The notes under the pieces: model-generated
What the model saw: the letters and a program-made list of their open reading frames with translations, nothing else
Told to the model about the DNA's origin: nothing
Databases searched by the model: none
NCBI RefSeq assembly: GCF_017349315.1
Contig: NZ_JAFMPP010000002.1
Coordinates: forward strand, 1 to 64,000
Length of the DNA: 64,000 bases
Reading direction: 5' to 3'
DNA from: Jiella flava
GTDB taxonomy: Bacteria > Pseudomonadota > Alphaproteobacteria > Rhizobiales > Rhizobiaceae
Part shown: in pieces, positions 1 to 64,000 of the stretch
Layout: each line of letters begins with the position of its first letter
How positions within the stretch are numbered: position 1 is the stretch's first letter
Translations under genes and position numbers: made by a program

Positions 1-306
1 ACGGGCCAGGGCCTGTCCGGCGAGATTGCCGCTGGATCGGCGGCGGCGAAGGCAGAAGGGCGCGCCGCGGCGTCTGCGGGCGATGATCTCGCCGATGCGG
101 AGGCCTCGGCCACACGCAATGCCGAACAGCCCGGAGTTCAAAGAGCGAGCGAGGACGGCAGCGCAGGCGCAAGGAGTACACGCAAGCTATCATTGCGAGA
201 GCGCTATCTTGGAAAGACACCGGGGAAAAAATCAAAAACCGGCAAGGCCGTCATTGCGCGGATGAAAAAGGATGGCCTGCTGCCGGTTTCGTGGACACCG
301 AGATAA
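1..306 (+). pseudogene. C-terminal part of a protein with a truncated GH-E-nuclease-like tail
   Basis: Reading frame 1 is open from the window edge to TAA at 304-306, giving 101 residues, so the N-terminus lies outside. The first two thirds are Ala/Gly/Glu-rich low-complexity linker. The end reads LGKTPGKKSKTGKAVIARMK and then stops 12 residues later. That motif resembles the opening of the GH-E family of HNH/EndoVII toxin domains (TPxKxSxTGxxVIxRM), found at the C-terminus of polymorphic toxins. The rest of such a domain, including the GHE residues, is absent, so this is probably a broken toxin tail. The family assignment is from motif memory and is tentative. A dispersed repeat starts 5 bases after the stop. 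Confidence 0.45.
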
Positions 307-310
307 GGTG

Positions 311-417
311 TTTAGAGCATGGTGCCGAAAAGTTGCATGACTTTTCGGGTCACATCATGCGGCAAAACAATGGCTTAGAGCGGAATGGCGATTCCAGTTT
401 ATCGCATTCCGCTCTAA
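311..417 (+). repeat. Dispersed palindromic repeat, family A, copy 1
   Basis: This element of about 107 bp begins TTTAGAGCATGGTGCCGAAA and ends with GCATTCCGCTCTAA. Its second half is itself an inverted repeat (TTAGAGCGGAATGGCGAT against ATCGCATTCCGCTCTAA). It matches the reverse complement of 55643-55749 along nearly its whole length, including the CATGCGGYAAAACAA core. The TAGAGCATGRTGCCGAAAAGT start resembles intergenic repeats common in Rhizobiales. Confidence 0.8.
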
Positions 418-435
418 CGGAACTGGAGAGTTGGA

Positions 436-486
436 ATGCAGAGAAGGAAGTTCAGCCGCGAGTTGGAGTTGTCCCAAAAAACCTGA
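436..486 (+). pseudogene. Possible remnant of an IS3-family orfA start
   Basis: An ATG preceded by GGAG (425-428) begins MQRRKFSRE, which looks like the start of IS3-group OrfA proteins (M-x-R-R-K-F-x-R-E-F-K). After nine codons the resemblance ends, and the frame stops at TGA 484-486. Nothing resembling a full transposase follows. This is a weak call based on nine residues only. Confidence 0.3.
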
Positions 487-554
487 CAACGGACAGTCCG
501 GCACGGCGGCACAGGGCCGCAAGTGTGTGACCATATCCTATTGCGTCTCGCCGG

Positions 555-857
555 TCGCGTTGGCTTTCCCGTTCGATCCTGCCTCTCGCCGTCGAGAGCG
601 GCTCGCTGTTGTCGATGATCGCACAGGGATATGGGGTGACGATCGCGGGCGACGCGCACACGCTGATGCGGCCTCCGGGTGTGGTGTTCCTGCCGCTTCT
701 GGATGAACCTGAGCCGGTGCCGTTCTCGGCCGTCTGGTCGGCGCACAATCGCAGCGCCGTCCTACGAAACCTGCCCCAACTCGCCAACCGGATTGGCCGG
801 GCGACTCGTGCCGCTCGAGGTGTCCGCGGCGAACGAAGGATTACGCAAGGAAGGTAG
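555..857 (+). pseudogene. Decayed C-terminal fragment of a LysR-family regulator
   Basis: One frame (GTT/ATG register of 609) reads ILPLAVESGSLLSMIAQGYG, then a Pro-Pro-Gly-Val-Val-Phe-Leu-Pro-Leu stretch and AVWSAHNRSAVLRNLPQLAN. This is the typical end of a LysR effector-binding domain: the V-x-S-G-x-L-L-x-M-V-x-x-G-x-G-V segment, then x-x-V-W-S-x-x-N-x-S-x-x-L-R. The DNA-binding helix-turn-helix half is missing, and nothing upstream in frame is recognisable. The fragment ends just before the thiD ribosome site, so it was probably left by an old deletion. Confidence 0.55.
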
Positions 858-864
858 CTATCCT

Positions 865-1686
865 ATGATTGCCAATGTGCTCAGCATCGCTGGCACCGAT
901 CCCACAGGCGGTGCTGGTATTCATGCCGATATTAAGACGTTCTCCGCCCTGGGAACCTATGCGATGGCCGCGATTACGGCCGTAGTTGCGCAAAACACGC
1001 AAGGCGTGCGCGCTTTCACCGCGCTCGATCCCGGTTTCGTTGCAGATCAAATCGACGCTGTTTTCGACGACGTTCGGGTCGATGCGGTTAAGATCGGCAT
1101 GGTGGCGAACGCTAGCATAGCCGAGGTAGTCGCGGAGCGGCTTCGCCGTCATGGGGCAAGGAACATAGTGCTCGATCCAGTGATGGTCGCAAAAAGCGGC
1201 GATCACCTTCTGGAGCCCGACGCGGTGTCCGCCATACGCACCCTTCTGGTGCCTCTGGCGACGGTCATGACGCCGAACTTGCCCGAAGCCGGCGTTCTGC
1301 TTGACGCTGCGCCGACATGGACATTGGAAGAGATGCGGGTGCGGGTTGAAGAACTCTACAAGCTCGGTCCGGAATGGGTTCTGCTCAAGGGCGGGCATCT
1401 GAATGGGTCGGCTGAAAGCGTCGATCTCCTACATGGCGCTTCACGAACCATCGAGCTGTCGGCTCCACGCATTGACACGCGCAACGATCACGGCACCGGC
1501 TGCACACTCTCCGCCGCGATAGCTGCGCTCCTGTCCTATCTTTCGGTCGAGGACGGCGTGCGCGCGGCCAAGACCTACATGCACGGAGCGCTTGCCACGG
1601 GCGGCGTGCTTGACGTCGGGCACGGGCATGGGCCGCTGCACCATTTCCATCGGCTCTGGACAGACGCGGGTCACTTCGCGAACTAG
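865..1686 (+). CDS. thiD: Hydroxymethylpyrimidine/phosphomethylpyrimidine kinase
   Basis: The product has 273 residues, the usual ThiD size. It phosphorylates HMP to HMP-PP, supplying the pyrimidine half of thiamine in the cytoplasm. The N-terminal motif VLSIAGTDPTGGAGIHADIK and the C-terminal anion-hole motif DTRNDHGTGCTLSAAIAA are both present. I chose the ATG at 865 over in-frame starts further upstream because AAGGAAGG lies 10 bases before it and the family begins here; the upstream extension is LysR debris. The TAG stop lies exactly where the IS630 remnant begins (CTAGAGCG), so the stop codon may have come from that insertion. No thiamine genes flank it and no TPP riboswitch was seen. 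Confidence 0.93.
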   Translation: MIANVLSIAGTDPTGGAGIHADIKTFSALGTYAMAAITAVVAQNTQGVRAFTALDPGFVADQIDAVFDDVRVDAVKIGMVANASIAEVVAERLRRHGARNIVLDPVMVAKSGDHLLEPDAVSAIRTLLVPLATVMTPNLPEAGVLLDAAPTWTLEEMRVRVEELYKLGPEWVLLKGGHLNGSAESVDLLHGASRTIELSAPRIDTRNDHGTGCTLSAAIAALLSYLSVEDGVRAAKTYMHGALATGGVLDVGHGHGPLHHFHRLWTDAGHFAN

Positions 1687-1920
1687 AGCGTCGGGCGATT
1701 AATCGGCAACATATCCTGCGGTCTTGAAATAATTCCAGCATTCGTCGGGCTCGAAGAGGTCGCAGATATCGCCGAGGGCTCGCCAGAGGTCGTCGGTGGT
1801 CCGGGCTTTGGCTTTGCGCAGAAGGGCCTTGAGCTTGGCGAAAGCCATTTCGATGGGATTGAGGTCGGGCGAGTATTTCGGCAAGAGCAGGCGCCAGGCG
1901 CCCCGTTCGGCGAGCGCCTT
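1684..1920 (-). mobile_element. IS630-family transposase remnant, 3' end
   Basis: Translated on the minus strand, this region gives [20 protein letters not shown], followed by [13 protein letters not shown] and [11 protein letters not shown]. This is the characteristic C-terminal block of IS630 transposases, including the last catalytic Glu of the DDE triad in DLNPIE. Only about 70 residues remain. The outer end abuts a TA dinucleotide (CTAGAGCG) at the thiD stop; IS630 elements target TA. The other end of the element is missing, replaced by the HNH domain to which the reading frame is fused. Confidence 0.8.
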
Positions 1921-2223
1921 GTGGTGCACATCGCAGAGCAGCATCAGGTTTTCGATGGCGACTTCGAGCTTCGGCGAGAGGACCGCATCGCCACGCGGAC
2001 CATGGACCGAGTCGGCGACGATGTGGGCGATCGCCGCGAGGTTGGCGTTGGGTGAACCGGAAAGGAGATCGCCGATCAACGACCTGTTGCATCCGGCATA
2101 CTGGCAACGGCCAGCAGCGCGGGCCCAAAGGAGCGCGCGCGTGTTGTAGGGGATCGCCTTGCGGCTAGTCTTCCGCTCGGAAACCGAGAGGCTCGCTCCA
2201 GACTTTTTCGGTCTGGTCGCCAT
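1699..2223 (-). CDS. Chimera: Cap5-like HNH nuclease domain fused to IS630 transposase C-terminus
   Basis: The product has 174 residues. Residues 23-101 form an HNH domain with zinc ligands C40/C45 and C97/H100, the AHIVADS catalytic His at 67, the H-G-P-R-G-D segment and [10 protein letters not shown]. This pattern is very close to the N-terminal HNH domain of HNH-SAVED CBASS effectors (Cap5), which cut DNA after binding a cyclic nucleotide through a C-terminal SAVED domain. Here SAVED is absent. From about residue 102 the frame continues without a stop into an IS630 transposase tail ([10 protein letters not shown] onward). The gene therefore looks like an effector truncated by an insertion, with a readable fusion product. 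It starts 14 bases after the membrane-protein gene, in the same operon. No CD-NTase gene is in the window, so cyclic-nucleotide signalling here is unproven and the fusion may be inactive. Confidence 0.75.
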
Positions 2224-2237
2224 CGGCGCTCCTGTCG

Positions 2238-2732
2238 CTATGCGGCTTGGTGGTCTGTGTGATCATCGGGAGTTTTCGAATGAGCTTCGATCGCGGCGTT
2301 CACCTTCATTCGGTTCCTTCGCCAAAAGGCCCGCAGCTCGCTGAAGGTCTCGTCCGAAGTGACGGCTCCCCTGATCTGCTCCCTCGTGGTCTCGTCGGAG
2401 AGCAGCATCCCGAGATCGGTGATCAAGCGGTCGGTTGCGATACAGAGCGTGCTCTTCCCGAAAAGCTTGTGGTTCACTGCGGCTGCGAACGTCTCGAGCA
2501 GGTTGAGGTAGTTGTTCAGCTCCGCCTTGAATGCGATCGGCTCGACAACCGACGCGGTCAGTCGAGTCTCTGCTTCGCGGATGTTCGCCACGACGGCGAA
2601 GAGGGTTGTGGCGTCGTTCGACTTCTGTTGAAGCGCCAGCATCCTCGCGTTGAAACCTAGGGCGACCGCCGCCGCGAGGCCGGAGACGATGCTCCCCCAC
2701 ACCCCGGCCTCGGTCAGCGTCGGCAACTCCAT
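2238..2732 (-). CDS. Small one-helix membrane protein of unknown function, in the HNH operon
   Basis: The product has 164 residues and I do not recognise it firmly. Residues 8-30 form one hydrophobic segment ([20 protein letters not shown]) typical of an N-terminal anchor. The rest is helical and cytoplasm-like, with a REAETRL segment and a Trp/Arg-rich end. The layout recalls small DUF4760-type proteins, but that is a guess. The ATG at 2732 overlaps the TGA of the upstream small gene (TGATG), implying translational coupling; a GTG at 2735 is the alternative start. The downstream gene is the HNH/IS630 chimera. The role is unknown; its place suggests a partner of the original HNH effector. Confidence 0.65.
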
Positions 2733-2926
2733 CACTTCCCTTTATCTCTAAACCTTGGACTCTGGGTTTTCGCCTCGGCGCCCCCGGAGGCAGGCTTCGG
2801 TCGCGCCTGTTGAAGCGCCTGCTGAAGGTTCTGAGAGGTAGTTCCCCGGCTCTGGTCATTTGTTGCTCCGGGCTTCGGCTGCGAGGGCCTGAGGGCTCCT
2901 GGACGGGATGGACGCTGCTCAGTCAT
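2732..2926 (-). CDS. Small polar Pro/Gln-rich protein, unknown function
   Basis: The product has 64 residues, is rich in Pro, Gln, Ser and charged residues, is probably disordered, and has no hydrophobic segment. The start is chosen at ATG 2926, with AAAGG eight bases upstream; GTG 2935 is in frame but poorly placed. Its stop overlaps the next start (TGATG), which is the best evidence that it is a real, coupled first gene of the three-gene operon. A perfect 26-bp palindrome lies about 30 bp upstream of the start. No family is recognised. Confidence 0.5.
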   Translation of the reverse strand: MTEQRPSRPGALRPSQPKPGATNDQSRGTTSQNLQQALQQARPKPASGGAEAKTQSPRFRDKGK

Positions 2927-2954
2927 CGGATTCACCTTTCGTTTCTCGGTTCAT

Positions 2955-2980
2955 TCCTGCGCGCCGATCGGCGCGCAGGA
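2955..2980. repeat. Perfect 26-bp palindrome upstream of the HNH operon
   Basis: The two 13-base arms (TCCTGCGCGCCGA and its reverse complement) abut with no loop. It sits 29-54 bp upstream of the first gene of the minus-strand operon, where an operator or an RNA hairpin could act. A related core, GCGCCGATCGGCGCGC, recurs near 24035. It could be a regulator site, a terminator-like hairpin on the plus strand (followed by TTTCCTTTCC) or a minor repeat. Confidence 0.6.
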
Positions 2981-3168
2981 GCTTTCCTTTCCAAGCGCAA
3001 ACCCGACTGTCGACCGGGTGAGCGAACTTCATGCGATCACGAGCGAACCTTTGCGACGCAGAGCGAGATCCGGTGACGCATCAGGGCAGGTGATTAAGCG
3101 CATCGAGGCATTTTCAACGTGATTCACGCCATCCTTTGCGAACCCGACACAGACTTGCAGAAGAGGCC

Positions 3169-6100
3169 TCAGCTGCAGCCGCTCGTCGAGCCGCAGGTGT
3201 CGCATTTGAGGCACGTGCCGTTGCGCACCATGGTGAAATTGCCGCATTCAGAGCAGCTTTCGCCGGTGTAGCCCTTCATCATCGCCACCTGGCGGCGCTC
3301 GGCGCTGGAGGCCTTCGGCGCTTCAAAGACGTTGGCGGCGTCCTTGTCGTTCGCGGCATAGGCGAGCGGCTGGTCGAACAGGCCCTGGGCCGGCGAGGTG
3401 TCGGCGACCGGGGCCAGAGCGTTCAGCGGTTCGACGTCGAGGGGGGCGGGCGCCGCCTCATAGTCGCGCTTGAAGGCCGTCGCCTGATTGCCGCCAAGCG
3501 CCGTCAGCGGCGTGCCGGTCCGGGCAGCGCTGGCCGGCGTCGCCGTAATTGCGGGGGCCGCCTTGGTTGAGGTGTTGGCCGGGCTCGCGGCACGGGCGAG
3601 CGTCGTCACCGGTGCGGCCTTGGCCGGTGCCTCGGCCGATCCGACCGGCTCAGCCGAGGAGACCAGACGGAACTTCGCGGTCTGGCCGCGCACCATGCCG
3701 GACGAGATCGGCAGCGGTGCTGGCTTGTCGCCGGCCACCCCGCGGCCGACCGTCGAGGTGCCGAAATCCTCCGGCTGGACATGGGCGAGATCGTGCCGGC
3801 CGAGATAGGAGACGGCCAGCTCGCGGAAGACATAGTCGAGGATCGAGGTGGCGTTCTTGATCGCCTCGTTGCCCTGGACCATGCCTGCCGGCTCGAAACG
3901 GGTGAAGGTGAAGGCGTCGACATATTCCTCGAGCGGCACGCCAAACTGCAGGCCGAGCGAGATGGCGATGGCGAAGTTGTTCATCATCGCCCGGAAGGCC
4001 GCACCCTCCTTGTGCATGTCGATGAAGATCTCGCCGAGCCGCCCGTCGTCGAACTCACCGGTGCGCAGATAGACCTTATGGCCGCCGACAATGGCCTTCT
4101 GGGTGTAGCCCTTGCGCCGGTTCGGCAGCTTCTCGCGGTCGCGTATCACCTTCTCGACGATCTTTTCGACGATCCGCTCGGCGACCTGCACCGCCTGGGC
4201 CGGCGCCGGGGCGCTGGCGAGGGCGGCGGCGATCTCCTCGAGGGTCTCGTCCTCATCGTCGTCGTCGGCGATCAGCGAGGCGTTCAGCGGCTGCGACAGT
4301 TTTGAGCCGTCGCGGTAGAGCGCGTTGGCTTTCAGTGCCAGCTTCCACGACAACATGTAGGCTGCCGTGCAGTCCTCGACCGTCGCCTCGTTCGGCATAT
4401 TGATGGTCTTGGAAATCGCGCCGGAGATGAAGGGCTGCGCCGCCGCCATCATCCGGATGTGGCTTTCGACCGAGAGATAACGCTTGCCGATCCGCCCGCA
4501 GGGATTGGCGCAGTCGAAGACCGGCAGATGCTCGTCCTTCAGATGCGGCGCGCCCTCCAGCGTCATCGCACCGCAGACATGGATGTTGGCGGCCTCGACG
4601 TCCTTCTTCGAAAAGCCCAGCGCCGGCAGCATCTCGAAGGAGAAGTCGTTGAGCTGCGCATCGCTGAAGCCGAGGACATCCTTGCAGAAGGCTTCGCCGA
4701 GGGTGAACTTGTTGAACACGAACTTGATGTCGAAGGCCGAACCGAGCGCCGCGTTCAAGGTGGCGATGTGCTCGTCGGTGAAGCCCTTGGCCTTCAGCGT
4801 CCCCGGGTTGACCGACGGCGCTTGGTTCAGATTGCCGTGACCCACCGCATAGGCCTCGATCTCGGCGATCTGGCTCTCCGGATAACCAAGGGTGCGAAGG
4901 GCGTCCGGCACCGCGCGGTTGATGATCTTGAAGTAGCCGCCGCCGGCGAGCTTCTTGAACTTCACCAGCGCGAAGTCCGGCTCGATGCCGGTGGTGTCGC
5001 AGTCCATGACGAGACCGATCGTGCCGGTCGGAGCGATCACCGAAACCTGGGCGTTGCGGTAGCCGTTCTTGGAGCCGAGTTCGACGGCTTCCGTCCAGGC
5101 GACCTTGGCGCGGCCGGACAGGCGCTTGTCGGTCAACGAAGCGTGGTCGAGCGGCACCGGATCGACGGCGAGCGCCTCGTAGCCATTGGCGATGCCATGG
5201 GCGGCGCGGGCATGATTGCGCATGACGCGCAGCATCGCCTCGGCGTTGCGCTCATAGTCCGGGAATGGCGACAGGATCGCCGCCATCTCGGCCGAGGTCT
5301 TGTAGGCGATGCCGGTCATCAGCGCTGAAATGGCGCCGCAGATCGCCCGCCCTTCGTTTGAGTCATAGGGGATACCGGAGGTCATCAGCAGGCCGCCGAT
5401 ATTGGCGAAGCCGAGGCCGAGGGTGCGGTAGTCGTAGGAGCGCTGGGCGATTTCCTTCGATGGGAACTGCGCCATCAGGACGGAGATTTCGAGAACGACG
5501 GTCCAGATCCGGACGGCGTGCTCGAAGGCGGCCGTGTCGAAGCGCTTGGTCTCCTTGCCGCCTTCGCCCTTCACGCTCTCCTGGAACTGGATAAGGTTCA
5601 GCGAAGCGAGATTGCAGGCCGTGTCGTCGAGGAACATGTATTCCGAGCACGGATTGGAAGCCCGGATCGCACCGGCCTCGGGGCAGGTGTGCCAGTCATT
5701 CATGGTGGTGTTGAAGTGCAGGCCCGGATCGGCCGAAGCCCAGGCCGCATAGCCAATCTGCTCCCACAGCTCGCGGGCCTTGACGGTTTTGTGGACCTTG
5801 CCGTCGGTGCGGCGCACCAGATTCCACTCTTCGTCGTTTTCGACGGCACGCAGGAAGTCATCGGTGAGCGAGACCGAATTGTTGGAATTCTGGCCCGATA
5901 CGGTAAGGTATGCCTCGGAGTCCCAGTCGGTGTTGTAAACCGGGAATTCGATGTCGGTGTAGCCCTGGCGCGCGAACTGGATGACGCGCTTGACGTAGTT
6001 CTCCGGAACCTGGGCCTTCTTGGCATCCCTGACGGCGCGCTTCAGCGCCGGGTTCTTCATCGGCTCGAAGCAGTCGCCGTCCGGGCCCTCGCAATTGATG

Positions 6101-7080
6101 CAGGCCGACAGGATGATTTTCAGGTGCTTGGCGACAGTTTTGGAACCGGTGACGAGAGCGGCGACCTTCTCCTCCTCCCGGACCTTCCAGTTGATGTAGG
6201 ATTCGATGTCCGGATGATCGATATCGACCACCACCATCTTGGCCGCCCGGCGGGTGGTGCCGCCGGACTTGATCGCGCCGGCCGCCCGGTCGCCGATCTT
6301 CAAAAAGCTCATCAGGCCGGATGACTTGCCGCCGCCGGCCAGCTTTTCGCCTTCGCCGCGCAGATGCGAGAAATTCGAGCCGGTTCCCGAGCCGTATTTG
6401 AACAGGCGCGCCTCGCGCACCCACAGATCCATGATGCCGCCGTCATTGACGAGATCGTCGGCGACGGACTGGATGAAGCAGGCATGCGGCTGCGGATGCT
6501 CGTAGGACGAGGCCGAGCGTGTCAACTGGCCGGTGCGGTAGTCGACATAATGATGGCCCTGGCTCGGGCCGTCGATGCCATAGGCCCAGAATAGGCCGGT
6601 GTTGAACCACTGCGGCGAATTCGGCGCGACCTTCTGGGTGGCGAGCATATAGACGAGTTCGTCGCGGAAGGCGCGGGCATCGTTCTCGGTCTGGAAATAG
6701 CCGCCCTTCCAGCCCCAATAGGTCCAGGTACCGGCCAGCCGGTCGAAGACCTGACGCGCATCCATTTCCGAGCCGGTCCGCTCGTCTTCCGGCAGCTTGG
6801 CGAGCGCCTTGTCGTCGGCGACCGAGCGCCACAGGAAAGACGGAACGTCATGTTCCTCGACTTTCTTCAGACGCGTCGGCACACCCGCCTTGCGGAAATA
6901 TTTCTGGGCGAGAATGTCGCTCGCCACTTGGCTGAATTGTTCGGGGACGTCGATCCCCTCCAGCCGGAACACGATCGAACCGTCGGGATTCTTGATCTCG
7001 CTCGTCGCCTTACGGAAGGCGATCGATTTGTAAGGGCTTTCGCCGGACGTGGTGTAACGGCGTTCGAATGTCATGCCCAT
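3169..7080 (-). CDS. nrdJ: Vitamin B12-dependent (class II) ribonucleotide reductase
   Basis: The product has 1303 residues and reduces ribonucleotides to deoxyribonucleotides with adenosylcobalamin as radical source, with or without oxygen. The long alphaproteobacterial form is recognisable from the N-terminal [20 protein letters not shown], the active-site region with [20 protein letters not shown], the [20 protein letters not shown] loop and the C-terminal zinc/thiol tail ([20 protein letters not shown]). An Ala/Pro/Thr-rich linker of about 120 residues separates the core from the tail. The start is ATG 7080; ATG 7074 is also possible. The gene is transcribed alone, and the upstream region has a tandem NrdR-box candidate. 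No intein or frameshift was seen. Confidence 0.97.
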
Positions 7081-7177
7081 AAAACCTATCCCCGATTGGT
7101 CGTGTTCAATTCGCGCTAAAGTGATCGAATCGTCCCCCGACGATATCGCACCCGCAACCCCCTGAAGTCGTGAACCA

Positions 7178-7224
7178 AACCCGCATTTGGTGGCGCGGCC
7201 GTCTGGTGACCCTACATATAGTGG
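7178..7224 (-). promoter_or_regulatory. Tandem NrdR-box candidate upstream of nrdJ
   Basis: The site at 7209-7224 reads ACCCTACATATAGTGG and matches the NrdR consensus ACACWATATATWGTGT at 13 of 16 positions. A weaker site at 7178-7193 (AACCCGCATTTGGTGG, 8 of 16) lies exactly 31 bp away, start to start. That is the spacing typical of paired NrdR boxes, which hold the two copies on the same helix face. They sit about 100-145 bp upstream of the nrdJ start, fitting repression when dATP is plentiful. No nrdR gene is in the window. Confidence 0.65.
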
Positions 7225-7531
7225 TTCGTGAAGGTTAAGCGAAGCTTGATAAGACGAATTTTATGCGCTCGGCCAAGTTATCAACGGAATTTGCCGAGCC
7301 TGTTGGGGACCGCCATCGCAGCCCTCGTCGAGAGCGACGCACACGGCCTTCCCGAGCTTCCTTTAACGGTAAGGCGAGTCTGGGGGGGGGAGCAATGGCA
7401 GCCGGGTCACACCCGACCCGCAAGGGATGGACAAACTGTGTACAAGCTCATCTTCAGGCGGGCCAATGCCTTGAAATGCAGCGGTTTGCATACCTAGTTT
7501 CGACTTGATGAAAATTGCCGTCGAAAACAAC

Positions 7532-7557
7532 GGAATCGGTTAACGGTAAGGCCCGTT
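7532..7557 (+). promoter_or_regulatory. EcfG-like promoter candidate for the HWE kinase gene
   Basis: GGAAT, a 17-base spacer and CGTT match the general-stress sigma factor pattern GGAAC-N16/17-CGTT at all but one base. The likely transcription start is about 40 bases before the TTG start at 7607. HWE kinases are often members or inputs of this regulon, so the context fits, but the -35 mismatch keeps confidence low. Confidence 0.35.
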
Positions 7558-7606
7558 TTCGATTAGAATCACCCCGTCGTTTCCGGTCAGTGTGGAAGGA
7601 CCGTGA

Positions 7607-8740
7607 TTGTCCGGCTCTGAAAAATCGACGTGGAGACTCTCTGTCGCCGATCTTGTGGCGACCGGACAAGACGAAGCCTTCGATCGCATTACCCGCCTGG
7701 CCACGCGAATGCTCGGCGTTTCGGCGAGCTACATCTCGTTGTTCGACGGCGAAAGACAGGTTTTCAAGAGCGAAATTGGCCTGCCCAAGGGGGAGGCGCG
7801 AGACGCTAATGGTTTGCGCGTGACCGGGCGGTCGGAGTCGCTCTGTCGGTTCGTGGTCGATTCGGGCGAGGCGGTGATCAGCAATGACGTCGCCCACGAC
7901 CCGAGATTTGCCGCGAGCCCGTCCGCGCCTGCACTCAAAATCGGTGCCTATATGGGAATGCCAGTCAGTCTGCCGGACGGCTCGGTCGTCGGCTCGTTTT
8001 GTGCGGTCGATTCCGCACCGCGGCAATGGTCGCAGTCCGAACGCGAGGGGCTCGAGGAGCTGCTGGCGATGCTTGCCGCCGAGCTTGTCCTTCGCCAGGA
8101 GGTCAAGCAGCGCAAGCGGCTCGAACAACACGCCTTCCTGATGTCGCGGGAGATGGAGCACCGGATCAAGAATTCGCTGTCGACGGTGCAGGCGATCATT
8201 CTGTTGTCGGTGCGCGAAGGGCAAACCCCGTCCGAGATCCGGGTCGATCTTCTGGAACGGGTGGCATCGCTCGCCAAGACCCAGTCGCTTTTGGCCGATC
8301 GCGACGGCAAGGGGGCGCTGTTCGCCGATATCGTGACCGCCGAGCTGCAGCATTTCGGTATCGGCACCAATGTCTGGATCGACGGGCCGGAGGTCGTCGT
8401 CGGCAAGGACGATGCGGTGTCGGTGTCGATGATCATTCACGAACTCGCCACCAATGCGACGAAGCATGGGGCCTTGTCGCCGAAGGTGAAGGGCGGCGTG
8501 GCGATGCGCTGGGAAAATTCCGAGCGCGAGGCCCATGCCGCGCTGACCTTCCATTGGCAGGAGTGGTTCGGCGCCGAGCCGCCGCCGGTGGCGGCGAACA
8601 CGGCCAATGGCCTGGGGTTCGGTACCGAGCTGCTCGAAACCCTCGTTCTGCGGCAGATGCGCGGTGAGATGTCCCGCGAGATGATTCCCGGCGGATTCCT
8701 TTTTACCGCAACGGTGCGGCTGAACGAAAAAGCTGCCTGA
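7607..8740 (+). CDS. GAF-domain sensor histidine kinase, HWE type
   Basis: The product has 377 residues and no membrane segment, so it is probably a cytoplasmic sensor. Residues 22-160 form a GAF domain (ITRLATRMLGVSASYISLFD start, GSFCAVDSAPRQW end). The phospho-acceptor block follows: EMEHRIKNSLSTVQAI, with His185. The catalytic domain contains the N-box HELATNATKHGALS, a WQEW segment matching the W-x-E of HWE kinases, and the G-box GLGFGTELLE. Translation starts at TTG 7607, six bases after GGAAGGA. No response regulator is adjacent, so the partner is unknown; a general-stress input or output is plausible given the possible EcfG promoter. Confidence 0.88.
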   Translation: MSGSEKSTWRLSVADLVATGQDEAFDRITRLATRMLGVSASYISLFDGERQVFKSEIGLPKGEARDANGLRVTGRSESLCRFVVDSGEAVISNDVAHDPRFAASPSAPALKIGAYMGMPVSLPDGSVVGSFCAVDSAPRQWSQSEREGLEELLAMLAAELVLRQEVKQRKRLEQHAFLMSREMEHRIKNSLSTVQAIILLSVREGQTPSEIRVDLLERVASLAKTQSLLADRDGKGALFADIVTAELQHFGIGTNVWIDGPEVVVGKDDAVSVSMIIHELATNATKHGALSPKVKGGVAMRWENSEREAHAALTFHWQEWFGAEPPPVAANTANGLGFGTELLETLVLRQMRGEMSREMIPGGFLFTATVRLNEKAA

Positions 8741-8752
8741 AGGCCCGTTCGA

Positions 8753-9253
8753 TCAGCCAGGCGTGCCCTTGCCGATCGGCGCCTGGAAGGACAGGCCGAG
8801 ATCCCAGGGGAAGAAGATCCACGTGTCCTGGCTGACCTCGGTGATGAAGGTGTCGACCAGCGGCCGGCCCTTCGGTTTGGCGTAGACTGTGGCGAAATGC
8901 GCCTTCGGCAGCATCTGACGCACGACGCCGGCGGTTTTGCCGGTGTCGGTCAGGTCGTCGACGATCAGGATGCCGCGGCCTTCGTCCGTCAACAACTTTT
9001 CATCGATCGTTTTGAGAATCTGCAGTTCACCTTGCTCGCTATAGTCATGATAGGAGGCGACGCAGACCGTCTCGATCAGACGGATGCCGAGTTCGCGCGA
9101 GATGATCGCGGCCGGCACGAGGCCGCCCCTTGTAATGCAGACGATCGCCCGCCATCCCTCCGGCTGCACGCTGGCGAGCCGCCATGCAAGGGCCCGGGCA
9201 TCACGGTGGAATTGATCCCAGGACACGGGAAACGACTTTTCGACCATCGACAT
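8753..9253 (-). CDS. gpt: Xanthine-guanine phosphoribosyltransferase
   Basis: The product has 166 residues, the usual size. It converts guanine, xanthine and hypoxanthine plus PRPP to nucleotides in purine salvage. The PRPP-binding motif is [15 protein letters not shown], and the N-terminal [19 protein letters not shown] is family-typical. The start at ATG 9253 is chosen over the longer frame because AGGAA lies seven bases upstream. It converges with the histidine kinase gene, with 12 bases between the stops. Confidence 0.93.
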
Positions 9254-9471
9254 CGCGCAGGTTCCTGATCGGCAAAAATGAAGCGCTCCGATAGATCCAT
9301 CGTCGCAAGAGCGCAACCGGCGCTCGCGTCATTCTTGGGGCGATTATGACAGTTCAGCGCAGGATTGGGCGGCGTTTCGAGACGGTTTGTCAACTGACCA
9401 AATCTGGTCAGCGGCTGGACGGCCGGATATTGATCATCGTCCTCCCTGACAGTGAAAGAGATCACGGAACC

Positions 9472-9861
9472 ATGGAACTCAACCGCTACCAACCCTATGC
9501 ACTTGCGCTGTTGCGTATCGTTTCAGGCCTTTTGTTTATGGAGCACGGCACGCAGAAGCTCCTGAGCTTCCCCGGAGGGGCGCATGCCGGGGTTCCGCTG
9601 ATGTCGATCTACGGTGCCGCCGGCATCATCGAGTTGGTTGGGGGACTTTTGATCGCCGCCGGTCTGCTCACCCGGGTCGTCGCCTTCATCTGCTCGGGCG
9701 AGATGGCCTTCGCTTACTGGATGGCGCATGCGCCGCAGAGCTTCTTCCCGGTGAACAACGAGGGCGATGCGGCGATTATGTTTTGTTTTATCTTCCTGTT
9801 CCTGGTCTTCGCCGGCGCCGGTGCCATCAGCTTCGACGCAGCACGCAAGGGTTCAGCCTAG
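9472..9861 (+). CDS. DoxX-family membrane protein
   Basis: The product has 129 residues and four predicted membrane helices. The family signature LRIVSGLLFMEHGTQKLL opens the protein, and GAAGIIELVGGLLIAAGLLT follows. DoxX proteins are small quinone-interacting or redox-associated membrane proteins whose exact reaction is often unknown. I chose ATG 9472; the in-frame extension to 9346 overlaps the gpt promoter region and has no conservation signs. The TAG stop is the first triplet of a dispersed repeat. Confidence 0.88.
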   Translation: MELNRYQPYALALLRIVSGLLFMEHGTQKLLSFPGGAHAGVPLMSIYGAAGIIELVGGLLIAAGLLTRVVAFICSGEMAFAYWMAHAPQSFFPVNNEGDAAIMFCFIFLFLVFAGAGAISFDAARKGSA

Positions 9862-9967
9862 AGCGCCCTGCGTCCGATCGGACGCAGAAAGGTCGCTCTC
9901 ACCCTTGGAATCGACGCATCGTGCTTTGCCGAAAATCGATTCCGATGTTCGGGCCGATGCTGGAGCG
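9859..9967 (+). repeat. Dispersed palindromic repeat, family B, copy 1
   Basis: This is a 109-bp composite of two inverted repeats. The first half has TAGAGCGCCCTGCGTCC against GGACGCA...CGCTCT. The second half has GCCGAAAATCGATTCCGAT then GTTCGGGCCGATGCTGGAGC. Related copies lie at 11701, 13361, 15861, 32471 and 34994. The DoxX stop codon is supplied by the TAG at its edge. Confidence 0.85.
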
Positions 9968-10089
9968 CGAAATCCTCGGCTCTTCTACGGGAGATCCGAG
10001 ACATCGATATTTCTGGATCATGCCATCGGACCCAAAGCCGCCGTGGTTTTCGGGCTGATGGCATGACCGGGATCGCGTTGAACGCAATG

Positions 10090-10830
10090 TCAGCGGGACG
10101 CCTGCGCGGCAAGCATCGCGTCGACCGCTGATGCCGCGTCGTCCAGGGCCGCCTCATCGCGAGAGCGCACGACGATCTCGTTAAAATAGCCTGTGCCGTC
10201 GAACTTCGGATAGGAGCCGATCACTACGTCGGGGTGGGCCCTGGCGATCGCACTCAAGGGATCGCCGATGTCCCCCTCGCCAAACAGGCAGGGGATCGTT
10301 CGGCTCTTCAGCGGCGTGCCGACGGGCAGTGTGTCCGCGAGACTGGCGAGCATCGCCTGAAAGACGCTCGGCACGCCGGCCATGACAAAGACATTGTCGA
10401 TGCGAAAGCCGGGTGCGACCGAAACCGGATTGTCGATCAGGCTGGCGCCTTCTGGGGTTCTCGTCATGCGTCGGCGGGCCGGGGTGAACTCCATCTCCCG
10501 CGCCGCGTAGTGACTGCCGAGCCGCGCGATCGCCTCGGGATGCTCGATCACCGGCAGGCCGAAGGCCGCAGCAATCGCGTCGGCGGTGATGTCGTCATGG
10601 GTCGGGCCGATGCCGCCGGAGGTGAAGACGAGATCGTAGCTGCGGCGCAGTGTATTCACTGTATCGGCGATCATGTGCGGCTCGTCACCGATGATGCGCA
10701 CTTCCTTCAAATCGATGCCCGCCACCGTCATCACTTCGGCGAGATGGCCGATGTTCTTGTCCTTGGTCCGGCCGGAGAGGAGCTCGTCGCCGATCGCGAG
10801 CATGGCGGCGGTTGCTGTTTGAGGTGACAT
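10090..10830 (-). CDS. CinA-like molybdopterin-binding domain protein
   Basis: The product has 246 residues. Residues 8-170 form a MoaB/MogA-type (MoCF) fold as in the N-terminal half of CinA: AMLAIGDELLSGRTKDKN, then LVFTSGGIGPTHDDITADAI. The C-terminal nicotinamide-nucleotide amidase domain of full CinA is absent; the short form is common in alphaproteobacteria. These proteins are linked to repair of pyridine nucleotides, though the substrate of the short form is unclear. ATG 10830 has GGAG eight bases upstream and starts where the family does. Confidence 0.85.
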   Translation of the reverse strand: MSPQTATAAMLAIGDELLSGRTKDKNIGHLAEVMTVAGIDLKEVRIIGDEPHMIADTVNTLRRSYDLVFTSGGIGPTHDDITADAIAAAFGLPVIEHPEAIARLGSHYAAREMEFTPARRRMTRTPEGASLIDNPVSVAPGFRIDNVFVMAGVPSVFQAMLASLADTLPVGTPLKSRTIPCLFGEGDIGDPLSAIARAHPDVVIGSYPKFDGTGYFNEIVVRSRDEAALDDAASAVDAMLAAQASR

Positions 10831-11069
10831 AGAAGGCTCCGACGATGATACGCCACGCTGATCAAGGCGTCGCGGCGATTTGCGAGTAAGCGGGGCGGTG
10901 TCGGAAAAAAGCAAGAGCCTGGCCGGCGGACCGCCTCCGCACGCCGATTGTCGCGCCGAGCGTGACGGTGCGTTGCTGCAAAATAAGAAGCCAGCGGCGG
11001 CTTGCTCGCCTATGTCGTGGTCGACGTTCCCGACAACCGGAAGCGAAGAAATTTAAAGGAGCGAGACGG

Positions 11070-11669
11070 ATGGCAAAGGTCCTGGTACTCTATTACTCGA
11101 GCTACGGTCATATTGAGACGATGGCGAAGGCCGTTGCAGAAGGCGCCGAAAGTGCGGGGGCGAGCGTCGACATCAAGCGCGTTCCCGAGACTGCGCCGGC
11201 CGAGATCGTCGAGGCGGCGCATTTCAAGACCGACCACCCATATCCGATCTGCGAGGTTGAAGAACTCGCCGATTACGACGCGATCATCGTCGGCGTTCCG
11301 ACCCGCTACGGCAACATGTCGTCGCAGATGCAGGCGTTCTGGGACCGCACCGGTCCGCTTTGGGCCAAGGGCGCGCTGATCGGCAAGGTCGGCGGAGCCT
11401 TCACCTCGACCGCCTCTCAGCATGGCGGCAACGAAACGACGCTTCTCTCGGCCCACAAGCTGCTCCTGCACCATGGCCTGATCCTCGTCGGTCTGCCCTA
11501 TGCCTATGGCGGCCTCGTTGCCCTGGACGAGATCGCCGGCGGCACCCCTTACGGCGCCTCGACCATCGCTGGAGGCGACGGCTCGCGGCAGCCGAGCCAG
11601 AACGAACTCGACGGTGCCCGCTTCCAGGGCAAGCATACCGCCGAGATCACCGCGAAGATCGCCGGCTGA
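11070..11669 (+). CDS. wrbA: NAD(P)H:quinone oxidoreductase, WrbA
   Basis: The product has 199 residues and is a flavodoxin-like FMN protein that reduces quinones by two electrons, avoiding semiquinone radicals. [20 protein letters not shown] is the FMN phosphate loop, and [19 protein letters not shown] and [17 protein letters not shown] are family motifs. ATG 11070 is preceded by AAAGGAG. Family-B repeat copy 2 follows the stop. It probably belongs with the quinone and redox protection genes nearby (DoxX, gor). Confidence 0.96.
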
Positions 11670-11700
11670 GATCGCTGTCGTCCTCGGCGCTGCCGGCCGT

Positions 11701-11805
11701 GAGTGCGCCATGCGTCCGACAGGATGCACAAGGGACGCGCACTCTGATTGTGTCGACGCATCGGCCCGAAAATCGATTCCGATTTTCGGGCCGATGCTGT
11801 AGAGC
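11701..11805 (+). repeat. Dispersed palindromic repeat, family B, copy 2
   Basis: This copy is more diverged in its first half (GAGTGCGCCATGCGTCCGAC) but has a perfect second hairpin: ATCGGCCCGAAAATCG, a short loop, then CGATTTTCGGGCCGAT. It lies between wrbA and rpiA and could fold as a hairpin in a read-through transcript. Confidence 0.8.
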
Positions 11806-11840
11806 ACTGCGCAGAGCACGAAAGGAACGGCAGAGACATC

Positions 11841-12536
11841 ATGGCGAGTGCGGAGGAACTGAAGCGGGCGGCAGGCGAGGCAGCGCTCGATCACGTTACG
11901 GACGGTATGTGCCTCGGCATCGGCACGGGCTCGACGGCGGAGGCCTTTATCCGCGTGCTCGCCGATAAAGTGCAGGCAGGCCTCAACGTCATCGGCGTTG
12001 CGACGTCGGAGCGTACCGAGAAACTTTGCCGTGAACTATCGATCCCGATGGCGACGCTGGAGACCTTGCCGCAGCTCGACCTGACCATTGACGGCGCCGA
12101 CGAACTCGATGGCGCGCTGCGTCTGATCAAGGGCGGCGGCGGTGCTTTACTTCGCGAAAAGATCGTCGCCGCGGCATCGAAACGCATGCTGGTGATCGCC
12201 GACGAGAGCAAAACAGTTGAGACGCTCGGCGCGTTTCCGCTGCCGATCGAGATCAACGGCTTCGGCATGGTCGCGACCTATCTCGCCATCCAAGAGGCAG
12301 CCGACGGCCTTGGCCTGTCCGGTGAACTGACCCTGCGCCGGACCGGCGAGGATCCGTTCATTACCGACAGCGGGCACCTCATTCTCGATGCATCCTTTGG
12401 CCGCATTCCGGATCCAGAAGCGCTGTCGAGAGCCCTTCACGATGTGCCGGGGGTGGTCGAGCACGGGCTGTTTCTGGGGCTTGCGAAGGAGGCGTTGGTG
12501 GCTGGCGCCGACACCGTGCGCCACCTGACAGTCTGA
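11841..12536 (+). CDS. rpiA: Ribose-5-phosphate isomerase A
   Basis: The product has 231 residues and interconverts ribose-5-phosphate and ribulose-5-phosphate in the pentose phosphate pathway. Motifs are [12 protein letters not shown] (phosphate loop), [10 protein letters not shown] with the catalytic Asp, and [19 protein letters not shown] 11841 is preceded by AAGGAACGG and matches the family start. The longer frame upstream would be encoded by the repeat and is rejected. Confidence 0.96.
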
Positions 12537-12691
12537 GCGATGAACCTTGCACCATTCGGTCCGAGCCGGTAGGTCGCCGATGAGGCGCTAGTCGGCAGAT
12601 GCACGAGCCACCAAGGACGAGGCTCTTGCCAAGCCGGATTGGGCGGCGGACCTGCTCCGGCGGGTATAGTAACAACGGAGACGAGCAACAG

Positions 12692-13264
12692 ATGATCTTC
12701 AGTCAGTCGATGCGCCGCGGCGTTTTCGCGGCCGCAACCGCGCTGCTGCTTCTGCCGGCGGTCGCGAACGCCCAGCAGTCCGGCGGCCAGGCCGGCAAAA
12801 CCTCGCAGCCCGCGGCCGATGAGGTCAGCCCCAGCCATCTGCAGGCCGCCCGTGCGGCGATCAGAGCGATTCACGCCACCGATCAGTTCGACGAGATCCT
12901 GCCCAACGCTGCCACCCAGATCAAATCCGAGCTGATCGCCAATCGCCCCGACATGGAGGCGAAGATCTCCGACATGGTCGACGCGGAGGCGCTGAAGCTC
13001 GCGCCGCGCCGGGCCGCGCTCGAGACCGAGATCGCCCGGGCCTATGCCAAGCTGTTCACCGAGGACGAGCTGAAGGCGATCGCCCAGTTCTACAATTCCG
13101 AGGCCGGCAAGAAGCTTCTGGAGCAGGGCCCGCAGGCGACCCGCGAGATGATCGGCGCGGCGCAGGTCTGGAGCAACGGCATCGCGCGCGATCTGCGTCA
13201 GGCCGCCTTCGACGACTTCAGCCAGATGACGGGCGAGGCACCGAAGGCCGGTCAGCCGAAGTAG
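12692..13264 (+). CDS. Exported DUF2059-family protein
   Basis: The product has 190 residues. A signal peptide is visible (MRRGVFAAATALLLLPAVANA then QQ), so it is probably periplasmic. The C-terminal half is DUF2059: AYAKLFTEDELKAIAQFYNS, then GKKLLEQGP. The function of this domain is unknown. ATG 12692 has GGAG upstream; ATG 12710 would give a shorter signal peptide and is also possible. It is downstream of rpiA by 155 bases in the same direction. Confidence 0.85.
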   Translation: MIFSQSMRRGVFAAATALLLLPAVANAQQSGGQAGKTSQPAADEVSPSHLQAARAAIRAIHATDQFDEILPNAATQIKSELIANRPDMEAKISDMVDAEALKLAPRRAALETEIARAYAKLFTEDELKAIAQFYNSEAGKKLLEQGPQATREMIGAAQVWSNGIARDLRQAAFDDFSQMTGEAPKAGQPK

Positions 13265-13360
13265 CGAGCAGGGCGAGCACGGCGGCTGCGGTGTAGCAGC
13301 CGTGCTGCCCGATGTCGGATGGCCTGTGATCGGGCAGGCCGATCGATGTGCGGCGGTCAG

Positions 13361-13462
13361 CGCCGTGCGTCCGATGGGGCGCACAAAAACCTGCTATCTT
13401 CTTGAGTCGACGCATCGGGCTTTGCCGAAAATCGATTCCGATGTTCGGGCCGATGCTGGAGC
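13361..13462 (+). repeat. Dispersed palindromic repeat, family B, copy 3
   Basis: It has the same two-part structure as the other copies (CGTCCGATGGGGCG start, second half with TTTGCCGAAAATCGATTCCG and ATGCTGGAGC). It lies immediately upstream of the gor ribosome site and so within its leader or promoter region. Confidence 0.8.
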
Positions 13463-13486
13463 CAGTCCCACGAACCGAGGCCCGCT

Positions 13487-14878
13487 ATGAGCGCATATGA
13501 TTACGATCTCTTCGTCATCGGAGGCGGCTCGGGCGGCGTCCGCGCGGCGCGGCGGGCGGCGCAACTCGGAAAGACGGTGGCGATCGCCGAGGAATACCGC
13601 TTCGGCGGCACCTGCGTGATTCGCGGCTGCGTACCGAAGAAGCTGTTCGTCTACGCCTCGCAATTTTCCGAAGCCTTCGAAGACGCAAAGAGCTACGGCT
13701 GGACCATCGGCGGGCCGACGCGGTTTGACTGGCCGACGCTGATGGCGGCCAAGGACAAGGAAATTGAGCGCCTCGAGGGCCTCTATCAGAGCAATGCCGG
13801 CAAGGCCGGCGCCGAGGTGATCACCGATCGCGCGGTGTTCGAGGGGCCGCATGAGATCCGGTTGCTCAAGTCCGGCCGCACCGTCACCGCCGAGACGATC
13901 CTGATCGCCACCGGCGGGCGGCCGAACCACTTTCCCGCGCTGCCCGGCGCCGAGCATTGCATCACCTCAGAAGAGGCGTTTCATCTGAAAGAGCTGCCGA
14001 AGCGGATCGTGATCCTCGGCGGTGGCTATATCGCGGTGGAATTTGCCAATATCTTCCACGGCCTCGGCGTCGACACCGCGATGGTCTATCGCGGCCAGGA
14101 AATCCTTCAGGGCTTCGACGACGATCTGCGCCACGAACTGCACCAGACGATGGATCGCAAGGGCCTGCGGATCCATTGCTGCGACACTTTCGAAAAGGTC
14201 GAGATGCGCGACGACGGCACGCTCGCGGCAACGTTGAAAGGTGGCGATGTGATGATTGCCGATCAGGTGATGCTGGCGATCGGCCGTTCGCCCAACACCG
14301 AAAATCTCGGCTGCGAGGCGGCCGGCGTCGAACTCGACAAGCGCGGTGCGGTTAAGGTCGACGACTACTCGCGGACGAATGTCGACAACATCTATGCCAT
14401 CGGCGACGTCACCAACCGGGTGCAATTGACGCCGGTCGCGATCCACGAGGCGATGTGCCTGATCGACACGCTCTATCGCGACAGACCGACCAAGCCGGAT
14501 TACGACAGCATCGCAACTGCGGTGTTCTCGCAGCCGGAGATCGGCACCGTCGGCCTCACCGAGGCCGAGGCGGTCAAGCGCCACGAGACGATCGAGGTCT
14601 ATCGCGCCTCCTTCCGGCCGATGAAGAACACCGTGTCCGGCCGCGACGAGAAAATGCTGATGAAGCTGATCGTCGACGCCGAGAGCCGCGTCGTCCTCGG
14701 CGCCCATATCCTTGGCCCGGATGCCGGCGAACTGGCACAGGTCCTCGGCATCGCGGTGAAGGCGCGGCTGACCAAGGACCAGTTCGACGCCACCATGGCG
14801 GTGCATCCGACCGCCGCGGAAGAACTCGTCACCATGTACGAGCCGAGCTACCGGGTGACGGGCGGCGAGCGCGTCTGA
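13487..14878 (+). CDS. gor: Glutathione-disulfide reductase
   Basis: The product has 463 residues and reduces GSSG with NADPH in the cytoplasm. It shows the FAD motif VIGGGSGGVRAARRAA, redox-active pair GGTCVIRGCVPKKL, NADPH motif VILGGGYIAVEFA, second FAD motif DNIYAIGDVTN and the dimer-interface active-site end AVHPTAAEELV. The length is normal. It starts 25 bases after a family-B repeat. The regulator downstream (14975) is in the same direction but 96 bases away. Confidence 0.96.
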   Translation: MSAYDYDLFVIGGGSGGVRAARRAAQLGKTVAIAEEYRFGGTCVIRGCVPKKLFVYASQFSEAFEDAKSYGWTIGGPTRFDWPTLMAAKDKEIERLEGLYQSNAGKAGAEVITDRAVFEGPHEIRLLKSGRTVTAETILIATGGRPNHFPALPGAEHCITSEEAFHLKELPKRIVILGGGYIAVEFANIFHGLGVDTAMVYRGQEILQGFDDDLRHELHQTMDRKGLRIHCCDTFEKVEMRDDGTLAATLKGGDVMIADQVMLAIGRSPNTENLGCEAAGVELDKRGAVKVDDYSRTNVDNIYAIGDVTNRVQLTPVAIHEAMCLIDTLYRDRPTKPDYDSIATAVFSQPEIGTVGLTEAEAVKRHETIEVYRASFRPMKNTVSGRDEKMLMKLIVDAESRVVLGAHILGPDAGELAQVLGIAVKARLTKDQFDATMAVHPTAAEELVTMYEPSYRVTGGERV

Positions 14879-14974
14879 GCCACGGCAGCGGCGCGAGCGA
14901 CCCTGTTCTTCGAAGGCTTGACGGCGCCGCTGGCAATGCGCGACATCGTTTTATAACGCAACGCTGCGATTGCC

Positions 14975-15547
14975 ATGTCCCTCGAACTTCCCGTGTCTCC
15001 GTCATCCTTGGGCCGCGCGCTGCGGCGCTGGCGGCGGCTGAACGATATCAAGCAGACCGCCATCGCTGAGACGCTGCGCGTTTCGCAGACGACTGTGTCA
15101 CGATGGGAGTCGGGCCAGGGCAAGATGTCCGACCGTGAAATGGCGACGCTGGTGCGGATGGTGGGCGCGCAGCCGGATTCGGACTCGGACAGAGCGCTGC
15201 TCGACCTTGTCGCCGGCGCGGCCGAGCCGATGCATCTCGTTTGCGACCTCTCGCACCGCCTGCTGGCGGCCTCGCCGGCGCGCATGGCGGCCTGGCGCGT
15301 CGGGCTGGAGACATTGCGCGGCCGCTCGCTCTGGCGATTTGCTTCGGCGGATATCATGAGGGCTGAGGCGGCGCTTGCCGGGAGCGGCTGGCATGAGGCG
15401 GGATCGGGCGAATTTGCGTTTCAAACCCGGTTTCACGACTGTGAAACGCTGTGGATCGGCGCCGGCACGATCATCTGGACCCGCATTCCGCTGTCGAACG
15501 GCACGATGGCGCGGCTCGTCAGGGATGGGGCACGGGCGGCAGAATAA
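14975..15547 (+). CDS. XRE-family transcriptional regulator
   Basis: The product has 190 residues. Residues 9-60 form a Cro/C1-type helix-turn-helix (LGRALRRWRRLNDIKQTAIA, TLRVSQTTVSRWESGQ). The remainder, from about residue 75, looks like a small PAS-like sensory domain (PMHLVCDLSHRLLAASPARM). The target and ligand are not evident. There is no clear operon partner. Confidence 0.85.
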   Translation: MSLELPVSPSSLGRALRRWRRLNDIKQTAIAETLRVSQTTVSRWESGQGKMSDREMATLVRMVGAQPDSDSDRALLDLVAGAAEPMHLVCDLSHRLLAASPARMAAWRVGLETLRGRSLWRFASADIMRAEAALAGSGWHEAGSGEFAFQTRFHDCETLWIGAGTIIWTRIPLSNGTMARLVRDGARAAE

Positions 15548-15595
15548 AATATTTCGTCCGTTGTCGCATGGGGTGATCTCGATACGATCGCCGGC

Positions 15596-15841
15596 ATGTC
15601 GACGTCGTTAAAGTCATTGTCTTGCTGCCCAATCCTGCGGCTCACCCTATCCGCTGCACGGGAATGGTGCCGTGCCGTGCTGCCGCGTCATCGCGCTGTC
15701 ACGCCGGCTGAGCCAAAAGCGGATGCGAGCGTTGAAGAACTCTGGCGGCGAAATCCTCTGAGTCATCCGAATCTGCTACAGATGGGTGAGCGCGAACTGG
15801 CCGATCTGCCGTTTTCGCCGCACCGGGTGAAGCCGGAGTGA
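15596..15841 (+). CDS. Small uncharacterised protein
   Basis: The product has 81 residues. The N-terminus is moderately hydrophobic and basic. The C-terminus, ELWRRNPLSHPNLLQMGERE, ends with ADLPFSPHR and looks like an ordered, conserved small domain loosely recalling DUF1127 tails (x-x-x-L-x-D-L/I-x). The ribosome site is weak. Codon use looks genuine and the frame does not overlap another gene, but the assignment is uncertain. Confidence 0.45.
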   Translation: MSTSLKSLSCCPILRLTLSAAREWCRAVLPRHRAVTPAEPKADASVEELWRRNPLSHPNLLQMGERELADLPFSPHRVKPE

Positions 15842-15860
15842 GCGTCTGAGCCGATCGGGG

Positions 15861-15932
15861 CTACAGCATCGGTTCGAAAATCGGAATCGATTTTCGGCAA
15901 AGCACGTTGCGTCAATTCAAAGACTTAGAGCG
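15861..15932 (-). repeat. Dispersed palindromic repeat, family B, copy 4 (partial, reversed)
   Basis: Read on the minus strand, it contains the GCATCGG...GATTCCGATTTTCG hairpin and the CTTTGCCGAAAATCG core, but only the edge (CTTAGAGCG) of the first half. The TAA stop of the DUF2778 gene at 15925-15927 lies inside it. Confidence 0.75.
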
Positions 15933-17397
15933 CCGCCATATAAGTCGGCAGATCGGTGAGGCTTTTGACCACGATCAGGCGATTGATCTGGCCGCGTTTG
16001 AAGGCTTCGAGGAAGCGATCATAGTGTTTGAACACCACGCAGCCATTCGACTGCGAGCGGCCGCCGCCGCCAATATACATATAGGGGTGAGCGAGCAGGC
16101 CGTCGCGATTGAACTTCTTACGCCCGTTGGCCGGCAGCAAGCGGATCGCCTCGGCGCCGTGGAAGCGGGCTTCGCGCATCCTTAGATTGTAGATGTTGGG
16201 CGGCGTGGGTCCGCGCATCTTTTGATCGACGTAGCGCGGATTGTCCTGCATTTGGCCGAGGCCGGAATGAGCTTCGAGGCGACGATCGCCGGGTAGATAG
16301 ACGGTTTGCGCCGAGATGTCGTAGACCGCGATGCCGCTGCCGGCAGCTGGAAGACGAGTGCTGCCGCCTTGGAACAGCTTGTGGAAGAAGCCGCCGAAAC
16401 CGCTGTCGCTCGGGCTTTCCGGAGTGGGAACGGTGGGGCGCGGCGCATAGGCAACCCGCGGCGCGGGCTGCTCAGGCTTTTCGGGCTGACGCCGGGCCTC
16501 GGGGCGGGCTTTCGGCTCGGGCGTTGCGGTCACTTCCGGTTGATAATCCGGCCGGTCCTCCGGCAGCGGTACGACGAGTGTGGCCGCTGCGTCGGTGTCT
16601 GTGTCGGCCGGAGCCGGCATGTCCTGCGGCTCGAGGCTTGCGACCTCAACACCCTTGTCGACGTTGTGCTCCGGCCGCTCGGCCGGGATCGCAATGAGGG
16701 TCGGCACGCCGTCGTCTTCCGGCGTCGAACGTTGGTTGTCGACGGCGTTGGAGGCTTCGACCGCCTCGCGGAAGGATGGCACAGGGACATTGGCCGGCGT
16801 CTCGACGGCGGCGTATGCGGCAACGGTCGGCGCGGCATTGCCGGTCGGCTGCTGCGGCTCGTAAGAGGCAAGCTGGGTCAATGCTGCGGTCGAGTTTTGC
16901 GGCGGCGCGACCGGACGCTCCTGGCTCGCGGCTGTGGCGACCTTGGCGGCGAGCTCCGGCGAAATCTGATGGAAGCCGAACCGATCGGTGCCGGCATCGG
17001 CGGTCTGGGTCAGCCAAGTGATGGGGCGCTTCGCCCGCCGCTCAGATGTTTCCGCCGATGCGACGCGGACGAACACGCGCGCGCCGCGCTCGGCGCGGTC
17101 GGCGTTTTGATCGCTGTGGAACACTCGCCCGACGCGATCATCCTCGGCCAAGCGGCTGAACATCGTCGGCCCATCGCTTGCCAGCCGCCTTTCCGCGGCG
17201 ACCAGAGCGCTGCGTCGGCTGAGGCCGTCCTGCGTGGCGGCCGGATGATGTGACAATGACACCGTGGCGAACACTGTCGATGCCGACAAGGCGACAGTTC
17301 CGATCCACGCGCTTCGGCGTAGAACGGATTTGGTCCCCCGCAAAGGCTTATGCCTCGCGGGGACAACCCCCTCAAAGCTGATCGCGGTCAACCGCAT
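15925..17397 (-). CDS. DUF2778 (Tlde1-like L,D-transpeptidase fold) exported protein
   Basis: The product has 490 residues. An N-terminal basic segment and hydrophobic stretch (SAWIGTVALSASTVFATVSL) suggest export or an anchor. Residues 100-330 are a long Pro/Glu/Ala-rich, probably disordered region. The last 150 residues are DUF2778, with HPYMYIGGGGRSQSNGCVVF supplying the catalytic His and Ser-x-Gly-Cys of L,D-transpeptidase-like enzymes. Such proteins act on peptidoglycan; in type VI effectors (Tlde1) this domain is toxic, but long chromosomal rhizobial forms are presumed self wall-modifiers. No T6SS or immunity gene is adjacent. The stop codon lies within a repeat. Confidence 0.75.
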   Translation of the reverse strand: MRLTAISFEGVVPARHKPLRGTKSVLRRSAWIGTVALSASTVFATVSLSHHPAATQDGLSRRSALVAAERRLASDGPTMFSRLAEDDRVGRVFHSDQNADRAERGARVFVRVASAETSERRAKRPITWLTQTADAGTDRFGFHQISPELAAKVATAASQERPVAPPQNSTAALTQLASYEPQQPTGNAAPTVAAYAAVETPANVPVPSFREAVEASNAVDNQRSTPEDDGVPTLIAIPAERPEHNVDKGVEVASLEPQDMPAPADTDTDAAATLVVPLPEDRPDYQPEVTATPEPKARPEARRQPEKPEQPAPRVAYAPRPTVPTPESPSDSGFGGFFHKLFQGGSTRLPAAGSGIAVYDISAQTVYLPGDRRLEAHSGLGQMQDNPRYVDQKMRGPTPPNIYNLRMREARFHGAEAIRLLPANGRKKFNRDGLLAHPYMYIGGGGRSQSNGCVVFKHYDRFLEAFKRGQINRLIVVKSLTDLPTYMAAL

Positions 17398-17832
17398 CCC
17401 CCATCACGTCCATGAATCACTGATTGCGTGGCAAGTCCCCTTGGCGCGCGCCCCGGCTTGGAAGCCGGTTGCAAAGCCAGTCGCCACTCCCCTTAAGTAT
17501 CAGCGATTCTTGGTAACCAAATCCTTTCACCTCGCAGATTGTCGGAACAATCTTTTTCGTCGGCCGCGATCTTTGTTTCTTTCCCGAGAAACGACAATCC
17601 GCCGATCGAAAGACGATTACAGCGTGTTTAGACGGCGCAATTGCGGCAGATCCTCTGATTTTTGGCCAGCCAAAGGTTTTTTCGCCGATTCCGCGTTGCC
17701 TCAGGCAAAAAGCAAAGCGCTTTCGCCGATGGTTGGCGCTTGTCGGCGAACATCCGCCTCGTGCGTATCCGGGGCGGATCTTACACTGCCAGCCGTCGCG
17801 CGGCGGCGAAAAATGCGGGATTTGCCGCAATT
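17398..17832. other. Intergenic region with no recognised gene
   Basis: These 435 bases lie between two minus-strand genes, the hydrolase (17833-18744) and the DUF2778 gene. The part at 17500-17660 is richer in A+T than its surroundings and probably contains the promoter of the DUF2778 gene. Apparent open frames here are short and lack ribosome sites. No RNA structure or repeat was recognised. Confidence 0.5.
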
Positions 17833-18744
17833 TCAGGGCCGTTCGACGGGCCGGGTCCGGAGCAGGAACCGGGTGGCGGCCGGCCACAATGTCTGGCGCA
17901 TGTCTCGGCGGAAAAAGCCCATATGGCCGATTTTGCTGCCGGCCTGTTGCGGCGACAGCCAGACCTCCTCGATCGGCGCCTGGGTGAAATGGCGAAGCAG
18001 TGCCGCGATCGCTGGCTTTGTGCCCCAGGGGTCGTCGCTGAGGCCGATCGACAGCAGCGGGGTGGCGACATCGGCGAAACGGCCGGCTTCCGCAACGTCC
18101 GGATCGTCGAAGAAAAACGCCGGCTTGCGGCACCAGCGCGCCCAGTCGCGAAAAATTGGGCCGGCGAGCGCCGTACCGAGACCGATTGATGCGGGAATGT
18201 GACCGAAGAGCCGGGTGGCGGGGACGCCGACGAAATTCATCCGGGCATAGACGGCGAGCGGCTCGGCCGTGCGGCCGTAATAGCCGTTGAGCGCGGCGAC
18301 GAGGGCGTAGCGCTCGAACCGATCGGCGACGCCGCAAAGGCCAAGGGCGACACCGCCGAAGGAGTGGCCGATGCCGACGATCGGGCCAGGACCGGCGGCG
18401 GTTTCGAGCGTGGCGAGTGCGGCCGGCAGGTCGCGAACGCCCCAGTCTTTCATTCGGAAGGTCTTGGCCTGCGGCTCTTTGGCGGCGGCGGCAACGCCGC
18501 GATAGTCATAGGTCAGCGCGGCCCGCGCGCCGATCGCGACAAGATGGGCGGCAAAGGCTCGATAGAAGCGCCGCTCCACCGCCGCCGCACAGGAGACGAG
18601 CACCGCCGGACCCCGCCCTTCGCCCTCAAACAGCGTCGCGGGCAGTTGAATACCGTCCTCGGTCTCGACGCCAAGCTCACGGCTGGTCACCGGGAAGACG
18701 GTGTCATCGGCGGCTTCGCCGGGGCGGCGGATCAAGTCAGGCAT
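17833..18744 (-). CDS. Predicted alpha/beta hydrolase
   Basis: The product has 303 residues. The nucleophile elbow GIGHSFGGVALGL carries the catalytic Ser. GPAVLVSCAAAVERRFYRAF near residue 50 is the oxyanion region and LLSIGLSDDPWG marks the acid loop. The C-terminal GSKIGHMGFF supplies the His. This is the COG4757-type cytoplasmic hydrolase; the substrate is unknown. No signal peptide. It is divergent from the xoxF-like gene, with 213 bases between. Confidence 0.82.
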   Translation of the reverse strand: MPDLIRRPGEAADDTVFPVTSRELGVETEDGIQLPATLFEGEGRGPAVLVSCAAAVERRFYRAFAAHLVAIGARAALTYDYRGVAAAAKEPQAKTFRMKDWGVRDLPAALATLETAAGPGPIVGIGHSFGGVALGLCGVADRFERYALVAALNGYYGRTAEPLAVYARMNFVGVPATRLFGHIPASIGLGTALAGPIFRDWARWCRKPAFFFDDPDVAEAGRFADVATPLLSIGLSDDPWGTKPAIAALLRHFTQAPIEEVWLSPQQAGSKIGHMGFFRRDMRQTLWPAATRFLLRTRPVERP

Positions 18745-18957
18745 GGTGGTATCGTACTGCCATTTACGTTCACGTCAATCTGGATCGGGCCTGCGACGAA
18801 ACCGCCGAGTCGGGATTGCCGCTCCGGGATGCTCGATCGCCGGAGGCTGCACGGATCACCAGCCACGGCCCCATGGCGCGACAGGCTCGTCTCGAGGCGG
18901 GGCTTTTGCTAAGGACGATCGACCTTTCCCTTTCGGAATCGGTGAGTCTTCGTCGCA

Positions 18958-20784
18958 ATGTCCCTCCGCCTGCTTTTCGTTTTTGCCATCCTGTCCCTGA
19001 TCACGTCCGCGGCCTTGGCCGACGGTCGCAGCTTGCCGGCCCTGATCGATGATCCGGCCGATTGGCCGATCCAGACCGGCGACTACGCCAGCACCCGCTA
19101 TTCCCAGCTTGACCAGATCAATGCCGATACCGTGTCCAAGCTGCGCCCGGTCTGGAGCTTTTCGACGGGCGTCCTGCGGGGCCACGAGGGCGGACCACTG
19201 GTCGTTGGCAACATGATGTATGTCCACACGCCGTTTCCGAACGTCGTCTATGCTCTCGATCTTTCGAAGGATGGCGAGATCGTCTGGAAATACGAGCCGC
19301 ACCAGGATCCGCAGGTGATCCAGGTGATGTGCTGCGACACGGTCTATCGCGGGCTCGCCTATGACGAAGGGACGATTTTTCTGCATCAGGCCGACACCAC
19401 GGTGGTGGCGCTTGATGCCGCGACCGGCGCGGTCAAATGGCATGTCAAGAACGGTGATCCGTCGACGGGCGAGGTGAACACGGCGACGGTGCTGCCGGCG
19501 AAGGGCCGGCTGATTGTCGGCACCGCCGGCGGCGAGTTCGGCGTGCGCTGTGATCTGACGGCCTATGACGAGAAGACCGGCAAGAAGTTGTGGCGCGCCT
19601 ATGCCACCGGTCCCGACGCCGACATGCTGATCGACCCGAAGACGACCACCGTGCTCGGCAAGCCGGTCGGCCCGGACACCGGCCTGACGAGTTGGGAGGG
19701 CGATGAGTGGAAGATCGGCGGGGCCTGTCCCTGGAGCTGGTTCTCCTACGATCCCGACCTCGACCTGATCTATTACGGCACCGGCAATCCGGCGAGCTGG
19801 AACCCGGTGCAGCGACCCGGCGACAACAAATGGTCGAACAGCATTTTCGCCCGCGATCTTGCGACCGGAAAAGCCCGGTGGATCTATCAGATGACGCCCC
19901 ATGACGAGTGGGACTATGACGGCGTCAACGAGATGATCCTCACCGATCAGACGATCGACGGCCGGCCGCGAAAACTATTGACCCATTTCGATCGCAACGG
20001 CTTCGGCTACACCCTCGATCGGGTCACCGGTCAGTTGCTTGTCGCGCAGAAATTTGATCCCTCGGTCAACTGGGCGAGGCGGGTCGATACCGATCCTCAA
20101 AGCCCGACCTACGGACAGCCGATTCGCGATCCGGTCTTTTCCACCGACCAGGACGGCGACGGCGAGGATACGACCACCAGCGGCATCTGCCCTGGCGCCC
20201 CGGGGGCGAAGAACGAGCAGCCGGCGGCCTATTCGCCGAAGACCAAGCTGTTCTACGTTCCGACCAACCATGTCTGCATGGATTACGAGCCGTTCCGCGT
20301 CGCCTACACCGCCGGCCAGCCTTATGTCGGCGCGACGCTGCGGCTTTATCCGGCGCCGAAGGGCAAAGGTTTCGATCGGGATGGCGTGATGGGCTCGCTG
20401 ACGGCCTGGGACAATGTCGAGGGCAAGATCGTCTGGGCGCTGCCGGAGCGCTTCTCGGTCTGGTCAGGGGTGCTGGCGACGGCCGGCGACGTGGTCTTTT
20501 ACGGCACGCTCGAAGGCTATCTGAAGGCGGTGGACGCCAAGACCGGCACGATGCTCTATCGTTACAAGACACCTTCGGGCATCGTCGGCAACGTCACCAC
20601 CTATCGCCATGACGGCCGGCAATATGTCGCCGTCCTCTCCGGTGTCGGTGGCTGGGCCGGGATCGGCCTCGCCGCCGGTCTGACCAATCCGGAAGACGGA
20701 TCGGGCGCGGTTGGCGCCTATGAGAGCCTCTCCCATTACACCGCGACGGGCGGGGTCCTGACGGTCTTCGCCCTGCCGCATTGA
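18958..20784 (+). CDS. xoxF: PQQ-dependent alcohol dehydrogenase, XoxF type
   Basis: The product has 608 residues with a signal peptide ([17 protein letters not shown]), so it is periplasmic. It has the eight-blade propeller Trp motifs, the vicinal disulfide [10 protein letters not shown] (C125-C126) over the PQQ plane, and the active-site segment [14 protein letters not shown]319 is the catalytic Asp, and D321, two residues later, is the extra Asp that marks lanthanide-dependent XoxF enzymes; calcium MxaF enzymes have Ala there. Likely reaction: methanol or another short alcohol to aldehyde, electrons to a cytochrome cL. No xoxG, xoxJ or pqq genes are adjacent, so the electron acceptor is encoded elsewhere. 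Clade assignment is not attempted. Confidence 0.88.
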
Positions 20785-20892
20785 GCGCGCACCCCCTGCC
20801 ATGGCTGAGCGGGCTTGGCACCGGCAGGACAGTGCCAAGCCACGTAACGATATGGTCGTGCCGCGCGAGGATGGCGAAGCAAAGGATGAAGC

Positions 20893-21534
20893 ATGCCCCA
20901 CCCGGCTCTCCATGAGGATCATCCGGATCTCGCCGCGCTTGCCGCCGAGGGGCGGGTCGTGGCCTATTTCGGCTATGGCTCGCTGGTCAATCCGCGCACC
21001 TTGCGGACGAAATTTTTGGCGATCCGCCGGGCTGAAGCGGCGGGCTGGCGGCGCGTCTGGCTGCCGCGCGAGGCGGACGCGGCCATGTCGCTGCTCTCGG
21101 TCAAGCGCGATGAGGCCGCCGCGGTGCATGGCGTCGTCGTTTACGATCTCGTCGACCACTTGCCCTCGGTCGACGAGCGTGAGGCGGGATACGCCCGGCG
21201 GATCGTCGATCATGATCGCCTGACGGTGGAAAACCCGCCGCTCGCCGACATCCCCGTCTATCTCTACGAGGCCCATTCCTGCGCGGTGAGCGCTGAGGAG
21301 CGCCAATCGGCGATCCTGCAAAGTTATCTCGATGCAGTGATGCAGGGCTTTCTGATGCTTTATGGCGAGGCTGGGGTCGATCGTTTCGTTGCCGAGACTC
21401 ACGGATTCGAAACCCGGCTGCTGACCGATCGCATCTTGCCGCGCTATCCGCGCCCGGTGACGCTTGATGCCGGTGAGGCAGCGCTGTTCGACAGTTTGGT
21501 CACCGCGCGTGGCCTGATCCCGGTCTCGGCTTGA
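20893..21534 (+). CDS. Gamma-glutamylcyclotransferase (ChaC/GGCT-like)
   Basis: The product has 213 residues. The family loop VVAYFGYGSLVNPRTL is present near the N-terminus, and DEREAGYARRIV carries the catalytic Glu. It releases 5-oxoproline from gamma-glutamyl compounds, possibly glutathione; substrate specificity is not decidable here. It follows the xoxF gene by 108 bases on the same strand. Confidence 0.83.
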   Translation: MPHPALHEDHPDLAALAAEGRVVAYFGYGSLVNPRTLRTKFLAIRRAEAAGWRRVWLPREADAAMSLLSVKRDEAAAVHGVVVYDLVDHLPSVDEREAGYARRIVDHDRLTVENPPLADIPVYLYEAHSCAVSAEERQSAILQSYLDAVMQGFLMLYGEAGVDRFVAETHGFETRLLTDRILPRYPRPVTLDAGEAALFDSLVTARGLIPVSA

Positions 21535-21701
21535 GCCGGATCGCGCGGCGGGCTTGACCTGCGGTGATGACAAGTCGATCAAGAAGTGCTTAAAGGCCGG
21601 GCACGTCTTGGATCGGAGCGATCAGCCGTTTCGGACGTAACGACACCCACGACAAACCCGAGGCGAGAAACCACCGGCTGGCCCGGTCAGGAGAGAATGT
21701 C

Positions 21702-23084
21702 ATGGCGAAGGATTGGACACCGTCGAGCTGGCGCGCAAAGCCCGTTCTGCAGGTGCCGGACTATCCGGATCCGGTCGTTCTCGCCGAAACCGAGACACGG
21801 CTGGCGAGCTTTCCGCCGCTGGTGTTTGCCGGCGAGGCGCGCAAGCTGACACGCTCCTTGGGTGAAGTGGCTGAAGGGCGAGCATTCCTGTTGCAGGGCG
21901 GCGACTGTGCCGAAAGCTTCGCCGAGCATGGCGCCGACAACATTCGCGATTTTTTCCGCGCCTTTTTGCAGATGGCCGTCATCCTGACCTTTGCGAGCGC
22001 CCAGCCGGTGGTGAAGGTTGGCCGGATTGCGGGTCAGTTCGCCAAGCCGCGCTCCTCAAACAGCGAGACCAAGAACGGCGAGACGCTGCCCGCCTACCGG
22101 GGCGACATCATCAACGGCATCGAATTCGACGCGGCGTCCCGCATTCCGGATCCGAACCGTCAGGTCATGGCCTATCGCCAGTCGGCCGCGACGCTGAATC
22201 TCTTGCGCGCGTTCGCCCAGGGCGGCTACGCCAATCTCGAGAACGTCCATCAGTGGATGCTCGGCTTCGTCGCGGGCAGCCCGCAGGCCGAACGCTTCGT
22301 CGCCATCGCCGACCGGATTTCCGAGACCATGGCCTTCATGCGGGCCGTCGGCATCGATGCGGAGAACCATCCGTCGCTGCGCGAGACCGACTTCTTCACC
22401 AGCCACGAGGCGCTGCTGCTCGGCTATGAAGAGGCGCTGACCCGCGTCGATTCCACCTCCGGAGACTGGTACGCCACCTCCGGTCACATGATCTGGATCG
22501 GCGATCGCACCCGACAGCTCGATCACGGCCATGTCGAATTCTGCCGGGGCATCCACAATCCGCTGGGCTTGAAATGCGGTCCGACGTCCGATCCCGACGA
22601 CCTGATCCGGTTGATCGATCGGCTGAACCCGCAGAACAAGGCGGGTCGGCTGACGCTGATCACCCGTTTCGGCCATGAGCGGGTCGAGGAGTGTCTGCCG
22701 AAGCTGATCCGGGCCGTGGAGCGTGAGGGCAAGAAGGTCGTCTGGTCCTGCGATCCGATGCACGGCAACACGATTACGCTGAACCGCTACAAGACCCGGC
22801 CGTTCGAGCGCATCCTCGCCGAGGTGCAGGCGTTCTTTGATGTGCATCGCGCGGAAGGCACCCATCCCGGCGGTATCCATGTCGAGATGACCGGCAAGGA
22901 CGTCACCGAATGCACCGGTGGCGCCCGGCCGATCCTGGCCGAGGATCTGTCGGATCGCTACCACACCCATTGCGATCCGCGCCTCAATGCCAATCAGGCG
23001 CTCGAACTCGCTTTTCTGGTGGCCGAGCTTCTGAAGCAGGATCGCGAGGCGTCGAGCGAGCCGAAGCGGCAGATTGCAGGCTGA
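21702..23084 (+). CDS. aroG: 3-deoxy-7-phosphoheptulonate synthase, class II
   Basis: The product has 460 residues, the usual size for class II (plant/mycobacterial-like) DAHP synthase. It joins phosphoenolpyruvate and erythrose-4-phosphate in the first step of aromatic biosynthesis. Motifs include [10 protein letters not shown] (metal-binding Cys), [19 protein letters not shown]-like region replaced by [16 protein letters not shown], and [10 protein letters not shown] plus [15 protein letters not shown]. The start is ATG 21702, with GGAGAG upstream. It is unrelated in sequence to class I AroF/G/H of E. coli. Confidence 0.95.
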
Positions 23085-23217
23085 GGCAGCGTTTCCTAAA
23101 AACGCTGCCGATCTGGCTGAATTGGTGAACAATCCGTCGGGCCTTCCGGGGCCTGACGGGTCAGCCTTCAGCGCTTATTCTTCGTGGCATGTTCGATCTC
23201 ACGGAGGGCGCGGAGCG

Positions 23218-24018
23218 ATGCTGCCGACCTTGTTCATCTCTCATGGATCCCCAGATATCGCGATCGCCGACACGCCGGCGTCGCGGTTCCTGCGCGGCCT
23301 GTCGCAAGACCTGCCGCGGCCGCGGGCGATCCTTGTCGCGAGCGCCCATTTCGAGGCGACCGGCGGGGTGTTCGTCACCGGCGACGCGCGGCCGCAGACC
23401 ATCCACGACTTTGGCGGCTTTGCCCGCGAACTTTACGAGATGGCCTATCCGGCGCCGGGCGACCCGGCGCTGGCCGCCGAGATCGCGGGTCTTTTGCAAG
23501 GCGCGGGGTTCAATGCGGCCGTCGCCGAGCGCCGCGGCTTCGATCACGGCGCCTGGATTCCGCTGTGCCTTGCTTATCCCCAGGCCGACATTCCGGTGCT
23601 CGAAATTTCCGTCGATCCGACACGCGACGCCGCCTATCACTATCGTCTTGGTCAGGCGCTTGGCGGGCTTGCCGAGCGCGACGTGCTTATCGTGGGGTCG
23701 GGCTCGCTCACCCACAATCTGCGGGAGGCCTTCGCCCGGGTAAAAGTCGGTCAGCGCGCCGCGGCGGTTCCCGAGTGGGTCGGAGCCTTCGCCGACTGGA
23801 TGGGCCGCAAGCTCGTTGAAGGCGATCTTGACGCTCTCCTCGACTATCGCCGGCAAGCGCCGTTCGCGGCGGAAAATCATCCGAGCGACGAGCACTTGAT
23901 GCCGCTTTATGTCGCGCTTGGCGCGGCGGGTGCGGCCGTGAGCGCCACGATGCTGCATCAAAGCCGCGATTTCGGCGTGCTCGCCATGGAGACTTTCGCG
24001 TTCCAGAAAGCCGCCTGA
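23218..24018 (+). CDS. LigB-type extradiol dioxygenase (4,5-DOPA dioxygenase family)
   Basis: The product has 266 residues. TLFISHGSPDIAI gives the first metal His, ILVASAHFEATGG the second, and FDHGAWIPL plus GSGSLTHNLRE are family motifs. The fold uses Fe or Zn to cleave catechols such as L-DOPA; the bacterial YgiD relatives have uncertain physiological substrates. The start ATG 23218 is preceded by GGAG; the longer frame overlaps the aroG end and is rejected. It may share a transcript with the hemerythrin gene 72 bases downstream. Confidence 0.88.
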   Translation: MLPTLFISHGSPDIAIADTPASRFLRGLSQDLPRPRAILVASAHFEATGGVFVTGDARPQTIHDFGGFARELYEMAYPAPGDPALAAEIAGLLQGAGFNAAVAERRGFDHGAWIPLCLAYPQADIPVLEISVDPTRDAAYHYRLGQALGGLAERDVLIVGSGSLTHNLREAFARVKVGQRAAAVPEWVGAFADWMGRKLVEGDLDALLDYRRQAPFAAENHPSDEHLMPLYVALGAAGAAVSATMLHQSRDFGVLAMETFAFQKAA

Positions 24019-24090
24019 GCCCTGGGGGGACAAGCGCCGATCGGCGCGCTCCAACGCGGCACCGAGGCACCGAGGCGGCGAAAGGGCAAT

Positions 24091-24672
24091 ATGGACGTCA
24101 CCTTCGATCTCGATCTGCGGCCGGGCCTGCCGGACGATCTGAAGCTGTTGCTCGACAAATATCCGCGCGAGAGCTGGGAGGGCCATGCCAATTTGGAAGG
24201 CACGGCGCGTTTCTGGCTGTCGCGCCACGACATGTTTCGCGAGCTTGGCGCGGCCTTGACCGCGGCACTCCATCAGGAGCGCGAAGGCGAAGTGGCGATC
24301 GAGCCGTTCCGCCAGTGGTTCGTGCCGCGGCTTGGCTTCTTTCTCAACGAGTTGAACGGCCATCATCGGATCGAGGACGCGCATTACTTCCCGGCCTATC
24401 AAGCGGCCGAGCCGAAGCTCGCGCGGGGCTTTGAGCTGCTCGATGCCGACCATTCGGTCATCCATCACGACCTGGAATCGACCGCCGCAACGGCGAATGC
24501 GTTTTTACAGGCGAGCGCGACGGGTGAGGGGGGATCGGACGGTGTGCGCCGGGCGCGCGACGCCTATTCCGAGGCGAGCGAGCGGCTGCTGATGCGGCTG
24601 ATGCGTCATCTGGAAGACGAGGAAGACCTTATTATTCCTCTGATCCTTGATCGCGGAGACGCGGCGTTCTGA
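24091..24672 (+). CDS. Hemerythrin HHE-domain protein
   Basis: The product has 193 residues and is a four-helix di-iron protein. Likely ligands are visible as SRHDMFRELG, GHHRIEDAHYFP, DADHSVIHHDLE and MRHLEDEEDLIIP. Such proteins bind oxygen or nitric oxide, or scavenge peroxide; the role here is unknown. The last 41 bases overlap the end of the convergent dedA-family gene. Confidence 0.86.
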   Translation: MDVTFDLDLRPGLPDDLKLLLDKYPRESWEGHANLEGTARFWLSRHDMFRELGAALTAALHQEREGEVAIEPFRQWFVPRLGFFLNELNGHHRIEDAHYFPAYQAAEPKLARGFELLDADHSVIHHDLESTAATANAFLQASATGEGGSDGVRRARDAYSEASERLLMRLMRHLEDEEDLIIPLILDRGDAAF

Positions 24673-25318
24673 ACATCTGGCGCAACGGACCGAACAGGCC
24701 GCCATGGCGCATCTTGGCGTGGCGACCTTGGCGCGGACGGGCCCACCATGCGGCCATCAGCGGACCCCATTGCCGCCAGCCGAAATAGCCGGCGAGAAGC
24801 ACCGCGAGCACCGCCAGCACGATCACCGCACCGCGCTCGAACAGCTGCAGATTGGCGAAGACCGACCAGATCGAATAGCCGAAGACGAAACCGATGGTCG
24901 TGAAAATGCCGGCCCAAAGGCCCGCGCCGACAAAGTTCAGCACTAGGAATCGGATGATCGACAGACGCGACAGGCCGAGCGCCACGAGACCCGGCATGCG
25001 CAGGCCATAGACATAGCGGTTCACGATGACGAAATAGGCCTGGTAGCGCTCGACGAGGCCGAGCGCCTTGGCAAAGCGCGGCTTTTCCCGCCAGACCATG
25101 ACCCAGCGGTGATTGGAAAAGAAGCGGGCGAACAGGAACACCGACAGATCGCCGAAGAATGATCCGGTAAAGGCGAGCGCGATCATCATCTCGAGCGGAT
25201 AGGCGCCGCGATAGGCGAGGAATCCGCCGATGATCGCGAAGACCTCGCCTTCGAAAAAGGTGCCGATAAGGACGATGACCGGCCCGAATTGCGCGATCAG
25301 GGTCAGGATTTCGTACAC
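24632..25318 (-). CDS. DedA-family membrane protein
   Basis: The product has 228 residues with about five hydrophobic segments. Motifs are VLIGTFFEGEVFAIIGGFLA (the family E), GSFFGDLSVFLFARF and NRYVYGLRMPGLVALGLSR, with the conserved Arg pair region. DedA proteins support membrane homeostasis, lipid-carrier recycling and proton-motive force. There is no ATG near the conserved start; GTG 25318 with GGAG five bases upstream is chosen over a 41-residue basic extension. It overlaps the hemerythrin gene tail-to-tail. Confidence 0.87.
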   Translation of the reverse strand: MYEILTLIAQFGPVIVLIGTFFEGEVFAIIGGFLAYRGAYPLEMMIALAFTGSFFGDLSVFLFARFFSNHRWVMVWREKPRFAKALGLVERYQAYFVIVNRYVYGLRMPGLVALGLSRLSIIRFLVLNFVGAGLWAGIFTTIGFVFGYSIWSVFANLQLFERGAVIVLAVLAVLLAGYFGWRQWGPLMAAWWARPRQGRHAKMRHGGLFGPLRQMFRTPRLRDQGSEE

Positions 25319-25790
25319 GTGTGCTCCGAACTCACTGGCATTTCCATCCTCTTGCGCGCTTCTCGCAAATGGCGCGCCTTTTCGCTGGTGCCCGCCGGCG
25401 GTGCTCCGTCGATGCCGCCTTGTCGCAGAACTTTGCGGCACAAGAAAGTGGCATGGCGTGGCGCGCGAACACGCAGATGCCGCGCCGGCTGGATTATCGC
25501 GCCGGATCGAAGGTCTCTTATGCAGGCCGCGCGCGGCTTTCCGTAATGTTTTGCTAAAAGGCGCTTCGTGGCGCAGATTTCAAGATCTTTGCGCCGATCG
25601 GCCGCGCAATTGCAGCCGGCCACCGATCACGCTTTGGCTGCAAGTCGGCGGCGTGACATTGCATCGGTGATTTTGCCTTTGATATCCAAGCCCGATCGAT
25701 CGGATGGCCTTGCTATCGGGTCGCGGCGAAACAATTCGCCCATAACGACATCGCCATGCAGAACTCGCGTTCTGACGAGGAGCCGCCGCC
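25319..25790. other. Divergent intergenic region, no recognised gene
   Basis: These 472 bases separate the dedA-family gene (minus) from nadE (plus) and must hold both promoters. Open frames here have no ribosome sites or family resemblance. No repeat, riboswitch or terminator was recognised. Confidence 0.5.
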
Positions 25791-27470
25791 ATGCCCGCCA
25801 TGCCCGCCATCACCGACCGCTTTCGCCTCGCCGTGGCGCAGCTCAATCCGACCGTCGGCGATGTCGCCGGCAATCTCGAGCGGGCCCGCAAAGCGAGAGC
25901 CGAGGCGGCGGAGGCCGGCGCCGATCTCATCCTCTTCACCGAACTGTTTCTCGCCGGCTATCCGCCGGAGGATCTGGTGCTTAAGCCGGCCTTTGTCGCC
26001 GCCTGCATGGCCGCGGTCGAGACCTTCGCCAAGGAAACGGCCGACGGCGGGCCGGGCGTCGTCATCGGCTGCCCGCTCAGCACCGAGGCGGGGCTGTTCA
26101 ACGCGGTCGCCGTTTTGGATGGCGGCGCGGTCGTCACCTGGCGCTCCAAGGTCGATCTGCCGAATTATGGCGAGTTCGACGAAAAGCGGGTGTTTCAGGC
26201 CGGCGAGATGCCCGGACCGGTGAATTTTCGCGGCCTGCGCCTCGGCATTCCGGTGTGCGAGGATATCTGGGGCGACCTTGGCATCTGCGAAACGCTGGCC
26301 GAATCCGGCGCCGAGCTGCTGATCGTGCCGAACGGCTCGCCGTTTTATCGCGGCAAGCTCGATGTGCGCCATCAGATGGTGCTGCGTCAGGTAATCGAGA
26401 CCGATCTGCCGATGGTCTATGCCAATCAGCTCGGCGGCCAGGACGAGCTGGTGTTCGACGGCGCCTCCTTCGCCTTCAACGCCGATCGCAGCCTCGCCTT
26501 CCAATATCCGCAGTTTCAGGCCGGCGTCTTCGTCTGCGACTGGGTGAAAGGCGCGGCGGGCTGGCAGGCGGCGGGCGGCACGGTCGCCGAGATCCCCGAT
26601 GACGACGCGGCGGTGTGGCAGGCCTGCGTCCTCGGCCTCGGCGACTATGTGAACAAGAACGGCTTCAAGTCGGTGATCCTCGGCCTGTCCGGCGGCATCG
26701 ACTCGGCGGTCTGCGCGGCGATGGCGGTGGATGCGCTCGGCGCCGAGCGCGTGCACACGGTGATGCTGCCCTATCGCTACACCGCCGAGACCTCCCTCGA
26801 AGATGCGGCGGCTTGCGCGAAAACCCTCGGCATCCGCTACGACATCGTGCCGATCGCCGAGCCGGTCGAAGGCTTTTTGAGCGCGCTTGCGCCGATGTTT
26901 GCAGGCAGCGGGGCGGGGATCACCGAGGAGAATCTGCAAAGCCGCACTCGCGGCACGATCCTGATGGCGATTTCCAACAAATTCGGCGCGATGGTCGTGA
27001 CCACCGGCAACAAGAGCGAAATGAGCGTCGGCTATGCGACGCTCTATGGCGACATGAACGGCGGCTTCAACCCGATCAAGGACCTTTACAAGACCGAGGT
27101 CTTCCGCCTCGCCCGCTGGCGCAACCAGAACCACCGCGCCGCCCTTCGCGGCCCCGAAGGCGCGGTCGTGCCCGAGCGCATCATCACCAAGCCGCCCTCG
27201 GCCGAGCTGCGCGCCGACCAGAAGGATGAAGATTCCCTGCCGCCCTACGACACCCTCGACGCCATCCTGCGGCATCTGGTGGAAGCGGACGGCGGCGTCG
27301 ACGATCTGGTCGCCGAAGGCTTTGACCGCGACACCGTCGCCCACATCGAAAAGCTCCTCTACATCGCCGAATACAAACGCCGCCAGTCGGCGCCGGGCGT
27401 GAAGGTGACCCGCAAGAATTTCGGGCGGGACCGGCGCTACCCGATCACCAACCGGTTTCGGGAGGGGTGA
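25791..27470 (+). CDS. nadE: Glutamine-dependent NAD+ synthase
   Basis: The product has 559 residues and amidates nicotinic acid adenine dinucleotide to NAD+. The N-terminal nitrilase domain has the E-K-C triad in LFTELFLAGYPPEDL, KVDLPNYGEFDEKRVF and GIPVCEDIWGD. The C-terminal synthetase has the P-loop VILGLSGGIDSAVCAAMA and TTGNKSEMSVGYATLYGDM. Two close ATG starts (25791, 25800) are possible; GGAG precedes the first. Downstream the composition changes abruptly to AT-rich. Confidence 0.96.
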   Translation: MPAMPAITDRFRLAVAQLNPTVGDVAGNLERARKARAEAAEAGADLILFTELFLAGYPPEDLVLKPAFVAACMAAVETFAKETADGGPGVVIGCPLSTEAGLFNAVAVLDGGAVVTWRSKVDLPNYGEFDEKRVFQAGEMPGPVNFRGLRLGIPVCEDIWGDLGICETLAESGAELLIVPNGSPFYRGKLDVRHQMVLRQVIETDLPMVYANQLGGQDELVFDGASFAFNADRSLAFQYPQFQAGVFVCDWVKGAAGWQAAGGTVAEIPDDDAAVWQACVLGLGDYVNKNGFKSVILGLSGGIDSAVCAAMAVDALGAERVHTVMLPYRYTAETSLEDAAACAKTLGIRYDIVPIAEPVEGFLSALAPMFAGSGAGITEENLQSRTRGTILMAISNKFGAMVVTTGNKSEMSVGYATLYGDMNGGFNPIKDLYKTEVFRLARWRNQNHRAALRGPEGAVVPERIITKPPSAELRADQKDEDSLPPYDTLDAILRHLVEADGGVDDLVAEGFDRDTVAHIEKLLYIAEYKRRQSAPGVKVTRKNFGRDRRYPITNRFREG

Positions 27471-27663
27471 GGGGGAGGGGCAATTGACGCACTTTAGCCA
27501 GCTCTTGAACGGGATCGCCAAATCCTACAGCATATCCTTCCCAGTGCTAGCTACGCACGGAAGAATATCAAGTATCTTCCTCGGCGAACTGTATCCATTT
27601 GCTCCGCGTTGATGGCAAATGGCATTCAATCAGAGGCAATCTTCTCAAAATTCGTTAAAAATC

Positions 27664-28650
27664 TTAATTCATGCTGCAATTGAAGATCAAATCCGGAACA
27701 TTCCGTGCGTATGAGACGTGTTTCGGGATGAGATTCCACTCATCGCCGTCAATTGTCATCGACAAAACGTCAAATGATGATTTTCTTTTATATTTTCCCC
27801 AAAAAAAATTGGAATTATCAGAAAATGCAGCATAGTAAAATAATTCACCAGATTTTAATTGGATATTTTTAACCGTTTTTACATTCTCGTTAGAATACTT
27901 GGGAACATTTATCCAATAATATAAATCGTATGAGTCTTCTTTTTGAGGATCAAGGAATGCGAGTGCGATATTTATGCCGACACCGCAGTCGTTTTCAACG
28001 TCAATATTCGATTTTTGTCCATTTTTAAAAAAACCATCGGATGTGTTTTTATCGGTTTTTTCCGTCTCCGTATATTTGGCTTCCACACCGTTGCATGCTT
28101 TGATCATATCTTTAATTGTGCTAGACTTGTTTATCAAGTCGTTTCGTTCTTGGTTTAAATCTTTAATTATATGTGCTAGCAAATCAGATTGTTCTTCCCA
28201 TGCTGCGATTTTTCTTTCAAATATGCGTAACCCTTGTGGTGTCGATGCTTCGTCTTTTATCTGATTTAATTCCGAAATGTGTAATTTTACTACATTATTC
28301 AAATCATTTACGTCGTCAAATATCGTGTTTGATAAGTATTTTTCAATATCTTTATTTTCTTTGTTTAATTTTTCGATATCTCTTGTTGCACATGCCCCAA
28401 GATTCATTTCAATAACTGGTTCTGCTTGTATTATATCTGCTACTGAAGCATCAAAAGGCTTGCGTTGTTCGTTCAATGCTGAAATCTGGTCGCGAACACC
28501 GGCGGCGTTTAATTGCGTCTTCCCGGCATTTTTAACGATTTGTCTTGGGTTTTCACGTTGTGAAGCAAACGATGTACTCAAAGAAAGAGCGATTAAAATG
28601 CATGTTCCCAAAATTATAGGGGAAATGCAAATAATCATCTTCATGTCCAT
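27664..28650 (-). CDS. Exported protein of unknown function, AT-rich island gene 2
   Basis: The product has 328 residues and is encoded in DNA of clearly low GC, unlike all neighbours outside the island. An N-terminal hydrophobic signal or anchor (ICISPIILGTCILIALSLST) ends near ASQ. Residues 60-215 are predicted coiled coil, rich in Lys/Glu/Asn. The last 110 residues (DCGVGINIALAFLDP, then DLYYWINVPKYSN and GELFYYAAFSDN) resemble a beta-rich domain loosely like DUF1036, which is a weak inference. Start 28650 lies 5 bases after the stop of gene 1, so the two form an operon. No function is assigned. Confidence 0.72.
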   Translation of the reverse strand: MDMKMIICISPIILGTCILIALSLSTSFASQRENPRQIVKNAGKTQLNAAGVRDQISALNEQRKPFDASVADIIQAEPVIEMNLGACATRDIEKLNKENKDIEKYLSNTIFDDVNDLNNVVKLHISELNQIKDEASTPQGLRIFERKIAAWEEQSDLLAHIIKDLNQERNDLINKSSTIKDMIKACNGVEAKYTETEKTDKNTSDGFFKNGQKSNIDVENDCGVGINIALAFLDPQKEDSYDLYYWINVPKYSNENVKTVKNIQLKSGELFYYAAFSDNSNFFWGKYKRKSSFDVLSMTIDGDEWNLIPKHVSYARNVPDLIFNCSMN

Positions 28651-28655
28651 GTCCT

Positions 28656-29348
28656 TTAATTCGTTAGAGGTTCTTTAATTGTTGAAAGATAATTAGTTAA
28701 TCCATCTATTATCGATTGTATTTTTTCATTTGTTTGATCTAATTGCTCAGCCGCCTGTGTGAGAGACGATATGATTATGTCATACCCAACGGCTTCCCGT
28801 TTTCTATGCAGTTCATCCGCCAAGGAATTGAGCTTAGGATAAAATTGCGAAAAAACTTGTTCTCCTGATTCGAATCTTCTCTTTATTTTCGACAGCGATT
28901 CAATGCGACTTGTTTTGAACGTAGATGATATCGTTCTATCATTTCGTAACTGTGCAGAAATAGAGTCAATATTTGAAATAATTTGTTTTATTCGTCTTTC
29001 AGTAAAGTTCCCAGGGGCAACGCGATCTGCTAAGGCGTTTACATTTCCGGATAGGGCATCGACTTCTTTCAGTGCGGTTGAGTAATCGCCATTCTTTATC
29101 GAATACTCCAGCGCTTTATTGGCTGCATCAAGGGATTTAACAGCTGGATCAAATTCAGATATTATTTTTTTTATAACTTTTTTGCTGTTTGTCTCAATAC
29201 TTTGGTCTGATCTCTGGTGTTCAGAACCTGTTTGTGATGGGGCTTGGATGATTTTATTCTCAATTGTCGCCGCATCAACGCAAATTGAAGATAACGACAG
29301 ACACATTACACCCGCTGACGCCGTTAATGAAATCTTTTTTATTTGCAT
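28656..29348 (-). CDS. Exported coiled-coil protein of unknown function, AT-rich island gene 1
   Basis: The product has 230 residues. A signal peptide is visible (SLTASAGVMCLSLSSICVDA). The rest is helical, polar and coiled-coil-like with two long heptad-rich stretches (about 50-115 and 135-220) and no Cys after the signal. It is the first gene of a two-gene operon with 27664-28650; the two products share layout (signal peptide plus coiled coil) and might interact. Codon use (AAA, ATA, TTA, AAT frequent) differs sharply from the GC-rich chromosome, pointing to transfer. No family is recognised. Confidence 0.7.
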   Translation of the reverse strand: MQIKKISLTASAGVMCLSLSSICVDAATIENKIIQAPSQTGSEHQRSDQSIETNSKKVIKKIISEFDPAVKSLDAANKALEYSIKNGDYSTALKEVDALSGNVNALADRVAPGNFTERRIKQIISNIDSISAQLRNDRTISSTFKTSRIESLSKIKRRFESGEQVFSQFYPKLNSLADELHRKREAVGYDIIISSLTQAAEQLDQTNEKIQSIIDGLTNYLSTIKEPLTN

Positions 29349-29769
29349 GATGTTTCATTCCTCATCAAGGAGCGAACCTAATTCAGATTGTGTGACGATC
29401 TTAGGTTGAAAAATAGACTAATAAATCGTCAAAGTAAAGCGTTATGTAAATAAAAATTAAGGTTGTAATGGGCTGAGTTCGTGCCGTGGTTCGTGCCCAA
29501 CGGTGTGGGGAAATGACGTCGAGCCGCCGGCGTCGTAAATTGAAATCGCTCCCGAGGGGTATGCCTTGGCTCGTTCTGCTGACGATCGAAACTGAGCCAT
29601 GACGTCTCAAGTGTGACTGCTGCGGCCCTGTCTTTCGATCGCGGGCAAATTAAATGCCTGTCATATGGTCAGACATCTTGAGCCCCCCATTTCGCCCGCA
29701 CCCCATTTGATGCTACCCAGCGCCATTCCTCTCTGACGGCGCCGTTGCGGCAGCCTCATCGGATCGATC
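29349..29769. other. Intergenic region between the AT-rich operon and an MFS gene
   Basis: These 421 bases shift from AT-rich (to about 29470) to GC-rich. The AT-rich part should contain the minus-strand promoter of the exported-protein operon; AGGAGCG-type and GAGGAATGAAAC sequences precede its start. The GC-rich part must contain the promoter of the MFS gene. A GTCAGAC core at 29668 is noted but not called as an operator. The short minus-strand frame at 29401-29610 has no supporting signs. Confidence 0.5.
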
Positions 29770-31053
29770 ATGGACTTCTTGCGCTTCATGGGGCGAAATG
29801 CCCGCTGGCTGGCCGGCGGCTTTCTGCTCTGCTTCTTCTCGTCCTTCGGGCAGACCTTCTACATCTCCCTGTCGAATGGCGACATCCGGCGCGAGTTCGA
29901 TCTGTCGAATGGCGCATTTGGCGTGGTCTATATGATCGCGACGCTGGCGAGCGCGGCGACGCTGCCCTTGCTCGGCTGGCTGCTCGACCGGTTCAAGGCC
30001 TGGCAGGTCGGCTGCGCGACCGTCCTCAGCCTGGCCCTCGCGACGGCGCTGATGGCGGTGGCCGGCAATCTGCCGCTGCTGTTCCTCTCGCTCTATCTGC
30101 TGCGCCTCTTCGGCCAGGGCATGATGACCGAAACCGCGATGACGGCGACGGGGCGCTGGTTTGCCGCCAATCGCGGCCGGGCGATGTCGATCATCTCCCT
30201 CGGCTTTCACCTCGGCACCGGGCTGTTTCCGCTGATCTTCGTGTCGGTCGCGGCGGCGCTCGGCTGGCGCGGGACGTGGCTCGCCTGCGGCGCGGTTCTG
30301 GTCGTCCTCGCGCTGCCGGTGATCGTCTATACCACCCACAAGGACCGCGATCCGCAGTCGGAGCCGAAATCGCGCGCCAAACCGGATGTGCGGGACTGGA
30401 CGCTGAAGGAGGTGCTCGCCGCGCCGAGCTTCTGGCTGATCGCCTCGGCGGTGCTGGCGCCGCCTTTCATCGTCACGACCTTGTTCTTTCACCAGGTCTA
30501 TTTGACCAATCTGCGCGGCTGGTCTTTGGAAGTCTTTGCCTCGGGCTTTGCGGTGATGTCGGCGACGACGCTGGTCTTCGCGCTGATCGCCGGCGGGCTG
30601 ATCGATCGGTTTTCGGCGGTGCGGCTGCTGCCGGTGTTTCTCGTTCCGATGGCGCTTGCCTGTTTCGTCGTCTGGCAATTTTCCGCCGAGGCCTCGATCT
30701 TCGTCTTCATGGTGTGTCTCGGCGTGTCGAACGGCTTTTCCTCGACGTTGCAGGGGGCGATCCTGCCGGAACTTTACGGCATCAAGCATCTCGGCTCGCT
30801 GCGGTCGGCGCTGGTGGCGATGATGGTGCTGTCTTCGGCGCTGGGCCCGGGCGTCACCGGGCTGCTGATCGATCAGCAGGTCGACTATCCGCTGCAGATC
30901 GGGGTGATGGGGCTCTATTGCGTCGCCATCTCCGTCGTCATGCTGGTCGTCTCGCGGCGCCAGGTCGCGGCGGCGGTCGAGGCCGAGGCGTCGCTGCCGC
31001 TGTCACCGCAACAAGCGATCGACCGGATCGATCCCCAGCCGGGCGAGCGCTGA
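29770..31053 (+). CDS. Major facilitator superfamily transporter
   Basis: The product has 427 residues and about twelve membrane helices with a central cytoplasmic loop ([20 protein letters not shown]). The loop 2-3 motif [12 protein letters not shown] and its second-half counterpart [14 protein letters not shown] are the usual MFS G-x-x-x-D-R-x signatures. The substrate is not predictable; the layout recalls OFA/monocarboxylate-type carriers. gltX follows on the same strand after 50 bases, possibly co-transcribed. Confidence 0.87.
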
Positions 31054-31103
31054 TCTGGCAGAGCGGCTTTCGGGCGCGGCCGCTTTGGTGTAGGTCGCTC
31101 CCC

Positions 31104-32498
31104 ATGTCTGCCATTCTTCGCTTCGCGCCATCGCCGACCGGGCGACTGCACATCGGAAACTTGCGCACCGCGCTGTTCAACTGGCTGTTCGCCAGGCGCG
31201 AGGGCGGTCTCTTCGTGCTGCGCTTCGACGACACCGATTGCGAACGCTCCAAGCGCGAATTTGCCGATCTGATCGAGCGCGATCTCGCCTGGCTCGGCAT
31301 CACGCCGCACCGCGTCGCCCGCCAGTCGGAGCGGATCGCGCTCTACGATGCGGCAGCCGAGCAGCTGAAGACGGCAGGGCTGCTCTATCCCTGCTTCGAG
31401 ACGCCGGACGAGCTCGACCGCCGGCGCAAGCGGCTTGCCGCCCGCGGGCTGCCGCCGGTCTATGGCCGCGAGGCGCTGAAACTGTCGGCCGACGAGCGCG
31501 CCGGGCTGGAGGCCGAGGGCCGCCGGCCGCATTGGCGCTTCCTCCTGCCGAATTTCACCGACGATCCCTTCGCTCCGACCCGCACCGATCTCAGCTTCGA
31601 CGATCTGGTGCGCGGGGAAACGACGATCGATCTCGCCTCGCTCTCCGATCCGGTGCTGATCCGCGAAGACGGCAGCTATCTCTATACGCTGCCCTCGGTG
31701 GTCGATGATGCCGAAATGGGTGTGACCCATGTCATTCGCGGCGACGATCACGTCACCAACACCGCCGTTCAGGCGGCGCTGTTTCAGGCGCTCAGAGTGC
31801 CGATGCCGCGCTTCGGCCACCACAATCTGTTGACGACGATCGGCGGCGAGGGGTTGTCGAAGCGCTCCGGCGCGCTGTCGTTGGAAACGCTGCGCGAGGA
31901 CGGTTTCGAGCCGATGGCGGTCGCCTCGCTGGCGGTGCTGGTCGGCATGGCGGGGGCGATCGAGCCGATGGCCGATCTCGCCGCGCTGGAAACGCGGCTC
32001 GACCTGTCCGCGGTTTCCGCCTCGGCCTCGAAATTCGATCCGGCCGAGCTCGACCGCCTCAACCGCGAGATCGTCCACGCGCTGCCCTCAGCGGCGGTGG
32101 CCGAGCGGCTCGCAAGGCTCGGCATTCCGGACGGCGAGGCCGAGGCGTTCTGGCTGGCGGTGCGGGCCAATTGCGACAAGGTCGTCGACGCCAAGGGCTG
32201 GGCCGAAATCGTCTATGGCGCGGTCATGGTGCCGGCGCCTGCCGACGCGGAGGAGGCGGTGTTCCGGCAGGCGGCACTGCGGCTGTTTCCGGCGGGAGCC
32301 ATCGGCTCGGAGACGTTCCGCGCCTGGACCAGCGCCATCAAGGCCGAGACCGGCGCCAAGGGCAAGGCGCTGTTCCTGCCGCTGCGCCGGGCGATCACCG
32401 GCCTTGATCACGGGCCGGAACTCGGTCCGCTGCTGCCGCTGATCGGCCGCGAACGGCTGGAAACGCGGCTGCAGCAGCGGCCCGAAAATCAGACGTGA
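31104..32498 (+). CDS. gltX: Glutamyl-tRNA synthetase
   Basis: The product has 464 residues and is a class I synthetase. The HIGH motif is [20 protein letters not shown], and the KMSKS motif is the LSKRSG loop. [15 protein letters not shown] and the anticodon-binding C-terminal half are present. Many alphaproteobacteria have two GltX paralogues, one charging tRNA-Gln; which one this is cannot be told. The last residues (LQQRPENQT) and the stop are encoded by a family-B repeat, so the C-terminus has been rewritten by the element. The start is ATG 31104. Confidence 0.93.
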
Positions 32499-32575
32499 TT
32501 GTCGGCAACGCACGATGCGCCGATTCAAAGCCTGAGAGCGTTCTTTTTGCGTTCGAGAGGACGCAGGGCGCTCTC
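32471..32575 (-). repeat. Dispersed palindromic repeat, family B, copy 5 (reversed)
   Basis: On the minus strand it runs GAGAGCGCCCTGCGTCCTCT, then a mirrored CGCTCTCAGGC, and then TCGGCGCATCGTGCGTTGCCG with the CGGGCCGCTGCTGCAGC end. It overlaps the last nine codons of gltX and lies at the end of the convergent ABC-transporter operon, where it may act as a transcript-end structure. Confidence 0.8.
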
Positions 32576-32605
32576 AAGGCAGGCCGATCGCCCGCCCGCC
32601 GCTCT

Positions 32606-33441
<836 letters not shown>

Positions 33442-33445
<4 letters not shown>

Positions 33446-34761
33446 GCGGACCTCCTGCGATAGATGGTGTCGAGCCAGACGGCGACGACGAGAACCGCGC
33501 CGACGACGATGTTCTGCAGCGGCGTGTCCATGCCGAGCAGAACCATGCCGGATTGCAGGCTCTGCATGACCAGGGCGCCGAGCATGGCGCCGAAGATCGT
33601 GCCGGCGCCGCCGGCCAGCGACGTGCCGCCGATCACCGCCGCGGCGATGGTGTAGAGCTCGTCGAGGGTGCCTTGGGCGTTGGTCGCCGAGGACAGGCGG
33701 GCCGTCGAGATCGCGGCCGCGATGGCGGCGAGCATGCCCATCAGCATGAACACCATCATGGTGACGCGCTTGGTGTTGATGCCGGCGAGCTCTGCGGCCT
33801 CCGGATTGCCGCCGATGGCGAAGACATAGCGGCCGAAGCGGGTGCGCCGGGCGATGAAGGCCATGACGATGCCGACGCCGATGAACAACAGGACCGGGAT
33901 CGCATAGCCGAAGCTGATCTCGAGGCCGCCTGGCGGCACTGTCAAATTATGCGCCTCGGCGTAACGGCGGGCGAGCGGAGCGGGCAGCATATAGGCGTTG
34001 ACGATCATCGTCGCCGCGACGACGGCGATCAGCGACAGGCCGAGCGTGAGGATCTCGGCCCAGATCGGCTTGATCGTGAAGTTGAAGCGTTTGCGGCGGC
34101 GGCGTGCGGCGACCGCGGCAAGGACGATGAAGACAATCGCGGCGGCGGCGAAGATCCAGCTCCATGTGGCGCCGATCGAGCCGTCGCTGCCGCCGCCGAG
34201 AAGCTTGAAATTGTCGTCGGTGAGCGGAATGGTGCGGCCCGAGGCCACCCACCAGGCGCCGCCGCGCCAGACCAGGAGGCCGCCCAGCGTGACGATGAAG
34301 GCCGGCACGCCCAGATAGGCGATGATGAAGCCTTGCAGGCCGCCGATCAAAAGCCCGCAGATCAAGCCGACGATGAGCGTTGCAATCCAGACGAGCCCGC
34401 TGTCATAGCCGAGCATCGGCGTCAGGTACTGGGTTTGGGCGACCGCCATGATCATGCCGGTGACGCCGAGGATCGAGCCGACCGAGAGATCGATGTTGCG
34501 GGTGACGATCACCAGCACCATGCCGGTCGCCATGACGCCGACCGAGGCGGTCTGCACCGAAAGGTTCCACAGATTGCGCGGGGTCAGGAAGGTGCCGCCC
34601 GACAGGATGTGGAATCCGACCCAGATGACCAGCAGCGCGCCGATCATGCCGAGCATGCGCGTATCGATCTCCGTCGCGCGCAAGAAACCCTTGAAGCCGC
34701 CGCGGGTGGCGTTGCCAGCCGCCGGCCGGGTCAGGGCCGTATCCGAGGTCGCTTCGCTCAA
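33442..34761 (-). CDS. Sugar ABC transporter permease (XylH-like)
   Basis: The product has 439 residues, about eleven to twelve membrane helices, of the ribose/xylose permease family. [39 protein letters not shown] and [16 protein letters not shown] are typical; the length with the central insertion fits XylH better than the ~320-residue RbsC. It pairs with the ATPase (overlapping ATGA) and probably with the binding protein 442 bases upstream. Confidence 0.88.
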
Positions 34762-34993
34762 TGCCGCCTCCCAAAATGTGAACGCTTTGCGAGACGGCGC
34801 CGTCTGGCCGGCATCACGCGGTCGCGCTCGTCTTTGTTGTTTGAGCCGGGTCGTCGTGACCCGCCCGTCGAAGATGCGTCCCGATCCCCAGCGCGCTGGG
34901 CTGCACCAATGATCGAATGATCGTTATGGCAAACGCGACCGAGCCGTCTGGACGGCCCTTTCGGAGCGCCGCTGCTGAGGATAGAATGCACCC

Positions 34994-35101
34994 TAGAGCG
35001 CCCTGCATCCCTTTGGACGCAGAATGGATGCTCCAACTCTTTGATTCTACGCATCGTGCTTTGCCGAAAATCGATTCCGATTTTCGGGCCGATGCTGGAG
35101 C
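34994..35101 (+). repeat. Dispersed palindromic repeat, family B, copy 6
   Basis: This is a full-length copy (TAGAGCGCCCTGCATCCCTT to GATGCTGGAGC) lying between the binding-protein gene and the permease gene of the sugar importer. Hairpins here could lower permease/ATPase expression relative to the binding protein, or protect the upstream message end. The rest of the 34762-35203 gap shows no gene. Confidence 0.85.
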
Positions 35102-35203
35102 GGTGCGAAAGGCATAAGGCTGATCGCACCGCGGGCACGCTCGCCCCTGAAAAATGGCCGCAGCGAAGCGCCGCGGCCACCGATCGTCTCAAGGTGACAG
35201 GGA

Positions 35204-36253
35204 CTACCCGCAGACCGGCACCGAACCCGGCTTGACGCCCTGGCAGACCTCGTCCTTGGTGATCCAGCCGGCGTCGATGACGACGTTGAGGTTGTCCTTG
35301 GTGATCGCCACCGGCTTCAGGAAGATCGATTCGAGCTTCTTGCCGTTGGGGCTGTCCCACTCCTCGGCGCCAGTGACGTCGCTCATCTTCTTGCCGCCGG
35401 CGAGTTCGAGCGCGATCTCCGCCGCGCGCTTGCCGAGCTCGCGGGAGTCCTTCCAGACGCTGACCGTCTGGGTGCCGAGCGCGATGCGGTTCAGCGCCGC
35501 ATGATCGGCATCCTGGCCCGAGACCGGCACGGAACCGGCGAGGCCCTGGGCTTCCAGCGCCGCGATGGCGCCGCCCGCGGTGCCGTCATTGGAGGCGACC
35601 ACCGCATCGACCTTGTTGTTGTTGGCCGTCAGGATCTGCTCCATGTTCTTCTGGGCATTCGCCGGCAGCCAGCCGTCGGTATAGGCCTCTCCGACATTCT
35701 TGATCTTGCCGGCGTCGATGGCGGGCTTCAGCACCTCCATCTGTCCTTCGAACAGGAAGTCGGCATTCGGATCGGAGGAGGAGCCCTTGATGAAGGCGTA
35801 ATTGCCCTCGGGCTTCACCTTCTCGACCTCGCGGGCTTGGATGCGCCCGACTTCCTTGTTGTCGAAGGTGATGTAGAAGGCGTTCGGATCCTCGATCAGC
35901 CGGTCATAGCCGATCACCGGGATGCCGTTGTTCGCGGCCGTTTGGACGGCGGGCCCGATCGCCGCGGAATCCTGGGCGAGGATGATCAACGCGTTGGCGC
36001 CCTGGGTGATCAGCGATTCGACGTCGGTCAGCTGTTTGGCCGCCGAGGACTGGGCGTCGGCTGAGATGTATTTGGCGCCGGCGGCCGCAAGTGCCTTTTT
36101 GATAGCCGCTTCGTCGGTCTTCCAGCGCTCTTCCTGAAAGTTCGACCAGGAGACGCCCACGGTGATTCCCTTGCCGTCCTGGGCAAAGGCCGCGGTGCTG
36201 ATGGCAGCGATCGAGAACATCGCGCCGGCCAGCGCGAGCTTCAGCATCTTCAT
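35204..36253 (-). CDS. Sugar ABC transporter substrate-binding protein (XylF-like)
   Basis: The product has 349 residues with a signal peptide ([19 protein letters not shown]), so it is periplasmic. The type I binding fold is seen in [40 protein letters not shown] and [20 protein letters not shown], which fit XylF (xylose). The start is ATG 36253 with GGAGG upstream; the 38-residue extension is rejected. A divergent ROK repressor gene lies 180 bases away. Xylose is the most likely substrate, but other pentoses are possible. Confidence 0.88.
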
Positions 36254-36433
36254 GATTTTTCCTCCCTGGCGCCCCTGGCGCCTTCGCGTCACGGAGCCCG
36301 GCGACGTGGCACCGGCCAAGACTTTTTCCAAGCCTCGTAAAAAATGGTGACAGCAATTCCGATCCATGTCAACGTGTTAGAGTTGAGCCGCCGAAGCGCC
36401 GGGAGAGCGTGTGGCGGGGGAGGAGAATGACTG
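36254..36433. promoter_or_regulatory. Divergent control region of the sugar importer and ROK regulator
   Basis: These 180 bases separate oppositely transcribed genes and must hold both promoters. The stretch ACTTTTTCC...TAAAAAATGG at 36321-36346 is an imperfect inverted repeat with T/A-tract arms and is a plausible ROK-family operator. No experimentally known site of this exact type is recalled, so this is a candidate only. Confidence 0.35.
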
Positions 36434-37657
36434 TTGAGCAGGCTGGCGAAAACCGACGCCGAGACGGTGCGTGCGCACAATCGTCTGGCAGTGCTCGATC
36501 ATTTGCGCCGAGTTTCCGTTTCGACACGAAAAAGTGTCAGCGAAGCCACGGGCTTGTCGGTCTCGGCGTCGTCGGCGATCTCTGCGTCGCTCCTGCGCTG
36601 CGGTATTCTCGAAGAGGTTGAAGAGGACGATCGCTCGAACCGTCGGGGCCGGCCGGGCAAAGGCCTTGGTCTGAGCGGCGGTGCGGCCTGTGTCGCGGCA
36701 CTCAAGCTGGCGGTCGGCGAGGTCAGTGGCCGCCTGAGCGATTATGCCGGCCGACCGCTCGCCGAAATCCGCCGCGAGGTCGACATCGCCAGTCATGACG
36801 GCGCCGCGCTGGTGATGCTGCTCGCCGATCTCTGCGGGGCGTTGAGGAGCCAGGCGCAGGGGCGGAGCCGGCCGCTCGACAAAGTGGTGGTCGCGGTTCA
36901 GGGCAAGACCGACAGCGGCCTCTCCGGCATTGTCTGGTCGCCGGCCCTGCGTCACCGCGACATTGAGATCGCCGCGCCGCTGACCGCGCGGCTCGGCGCC
37001 GAGGTGAGCGTTTTAAATGATTGTTCGGTAATGCCGGAGGCCTTTCGCTGGCAGCCGGATTTCGCCGGTCTCGATTTTGCCACGCTGTTCGTCGGCTTCG
37101 GTGTCGGCATGGGCCTCCAGATCAGCGGCGAGACCTTTCAGGGAAAGCGCTCCTCGGCGGTGGAATTCGGCCATATCAATCATGTGCCCGGCGGGGCGCT
37201 TTGTCGCTGCGGCAATCGCGGCTGCGTCGAGGCCTATGCCAGCGACTATGCGATCTGGCGGCGGGCCAAGGGCACCGACGAAATCGCCGCGCGAAGGATT
37301 CGCGACGAGGAGATCCATGCGTTGGCGGAGGCCGCGCGGGCCGGTGACGCCGCCGCGGCGACGGCCTTCGAGGAGGCCGGTATTGCCATCGGCTACGGCC
37401 TCGGGCGGGTCTTCACCATGATCGATCCGCTGCCGATCGTGCTGACCGGCTCCGGCGTCCAGGCGATCGACCGGCTTGAGCCGGTGATCCGCCGGGGGAT
37501 CGCCGAATCCGCCGTCGATGGCCTTGGCGCCGACACGCCGTTGATTCTTGAGGAAGACACCGACGCCTTGGTGTTCGATGCGGCGACGGCCTATGCGCTC
37601 GCCGCGCTCGACAAAGGTTTTTCCCGCTCGGCGCCTGAAGCAACAGAGGCCGCGTGA
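36434..37657 (+). CDS. ROK-family transcriptional repressor (XylR-like)
   Basis: The product has 407 residues. The N-terminal winged helix (residues 10-65, HNRLAVLDHLRRVSVSTRKS) precedes a sugar-kinase-like ROK domain with FGVGMGLQISGETFQG and the zinc cluster GALCRCGNRGCVEAYAS. It probably represses the divergent XylF-type importer in the absence of sugar. Translation starts at TTG 36434, eight bases after AGGAG; the nearby ATG at 36427 is out of frame. No xylA or xylB genes lie in the window. Confidence 0.85.
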   Translation: MSRLAKTDAETVRAHNRLAVLDHLRRVSVSTRKSVSEATGLSVSASSAISASLLRCGILEEVEEDDRSNRRGRPGKGLGLSGGAACVAALKLAVGEVSGRLSDYAGRPLAEIRREVDIASHDGAALVMLLADLCGALRSQAQGRSRPLDKVVVAVQGKTDSGLSGIVWSPALRHRDIEIAAPLTARLGAEVSVLNDCSVMPEAFRWQPDFAGLDFATLFVGFGVGMGLQISGETFQGKRSSAVEFGHINHVPGGALCRCGNRGCVEAYASDYAIWRRAKGTDEIAARRIRDEEIHALAEAARAGDAAAATAFEEAGIAIGYGLGRVFTMIDPLPIVLTGSGVQAIDRLEPVIRRGIAESAVDGLGADTPLILEEDTDALVFDAATAYALAALDKGFSRSAPEATEAA

Positions 37658-37759
37658 TCGGACCAAGGCAGAGCATGCCGGTGATCGTTTGCCAGACCCG
37701 CGCCAACCGCGATGCGATCGCTTCGTCGGGAACGTCATCGCTTGAGTGACGATACGATG

Positions 37760-38224
37760 TCAGGCAGCGTTTTGCGCCATGGCATTCGTCATCAGCGCAT
37801 AGATCGTATGACTGTCGCGGGATTCGCGGATTTCCTCAACGATATTGCGGTTGCGCAGCAATCTGGCGACCTTGGACAACGCCTTCAGGTGATCTGCTCC
37901 CGACCCTTGCGGTGCCAGGAGCAGAAACACGATATCGACGGGCTGATCGTCGAGGGCATCGAAATCCACCGGGCGATTTAGCCGGGCGAACACACCGATG
38001 ATTCGCTCGATGCCGTCCAGCTTGCCGTGCGGAATGGCGATGCCGTTGCCGACCGCCGTCGATCCGAGCTTTTCCCGCCCGAGGATCGTCTCGAAGATCT
38101 CGCGCTCGGAAATGCCAGTAATTTCGGCGGCCTTCGCGGCCAGTCCCTGCAGGACCTGTTTCTTTGAGTTTGCCCTGAGGTCGGGCAAAATCGCGCCGGG
38201 TTCAATCAGGGTTTCGACATCCAT
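37760..38224 (-). CDS. ptsN: PTS IIA-like nitrogen regulatory protein
   Basis: The product has 154 residues and is the EIIA-Ntr end of the nitrogen phosphotransferase chain, which regulates potassium uptake and metabolism by protein contact. The phosphorylated His lies in NGIAIPHGKLDG, and the family end VARLLRNRNIVEEIRE is present. It is the last gene of the rpoN-hpf-ptsN group, 59 bases after hpf. Confidence 0.95.
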   Translation of the reverse strand: MDVETLIEPGAILPDLRANSKKQVLQGLAAKAAEITGISEREIFETILGREKLGSTAVGNGIAIPHGKLDGIERIIGVFARLNRPVDFDALDDQPVDIVFLLLAPQGSGADHLKALSKVARLLRNRNIVEEIRESRDSHTIYALMTNAMAQNAA

Positions 38225-38283
38225 CGAAGGCCAGCCTTCTCGTTTCGGGCACGTCTTCTTATCCGACGAAACTTATCTCGTCG

Positions 38284-38853
38284 TTACGCATCCTGCGAGT
38301 AATTCGAAGGATCGACCCACCCATAATTTCCATCCGGGCGGCGGAAGACGATGTTCAGATCGCCGGAATTGGCATTCCTGAACAGGACAAAAGGGCTGTC
38401 CTGGCGATCCAGTTCCATCACGGCCCCGGCAACCGAATGGGTGCCGACCTTCAGAGTCGTTTCGGCAATGATCGCCGGCGCGTAGTCGACCGGCACGTCC
38501 TCGGCCTCCTCCGGAATGGCGGCCATGATCGAATAGGCCATTTCCCGGTGGCTGTTGTTCTGGTGGTCCTTCAGCCGCCGCTTGTAGCGTCGAAGGCGCT
38601 TCTCGACCCGTTCGGCCGCCTCCGCGAAGCTCGCATCGGGCTCATGCGCCTGACCGGCCGCCTGGAAGACGACGCCGGTGTCGAGATGGACGGTGCAGTC
38701 GGTGGCGTATCGGTTGCCGTCCTTCGATACGACGACCGTACCGGAGAAATTTCCGTCGAAATATTTATCGACCGCTTCGCCGAGGCGTTCCTCGATCCGG
38801 ACACGGAAGGCTTCGCCCACGTCCATGTGTTTTCCCGATACACGCAAGGCCAT
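38284..38853 (-). CDS. hpf: Ribosome hibernation promoting factor, long form
   Basis: The product has 189 residues. The N-terminal S30AE domain (1-105; VSGKHMDVGEAFRVRIEERL) binds the 30S decoding centre, and the C-terminal domain (AGAVMELDRQDSPFVLFRNA) dimerises ribosomes into 100S particles. The long form is typical of alphaproteobacteria. It is in the rpoN cluster but separated from rpoN by 294 bases, so it likely has its own promoter. Confidence 0.95.
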   Translation of the reverse strand: MALRVSGKHMDVGEAFRVRIEERLGEAVDKYFDGNFSGTVVVSKDGNRYATDCTVHLDTGVVFQAAGQAHEPDASFAEAAERVEKRLRRYKRRLKDHQNNSHREMAYSIMAAIPEEAEDVPVDYAPAIIAETTLKVGTHSVAGAVMELDRQDSPFVLFRNANSGDLNIVFRRPDGNYGWVDPSNYSQDA

Positions 38854-39147
38854 TCAACTTCTCCTATCGTCCTTGCCGTCGAACGAGCGAAACCTCATTG
38901 GATGCGTCGCCCGTCTGATGGCCCACGCGGGGGGCTTTCGCCTTTGCCCCTGCGTCCAGCTGCACGTCGACGGCCCCGGTCGGGACCGCGCACGGGAGGT
39001 GGCGCCTTCTAGAAACGCAGCTGGTTTCTGTCAACGCGACGCCTGCCCGCCTTACAAAACTAGGAATCGGAGTCGGCTTCGCAATGGAGGGCGGATCGGC
39101 ACTCCGTCGAAATTGCCCGGTCGCCCATAAGCGGCGACCGGCAGGCC

Positions 39148-40596
39148 TCAGGACGCGAGCTGCCGGGCGTTCATTTCACGCCGCCGCTGGATCGAGGACG
39201 GGATGCCCAGCGCCTCGCGATATTTGGCAACGGTCCGCCGTGCCAAATCGATGCCCTCTTTTTTCAGGACAACGGCGATGTCATCGTCGGACATCACCTT
39301 GCCGACGCTCTCGGCGTCGATCAGGATCTTGATGCGGTGTTTGACGCTTTCGGCCGAATGCGCGTCGCCGCCATCGGCCGAGGCGATCGCGACCGTGAAG
39401 AAGAACCGCATTTCGAATGTGCCACGCGGGGTCGCGATGTATTTCGTCGAGGTCACGCGGCTGACCGTCGATTCGTGCATGCCGATCGCCTCGGCGACGG
39501 ACATCAGCGTCATCGGCTTCAGCCCGCCGACGCCGCGGGTCAAAAAGCCGTCCTGGCGCCGGACGATCTCGCTCGCCACCTTCAGGATCGTCTTCGCCCG
39601 TTGATCAAGAGAGCGGACCAGCCAGTTCGCCGACTGCTGGCATTCGCCGAGAAAGGCCTGATCCGCCTCGCGTGTCGCGCCGTCACGGACGGTGGTGAGA
39701 TAGGCGTTGTCGACGATGACCCGGGGCAGGGCGTCGGGATTGAGTTCGACCTGCCAGGTCCCGTCGGCGCTTTCGCTGACGAAGACATCCGGGACGATAA
39801 CCTCCGATCCGTCATGATCGAACGCGTGGCCGGGCTTGGGATCCAGGCCTCGGATTTCGGCGAGGATCTCCATCAACCCGGCTTCGTCTTCGCCGGTCAG
39901 CCGGCGCAGCGCCGAGAAGTCACGTCGGGCAAGGAGATCCAGATGGTCGAGGACGATGGCAATCACCGGATCGAAGCGGTTCTGCCGCTTCAGCTGGATC
40001 GCCAAGCATTCCGCGAGGCTGCGGGCAAACAGGCCGGCCGGCGCGATATCGCGCTGGATCGTTTGAAGCGTGCGCTCGACAGCCTCGATCGGGCACCGCA
40101 GTTGGGCTGCGATTTCCGCTGCCGAAACGTAGACATAGCCGCTTTCGTCGAGATGCTCGCATAGCTCTTCGCCGATCCGGCGCTCGTCGGCATCCTCGAG
40201 AATATCGGCGACCTCTTGCGCGGCATGGGCGTGTAACGACGGGCGGCGGTCGGCAAGATCCTCGATTCCGAACTCGCTGTCGCCTGAAAAGGCCTGGTTG
40301 GCGCTGCGCCGGGATGCTGGGCCGCCAATGCCATTTGCAACCGCAGACGGTGCGGCGCCCGGATACCCAGCGGAATCGGAGCGGGCTTCCCCAGTGACCT
40401 CACCGGAACCGACGGATACCGCAGCGTCGGCAGCGGCGGGGCTGTGAATGAGGAGCGGGTTGCTCTCCATCTGTCGTTCGACGAAGGCTTGCAGCTCGGC
40501 GTTGCTATATTGGAGCAGACGGATTGATTGCAGCAGCTGGGGTGTCATCACCAGCGCCTGGGACTGTCGGAGCTGCAACTTTGCCGAAAGCGCCAT
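39148..40596 (-). CDS. rpoN: RNA polymerase sigma-54 factor
   Basis: The product has 482 residues. Region I begins LQLRQSQALVMTPQLLQSIR, which contacts activator ATPases. The core-binding domain follows, then the helix-turn-helix (VAEAIGMHESTVSRVTSTKY) and the RpoN box ARRTVAKYREALGIPSS that binds the -24 element. It directs genes for nitrogen assimilation and other activator-dependent promoters. It lies downstream of lptB in the usual rhizobial order, but with a 351-base gap. Confidence 0.96.
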   Translation of the reverse strand: MALSAKLQLRQSQALVMTPQLLQSIRLLQYSNAELQAFVERQMESNPLLIHSPAAADAAVSVGSGEVTGEARSDSAGYPGAAPSAVANGIGGPASRRSANQAFSGDSEFGIEDLADRRPSLHAHAAQEVADILEDADERRIGEELCEHLDESGYVYVSAAEIAAQLRCPIEAVERTLQTIQRDIAPAGLFARSLAECLAIQLKRQNRFDPVIAIVLDHLDLLARRDFSALRRLTGEDEAGLMEILAEIRGLDPKPGHAFDHDGSEVIVPDVFVSESADGTWQVELNPDALPRVIVDNAYLTTVRDGATREADQAFLGECQQSANWLVRSLDQRAKTILKVASEIVRRQDGFLTRGVGGLKPMTLMSVAEAIGMHESTVSRVTSTKYIATPRGTFEMRFFFTVAIASADGGDAHSAESVKHRIKILIDAESVGKVMSDDDIAVVLKKEGIDLARRTVAKYREALGIPSSIQRRREMNARQLAS

Positions 40597-40947
40597 GAAT
40601 TTCGATCGAACTCGCTCTCAATCCGGCACGCAGGAGGGGGAACTCGAACGCGTCGGTGATTCAACCACAAGATCGAAAGAGGGTATCGCCAGCGGTCCCC
40701 CCCGATCCGTCGATGCCCATCAAAGCGAGTCCGGCCAGCGCTTGTCAATTAGGCAACCGCATCTTGGATGCAGTGCATACATGTGCAGAGCGGCGGAGGT
40801 CCGCTGAATGGCCGCTGCGATCAACGCTAAGCCGTTGACTCGCGACGCTGTCGCAAATTCTTCAGCCCTTACGTCATGGCATCACGCAGCCGGGGTCGCA
40901 GGCGCATTCGATCGGCGGCTGGTGAGGATCAAAGCGGCGTCTGCCGG
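40597..40947. other. lptB-rpoN intergenic region, no gene recognised
   Basis: These 351 bases probably contain the rpoN promoter and leader. Open frames on either strand have no ribosome sites or similarity. No terminator, repeat or clear -24/-12 element was identified. Confidence 0.5.
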
Positions 40948-41721
40948 TCAGAAACTGAACTGGTCGCCGAGATACAGACGCCGCACATCCTTGTTCTCGA
41001 CGATTTCCTTCGGCGTGCCGTGGGTCAGCAGCGAGCCGGCATGCATGATATACGCACGGTCGATAAGGCCGAGGGTCTCGCGCACGTTGTGGTCAGTGAT
41101 CAGGACGCCGATACCGCGGGCGGTCAGATGGCGCACCAGCCCTTGAATGTCGGAGACGGCGATCGGATCGACGCCGGCGAAAGGCTCGTCGAGCAGCATG
41201 AAGGTCGGCTTGGAGGCAAGGGCGCGGGCGATCTCGCAGCGCCGCCGCTCGCCGCCGGACAGCGAGGTCGAGGGCTGCTTGCGCAGATGGGAGATGTTAA
41301 ACTCGTCGAGCAACTCGTCCAGCTGCGCTTCGCGGGCCTTCTTGTCAGGCTCGGCGACTTCCAGGACGGCGCGAATATTGTCCTCGACCGACAGGCCGCG
41401 GAAGATCGAGGCCTCCTGCGGCAGATAGCCGATGCCGAGGCGGGCGCGGCGATACATCGGCACCCGGGTGATGTCATGGCCATCGAGGCCGATCCGTCCG
41501 GAATCGGTCGGCACCAGGCCGGTGATCATGTAGAAGCAGGTGGTCTTGCCGGCGCCGTTCGGGCCGAGCAGGCCGACGGCCTCACCGCGGCGCACCACCA
41601 GGCCGACATCGTCGACGACGCGTCGGCCGCGATAGGTTTTGCTCAACCCCTGCGCCACAAGCGTTCCTTCAAGGCGCGCGGCGGTCTCTTCCGCTGGCGT
41701 GGGCTGGGAGATGACGTTCAC
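40948..41721 (-). CDS. lptB: Lipopolysaccharide export ATPase
   Basis: The product has 257 residues and powers LPS extraction from the inner membrane with LptF and LptG. It has Walker A GPNGAGKTTCFYMI, family-specific GYLPQEASIFRGLSVEDNI, signature LSGGERRRCEIARALA, Walker B FMLLDEPFAGVDPIAV and the switch His in ITDHNVRET. It is in the lptC-lptA-lptB order, starting 10 bases after lptA. Confidence 0.96.
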   Translation of the reverse strand: MNVISQPTPAEETAARLEGTLVAQGLSKTYRGRRVVDDVGLVVRRGEAVGLLGPNGAGKTTCFYMITGLVPTDSGRIGLDGHDITRVPMYRRARLGIGYLPQEASIFRGLSVEDNIRAVLEVAEPDKKAREAQLDELLDEFNISHLRKQPSTSLSGGERRRCEIARALASKPTFMLLDEPFAGVDPIAVSDIQGLVRHLTARGIGVLITDHNVRETLGLIDRAYIMHAGSLLTHGTPKEIVENKDVRRLYLGDQFSF

Positions 41722-41731
41722 GTCGAAATCC

Positions 41732-42352
41732 TCAGTTGCCGGACGACGAGCCGTTCTGTCCGGGGGTCAGCATTAGTCGGACGCGGCCGTTTGAGGCCTT
41801 GCCGCAGCTCTGGCTTTCCAGCCGGGCGACGCCAGTGTTCATCTGGATCGTCAGCCGGCAGCCCTCGGCAACGTTGTCGCCTTGGGTGAGAACGACGTTG
41901 CCGGTGAGCGTGACCAGCTTCTTGGCCATGTCGAACTGCGCCTTATCGGCGGTCGCGACCTGGTTGGACGACTTCACATAGACCTTTTCCGTGGCCTCCA
42001 GGCGGTCGATCTGACTCGATCCGCCTGGCAACGCGCCGGGCGTCGAGGCCGGGCTCGTCTGCGGTCCGCCCGCCTTCTTGGCATCGCGCTTATAATAGAC
42101 GATGAGCTTGCCTGAGCGCAGCTGGACGTCGCCCTGCTTGACCGAGACATTGCCGCTGAAGGTGGCAACATTGTTGCGATCGTCGACATCAAGCTGGTTC
42201 GACTCGATGGCAATCGGCTTGTCGCCGCGCAACTGCAGCCCACTGAAATTGCGGCCGAGATCGGTTCCGTTCTGCTGCGCGAGAGCCGGAAGAGTCGGGC
42301 TGAGCGACAGCATGAGAAGGGCGGCGATGCGGGAAATGAATTTCGAGCTCAT
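41732..42352 (-). CDS. lptA: LPS transport periplasmic protein
   Basis: The product has 206 residues with a signal peptide (ALLMLSLSPTLPALAQ). The OstA-like beta-jellyroll is seen in PIAIESNQLDVDDRNNVATF and GNVSVKQGDVQLRSGKLIVY, with a second repeat at GNVVLTQGDNVAEGCRL. It forms the periplasmic bridge that carries LPS from LptC to the outer membrane. It starts 6 bases after the lptC stop. Confidence 0.92.
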   Translation of the reverse strand: MSSKFISRIAALLMLSLSPTLPALAQQNGTDLGRNFSGLQLRGDKPIAIESNQLDVDDRNNVATFSGNVSVKQGDVQLRSGKLIVYYKRDAKKAGGPQTSPASTPGALPGGSSQIDRLEATEKVYVKSSNQVATADKAQFDMAKKLVTLTGNVVLTQGDNVAEGCRLTIQMNTGVARLESQSCGKASNGRVRLMLTPGQNGSSSGN

Positions 42353-42358
42353 GCTCCG

Positions 42359-43063
42359 TCACTCTTTCGATTGGAAGGCGGAAGCTTCGTTCTTCAACGA
42401 AGCGGGTTCGATCGACATTTTCACCCGGCCGCCGAAAGACAGGAGCTTGCCGCTGTCGGAAACCTTGAGAGTCTGGGACTGGATCGTCTGACTGCCGGAT
42501 TTGATGATGACCGGGCCCTGACCCTCCATCGTTCCTTTGGTCAGATCGATATCGGCGCCGGAGAGCTGTATCGAGACGCCGTTGGTGGTCTTGACCGAGA
42601 TGCCTTTGGTGAGCTCTAGCGATCCTATCGTAGCGTCATAATAGCCTGAGGCCGCGCGAATATTGGCGGTTGCGTCGTCGCTGACGGAGACCTTGGCCTG
42701 GATGGCGTCGAGGGTGATGCCGCCGCCATCGACCGACTGGATCGCCCGGCGGGCGATCAGTTGGTACGGCCGGTTCTTGCTGTCGACGCCGGACATGCGT
42801 GGATCTTCCATCACGACATTGCCCTCGTCAAAGGCCGCGCTCGAAACCGACACGTTATCGGGAGCGCTGCGCGCGATCCAGATCGTCACCGCGCCGCCGA
42901 TGACGATCAGAAAGGCGAGAGCCGGGAGAGCGACCTTCAGGAAGCGGACGATGCGTGCATGCCGAGCCGCGCGCTTGAACTCCGCTTGGCGGGCAGCTGA
43001 CATCCCCGCGGCGCGAGGGGCGCTCAGTTGCCGTGTGTCGATTGCAACCGTCTGCAACGTCAA
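42359..43063 (-). CDS. lptC: LPS export system protein LptC
   Basis: The product has 234 residues, or 214 if the in-frame ATG at 43003 is used; the longer form starts at TTG 43063 after GAGAGG. One membrane helix (FLKVALPALAFLIVIGGAVT, about residues 40-62) anchors a periplasmic jellyroll (GVSIQLSGADIDLTKGTMEG). It accepts LPS from LptBFG and passes it to LptA. It is the first gene of the lptCAB group. Confidence 0.88.
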   Translation of the reverse strand: MTLQTVAIDTRQLSAPRAAGMSAARQAEFKRAARHARIVRFLKVALPALAFLIVIGGAVTIWIARSAPDNVSVSSAAFDEGNVVMEDPRMSGVDSKNRPYQLIARRAIQSVDGGGITLDAIQAKVSVSDDATANIRAASGYYDATIGSLELTKGISVKTTNGVSIQLSGADIDLTKGTMEGQGPVIIKSGSQTIQSQTLKVSDSGKLLSFGGRVKMSIEPASLKNEASAFQSKE

Positions 43064-43287
43064 TGAAGACCTCTCGATGCGGCATGTCGCATGTCTTGTT
43101 GGGGCAATCCGGACACGATCCCGAAATCCGGAAAGCCGGGCCTTGTAGCATCAATGCGGACCGTTTGCGACAGTCAAGAAAAACCGCCGCAAAGCCGTGA
43201 TCAGCGACGGACCTGGCCGGTTTGCGCTTCACACATGCCGCGCTTTTCGCTACGCGGCATGGCACGAGTCTTAGGACGGAGCGCGAA

Positions 43288-44271
43288 ATGGTCAATGTGG
43301 CCGGAGAGTTGATCGACCGCAGACGGCTGCGCCGCAAGCTGAGCTTCTGGCGGATCATTGCGGTCGCGATCGCTGTTGTGGCCTTGATCGCCGTGCCCGT
43401 CCTGCTCGGCTTTCCAGGAGGTGACGGAGCGTCGAGCGGCGATCAGATCGCGCGGGTGTCGATCGAGGGCATGATCCTCGAAGATCAGGATCTTCTCGAC
43501 CTTCTGAAAGAGCTGAAACGCGAGGACAACGTCAAGGCCGTGGTGCTGAGGATCGATTCGCCCGGCGGCACGACGGTCGGCGGCGAGTCGATCTATGAAG
43601 CCGTGCGCGACCTTGCCAAGACCAAGCCGGTCGTCGCGGAGGTTGGCACGCTGGCAGCCTCCGCCGCCTATATGATCGCGATCGGTACGGACCATATTGT
43701 CGCGCGGCGCACCTCGATCGTCGGCTCGATCGGCGTCCTGTTCCAATATGTCAATGCTGGCAAGCTGCTCGACACCGTGGGCGTCGAGGTCAATGCCATC
43801 AAATCCGCGCCGCTGAAGGCGGAACCCTCGCCCTTCGGCCCGGCACCGGCCGGCGCCGAAGATATGATCCGCCGCCTGGTGATGGATACCTATGAATGGT
43901 TCGTCGGTCTCGTTGCTCAGCGCCGCGACATGTCCCTCGCCAAGGCGCGCGAACTCGCCGACGGCTCGATTTTTACCGGTCATCAGGGGCTTCAGAATAA
44001 GCTGGTCGACGAACTCGGCGGTGAAGAGGCGGTGCGGCACTGGCTGGAAACCCAGCGCAAGGTGTCGGTCGGCCTGAAAATCGTCGACCGCGAGCCGAAG
44101 AGCCATTCCTCCTGGTCGCTGCTCGGTTCGGCGCGTTCGGCCCTGTTCGGTTTTATCGGCCTCGATCAACGGGCCGAAAATCTTCAATCTGCGCTGATGA
44201 TGAAGACGGGGCGGCTTGACGGGCTGGTGTCGCTCTGGCAGCCTTTCGATAGCCAGGTACGAGTTCAGTGA
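43288..44271 (+). CDS. sppA: Signal peptide peptidase SppA (S49 family)
   Basis: The product has 327 residues with a membrane anchor (FWRIIAVAIAVVALIAVPVL) and one S49 protease domain. RIDSPGGTTVGGE is the substrate-binding segment, GTLAASAAYMIA carries the nucleophile Ser, and the SAPLKAEPSPF region has the catalytic Lys. It degrades cleaved signal peptides in the membrane. The start is ATG 43288 with GGAGCG upstream; the 22-residue extension is rejected. It is followed by ihfB, a common alphaproteobacterial pair. Confidence 0.93.
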   Translation: MVNVAGELIDRRRLRRKLSFWRIIAVAIAVVALIAVPVLLGFPGGDGASSGDQIARVSIEGMILEDQDLLDLLKELKREDNVKAVVLRIDSPGGTTVGGESIYEAVRDLAKTKPVVAEVGTLAASAAYMIAIGTDHIVARRTSIVGSIGVLFQYVNAGKLLDTVGVEVNAIKSAPLKAEPSPFGPAPAGAEDMIRRLVMDTYEWFVGLVAQRRDMSLAKARELADGSIFTGHQGLQNKLVDELGGEEAVRHWLETQRKVSVGLKIVDREPKSHSSWSLLGSARSALFGFIGLDQRAENLQSALMMKTGRLDGLVSLWQPFDSQVRVQ

Positions 44272-44379
44272 AGTGTTGGAAATGTCTGTCGATTTACGCG
44301 TTTCCAGCGAAGGGGTAAATGACGACTCGGCCGATCCGCTCGAGGCGGGGCCAGGTTGTTGGATAAGGACGTATCGCGG

Positions 44380-44661
44380 ATGATCAAGTCGGAACTCGTT
44401 CAGGCCATCGCCAATCGAAACCCGCACCTTTACCAGCGGGATGTCGAGACGATCGTCAACGCCATCTTCGATGAGGTCACGGAAGCGCTCTGCGATTCCA
44501 ACCGCGTCGAATTGCGCGGCTTCGGGGCGTTTTCGGTAAAAAACCGGCCGCCGCGCTCAGGCCGCAATCCGCGCACCGGCGAGGCGGTGTCGGTCGAAGA
44601 AAAATGGGTGCCGTTCTTCAAGGCCGGCAAAGAGCTGCGCGAACGCCTCAATCGCAAATAA
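44380..44661 (+). CDS. ihfB: Integration host factor subunit beta
   Basis: The product has 93 residues, a DNA-bending protein that pairs with Ihf[21 protein letters not shown] opens it, and the beta-arm region [20 protein letters not shown], then [10 protein letters not shown], has the intercalating Pro. The start is ATG 44380, the family start, rather than the longer in-frame TTG 44356. It lies between sppA and lapA, which distinguishes it from HU genes. Confidence 0.94.
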
Positions 44662-44807
44662 GCCCGAGCGGGCTTTGCCAGCAGGCCAGGCGTTCGCGAG
44701 CCGGCCGGCATTCCAACTTATGCCTTTGCGTTGACGTCGCAGGGGCTTTTGCCATGTTATGAGTGTCTGTGAGGGTCGCATTCCGCGCCGAGTCTGGACG
44801 AAGAGAC

Positions 44808-45191
44808 ATGTTCGCCAAAATCATCGCCGCCATCATTCTGATCCCGATTGCCATCGTTCTCATCATCTTCATGGTGGTCAATCGCGGTGCGGTTCCCGTC
44901 AGCCTGGATCCCTTCGGTACCATTCCGCAGCTGACGTTCACCGTTTCGCTGTCGGTGCTTTTGATGAGCGCGGTGATTTTCGGATTGATCCTCGGCGGGA
45001 TCGGCACCTTCCTTACCCAGTCGCATCACCGCCGCTTGTCTTCCAAGCGCAAGCGCGAGATTGAGCGGCTGAAGCACGAGTCCGACAAGCAGGACGAGAA
45101 GATCCGCATGCTCGAGGACGACCGTGACCGCATGCCGTCGGCGGGCGCCGGCGATTCTCGTGCCATGGTCCCGGCGGCCCGCGCCGCCTGA
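44808..45191 (+). CDS. LapA-domain (DUF1049) membrane protein
   Basis: The product has 127 residues with two membrane helices (IIAAIILIPIAIVLIIFMVV and SLSVLLMSAVIFGLILGGIG), followed by a basic coiled-coil tail (RLSSKRKREIERLKHESDKQ). LapA/LapB-type proteins regulate LPS synthesis in enterics; the alphaproteobacterial role is inferred. ATG 44808 is chosen; an upstream in-frame start at 44763 exists. In many rhizobia trpF and trpB follow; here they do not. Confidence 0.85.
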   Translation: MFAKIIAAIILIPIAIVLIIFMVVNRGAVPVSLDPFGTIPQLTFTVSLSVLLMSAVIFGLILGGIGTFLTQSHHRRLSSKRKREIERLKHESDKQDEKIRMLEDDRDRMPSAGAGDSRAMVPAARAA

Positions 45192-45281
45192 GGCGTGATT
45201 TTTCGGCGATTGTCATCGACACGAGGAGTCGGCTGGCCGCCTCCGCGGCGCGGCAGCGGATTGAGTGATTGAGCAGGCGCG

Positions 45282-45402
45282 AAAAAAAGACCGGGAGCCC
45301 CGTCTGAAGACTCCCGGTCGAGCGGCCACAGTGGAAGGGACGGGACACTGTGACCGTTTGAGTGCCACCGGGAGGAATTGCGTCAGACGGTCCGGTGGCT
45401 GC
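45282..45402 (-). ncRNA. Candidate small RNA with three hairpins and an intrinsic terminator
   Basis: On the minus strand this 121-base segment folds as three tandem hairpins. Hairpin 1 pairs GCCACCGG with CCGGTGGC (45392-45399 and 45364-45371) around a 20-base loop containing TTCCTC. Hairpin 2 pairs CACAGTG with CACTGTG (45346-45352 and 45327-45333), extended by CGG/CCG, with the pyrimidine-rich loop TCCCGTCCCTTC. Hairpin 3 is a 9-bp GACCGGGAG/CTCCCGGTC stem (45289-45319) followed by seven Ts, an intrinsic terminator. No minus-strand gene lies just upstream to need a terminator. Size, three stems and exposed CU-rich loops resemble AbcR-type sRNAs of Rhizobiales, which silence ABC-transporter binding-protein messages; family membership is inferred. 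Confidence 0.6.
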
Positions 45403-45689
45403 GGACGATTGATGGCGGACGGGCCTCTCTCGTCTGCGGATGTCGGGCATCTTGGCGAAGTTGGCCTGAACGTCGCCGGAAACCCTCGTTCATCTCTCGT
45501 TCATCTTATTTTTCAGTGGTTTGGCAATTTTTCGCTGCGGCGTCTGCTGCTTTGGGCTTTTCGGTTGTCGTTCAAAAACAGTGGGATGACGGCAGGCGGT
45601 CGTTTCGAGGTGAAAAATTCCGCGCAAAATTTTGCGGGCCTCGCGTGCTCTCCTCTTGAAGGCGAAAACAAGCCCACCCAAATCAAGCC

Positions 45690-45783
45690 TGCGGTCGCTG
45701 GAAAGGATCGCAAGACCGAAGCAACGCCGGACGGGTTGCTTGATCGGTCATACGCTTCACTGTTGCTTCCAATGGAGAACATC
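45690..45783 (+). promoter_or_regulatory. ROSE-type RNA thermometer in the hsp20 leader
   Basis: The leader holds a stem at 45714-45749 (GACCG..GCAAC paired with GTTGC..CGGTC) and, just before the gene, TTGCTTCC-AAT-GGAG. There, the conserved U(U/C)GCU motif pairs with and hides the Shine-Dalgarno GGAG at 45774-45777. This is the hallmark 3' hairpin of ROSE elements of rhizobial small heat-shock genes. Warming should melt the hairpin and allow translation of hsp20. Outer 5' stems were not fully traced. Confidence 0.75.
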
Positions 45784-46251
45784 ATGCGTCACGTTGATTT
45801 TGCCCCCCTTTATCGATCCACCGTCGGCTTTGACCGGCTGTTCTCGATGCTGGATGGTCTGTCCCAGCCGGACAACGTCCAGACCTATCCGCCCTACAAC
45901 ATCGAACGCACCGGCGAGGACGCCTATCGCATCACCATGGCGGTGGCCGGCTTCGACGAGAGCGAGTTGTCGATTGAGTCGCGGGAGAACACGCTGACCG
46001 TCACCGGCGAGAAGGCGGAGACGGGCGACGACACCACCGAGACCCTCTATCGCGGTATCGCCGGGCGCGCCTTCGAGCGTCGCTTCCAGCTCGCCGACCA
46101 TGTCGAGGTGAAGGGCGCCAACCTCAAGAACGGCCTTCTCCACATCGATCTCGTCCGGGTCATTCCGGAGGCGATGAAGCCACGCAAGATCGAGATTGCG
46201 ACGGCACCTGGAAACGCTAATGGCAAGCAGATCGAGGCCGCCGCGGCCTGA
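45784..46251 (+). CDS. Small heat-shock protein, Hsp20/IbpA family
   Basis: The product has 155 residues with an alpha-crystallin domain. The N-terminus (FAPLYRSTVGFDRLFSMLDG) and YPPYNIERTGEDAYRITMAV are IbpA-like class A features, and the domain ends with GLLHIDLVRVIPEAMKPRKI, carrying the I/V-x-I-P-E motif. It is an ATP-independent holdase that keeps unfolded proteins soluble. ATG 45784 is used because GGAG at 45774 is well placed; the ATG at 45772 would overlap that site. Expression is probably under ROSE thermal control. Confidence 0.92.
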   Translation: MRHVDFAPLYRSTVGFDRLFSMLDGLSQPDNVQTYPPYNIERTGEDAYRITMAVAGFDESELSIESRENTLTVTGEKAETGDDTTETLYRGIAGRAFERRFQLADHVEVKGANLKNGLLHIDLVRVIPEAMKPRKIEIATAPGNANGKQIEAAAA

Positions 46252-46313
46252 TGGTCTGATGATGACCGGGGCGCTGTCGCAAGCTCCCGGTCATTGCCCC
46301 GACTTGTCGTCGG

Positions 46314-46344
46314 ACGCCCTCGGCTTTTGCCGGGGGCGTTTTTC
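46314..46344 (+). terminator. Intrinsic terminator after hsp20
   Basis: ACGCCC-T-CGGC pairs with GCCG-GGGGCGT around a TTTT loop and is followed by TTTTTC, 62 bases after the hsp20 stop. It ends the hsp20 transcript before the convergent moeB. Confidence 0.75.
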
Positions 46345-46400
46345 TGCGTGAGCCGATGACGTTGGAAGCGGCGACAGGGGGAGCGCCAAAATCGGCCGGG

Positions 46401-47165
46401 TCAGCCGGCCTTCGCCCGCCGGTAGCGGATCGTCTCGAATCGCAGGGTGAGAAGGTCGATCATCAACAGCTTGCCGATCAGCGGCTCGCCGATGCCGCAG
46501 GTCAGCTTGACCGCCTCATTGGCGGCCAGCGTGCCGAGAACGCCGGTGGTGGTGCCGAGGATGCCGGCTTCGGCGCAACTGGGAACGACGCCCGGAGCAG
46601 GGGACTCAGGAAACAGATCACGATAGCGCGGGTTGGGTCGTCCATCGGCATCGCTCCGGAACGGCGCGAGCACGGTGAGCGATCCGGAAAAGCGCTGGAC
46701 CGCCGCCGTGACCAGCGGAACCGCCGCCGCCTCGCAGAGATCAGCCATCAGATAGCGGGTCGAAAAATTGTCCGAGCCATCGAGGACGAGGTCGTAGTTT
46801 GCGACGATCTCGGCGCCGTTGGCGGCGTCGAGCCGGGCAGGATGCGCGGTGACGCTGACATGGGGGTTGAGGGCGGCAATCCGCCCGATGGCGCTGTCGA
46901 GCTTCATCCGGCCAATATCGCCGGTGGCGTGGATTATCTGACGCTGCAGATTCGACAGGGAGACGATGTCGTCGTCGGCCATGCCGATCGTCCCGACGCC
47001 GGCCGCCGCCAGATAGAGGGCGATCGGCGAGCCGAGACCACCGGCACCCACGATCAAGACCCGCGCGGCTTTTAACTTTTGCTGGCCAGGGCCGCCGACT
47101 TCCGGCAGCACGATGTGGCGGGCATAGCGTTCGATTTCGCCGGGCTCAAGTTTGCTCTCGCTCAT
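46401..47165 (-). CDS. moeB: Molybdopterin-synthase adenylyltransferase (MoeB/ThiF family)
   Basis: The product has 254 residues. It adenylates the C-terminus of the MoaD small subunit for sulfur transfer in molybdenum cofactor synthesis; ThiS could be an alternative partner. Nucleotide motif VLIVGAGGLGSPIALYLAAA, NLQRQIIH and the GVVPSCAEAGILG Cys are present. It has no rhodanese domain. It starts 4 bases after the recF stop and is likely co-transcribed with dnaN-recF. Confidence 0.9.
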   Translation of the reverse strand: MSESKLEPGEIERYARHIVLPEVGGPGQQKLKAARVLIVGAGGLGSPIALYLAAAGVGTIGMADDDIVSLSNLQRQIIHATGDIGRMKLDSAIGRIAALNPHVSVTAHPARLDAANGAEIVANYDLVLDGSDNFSTRYLMADLCEAAAVPLVTAAVQRFSGSLTVLAPFRSDADGRPNPRYRDLFPESPAPGVVPSCAEAGILGTTTGVLGTLAANEAVKLTCGIGEPLIGKLLMIDLLTLRFETIRYRRAKAG

Positions 47166-47169
47166 CCTG

Positions 47170-48351
47170 TCATGCTCCGCGAAGGGGGGCGGTGATCGGG
47201 ATCATGTCGGCGCGGCCTTCAAGTGCCTCGAACAGGGCGGCGTCGGTGCCGGTCATGAAGCATTGCACGTTAAGCGCAGCGACGAGGTCGAAGAGCGCCG
47301 CCCGGCGACCGGGGTCGAGATGGGCCGCCACTTCGTCGAGGAGCAGGATCGGCCGGAAGCCGGACACCCTCGCGACAAGCTGGGCGTGGGCGAGCACCAG
47401 ACCGATCAGCAGCGCTTTCTGTTCGCCCGTCGAGGCGAGGGCGGCCGGCATCGCCTTGGCGGCGAAGAACACTGACAGATCGGCGCGGTGGGCGCCCGTG
47501 CGGGTGCGGCCGGCGGCCCGGTCAAGGCCGCGTGACCGCTTCAGCGCCAGGCGCACGGCCTCTTCGGTCTCGACGGCGGGGCGCGAAAATTCGATGTCGT
47601 CATAGCCCGAGGACAAGGCAAGACGGGCGACCGGAAACGGACTCATCCCGGCCACTGCGGCGATCATATCGTCTACCAGGCGGACGAGTTCAGCCCTGGC
47701 GATCGCCATTGCGACGCCGAGTTCTGCCATCTGGGCCTCCAGGCCGGAGAGCCAGACGTCGTCCACTCGATCCTCGCATAACAACTTGTTGCGCGATCGC
47801 ATGGCGCGCTCGTAGTCGCTCGCGCGGCGGCCATGGGCGGGATCGACGGCGAGCACCATGCGATCGAGAAAGCGCCGGCGGTCACCCGCGGGGCCGGTAA
47901 ACAGGCCGTCCATGGCCGGGGTCAGCCAGAGGACGCGGCAGATGTCGAGCAATTCCTCGGCGGTCTTGACGGTGGTCTCGTCGATCCGCAGCAAGCGGCC
48001 GGAGAGGGCGTTCTGGCCGGGCGCAAGTCGCGATTCAACCACAATATCGGCGTCGTTGCTGGTCATCGAGGCCCGGATGAAAAATCCGCCGCTGCCATCC
48101 TTCCGGGCCATGTCGCCATAGGTCGATCGGCGAATGCCGCGCCCCGGCGACAGCAGCGAGATCGCCTCGAGGAGGTTCGTCTTGCCGGCGCCATTGTCGC
48201 CGTGAAAGGCGACGAAGGAGCTGTCGAAGGCAAGATCCAACCGCGCGTGATTGCGAAAGTCGCCAAGCCGCAGTCCGGTCACACGGGTTGCGCCCGGCGC
48301 CACGGAAGCCGACGCCTCCCGATTGAGAGAAAGGTCTGCCGGCGCCGTCAC
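47170..48351 (-). CDS. recF: DNA replication and repair protein RecF
   Basis: The product has 393 residues, an SMC-like ATPase that helps load RecA at gaps. Walker A is FHGDNGAGKTNLLEAISLLS, and the signature and Walker B region STGEQKALLIGLVLAHAQLV leads to ILLLDEVAAHLDPGRR. The start is GTG 48351, overlapping the dnaN stop (GTGA), so translation is coupled to dnaN. The length is normal. Confidence 0.94.
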   Translation of the reverse strand: MTAPADLSLNREASASVAPGATRVTGLRLGDFRNHARLDLAFDSSFVAFHGDNGAGKTNLLEAISLLSPGRGIRRSTYGDMARKDGSGGFFIRASMTSNDADIVVESRLAPGQNALSGRLLRIDETTVKTAEELLDICRVLWLTPAMDGLFTGPAGDRRRFLDRMVLAVDPAHGRRASDYERAMRSRNKLLCEDRVDDVWLSGLEAQMAELGVAMAIARAELVRLVDDMIAAVAGMSPFPVARLALSSGYDDIEFSRPAVETEEAVRLALKRSRGLDRAAGRTRTGAHRADLSVFFAAKAMPAALASTGEQKALLIGLVLAHAQLVARVSGFRPILLLDEVAAHLDPGRRAALFDLVAALNVQCFMTGTDAALFEALEGRADMIPITAPLRGA

Positions 48352-49472
48352 ACCCGCATCGGCATCAGGACGTAGAGTGTCGTCGCATCGCCACCGTCCC
48401 GAATCAAGGTCGGCGAGCCCGGATCGGCCAGCATGAAGACCGAGCTTTCGCCGGAAAGCTGACTGGTGATGTCGAGGAGATAGCGGGCGTTGAAGCCGAT
48501 CTCGATGTCGTCGGCCTCATAGGTGACGGCGAGCTCTTCGGTCGCCGTGCCGCTGTCGGGCGAATTGACCGTCAACATCAGCTGGCCCGAGGACAAGGCC
48601 AGCTTCACCGCGCGGCCGCGCTCGGAGGAAATCGTCGACACTCGGTCGACCGCTTCCGAGAAGCTCTGCCGGTCGAGGCTGAGTTCCTTATCGTTGTTCT
48701 GCGGAATGACGCGCTGATAGTCCGGGAAGGTGCCGTCGATCAGCTTGGAGGTCATCACCACCGCACCGATGGTGAAGCGGATCTTCGAATCCGACAATTC
48801 GATCGCGATGGTCTCGTCGTCCTCACAATCGTTGAGGAGTTTTTGCACCTCGCCGACGGTCTTGCGCGGGACGATGATCCCCGGCATGCCCTCGGAGCCG
48901 GACGGCGCCGTCACCTCGGCACGGGCGAGGCGGTGACCGTCGGTCGCCACGGCCCGCAGCGACAGGTCGCTGCCGACCTCGGCGGTGTGGAGATAGATGC
49001 CGTTCAGATAATACCGGGTCTCTTCGGTCGAGATGGCGAACTGGGTGCGCTCGATCAGCCGCAACAGCTGCGCCGCCTCCAGCGTAAAGCTGTGGCTGAG
49101 GCTGCCGGCGGTGATGTCCGGAAAATCGGCTTCCGGCAGGCATTGCAGGCGGAAGTTCGAGCGACCGGATGAGACGGTCATCTGCGTTCCCTCGCCGTTG
49201 GTCGCAAGCTTGACCTCGGACCCGTCCGGCAACTTGCGCACGATGTCGTAGAGCAGATGGGCGGGGACGGTCGTCGCGCCAGCCTCCTCGGCCACCGCCT
49301 GGACGTCCTCGGTGATCTCGATATCGAGATCGGTCGCCTTCAGCCGCATGCCGGCATCCTCGGTGCGCACCAGGACGTTCGAGAGGATCGGAATCGTGTT
49401 GCGCCGTTCAACCACGCGATGCACGTGAGACAGCGACTTCAGGAGGTTCGAACGCTCGATAATGATACGCAT
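48348..49472 (-). CDS. dnaN: DNA polymerase III sliding clamp subunit beta
   Basis: The product has 374 residues and forms the ring clamp that tethers polymerase III to DNA. MRIIIERSNLLKSLSHVHRV and NTIPILSNVLV open it, RAVATDGHRLARAEV is the conserved middle, and it ends TTLYVLMPMRV. The start is ATG 49472, the family start; the 38-residue extension is rejected. It lies 181 bases downstream of dnaA and overlaps recF by 4 bases. Confidence 0.97.
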   Translation of the reverse strand: MRIIIERSNLLKSLSHVHRVVERRNTIPILSNVLVRTEDAGMRLKATDLDIEITEDVQAVAEEAGATTVPAHLLYDIVRKLPDGSEVKLATNGEGTQMTVSSGRSNFRLQCLPEADFPDITAGSLSHSFTLEAAQLLRLIERTQFAISTEETRYYLNGIYLHTAEVGSDLSLRAVATDGHRLARAEVTAPSGSEGMPGIIVPRKTVGEVQKLLNDCEDDETIAIELSDSKIRFTIGAVVMTSKLIDGTFPDYQRVIPQNNDKELSLDRQSFSEAVDRVSTISSERGRAVKLALSSGQLMLTVNSPDSGTATEELAVTYEADDIEIGFNARYLLDITSQLSGESSVFMLADPGSPTLIRDGGDATTLYVLMPMRV

Positions 49473-49653
49473 GAGGTCTGCCGTTCCATTCGGTCCCGGT
49501 GGCGCGCGCCAGCCGGACGGGACCCGTGTTCTTAGTGGCAACATGCCGCCTTGGAAAGGGTAAGGCGGCGCAGCGGAACCCCACAAAGAGCACCGCGCGA
49601 GCTGGTTTTCAACAGTCTATAACGGGAAGAGGCAAACGAGGCGCCGCAAGCGC

Positions 49654-51219
49654 CTATTCTTCGATCATCCGCCGGATCAGATCGAGCTCGTTGGAGAAGG
49701 TTTCGTCCTTCGAACGCTCGCCTTCGATCTTGCGCACGGCGTGCAGCACCGTGGTATGATCACGCCCGCCGAAGCGCCGGCCGATCTCCGGCAGAGAGCG
49801 CGGCGTCATGGTCTTGGCGAGATACATGGCGATCTGGCGCGGCCGCACGATCGTCTTGGTCCGCCGAGAGGAGAGCAGATCCGTCCGGGTCACGTTGTAG
49901 TGACGCGAGACGAATTTCAAAATGTCCTCGATCCGCACCTTGCGCTCGACATTGGCGCGGGTGAGCTGGTTAAGGAGATCTTCCAGATGCTCCTTCGACA
50001 ACGGCTGGCCGAGCGAATGGCGGAAAGCGATCTGGTTGAAGGCGCCTTCGAGGTCGCGGCCGGAGCCGGCGACGCGCTTGGCGATCGTGTCGATCATGTG
50101 ATCGGGCATCGTGAAGGTCGTGTCTTCGGCGCGCATGGCGGCGGCCCGGCTTTCGAGAATCGCCTTGCGCATCGGATAGTCTGGCACGCCGATTTCGAGG
50201 GTAATGCCGTTGGCGAGCCGCGAGCGCACCCGCGGGTCGAGCGATTCGAGTTCGGCTGCCGGCCGATCGGCGGCGCAGATCACCTGCTTGGCCGAATCGA
50301 TCAGGGCGTTGAGCAGGTGGCAGAACTCCTGCTGGATCGATTTGCCCTGCAGGAACTGGGTGTCGTCGATGATCAGGATATCGATGCCCCGCAACGTCTC
50401 TTTCAGATCGAGCGCCCGGTTGTCCCGAATGGCGGCCGCAAAGCGCCACATGAAATATTCGGCGGTCAGATAGACGACGCGCGGCTTATCCGGCCGACGC
50501 ACGGCGGCATTGGCGATCGCCTGCAGAAGATGGGTCTTGCCGAGGCCAACCGAGGCGTGAACGAAGAGAGGGTTGAAGCGCACCGAACCGGGGCCGTTTT
50601 CGGCCACCGCCTTGGCGGCGGCGAGCGCCACGCGGTTCGACGATCCCTCGACGAAATTCTCGAATTCATAGCGTGGATCGAGGGGCGAGCCGAAGTCCGG
50701 CGTGCCGGCGACGGTCAGTGGCGTCGCGGCGCTGACGGGGGCAAAGGTCGACGCCGGCTTTTCGGGCACGCGCGTCTCGCTCGCGACCGGTTTGGCCGAG
50801 CTTTCGGCCCGTCCGCCGATCCGGCTGGAGCGGATGGTCACGCCGCCGCCCCGCACGGCCGAGCGCACGGTCACGTCGACGCGCAGCGTGCCGGGCACCT
50901 CATCGGCGAAGATCGTCGTCAACAGCTCCAGATAATGAGACTGAATCCAGCTGCGCAGGAACGCGGTCGGAACGGAGATCTGGCACACGCCTTTGCCGAG
51001 GCTGTCGAGCTTCATGCGCTGGAACCAGCTCATGTAGATGTCCTGGCCGAGCTGAGCCTTCAAGCGGGCCTTCACGCGCTCGATCACCTCGCCCCGAGCC
51101 TCGTCGCCAGTCACCATATTCGCCCCGCCGTCCATGCCGTCGTTCCGGCGCGCTTCATGCTCGCCTTTCGGATGCCCCATCATACGATCCCCTGCGTTTA
51201 CGCCCGCCACACTCGTCAT
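49654..51219 (-). CDS. dnaA: Chromosomal replication initiator protein DnaA
   Basis: The product has 521 residues. Domain I has QLGQDIYMSWFQRMKLDS, a Pro/Ala-rich domain II follows, domain III has Walker A HASVGLGKTHLLQAIANA and Walker B IDILIIDDTQFLQGKS, and domain IV ends with the DnaA signature GGRDHTTVLHAVRKIE. ATG 51219 overlaps the rhodanese TGA (ATGA) and is preferred; a GTG at 51231 gives four more residues, and internal Met starts 13-35 residues later are also possible. It is transcribed toward dnaN-recF. Confidence 0.96.
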   Translation of the reverse strand: MTSVAGVNAGDRMMGHPKGEHEARRNDGMDGGANMVTGDEARGEVIERVKARLKAQLGQDIYMSWFQRMKLDSLGKGVCQISVPTAFLRSWIQSHYLELLTTIFADEVPGTLRVDVTVRSAVRGGGVTIRSSRIGGRAESSAKPVASETRVPEKPASTFAPVSAATPLTVAGTPDFGSPLDPRYEFENFVEGSSNRVALAAAKAVAENGPGSVRFNPLFVHASVGLGKTHLLQAIANAAVRRPDKPRVVYLTAEYFMWRFAAAIRDNRALDLKETLRGIDILIIDDTQFLQGKSIQQEFCHLLNALIDSAKQVICAADRPAAELESLDPRVRSRLANGITLEIGVPDYPMRKAILESRAAAMRAEDTTFTMPDHMIDTIAKRVAGSGRDLEGAFNQIAFRHSLGQPLSKEHLEDLLNQLTRANVERKVRIEDILKFVSRHYNVTRTDLLSSRRTKTIVRPRQIAMYLAKTMTPRSLPEIGRRFGGRDHTTVLHAVRKIEGERSKDETFSNELDLIRRMIEE

Positions 51220-51650
51220 CGCTGAAGCCACGGAAGCTCCTCAGCCTTCCACCCCGTCTTCTGTCCCCTGTGGCCATGGCCGTCCAGGGGGCCCTCGAAG
51301 CCGTCGAGAACATTGACGCACTGCGTATAGCCCGCCGCCGTCAGCGCCTTGGCGGCGGCGATCGACCGCACGCCGGAGCGGCAGAGCAAGAACAATGGCT
51401 TGTCCTTATCTGGCCCATCCGAGCCAAGCGCTGCCGTTACGCGATCCACGAAGTTCGGATCGACGGCCATGGAGGGAAAGCTCTGCCACTCGGTGAGGAT
51501 CGTCGACTTACCGAGGGGCGACAGGTCCGGAATGCCGACATAGGTCCATTCCGCGGCGGTGCGAACGTCGATCAGCGCGGCCCGGGGATCGTCCGCGAGG
51601 GCTGCCCAGCATTGTTGGGGGGTGACATCACCTGCATAGCCGTCCGCCAT
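51216..51650 (-). CDS. Rhodanese-like domain protein
   Basis: The product has 144 residues, a single rhodanese domain. RAALIDVRTAAEWTYVGIPD is the N-terminal motif, and FLLCRSGVRSIAAAKALTAA is the active loop with the sulfur-carrying Cys. It probably transfers sulfane sulfur, acceptor unknown. Its stop overlaps the dnaA ATG (ATGA), tying dnaA translation to it; this placement upstream of dnaA is seen in some Rhizobiales. Confidence 0.88.
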   Translation of the reverse strand: MADGYAGDVTPQQCWAALADDPRAALIDVRTAAEWTYVGIPDLSPLGKSTILTEWQSFPSMAVDPNFVDRVTAALGSDGPDKDKPLFLLCRSGVRSIAAAKALTAAGYTQCVNVLDGFEGPLDGHGHRGQKTGWKAEELPWLQR

Positions 51651-52270
51651 TCGTCTTCCTGTCGATAAACAAAAGTCATGAGAGCCGGCCGGCGATGTTG
51701 CGCGCCGGCAGCACTCTGGCTTCTTTTTTTAATTGGGATGCAGAAGCTAGAAAACGAAAGTCTCGGGAAAAACGGCGCCGAATTCCGCAGCCTCTATGGA
51801 AGCGTTGGATAACCGGACTTTTCCCCGCGCTTTGTCTCGCTCTGCCCTTGTCATGGTTGAACGTTACGAGACCGGGTCGGGCGGGGCAAGCCGACTCGCA
51901 GCGATTCCGAACGACTTGTCGTCCCTCTGTTGCGACTCTGACATCGGGGCGTCGAGAGAGCTCGGCGAAAATCCCTTATGGTGCGGTGGTTTTGGGACCG
52001 AGCAGCGAAAAGCCGGTGGAGCAAAAGAATAAATTTTGCAGAATTTGTGACAGCCCACTTGACTCAAAGGCTTGCGACGAAATGGTTAGCCGGCAATTTT
52101 AAGGAGTTCAGTGACCTCAAATAAGACAATGAAAAATATCATCTTTTTCTGACAATAAGGACATTCCGGGAACGTTCTTCCGGACGCTGGTGACAATCTG
52201 CCTGCTTGCCGCAGCGAATCGATTGAAGAACAGATTACAGATTGTTGATGATCATGGGCGCTGTCACGGA
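51651..52270. other. Intergenic region upstream of the rhodanese-dnaA operon
   Basis: These 620 bases should hold the promoter of rhodanese-dnaA-dnaN-recF. The part at 52020-52230 is more AT-rich. One DnaA-box-like sequence is seen (GTTATCCAAC on the minus strand, 51803-51812). No cluster of DnaA boxes is visible, so an origin here is not supported; a single box would fit DnaA autoregulation. The plus-strand frame at 51695-52102 lacks a ribosome site and resembles nothing. Confidence 0.5.
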
Positions 52271-52307
52271 ATCGAAAAAGCCCGGTCGATGACCGGGCTT
52301 TTTCGAT
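52271..52307. terminator. Perfect bidirectional intrinsic terminator after rpsT
   Basis: A 17-base arm (ATCGAAAAAGCCCGGTC), a GAT loop and the exact complementary arm make a perfect hairpin whose outer part supplies A/T tracts on both strands. It lies 20 bases beyond the rpsT stop and insulates rpsT from the rhodanese-dnaA operon. Confidence 0.92.
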
Positions 52308-52326
52308 AACTGAGATGGGGCCGCGG

Positions 52327-52596
52327 TCAGGCTTCGCCGATCGCCTTCACCCGGTGCGACAGGCGCGAAATCTTCCGCGACACCGTATTGCGGTGGAAGA
52401 CGCCCTTCGAGGCGGCGCGACGCATTTCAGGCTCGGCAACCCGGAACGCGGCGACGGCGGCATCCTTGTCACCGGCGGCGATTGCTTCCTCGACCTTGCG
52501 CAGGAAGGTACGAACGCGCGAGCGGCGGGCACCATTGATGGCCGTGCGGCGAGCGATCTTGCGCGTTGCCTTCTTGGCCGAAGGAGTGTTGGCCAT
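52327..52596 (-). CDS. rpsT: 30S ribosomal protein S20
   Basis: The product has 89 residues and binds 16S rRNA early in 30S assembly. [20 protein letters not shown] and the Ala/Arg/Lys-rich helices ending [15 protein letters not shown] are diagnostic. The start is ATG 52596. It has a strong sigma-70-type promoter, a leader of about 100 bases with a GC hairpin, and a perfect terminator. Confidence 0.97.
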
Positions 52597-52702
52597 TTTT
52601 GTCTCTCTTTTCTGACCGGACCGTGAAGCGCCGGCGACAACTAAAACGACGCGGCAGCGCAAAACAACAGGCGGCGCCCGAGAGACGCCGCCACGTGGCG
52701 CG

Positions 52703-52731
52703 CTTTATAAGCAGAGGGGGGTGTCGCGTCA
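52703..52731 (-). promoter_or_regulatory. Sigma-70-type promoter of rpsT
   Basis: On the minus strand, TTGACG (52726-52731), a 17-base spacer and TATAAA (52703-52708) form a near-consensus promoter. Transcription would start near 52696, giving a leader of about 100 bases. The leader begins with a GGCGGCG/CGCCGCC hairpin (52670-52691) that might have a regulatory role, as S20 is autoregulated in E. coli. Confidence 0.75.
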
Positions 52732-52861
52732 ACATCGTGAGGGCGGTTTCCAGCAAATCGTGATGCACGACGGGTGGAAATGCTTTGCCCGTCGGCTGGC
52801 GATTGATTGCCGGCGGGATCGGCTGTGTCGCCGATCCTGACCTCTGCCGCCCCCCTGCCGG

Positions 52862-53635
52862 TCAGCGATTTTTGAATTGCGGCGAGCGCTTCTGTACGAA
52901 GGCCTCCATGCCTTCGCTCTGATCTTCCGTCGCGAACAGCGCATGGAAGAGGCGGCGCTCGAACCGCAGGCCGTCCGAAAGCGGCACCTCGAAGGCGCGG
53001 TTGACGGCTTCCTTGGCGAGCATCACCGCCGGCAGAGAGAAATTGGCGATCTTGTCGGCGGTGCGCAGCGCCTCTTCGATCAGATCCGTCGCCGGCACGA
53101 TCCGCGAGACGAGGCCGCAGCGTTCCGCTTCCTGGACGTCCATCAGCCGGCCGGTGAGACACAGATCCATCGTCTTGGCCTTGCCGATCGAGCGGGCGAG
53201 CCGCTGGGTGCCCCCCATGCCCGGTATGACGCCGAGGGTGATCTCGGGCTGGCCGAACTTGGCGTTGTCGGCGGCAATCACGATGTCGCACATCAGCGCC
53301 ACCTCGCAGCCGCCGCCAAGGGCATAGCCGGCGACCGCAGCGATTGTCGGCTTGCGGAAGTTGCCGAGTGCTTCCCACTCTCCCCAAAGATCGATGCTGA
53401 GAGCGTCGGCGAATTCCATGTCCTGCATGTCTTTGATGTCGGCCCCGGCGGCGAACGCCTTTTCCGATCCGGTCAGCATCACCGCGCCGATTTTGGCCTC
53501 GCCTTGAAAGCTATGCAGCGCCTGAACGATCTCCCGCATCATCTGTTGGCTCAGCGCGTTCATCGCCTTCGGGCGGTTGAAGGTGATCAGACCGACGCGG
53601 CCGCGGGTCTCCACCTTGATCGTCTCGTAACTCAT
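52862..53635 (-). CDS. Enoyl-CoA hydratase/isomerase
   Basis: The product has 257 residues, a crotonase-fold enzyme that hydrates trans-2-enoyl-CoA in fatty-acid oxidation. Oxyanion-hole segments [16 protein letters not shown] and [20 protein letters not shown] are present. The catalytic Glu pair fits E in [10 protein letters not shown] and [20 protein letters not shown] 53635 is the family start. It is usually found between mutM and rpsT in Rhizobiales, as here. Confidence 0.92.
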
Positions 53636-53800
53636 GGTGCTCCAACGACTGATGTTCTCAATCAACGGGTGCGTGATGATCGATGCTCATGAGTGGCCGA
53701 TTGCACCGGCAAAGGCAATATCCGCTCACGGTCGCGTCCGGGCCTGGCCGACTCCGCACCACGCATCGTGTTTTGTGCCTGCTACTGAACGCACGGCGCG

Positions 53801-54694
53801 CTAACGCTGACAGACCGGACAATAGAAGGTCGAGCGGCCGGACTGAACGATGCGCTTCACGATGCCGCAGCAGCTCTTGCGCTGGCAAGGCTCGTCTTCG
53901 CGATCGTAGACGGCAAAGCGATGCTGGAAATAGCCAAGCGATCCGTCGGCTTGGCGATAGTCCCGCAAGGACGAGCCGCCAGCGGCGATGGCATCGGCGA
54001 TTGTCTCGCGGATGTGTTGCGCGAGCGCGTTCAAGCGCGTCGAGGCCGCGCCCTTGGCGGTGACCAGCGTGCCGGCCGCGCGGCGCGGTGACAGGCGGGC
54101 GCGCCAGAGCGCCTCGCAGACATAGATATTGCCGAGACCGGCGATGATCTTCTGATCGAGCAGCGCCGCCTTCAGCGGTGCCGTTCGTCCGGCAAAATGT
54201 GGCGCCAGCGCCGGACCGGACAGGGCGTTGCCGGTGGGCTCGATGCCGAGGCTGCGAAAATGCGGATGAGCCCCCAGATCGACGCGCTCGATCAGCGACA
54301 TGTAGCCGAACCGGCGGGGATCGTTAAAGATCACCGAAACCGGAACTCCCGAAGCGGCCTTCAGATCGAAGCAGACGTGATCGTGCAGGCGCTCTTGCGA
54401 GCGTTCACGGACGAAGACGCCGGGCAGGCTCGTGCCTCTCTGGCTCTCGATTCGGAATGAGCCGGACATGCCGAGATGCATGGCCAAGACCGTACCGCCT
54501 TCGAGATCGGCGAGAAGATATTTTGCCCGCCGCCCCAGCGCTTCGATCCGGCGACCGGCGAGGCGATCGGCAAATCGCTCCGGCAATGGAAAACGCAGAT
54601 CCGGCCGGCCGAGGATGACGCGCTCGATTCGCCCCCCCGCCATCACCGGCTCAAGGCCTCGGCGGACGGTCTCCACCTCTGGTAATTCCGGCAT
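53801..54694 (-). CDS. mutM: Formamidopyrimidine-DNA glycosylase
   Basis: The product has 297 residues and excises 8-oxoguanine and cuts the abasic site. The catalytic N-terminal Pro is in [18 protein letters not shown], the helix-two-turn-helix has [12 protein letters not shown], and the C-terminal zinc finger spans CQRKSCCG to [10 protein letters not shown]. It diverges from ubiE, with 173 bases between. Confidence 0.95.
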
Positions 54695-54867
54695 TGTCGC
54701 TTAAGTCCTTCGATCGTATGCCTGCTCGACGTTTCGCCCCTTGGCGCGGCACGCGGAAGCCTTTAGGGCCTGTCGTGACGCATTCGCCTTGCGTCGGCCA
54801 GTGCCGCTCGCAAAGGGCGATCGCAATATCCGCATCGAGTCGATGCTTTTCAACGAAGGTGCTTGTC

Positions 54868-55647
54868 ATGTCGCAATCGCGCGTCACCGAAACCGGAGCC
54901 ATGGAAACGGCCTATGGTTTCGAGACCGTTGGTGGGGGCGGTGAGAAGCAGGAGCGCGTCAACGCAGTCTTCCACCGGGTCGCCGAGCGCTATGATCTGA
55001 TGAATGATTTGATGTCGGGCGGTCTGCACCGGGCCTGGAAGGCGGCGATGGTCGCCTGGCTGAGCCCGCCGCACCGACCTGAATACCGGTTCCTGGACGT
55101 TGCCGGCGGCACCGGCGACATCGCCTTTCGCATCATCGAAGCGACGCGGCGCCGGGCCCATGGCACCGTGCTCGACATCAATGCCTCGATGCTGGGCGTT
55201 GGCGCCGAGCGGGCGGTCAAGCGGCGCTTGTCGGACAATCTGAGCTTCGTCGAGGGCAATGCCGAAGATCTGCCGCTTCCGGACGACCATTTCGACGCCT
55301 ATACGATCGCCTTCGGCATCCGCAACGTGCCGCGGATCGCGACCGCGCTGAGCGAGGCCTACCGGGTGCTCAAGCCCGGCGGCCGTTTTCTGTGTCTGGA
55401 ATTTTCCGAAGTCGAACTGCCGATTCTCGACAAGATCTATGATCTCTGGTCGTTCAAGGCGATTCCGCGGATCGGCGAGATGGTGGCGCGTGATCGTCAG
55501 TCGTATGAATATCTCGTCGAATCGATCCGTCGCTTCCCCAGCCAGGCAAATTTTGCCGCAAGCATTCGCGAGGCCGGGTTCGAGCGGGTGGATTATCGCA
55601 ATCTCTCCGGCGGCATCGCTGCCATCCATTCCGGTTGGAAGCTTTAG
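54868..55647 (+). CDS. ubiE: Ubiquinone/menaquinone C-methyltransferase
   Basis: The product has 259 residues and is a SAM-dependent C-methyltransferase in ubiquinone synthesis. [20 protein letters not shown] and the SAM motif [15 protein letters not shown] are diagnostic, with [19 protein letters not shown] later. ATG 54868 is the family start, with AAGG upstream. Its TAG stop lies at the edge of a family-A repeat. It is grouped with ubiB. Confidence 0.95.
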
Positions 55648-55749
55648 ACGGGAATGCGAGGATCCGGAATCGCCATTGCGCTCCCAGTCCTTGTTTTACC
55701 GCATGATGTGATCTGAAACGTCATGCAACTTTTCGGCATCATGCTCTAG
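55643..55749 (-). repeat. Dispersed palindromic repeat, family A, copy 2 (reversed)
   Basis: Its reverse complement (TAGAGCATGATGCCGAAAAG through CATCATGCGGTAAAACAA to GCATTCCCGTCTAAA) matches 311-417 along its length. It fills almost the whole ubiE-ubiB spacer and contains the ubiE stop codon, so any co-transcription of ubiE and ubiB would pass through it. Confidence 0.85.
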
Positions 55750-55770
55750 TCGGACCAAGCGAAAAGATCT

Positions 55771-57354
55771 GTGGCCAATCCCATCAACGGAACATTCGCG
55801 CTGGTCAGAGCCGCTTTCGTGCTGGCGCGAGAAGGCGTGTTCGGAGCATTCCCCGCCGAGGGGCTGCCGCCGGGCGCGGCGCTGCTGCATCGCCTGGCGC
55901 GGCTGATCGAGCGCAAGTCGATCGAAGAGCAGGACCGCTCCGACCGGCTGTCGCGGGCGCTGCATCGGCTCGGGCCCTCCTACGTCAAGCTTGGCCAATT
56001 CCTCGCCACCCGTCCCGACATCGTCGGCGCCGACATCGCCGCCGAACTCGGTGCGCTGCAGGACAAGGTACCGCCATTTCCGCGTGAGCAGGCGGTGGCG
56101 GAGATCGAAGTCACCCTTGGCCGGCCGATCGGCGAGCTGTTCCTCGACCTCGGCGAGGTGGTCGGTGCGGCCTCGATTGCGCAGGTCTACAAGGCGCGGG
56201 TGCGCGGCCGGGACGGGATCGAACGCTTTGCCGCCGTCAAGGTGATCCGGCCTGGCGTGCGTGGGCGGTTCCGCCGCGAACTCGACGCCTTTGCCTTCAT
56301 TGCCCGTTTCCTCGAACGCTTCGTCGCCTCCACCCGGCGGCTGCGTCCGGTGGCCGTCGTCGAGACGCTCACCCAGTCGACCCGCATCGAGATGGATCTT
56401 CGGCTGGAGGCGGCGGCGGCTTCGGAGATGGCCGAAAATGTCGCCTATGACAAAGGCTTCCGGGTTCCCGCGATCGACTGGGAGCGGACGGGCCGCGACG
56501 TCATCACCATGGAGTGGATCGACGGCATCAAGCTCAGCGATGTCTCGTCGGTGATCGCGGCCGGCCATGATGTCAAGAAGATCGGCGTCACCGTCGTGCA
56601 GTCCTTCCTGCGCCATGCCATGCGCGACGGCTTCTTCCACGCCGATATGCATCAGGGAAACCTGTTTATCGCGCCGGACGGCACGATCGTTGCCGTCGAT
56701 CTCGGGATCGTCGGTCGGCTGAGCCGCGACTCGAAGCGCTTTCTGGCGGAGATTCTTTACGGATTTATCCAGCGCGATTACCGGCGGGTGGCTGAGATTC
56801 ACTTCGAGGCCGGTTACGTGCCGCGAACCCAGGACGTCGCGAGCTTTGCCCAGGCGCTGCGGGCGATCGGCGAGCCGATCTACGGCCAGCCGGCCGAGAC
56901 GATTTCGATGGGGCACCTGCTGTCGCTGCTCTTCGAGGTGACGGAACTCTTCGACATGAAGACCCGGCCCGAACTGGTGCTTCTGCAAAAGACCATGGTC
57001 GTCGTTGAGGGCGTCGCGCGGAGCTTCGATCCGAAGTTCAACATGTGGGTGGCGGCCGAGCCAGTGGTCTCCGACTACATCATGAGCGAACTGGGCCCGG
57101 CGGCGAAGCTGCAGGAGGTGCGGGACGGGGTCGAGGCCGGGCTGAAGCTTCTGCGCAAGGCGCCGGAATTGGCGGCGGGGCTGGAAATTCTCGGCCGCGA
57201 GCTGCCCGAGCTGATCGAGAACGGCATCCGGCTGAATGACGATACGCTCATCGATCTCGTTCAGGATACCAAGGCGAGCATCATTCTCGGCCATGTCGAG
57301 CGCTGGGTGATCGCCGGCGCGCTCGTTGCGATCGCCGCGGCCCTGCTGTTCTGA
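55771..57354 (+). CDS. ubiB: Ubiquinone biosynthesis accessory kinase-like protein
   Basis: The product has 527 residues, an atypical (ABC1/COQ8-like) kinase-ATPase required for ubiquinone synthesis. The KxGQ motif is YVKLGQFLATRPDIVGADIA, nucleotide and metal motifs lie in GAASIAQVYKARV and FFHADMHQGNLF...VDLGIVGRL, and a hydrophobic C-terminal helix (VIAGALVAIAAALLF) anchors it in the membrane. The start is GTG 55771; no ATG is suitably placed. Confidence 0.94.
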   Translation: MANPINGTFALVRAAFVLAREGVFGAFPAEGLPPGAALLHRLARLIERKSIEEQDRSDRLSRALHRLGPSYVKLGQFLATRPDIVGADIAAELGALQDKVPPFPREQAVAEIEVTLGRPIGELFLDLGEVVGAASIAQVYKARVRGRDGIERFAAVKVIRPGVRGRFRRELDAFAFIARFLERFVASTRRLRPVAVVETLTQSTRIEMDLRLEAAAASEMAENVAYDKGFRVPAIDWERTGRDVITMEWIDGIKLSDVSSVIAAGHDVKKIGVTVVQSFLRHAMRDGFFHADMHQGNLFIAPDGTIVAVDLGIVGRLSRDSKRFLAEILYGFIQRDYRRVAEIHFEAGYVPRTQDVASFAQALRAIGEPIYGQPAETISMGHLLSLLFEVTELFDMKTRPELVLLQKTMVVVEGVARSFDPKFNMWVAAEPVVSDYIMSELGPAAKLQEVRDGVEAGLKLLRKAPELAAGLEILGRELPELIENGIRLNDDTLIDLVQDTKASIILGHVERWVIAGALVAIAAALLF

Positions 57355-57474
57355 TCCGCGGTCGCTTTTGTCTGCGTTGCCGGGGCGGCGGCAGATGGCA
57401 TAAGAAGACGGGATATCGGCGATCGCCGGCAGGTTTTCAGGAGACGAGGTTTTGGCAATCGACGTGGCGGTGGC

Positions 57475-58704
57475 ATGGATCCGATGAGCGCGCTCTCGCA
57501 GCGGCGCGTGCTGCTGGTGATCGGCGGCGGCATCGCGGCTTACAAGGCCCTCGATCTCATCCGCCGGCTCAAGGAGCGCGGCGCGGCGGTGACGCCGGTG
57601 ATGACGCGGGCCGCCGGGGAATTCGTCACGCCGCTGTCGGTCGGCGCGCTCGCTGCGACGAAAGTCTACTCAGACCTTTTCGACCGCGAGGACGAGCAGG
57701 ATGTCGGCCACATTCGCCTGGCCCGCGAGCACGATCTGGTCATCGTCGCGCCGACGACGGCCGATCGGATGGCGCAGCTGGCGAACGGCTTGGCCGACGA
57801 TCTCGCCGGCGCGGTGTTGTTGGCGACCCGTGCGCCGGTGTTGATGGCGCCGGCGATGAACCCGGCGATGTGGGAGCACCCGGCAACCCGTCGCAATCAT
57901 CAGCGTCTGCTCGCCGACGGGGTACAGTTTGTCGGCCCCGACAGAGGCGAGATGGCCGAGCGCGGCGAGGCCGGCATTGGCCGCATGGCCGAGCCGCTGG
58001 CGATCGTTGCCGCCGCCGAGACGCTTGTCGCAACCGTCAAACGGCCGCTGCAGGGCCTTTTGGCAATCGTCACCTCCGGGCCAACCCACGAACCGATCGA
58101 CCCGGTGCGCTATATCGCCAACCGCTCCTCCGGTCGGCAGGGCCACGCCATCGCCGAGGCGCTGCGCAAGGCTGGCGCCACCGTGACCCTGGTGTCGGGC
58201 CCGGTCAGCTTGCCCGATCCGGATGGCATGAGCGTCGTCCATGTCGAAACCGCCGACGAGATGCGTGGCGCGGTTGAAGCCTCGCTGCCCGCTGACATCG
58301 CCGTCTTTGTCGCCGCCGTCGCCGATTGGCGGGTGGCAAGCGAAAGCGCGCAGAAGATCAAGAAGAATGGCGGTGGCCCGCCTCAACTCACACTCGCGGA
58401 AAATCCTGACATCCTCGCCAGCATAGGTCATCACCCGCGGCGGCCGGCCCTGGTCATCGGCTTTGCGGCCGAGACCGACGATCTCCTGGACAATGCCCGC
58501 CGCAAGCTTGCCAAGAAGGGCGCAGACGCAATTTTCGCCAATGATGTGTCTCCGGCCGGCGGGGTGATGGGCGGCGCGGACAATACCTTGCGGTTGGTCA
58601 CCGCCGACGGCGTAGAGGATTGGCCCAAACTCGCCAAGGCGGAGGCTGCCGCCCGACTGGTGGCCTGGATCGTGCGGCGCATGGGACGCGGCGAGGACCG
58701 ATGA
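57475..58704 (+). CDS. coaBC: Phosphopantothenoylcysteine synthetase/decarboxylase
   Basis: The product has 409 residues and carries out two steps of coenzyme A synthesis. The N-terminal CoaC flavoprotein half has [20 protein letters not shown] and [17 protein letters not shown]. The C-terminal CoaB half has [20 protein letters not shown] and [20 protein letters not shown]. It overlaps dut by 4 bases (ATGA). The order ubiB-coaBC-dut is conserved in Rhizobiales. Confidence 0.96.
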
Positions 58705-59165
58705 CGATGAACGAGCAAACGGTGCAAATTGGTGTCCGGCGCCTTGAGAATGGTCTCGATGCGGAATTGCCGAGCTATTCGAGCGCGGGGGCGGCGGGAG
58801 CCGACTTGCGTGCGTCGCTTGACGGGCCCTTGGAGCTGGCGCCGGGCGAGCGAGCGCTGGTTCCGACCGGGCTTGCGGTCGAGTTGCCGGATGGGTTTGA
58901 GATGCAGATCCGCCCGCGCTCAGGGCTTGCCGTGCGCCATGGCGTCACGGTTCTCAACAGCCCCGGGACGGTCGACAGCGACTATCGCGGCGAGGTGAAG
59001 GTGCTGCTCGTCAATCTCGGAGAGGAACCGGTGGCGATTGAACCGGGCGACCGGATTGCCCAGGCGGTGATCGCGCCGGTGACCCGCGCCGTTTTCACTC
59101 TGGCCGAAACGCTGTCCGATACAACGCGGGGAACCGGCGGCTTCGGCTCAACGGGACGCAGATGA
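58701..59165 (+). CDS. dut: dUTP diphosphatase
   Basis: The product has 154 residues and forms a trimer that hydrolyses dUTP to dUMP. All five motifs are visible: [53 protein letters not shown] and [14 protein letters not shown] 58701 overlaps the coaBC TGA. The enzyme keeps uracil out of DNA and supplies dTMP synthesis. Confidence 0.96.
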
Positions 59166-59244
59166 GAAGGCTCGGGCTGCGGATTGGCTTTGATCGTTCG
59201 CAGGCGTCATAATCGCGGCTGCAGCGACACTCCCCCGCTCACCC

Positions 59245-60045
59245 CTACCGCGTGGCGTCCAGCATCAGGTCGCCGTCGAGACCACGCAGACGGCCGCGGC
59301 CACCGGCGGCGATCTTGGTGATGGTGCAGCGATTGCGGCCGCCGTCCTTGGCACGATAGAGATTGGCGTCGGCCGCCTCATAGACCTGGGCGAAGCTGTG
59401 CGGCGTGCGCATGAAGACGCCGCCGATCGACACCGACAGCTGAGCGCCCTTGGTGCCCGAGCCGACATAGAGTCGGTTGATCGCCGCGCGTAGACGTTCG
59501 GCGACAATCTCGCCTTGTTCAGAGCTGCCGCAGGGCAGGGCGATGACGAATTCTTCGCCGCCGAGTCGTCCGACGGCGTCCGTCTCACGAGTCAGCCGCT
59601 TCAACGTCGTGGCGATTTTCTTGAGCGCAATGTCGCCGACCGGATGGCCGAGCTGGTCGTTGATCCGCTTGAAGTGGTCGGCGTCGACGATAAGCAACAT
59701 CAAGCCGCGTTCCGGTTGCCCGACGAGCGCCCGAAGATGGGCGCGAAATTGCTGGTCGAATCCCTGTCGGTTCAACACTCCCGTGAGGCGGTCGGTCAGT
59801 GCCGCCCGCATCAGGCCGTCATTGTCAGCGTAAAGGCTCGAAACCCGAAAGGCCAGATAAGCGAGATAGGGAAGCGCGCTGAGGGTGGTCACCGCGATGG
59901 TGAAGCCAACGGCCGACATCATTACATGTTCGCCATAAGCCCGGAAGAACCAGAGCGCCAACGCCGTGGCAGCCAGAACGACCATGACGGCGATTAGAAG
60001 GAATTCACCGCAGAGGATCTTCGTGCGGGCAGATCCTTTGGACAT
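59245..60045 (-). CDS. Membrane diguanylate cyclase (GGDEF)
   Basis: The product has 266 residues. Two membrane helices (ILCGEFLLIAVMVVLAATAL and HVMMSAVGFTIAVTTLSALP) precede a GGDEF domain starting near TDRLTGVLNRQGFDQQF. The active motif is GGEEF, and RETD five residues before it is an intact inhibitory RxxD site for product feedback. It should make c-di-GMP at the membrane. The start at ATG 60045 is preferred; ATG 60078 adds 11 residues. It is convergent with dut. Confidence 0.88.
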   Translation of the reverse strand: MSKGSARTKILCGEFLLIAVMVVLAATALALWFFRAYGEHVMMSAVGFTIAVTTLSALPYLAYLAFRVSSLYADNDGLMRAALTDRLTGVLNRQGFDQQFRAHLRALVGQPERGLMLLIVDADHFKRINDQLGHPVGDIALKKIATTLKRLTRETDAVGRLGGEEFVIALPCGSSEQGEIVAERLRAAINRLYVGSGTKGAQLSVSIGGVFMRTPHSFAQVYEAADANLYRAKDGGRNRCTITKIAAGGRGRLRGLDGDLMLDATR

Positions 60046-60441
60046 AATCGTTTCTTTCACTGATAATCGGTTTGACATCGCATCTGTTCGAGCATGAAGT
60101 ATCTCCCCAATTCTTGAAGAAAGTTTCAGCGGTCTCGATCGAATTGGATTCAAAGCCGATCTTTCGCCGTCGCGTGGCTCAGCGTCCGGGCGCAAAGCTT
60201 TTCTCCGAACATGTGCGGCTTTGGGAAAACCGGCCTCCAAGACTGCGGCGCTGCGACCTACATTGGACTGAAACCAGCGTTTCGGCGCGTTGGCGCCCGG
60301 TGATCGATCGCGGGACGACTCGGTCCGTGGTCTGTTCGTGGCAAAGGCGCCGAATCGGAGAACAGGGGCATCGCGGCAGCCCGTCCGGACTCACCCCTCT
60401 CGATTGCGCTCGTGCGCTCAGGATCCACTACGGAGGACATC
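60046..60441. other. Divergent region between the cyclase gene and cysK
   Basis: These 396 bases should contain both promoters. The plus-strand frame at 60072-60449 has no ribosome site and no family resemblance. No riboswitch or repeat was recognised. GGAGGACATC directly precedes cysK. Confidence 0.5.
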
Positions 60442-61434
60442 ATGGATAACCCCCTCAACGACAGCCAGCCTCGCACCAAGGGACGGGGGCGGATCTACGA
60501 TTCCATCACCGACACGATCGGCGATACGCCGCTGGTGCGCCTCAACAAGGTGGCCAAGGAGCACGGCGTGAAGGCCAATCTTCTTGCCAAGCTCGAATTC
60601 TTCAATCCGATCGCCAGTGTGAAGGATCGCATCGGCGTCGCGATGATCGAGGCGCTCGAGGCCGACGGCAAGATTGTGCCGGGGCAGACCACCCTGGTCG
60701 AACCGACCTCCGGCAACACCGGTATCGGTCTCGCATTCGCCGCTGCCGCCCGGGGTTACCGGCTGATCCTGACCATGCCCGAGACGATGTCGATGGAGCG
60801 TCGCAAAATGCTGCGTTTGCTCGGCGCCGATCTGGTTTTGACCGAAGGTGCTAAGGGCATGAAGGGCGCCATCGCCAAGGCGGAAGAGCTGCTGCAGGAG
60901 CTGCCCGGTGCGGTGATGCCGCAGCAGTTTGAGAACCCGGCCAATCCGCAGATCCACCGCGTGACGACGGCCGAGGAGATCTGGAACGACACCGGCGGCA
61001 ATGTCGATGCGCTCGTTGCCGGCATCGGCACCGGTGGCACGATCACCGGTGCCGGCCAGGTTTTGAAAGAGCGCAATCCCGCGATCAAGATCGTCGCCGT
61101 TGAGCCGGAAGCCTCGCCGGTGCTGTCGGGCGGTAACCCCGGTCCGCATAAGATCCAGGGGATCGGCGCGGGCTTCGCCCCGGCGATTCTCGACCGCGAA
61201 ATCTATGACGAGATCATCCAGGTGTCCAACGAGGACACCTTCGAGACGTCGCGCATGGTCGCCCGGCTGGAGGGTATTCCGATCGGTATCTCGTCGGGCG
61301 CGGCGGTTCTGGCGGCGATCAAGCTCGGCCAGCGCGACGAGATGGCCGGCAAGAACATCGTCATCATCATCCCGTCCTTTGCCGAGCGCTATCTCTCGAC
61401 CGCCCTGTTCGAGGGGCTGTCCGACGAAGCCTGA
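60442..61434 (+). CDS. cysK: Cysteine synthase A (O-acetylserine sulfhydrylase)
   Basis: The product has 330 residues, a PLP enzyme making cysteine from O-acetylserine and sulfide. [17 protein letters not shown] opens it, [20 protein letters not shown] holds the PLP Lys, and [12 protein letters not shown] and [15 protein letters not shown] bind substrate and phosphate. ATG 60442 has a strong GGAGGA site; the 10-residue extension is rejected. Confidence 0.96.
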
Positions 61435-61646
61435 CGCGAACCGATTCGGCTGACCATGGCTCTCCGGCTCCGCCGCCTCTGAAGGCCGGGGCCGAGTGGG
61501 TCACGGATGGCGGTGTGCCGCCCCGCTGACCGGGCTGCATTGCTCTGAAAGTCTGCGCACGGGCCGGGCGACATCGTCTCCCGGCTGGTGACAGGCTGGC
61601 ATTCGTGCCTATCTGCCGCCTGCAAACCAGGAAGGAGACGTCATTC

Positions 61647-62072
61647 ATGCTGACCCTCGACAAGGCCCGCATCATTATCGCCGAAACTCTCAAAGCCGGG
61701 CTCGCCAAAGGCTTCAAACCGCTCACCGTCGCCGTGCTCGACGCCGGTGGCGCGCTGATTGCGCTGGAGCGCTCGGACGGCTCATCGCGGATGCGGCCGG
61801 ATATCGCGATCGGCAAGGCCAATGGCGCCATCGGTCTCGGCATGGGCTCGCGGGCATTGCACAGGCGCGCCGAGGAGCAGGCCTATTTCATCCAGGCGAT
61901 GAATGCTCTCGCGAAGGGCGTGCTGGTGCCGGTGCCGGGCGGCGTGCTGATCAAGGGGCAGGGTGGTGAGATTCTCGGCGCCGTCGGCGTGACGGGTGAT
62001 ACCTCCGACAATGACGAGACCGCTGCGATTGACGGCATCGAGGCCGCCGGTTTTGCGGCCGATGGCGGCTAA
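61647..62072 (+). CDS. GlcG/HbpS-type heme-binding domain protein
   Basis: The product has 141 residues, a small cytoplasmic protein with the GlcG fold: PLTVAVLDAGGALIALERSD, ARPDIAIGKANGAIG-like region, and VPGGVLIKGQGGEILGAVGV. Functions in the family range from heme binding to enzyme accessory roles. The exact role is unknown. ATG 61647 follows GAAGGAGACG. It stands alone after cysK with 212 bases between. Confidence 0.86.
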   Translation: MLTLDKARIIIAETLKAGLAKGFKPLTVAVLDAGGALIALERSDGSSRMRPDIAIGKANGAIGLGMGSRALHRRAEEQAYFIQAMNALAKGVLVPVPGGVLIKGQGGEILGAVGVTGDTSDNDETAAIDGIEAAGFAADGG

Positions 62073-62303
62073 GCTGAACTGAGCGGGCCGCGCGTCCCGT
62101 GTTGGCGGCTGCGGTCCTTGGCCTGTCGTTCACGCGCGAATTGATCGGCCGGATCTGAAACAATCCGGCCTCGGCGATCGAAATTTTCTTGAAAGAAGCC
62201 GGCCGAGCGCTCTCTCAGTCGAGGCCGGTTTCGTCTGCCTGTTGATGCCGAAATGTCGGGGAGGAGCCCCGCGACGCCGGTAAGGTCGACCGAGGAGATG
62301 GGA

Positions 62304-62924
62304 ATGAAACGCACATCCGCAGCAGCGCTCGCGGGCGCCGTCACCATGGCGCTGGGGTTGGCCGGCATTGCTTCGTCGGCTGGCGCGCAGAAGACCGAGA
62401 CGGCGATCTTCGCCGGCGGGTGCTTCTGGTGTGTGGAGAGCGACTTCGATCATGTGAAGGGCGTGCTCGACACGACCTCCGGCTATATCGGCGGCCAGAT
62501 CCAGAATCCGACCTACGAGAACCATCCCGGCTTCCGCGAGGCGGTGCGCATCACCTTTGATCCGTCGAAGGTCAGCTACAAGCAGCTCCTGACAGCCTAT
62601 TGGCATTCGGTCGATCCGACCGATGGCGGCGGCCAGTTCTGCGATCGCGGCCATTCCTACACCACCGCGATTTACGCGACATCGAAGACCCAGTTGAAGG
62701 AAGCCGAGTCCTCGGAGGTTCAGGTGAAGAAGGATCTCGGCACGGTGGCGACGGCGATTGCCATGGCGCCGACGTTCTGGCCGGCGGAGGGCTATCACCA
62801 GAACTACTATCAGAAGAACCCGCTGAAATATCGGTTCTACCGGACCGGATGTGGCCGCAATGCGCGGGTCAAGCAGATCTGGGGCGACAAGGCCTATATG
62901 GGTATCGGCGAGCATATGGGCTGA
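62304..62924 (+). CDS. msrA: Peptide-methionine (S)-S-oxide reductase, exported form
   Basis: The product has 206 residues. A signal peptide (ALAGAVTMALGLAGIASSAG then AQ) precedes the MsrA domain, so repair is probably periplasmic. The catalytic Cys is in FAGGCFWCVESDFDHV, with GQFCDRGHSYTTAIY in the middle and the C-terminal GCGRN supplying a recycling Cys. ATG 62304 is chosen because GAGGAG directly abuts the alternative ATG 62298 and sits six bases before 62304. It differs from cytoplasmic MsrA by the signal peptide. Confidence 0.92.
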   Translation: MKRTSAAALAGAVTMALGLAGIASSAGAQKTETAIFAGGCFWCVESDFDHVKGVLDTTSGYIGGQIQNPTYENHPGFREAVRITFDPSKVSYKQLLTAYWHSVDPTDGGGQFCDRGHSYTTAIYATSKTQLKEAESSEVQVKKDLGTVATAIAMAPTFWPAEGYHQNYYQKNPLKYRFYRTGCGRNARVKQIWGDKAYMGIGEHMG

Positions 62925-63216
62925 CGGTGGCGGGGAGCCTGGTGCAGCGCCCGCGCAAGGCGCCGTTGAGCCTCACCGATTGAGCGGCTTTGTCACGATC
63001 TCGCCGGCCGGCTGGTTGGACGGCCGTGTCAGCGCGTCGACGACGGCGCGCTGGGCGGTCGCGTTGCCGATCCGCCGATGATCAGCATCGCTTTCAGCAG
63101 GCGCTCTCGTTGTCACTTTTGCCGTCGATCTCGTTCAGGTCACGCGACACACGCAACCGCAGATCGGCTGCCAACGCCCTGGCCGAGACCCACTGTCGCG
63201 CATCGCTCATAGAGGC
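62925..63216. other. Intergenic region upstream of the dps promoter, no gene recognised
   Basis: Short frames here lack ribosome sites and recognisable content. No repeat, terminator or RNA was identified apart from the EcfG-like promoter that begins at 63217. Confidence 0.45.
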
Positions 63217-63241
63217 GGAACTTCCTATCCACGGAGCTGTT
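63217..63241 (+). promoter_or_regulatory. EcfG-type general-stress promoter candidate for dps
   Basis: GGAAC (63217-63221), a 16-base spacer and TGTT (63238-63241) fit the GGAAC-N16/17-CGTT pattern with one mismatch. Transcription would start near 63248, about 65 bases before the dps ATG. dps is a recurrent member of the alphaproteobacterial general stress regulon. Confidence 0.55.
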
Positions 63242-63312
63242 TAGGCCGAACAATTCAAACGCCTGAGCCCCCGCGGCCGGGCGTCGTTTCGACATGTGAA
63301 GGGAGTATTTCG

Positions 63313-63822
63313 ATGGCGAAGGCCAACAAGACCGGCAAGACCAAGCTGCATCCGACCAAGAACCCGATCTCGGAGAACGTCCGCGGCTCGATGGTTGAAC
63401 TGCTGCAGACCCATCTGGCGACGTCGGTCGACATCACCTATCAGACCAAGCAGGCCCACTGGAACGTCAAGGGCATGAATTTCATTGCCGTGCATGAGCT
63501 GTTCGACGATCTGCACGAGGTTGTCGAGGACTATGTCGACACCATCGCCGAACGGCTGACCGCGCTCGGCGGCCAAGCGCACGGCACGGTCCAGGCGGCG
63601 GTGGAGAATTCGATTCTCGATCCCTATCCGCTCGATCTCGTCAAATCCGAAGATCATCTGCGGCGGCTGACCAACTCCTATGCCAAATGGAGCAAGGTGG
63701 TCAAAGAAGGCATCGGCGAGGCGTCCGAGGCGGGCGACGATCTGACCGAAGATCTCCTGACCGAGGTCGGTCGCGGCCTCGACAAGTCGATCTATTTTTT
63801 GGAGAGCCATTTCCAGAGCTGA
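63313..63822 (+). CDS. dps: Dps/ferritin-like DNA-protection protein
   Basis: The product has 169 residues. The ferroxidase ligands are in KQAHWNVKGMNFIAVHELFD and LHEVVEDYVDTIAERLTALG. The Lys-rich N-terminal tail (MAKANKTGKTKLHPTKNPIS) could bind DNA. It stores iron using hydrogen peroxide and shields DNA in starvation. An EcfG-like promoter precedes it and an intrinsic terminator follows. Confidence 0.94.
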   Translation: MAKANKTGKTKLHPTKNPISENVRGSMVELLQTHLATSVDITYQTKQAHWNVKGMNFIAVHELFDDLHEVVEDYVDTIAERLTALGGQAHGTVQAAVENSILDPYPLDLVKSEDHLRRLTNSYAKWSKVVKEGIGEASEAGDDLTEDLLTEVGRGLDKSIYFLESHFQS

Positions 63823-63870
63823 TGGCGCGGCGCCGGGCTGACAAGTCCGGGGAGCGTCCTATCCTTTTTG

Positions 63871-63899
63871 AAGGGCGGCGCATTGCGTCGCCCTTTTTC
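63871..63899 (+). terminator. Intrinsic terminator after dps
   Basis: AAGGGCGGCG and CGTCGCCCTT form a 10-bp stem with one mismatch around CATTG, followed by TTTTC, 48 bases beyond the dps stop. Confidence 0.75.
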
Positions 63900-63921
63900 A
63901 TGCTCCGCCCGGAGACTGGCC

Positions 63922-64000
63922 ATGCTCTCGCTGTTCGATCTCGCTGCACTGTTGCTGACGCTCTCGGCCGGCTTTGGCTATCTCAACAAGCGCTATCTGT
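63922..64000 (+). CDS. N-terminal start of a probable CPA1-type cation/proton antiporter (partial)
   Basis: Twenty-six residues are visible before the window ends: LSLFDLAALLLTLSAGFGYL, then NKRYL. This hydrophobic first helix with an N-K/R-R-Y/F-L turn is typical of NhaP-like Na+/H+ antiporters. GGAG lies eight bases before ATG 63922. The assignment rests on this short piece only. Confidence 0.55.
   Translation, partial: MLSLFDLAALLLTLSAGFGYLNKRYL

Follow-up and report, generated by a model that had tools for sequence, protein, structure and literature searches.

A 174-codon open reading frame of Jiella flava, on the minus strand at 1699..2223 of the window (the whole 64-kb stretch of DNA analysed here), joins the 5' part of a gene for an HNH-SAVED protein, a Cap5-type CBASS effector, to the 3' end of an IS630-family element. 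Judged from sequence anatomy and homology, this fusion is most probably a non-functional CBASS pseudogene remnant produced by an IS-linked deletion, that is, a case of ordinary decay. The frame starts with ATG and has no internal stop, and a single stop-free frame of 174 residues, with HNH followed by an IS630 tail, was already given in a preliminary description of this DNA; the frame, the profile matches and the identity to an IS copy of the same genome agree with it. That description placed the feature at 1684..2223, where the frame indeed lies, but coding ends at 1699 and positions 1684-1698 are the non-coding end of the IS.

The first part of the frame (codons 1-101; 1922..2223, minus strand) carries the HNH core only. 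Residues C40, C45, H67, N92, C97, H100, and H101 were confirmed in the translation, and Cap5 proteins such as AsCap5 (PDB code: 7rwk) have these C, H, N, C, and H residues in the HNH core at their N-terminus. Residues 18-104 match the PADLOC profile of the HNH-SAVED effector, PDLC00739 (E 3.7e-34). Sixteen PADLOC rows were obtained for the frame, thirteen of them from Effector or SAVED_HNH models with E-values of 4.5e-6 or better (best 3.7e-34), and the remaining three from PDC-M68A (two) and SduA. Residues 21-106 match the solved Cap5 chain 7rwk (E 2.2e-20), and the Cap5 structure 8ysq is matched as well (E 3.1e-19). Together with the nearest relative described below, these matches bear out the HNH-SAVED origin proposed earlier for residues 1-101.

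The second part (1684..1921, minus strand) consists of the final 73 codons of the transposase and a terminal repeat. Residues 102-155 align with positions 242-296 of NF033545, a 299-position model for the IS630 transposase (E 1.6e-10), with a score of 41 bits that lies below the whole-protein cut-off of 100 because the transposase end alone is present. Residues 107-146 match DDE_3 above its cut-off (E 3e-7), and E125 is the Glu of the NPIE motif, so that the C-terminal end of the DDE domain is present in the tail; the full set of DDE residues of a complete transposase is absent, as only its last 73 residues are left. Positions 1683-1921 show 100% identity to an IS copy that lies at the beginning of contig C3 in this genome, and the IS630 origin assigned earlier to residues 102-174 thus holds. 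Taken as sequence matches, both halves are recognised with a strength far beyond chance.

Other copies of the element in this genome resemble the stretch in the window to different degrees: 99% identity (2 differences) on contig C46, 97% on C15, and 83% over most of its length on C47, while contig C21 ends in 127 bases of it. The C47 copy (L005) is full-length, with 1050 bp including the repeats TAGAGCGTCGGGC and its complement. In the window, an exact search found the terminal inverted repeat TAGAGCGTCGGGC once (1684..1696, plus strand), directly after the coding sequence of thiD, and its exact partner is absent from the 64 kb, whereas L005 contains the repeat twice. What remains of the IS in the window is therefore its final 238 bp, with one terminal repeat; about three quarters of it, the transposase start and the other terminal repeat among them, are absent. 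The adjoining thiD gene for phosphomethylpyrimidine kinase (865..1686, plus strand; Pfam PF08543, E 1.2e-88) has a TAG stop codon that overlaps the IS end. Matches to this thiD in the nine sister genomes reach 45% identity at most. By eye, contig C21 carries thiM- and thiE-like genes (L062:5673-7352), and the thiamine salvage genes in both places, thiD in the window and thiM/thiE-like on C21, end at a 3' end of the same IS630.

The join itself was placed by base-by-base comparison with L002 for the IS and with L009, the nearest HNH-SAVED locus. Read along the minus strand, the sequence tracks the L009 gene down to about 1922, and IS sequence begins at 1921; the sequence common to both parents (1918..1922, minus strand) is CA, or at most CAAG if the lost parent had AAG, that is, 2-4 bp. 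Since the break is internal to the IS, with 238 bp between it and the sole remaining terminal repeat, transposition or insertion alone cannot explain it, and its anatomy suggests that a deletion or a similar illegitimate recombination between the HNH gene and the interior of the IS would be needed. Thus, SAVED was lost as had been proposed, but not by the simple insertion to which its removal had been attributed.

The join might instead be an artefact of a short-read assembly that collapsed at IS630 repeats, which is improbable. Contigs C3, C15, C21, and C46 do each have an end within a copy of this IS, the window begins at a contig start, and shared ends of exactly 127 bases (between the leading ends of C3 and C46, between C15 and C3, and between the end of C21 and the IS in the window) would fit a graph assembly with k=127 in which contigs were broken at repeats. 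However, the two parents share only 2-4 bp at the join, which therefore cannot have arisen from a collapsed 127-base repeat, and no other part of the assembly, which is rated 99.99% complete, contains SAVED. The join between HNH and IS is therefore taken as real. The 238-bp IS end, on the other hand, could have linked a wrong flank, and the thiD side is less certain.

SAVED is lost from the fusion, and profile searches also failed to find it elsewhere in the genome. The SAVED profile PF18145 gave no match in the own genome and matched in all four of the other genomes given, two of which (G110 and G396) are apparently one organism; a first run of this profile had matched in no control and was uninformative. 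When the full L009 effector was used as query in the own genome, only its residues 1-104 were matched. The SMODS profile PF18144 had no match in the own genome and matched in 3 of 14 controls, two over the cut-off, and the L009 CD-NTase protein had none in the own genome in a run without a positive control. The fusion thus differs from Cap5 in having neither SAVED nor the C-terminal helix of HNH, in the lack of a detected CD-NTase, and in its length of 174 aa against about 395.

The HNH domain, too, is incomplete. In the preliminary description it was called complete, and the Cys and His positions listed there are right, but the conserved part with the C-terminal Asp and helix is missing. An Asp 3-5 residues after the HH pair occurs in all 40 distinct homologues and a K/R..H helix motif in 38 of the 40, and both are absent in the fusion; these counts are descriptive, as the motif pattern was written after viewing the alignment. 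The 40 are the distinct readable motifs of N..C..HH type from 49 loci, after 5 duplicates, 3 broken motifs, and 1 locus without a match were set aside; many belong to families with other C-termini, and the two exceptions to the helix motif are L081 (K..T) and L085. In 14 relatives aligned through about 134 residues, seven columns past the join are invariant: D105, L118, M121, K122, H125, E126, and R128. AlphaFold models made with the same HNH relatives had a mean pLDDT of 52.7 for the fusion versus 74.4 for the native 134-residue stretch, and ten-residue blocks over residues 21-100 averaged about 60 and 79, respectively; with alignments this shallow, such values discriminate weakly, and they could fall with any tail of unrelated sequence. 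The highest block of the native stretch (121-130, pLDDT 95) lies inside the native helix 115-133. According to PMC8568899, the HNH domain of AsCap5 is backed by a long helix, and the first 123 residues were removed from LlCap5 to give a SAVED-only construct. By these comparisons, the metal/His core is present in the fusion and the conserved C-terminal part of the domain is lost.

What such a protein could do depends on the part played by SAVED. Purified AsCap5 and LlCap5 are reported to be inactive in vitro without 3',2'-cGAMP (PMC8568899), and in VcCap5 from Vibrio cholerae the change from dimer to tetramer on ligand binding accompanies activation (PMC12804361), while PMC8568899 proposes dimer stacking, not a tetramer, for its proteins. 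It is SAVED that binds the cyclic-nucleotide ligand, and both reports put the activation switch there. Loss of SAVED therefore takes away the activator as well as any restraint. The earlier description left it open whether the product is dead, unregulated, or rewired, and of these an inactive product is best supported by the sequence comparisons, while a complete unregulated nuclease is weakened as part of HNH is gone. It has a small probability that, without SAVED, the core cuts DNA constitutively or at a low level that is tolerated through low expression. Every residue of the metal/His core is indeed present, loss of a sensor domain can in principle unleash a nuclease, and, in the account given by PMC8568899, the HNH domains of crystallised Cap5 form a side-by-side dimer that does not require the symmetry of SAVED. 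However, the conserved Asp and the helix are missing, and the published Cap5 proteins need ligand and are activated through SAVED, so that SAVED is not merely a restraint. With no cyclic-nucleotide sensor, no C-terminal helix of HNH, and no partner synthase found, an active nuclease appears improbable. The dN/dS ratio of 0.13 against L009 over 101 codons speaks against a dead gene, though it mostly reflects the time before the fusion and is uninformative for the time since. Still less probable is that the transposase tail, which is predicted to be helical, replaces the lost helix of HNH to form a small SAVED-free nuclease that would act without a cyclic nucleotide signal. If it did, a single IS-borne step would have made a new kind of stand-alone nuclease out of a suicide effector that had been under regulation.

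That the frame had stayed intact was earlier considered notable, a view that does not survive comparison with the other frames. The same join in the other two frames gives open reading frames of 257 and 176 codons; with all three frames open at this IS end, the retained frame is unremarkable. Among all possible join positions in L005, a tail of at least 70 codons results for 30% in the sense and 22% in the antisense orientation. The surviving frame crosses the IS end and stops at the native stop codon of the transposase. The case is a caution that open frames spanning junctions in G+C-rich sequence carry little information.

Genome contigs scanned with HNH yielded 18 loci, the nearest of which, L009 from Antarcticirhabdus aurantiaca, is 77% identical over query residues 1-104. 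There, a gene that we take to be nrdJ (1559-5527) is followed by a gene for a 395-aa HNH-SAVED protein (6001-7188), which matches 7rwk over residues 21-391 (E 5.5e-100), and by a nucleotidyltransferase-like ORF (7192-8751), presumably the CD-NTase as judged by eye; SAVED in the genome of L009 was recognised by profile. In the window, the gene at 3169..7080 (minus strand) was compared with the HNH loci by tblastn and, named by eye, is likewise presumed to be nrdJ, for the adenosylcobalamin-dependent ribonucleotide reductase; it stands on the same side of HNH as in L009. The nrdJ neighbour is a feature that the fusion shares with L009 and other Cap5 HNH-SAVED loci. By tblastn, nrdJ lies beside HNH in 10 of the 49 loci, seven of them distinct (L009, L010, L015, L018, L019, L026, and L066), in addition to the window, although these counts are not a rate, as the loci were picked by similarity to the HNH of the window and their flanks are unequal. 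The neighbouring HNH-SAVED genes adjoin the 3' end of nrdJ in several genera of Hyphomicrobiales, and in L026 the two genes are convergent. In the nine sister genomes nrdJ is present, and by eye the genes downstream of it differ. Direct repeats of at least 14 bp between the 3' region of nrdJ and DNA further downstream in the retrieved stretch, as a sign of a site-specific element, were found in none of 7 sequences.

Other genes occur at this site. In L010 (9497-12221), a shortened HNH-SAVED gene is followed further on, by eye, by a patatin-type (CapV-like) effector and another CD-NTase, and it is possible that one CBASS was replaced by another there. In the sister genome G005 (L054:2500-10200), nrdJ is followed by kinase-like, TIR/SEFIR-like, and Hsp70-like genes, again by eye, perhaps another defence cluster. 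In the window, a 165-aa ORF (2238..2735, minus strand) lies just upstream of the HNH start and has an apparent N-terminal membrane segment by eye; it has no Pfam match over cut-off, no PADLOC or NCBIfam match, and no match among 198 other genomes of the family. It was considered as a candidate CBASS part, and one weak plasmid match (26%), from Bosea, lies between helicase and TIR genes.

Decay of this type of effector is seen elsewhere. Among 26 distinct close HNH-SAVED loci (L009-L024, L026, L066-L072, L092, and L093, with the window and duplicates left out), 21 have 368 residues or more counted from the first of HNH, whereas five (L010, L026, L066, L072, and L092) are shortened or broken, L066 by length alone. 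Four of the eight loci at the nrdJ site are decayed, namely L010, L026, L066, and the window. These genes are of the same effector type as the fusion, and one of them is beside another IS; unlike the fusion, they show a replaced or shortened C-terminus, a frameshift, or a stop codon with an IS, and no IS630 tail. The example with the IS, from plasmid pMHb of Mesorhizobium huakuii (H52/L092:4020-5173), is interrupted within its HNH part by an in-frame stop, and a transposase-annotated CDS overlaps the gene. It was the sole transposase-named record among the best 40 of the 95 plasmid records that match HNH, and was rejected as a fusion, being an HNH-SAVED gene with a stop codon and an IS on the other strand. 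One phage record also matches HNH.

The same fusion was looked for in sister genomes, and HNH was found in none of the nine other genomes of the genus. Across the family, 34 of 394 genomes, the own included, match the HNH query at an E-value of 0.001 or better; 32 of the 36 match rows have frames of at least 233 codons, and the IS630 tail is absent from all 28 rows, out of the 35 other than its own, that were read past HNH (about 130 residues from the HNH start). A tblastn search of plasmids with the whole ORF matched 626 records, six of which cover at least 80% of the query. Two of the six (H28 and H38) and a further record with 74% coverage (H21) were considered as fusions and rejected, being plain IS630 transposases in which the HNH part alone has an E-value of 0.3 or worse. 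Neither an HNH-IS630 fusion nor a CBASS site at nrdJ appeared in the titles and abstract openings of the literature searched, which is not proof of absence.

A transposase-nuclease fusion that had been domesticated for a new function and maintained by selection would agree with the intact frame and the transposase stop codon and has a counterpart in SETMAR (SET-Hsmar1), a host enzyme domain joined to transposase sequence and domesticated in primates, but it is very unlikely, given the open frame expected anyway, the lack of HNH in the nine sister genomes, the lack of an IS630 tail in the 28 family rows read, the three long plasmid matches that are plain transposases, and a tail that has neither the transposase N-terminal part nor any catalytic residue but the last. 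The SETMAR transposase and IS630 are related at the superfamily level, and DNA binding is expected in the N-terminal part of a transposase. SETMAR is reported to keep sequence-specific DNA binding, whereas the fusion has the C-terminal end of the transposase only.

The origin of the decayed remnant is best described as follows. The lineage of the window probably once carried a CBASS locus downstream of nrdJ whose HNH-SAVED (Cap5) effector was complete, as it still is in some relatives. A deletion, or an equivalent illegitimate recombination at 2-4 bp of shared sequence, would then have fused the effector at codon 101 to an internal site of an IS630 beside thiD. This event would have taken the rest of HNH, the whole of SAVED, roughly three quarters of the IS, and presumably also the CD-NTase, and probably left an inactive product. 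If the fusion were active after all, it would serve as a natural experiment on the role of SAVED as an activator or a restraint of HNH. As a remnant, it would represent one more phage-defence locus lost through an IS-linked deletion. Overall, Cap5-type CBASS loci of Hyphomicrobiales appear repeatedly on the 3' side of nrdJ, where they have decayed more than once.
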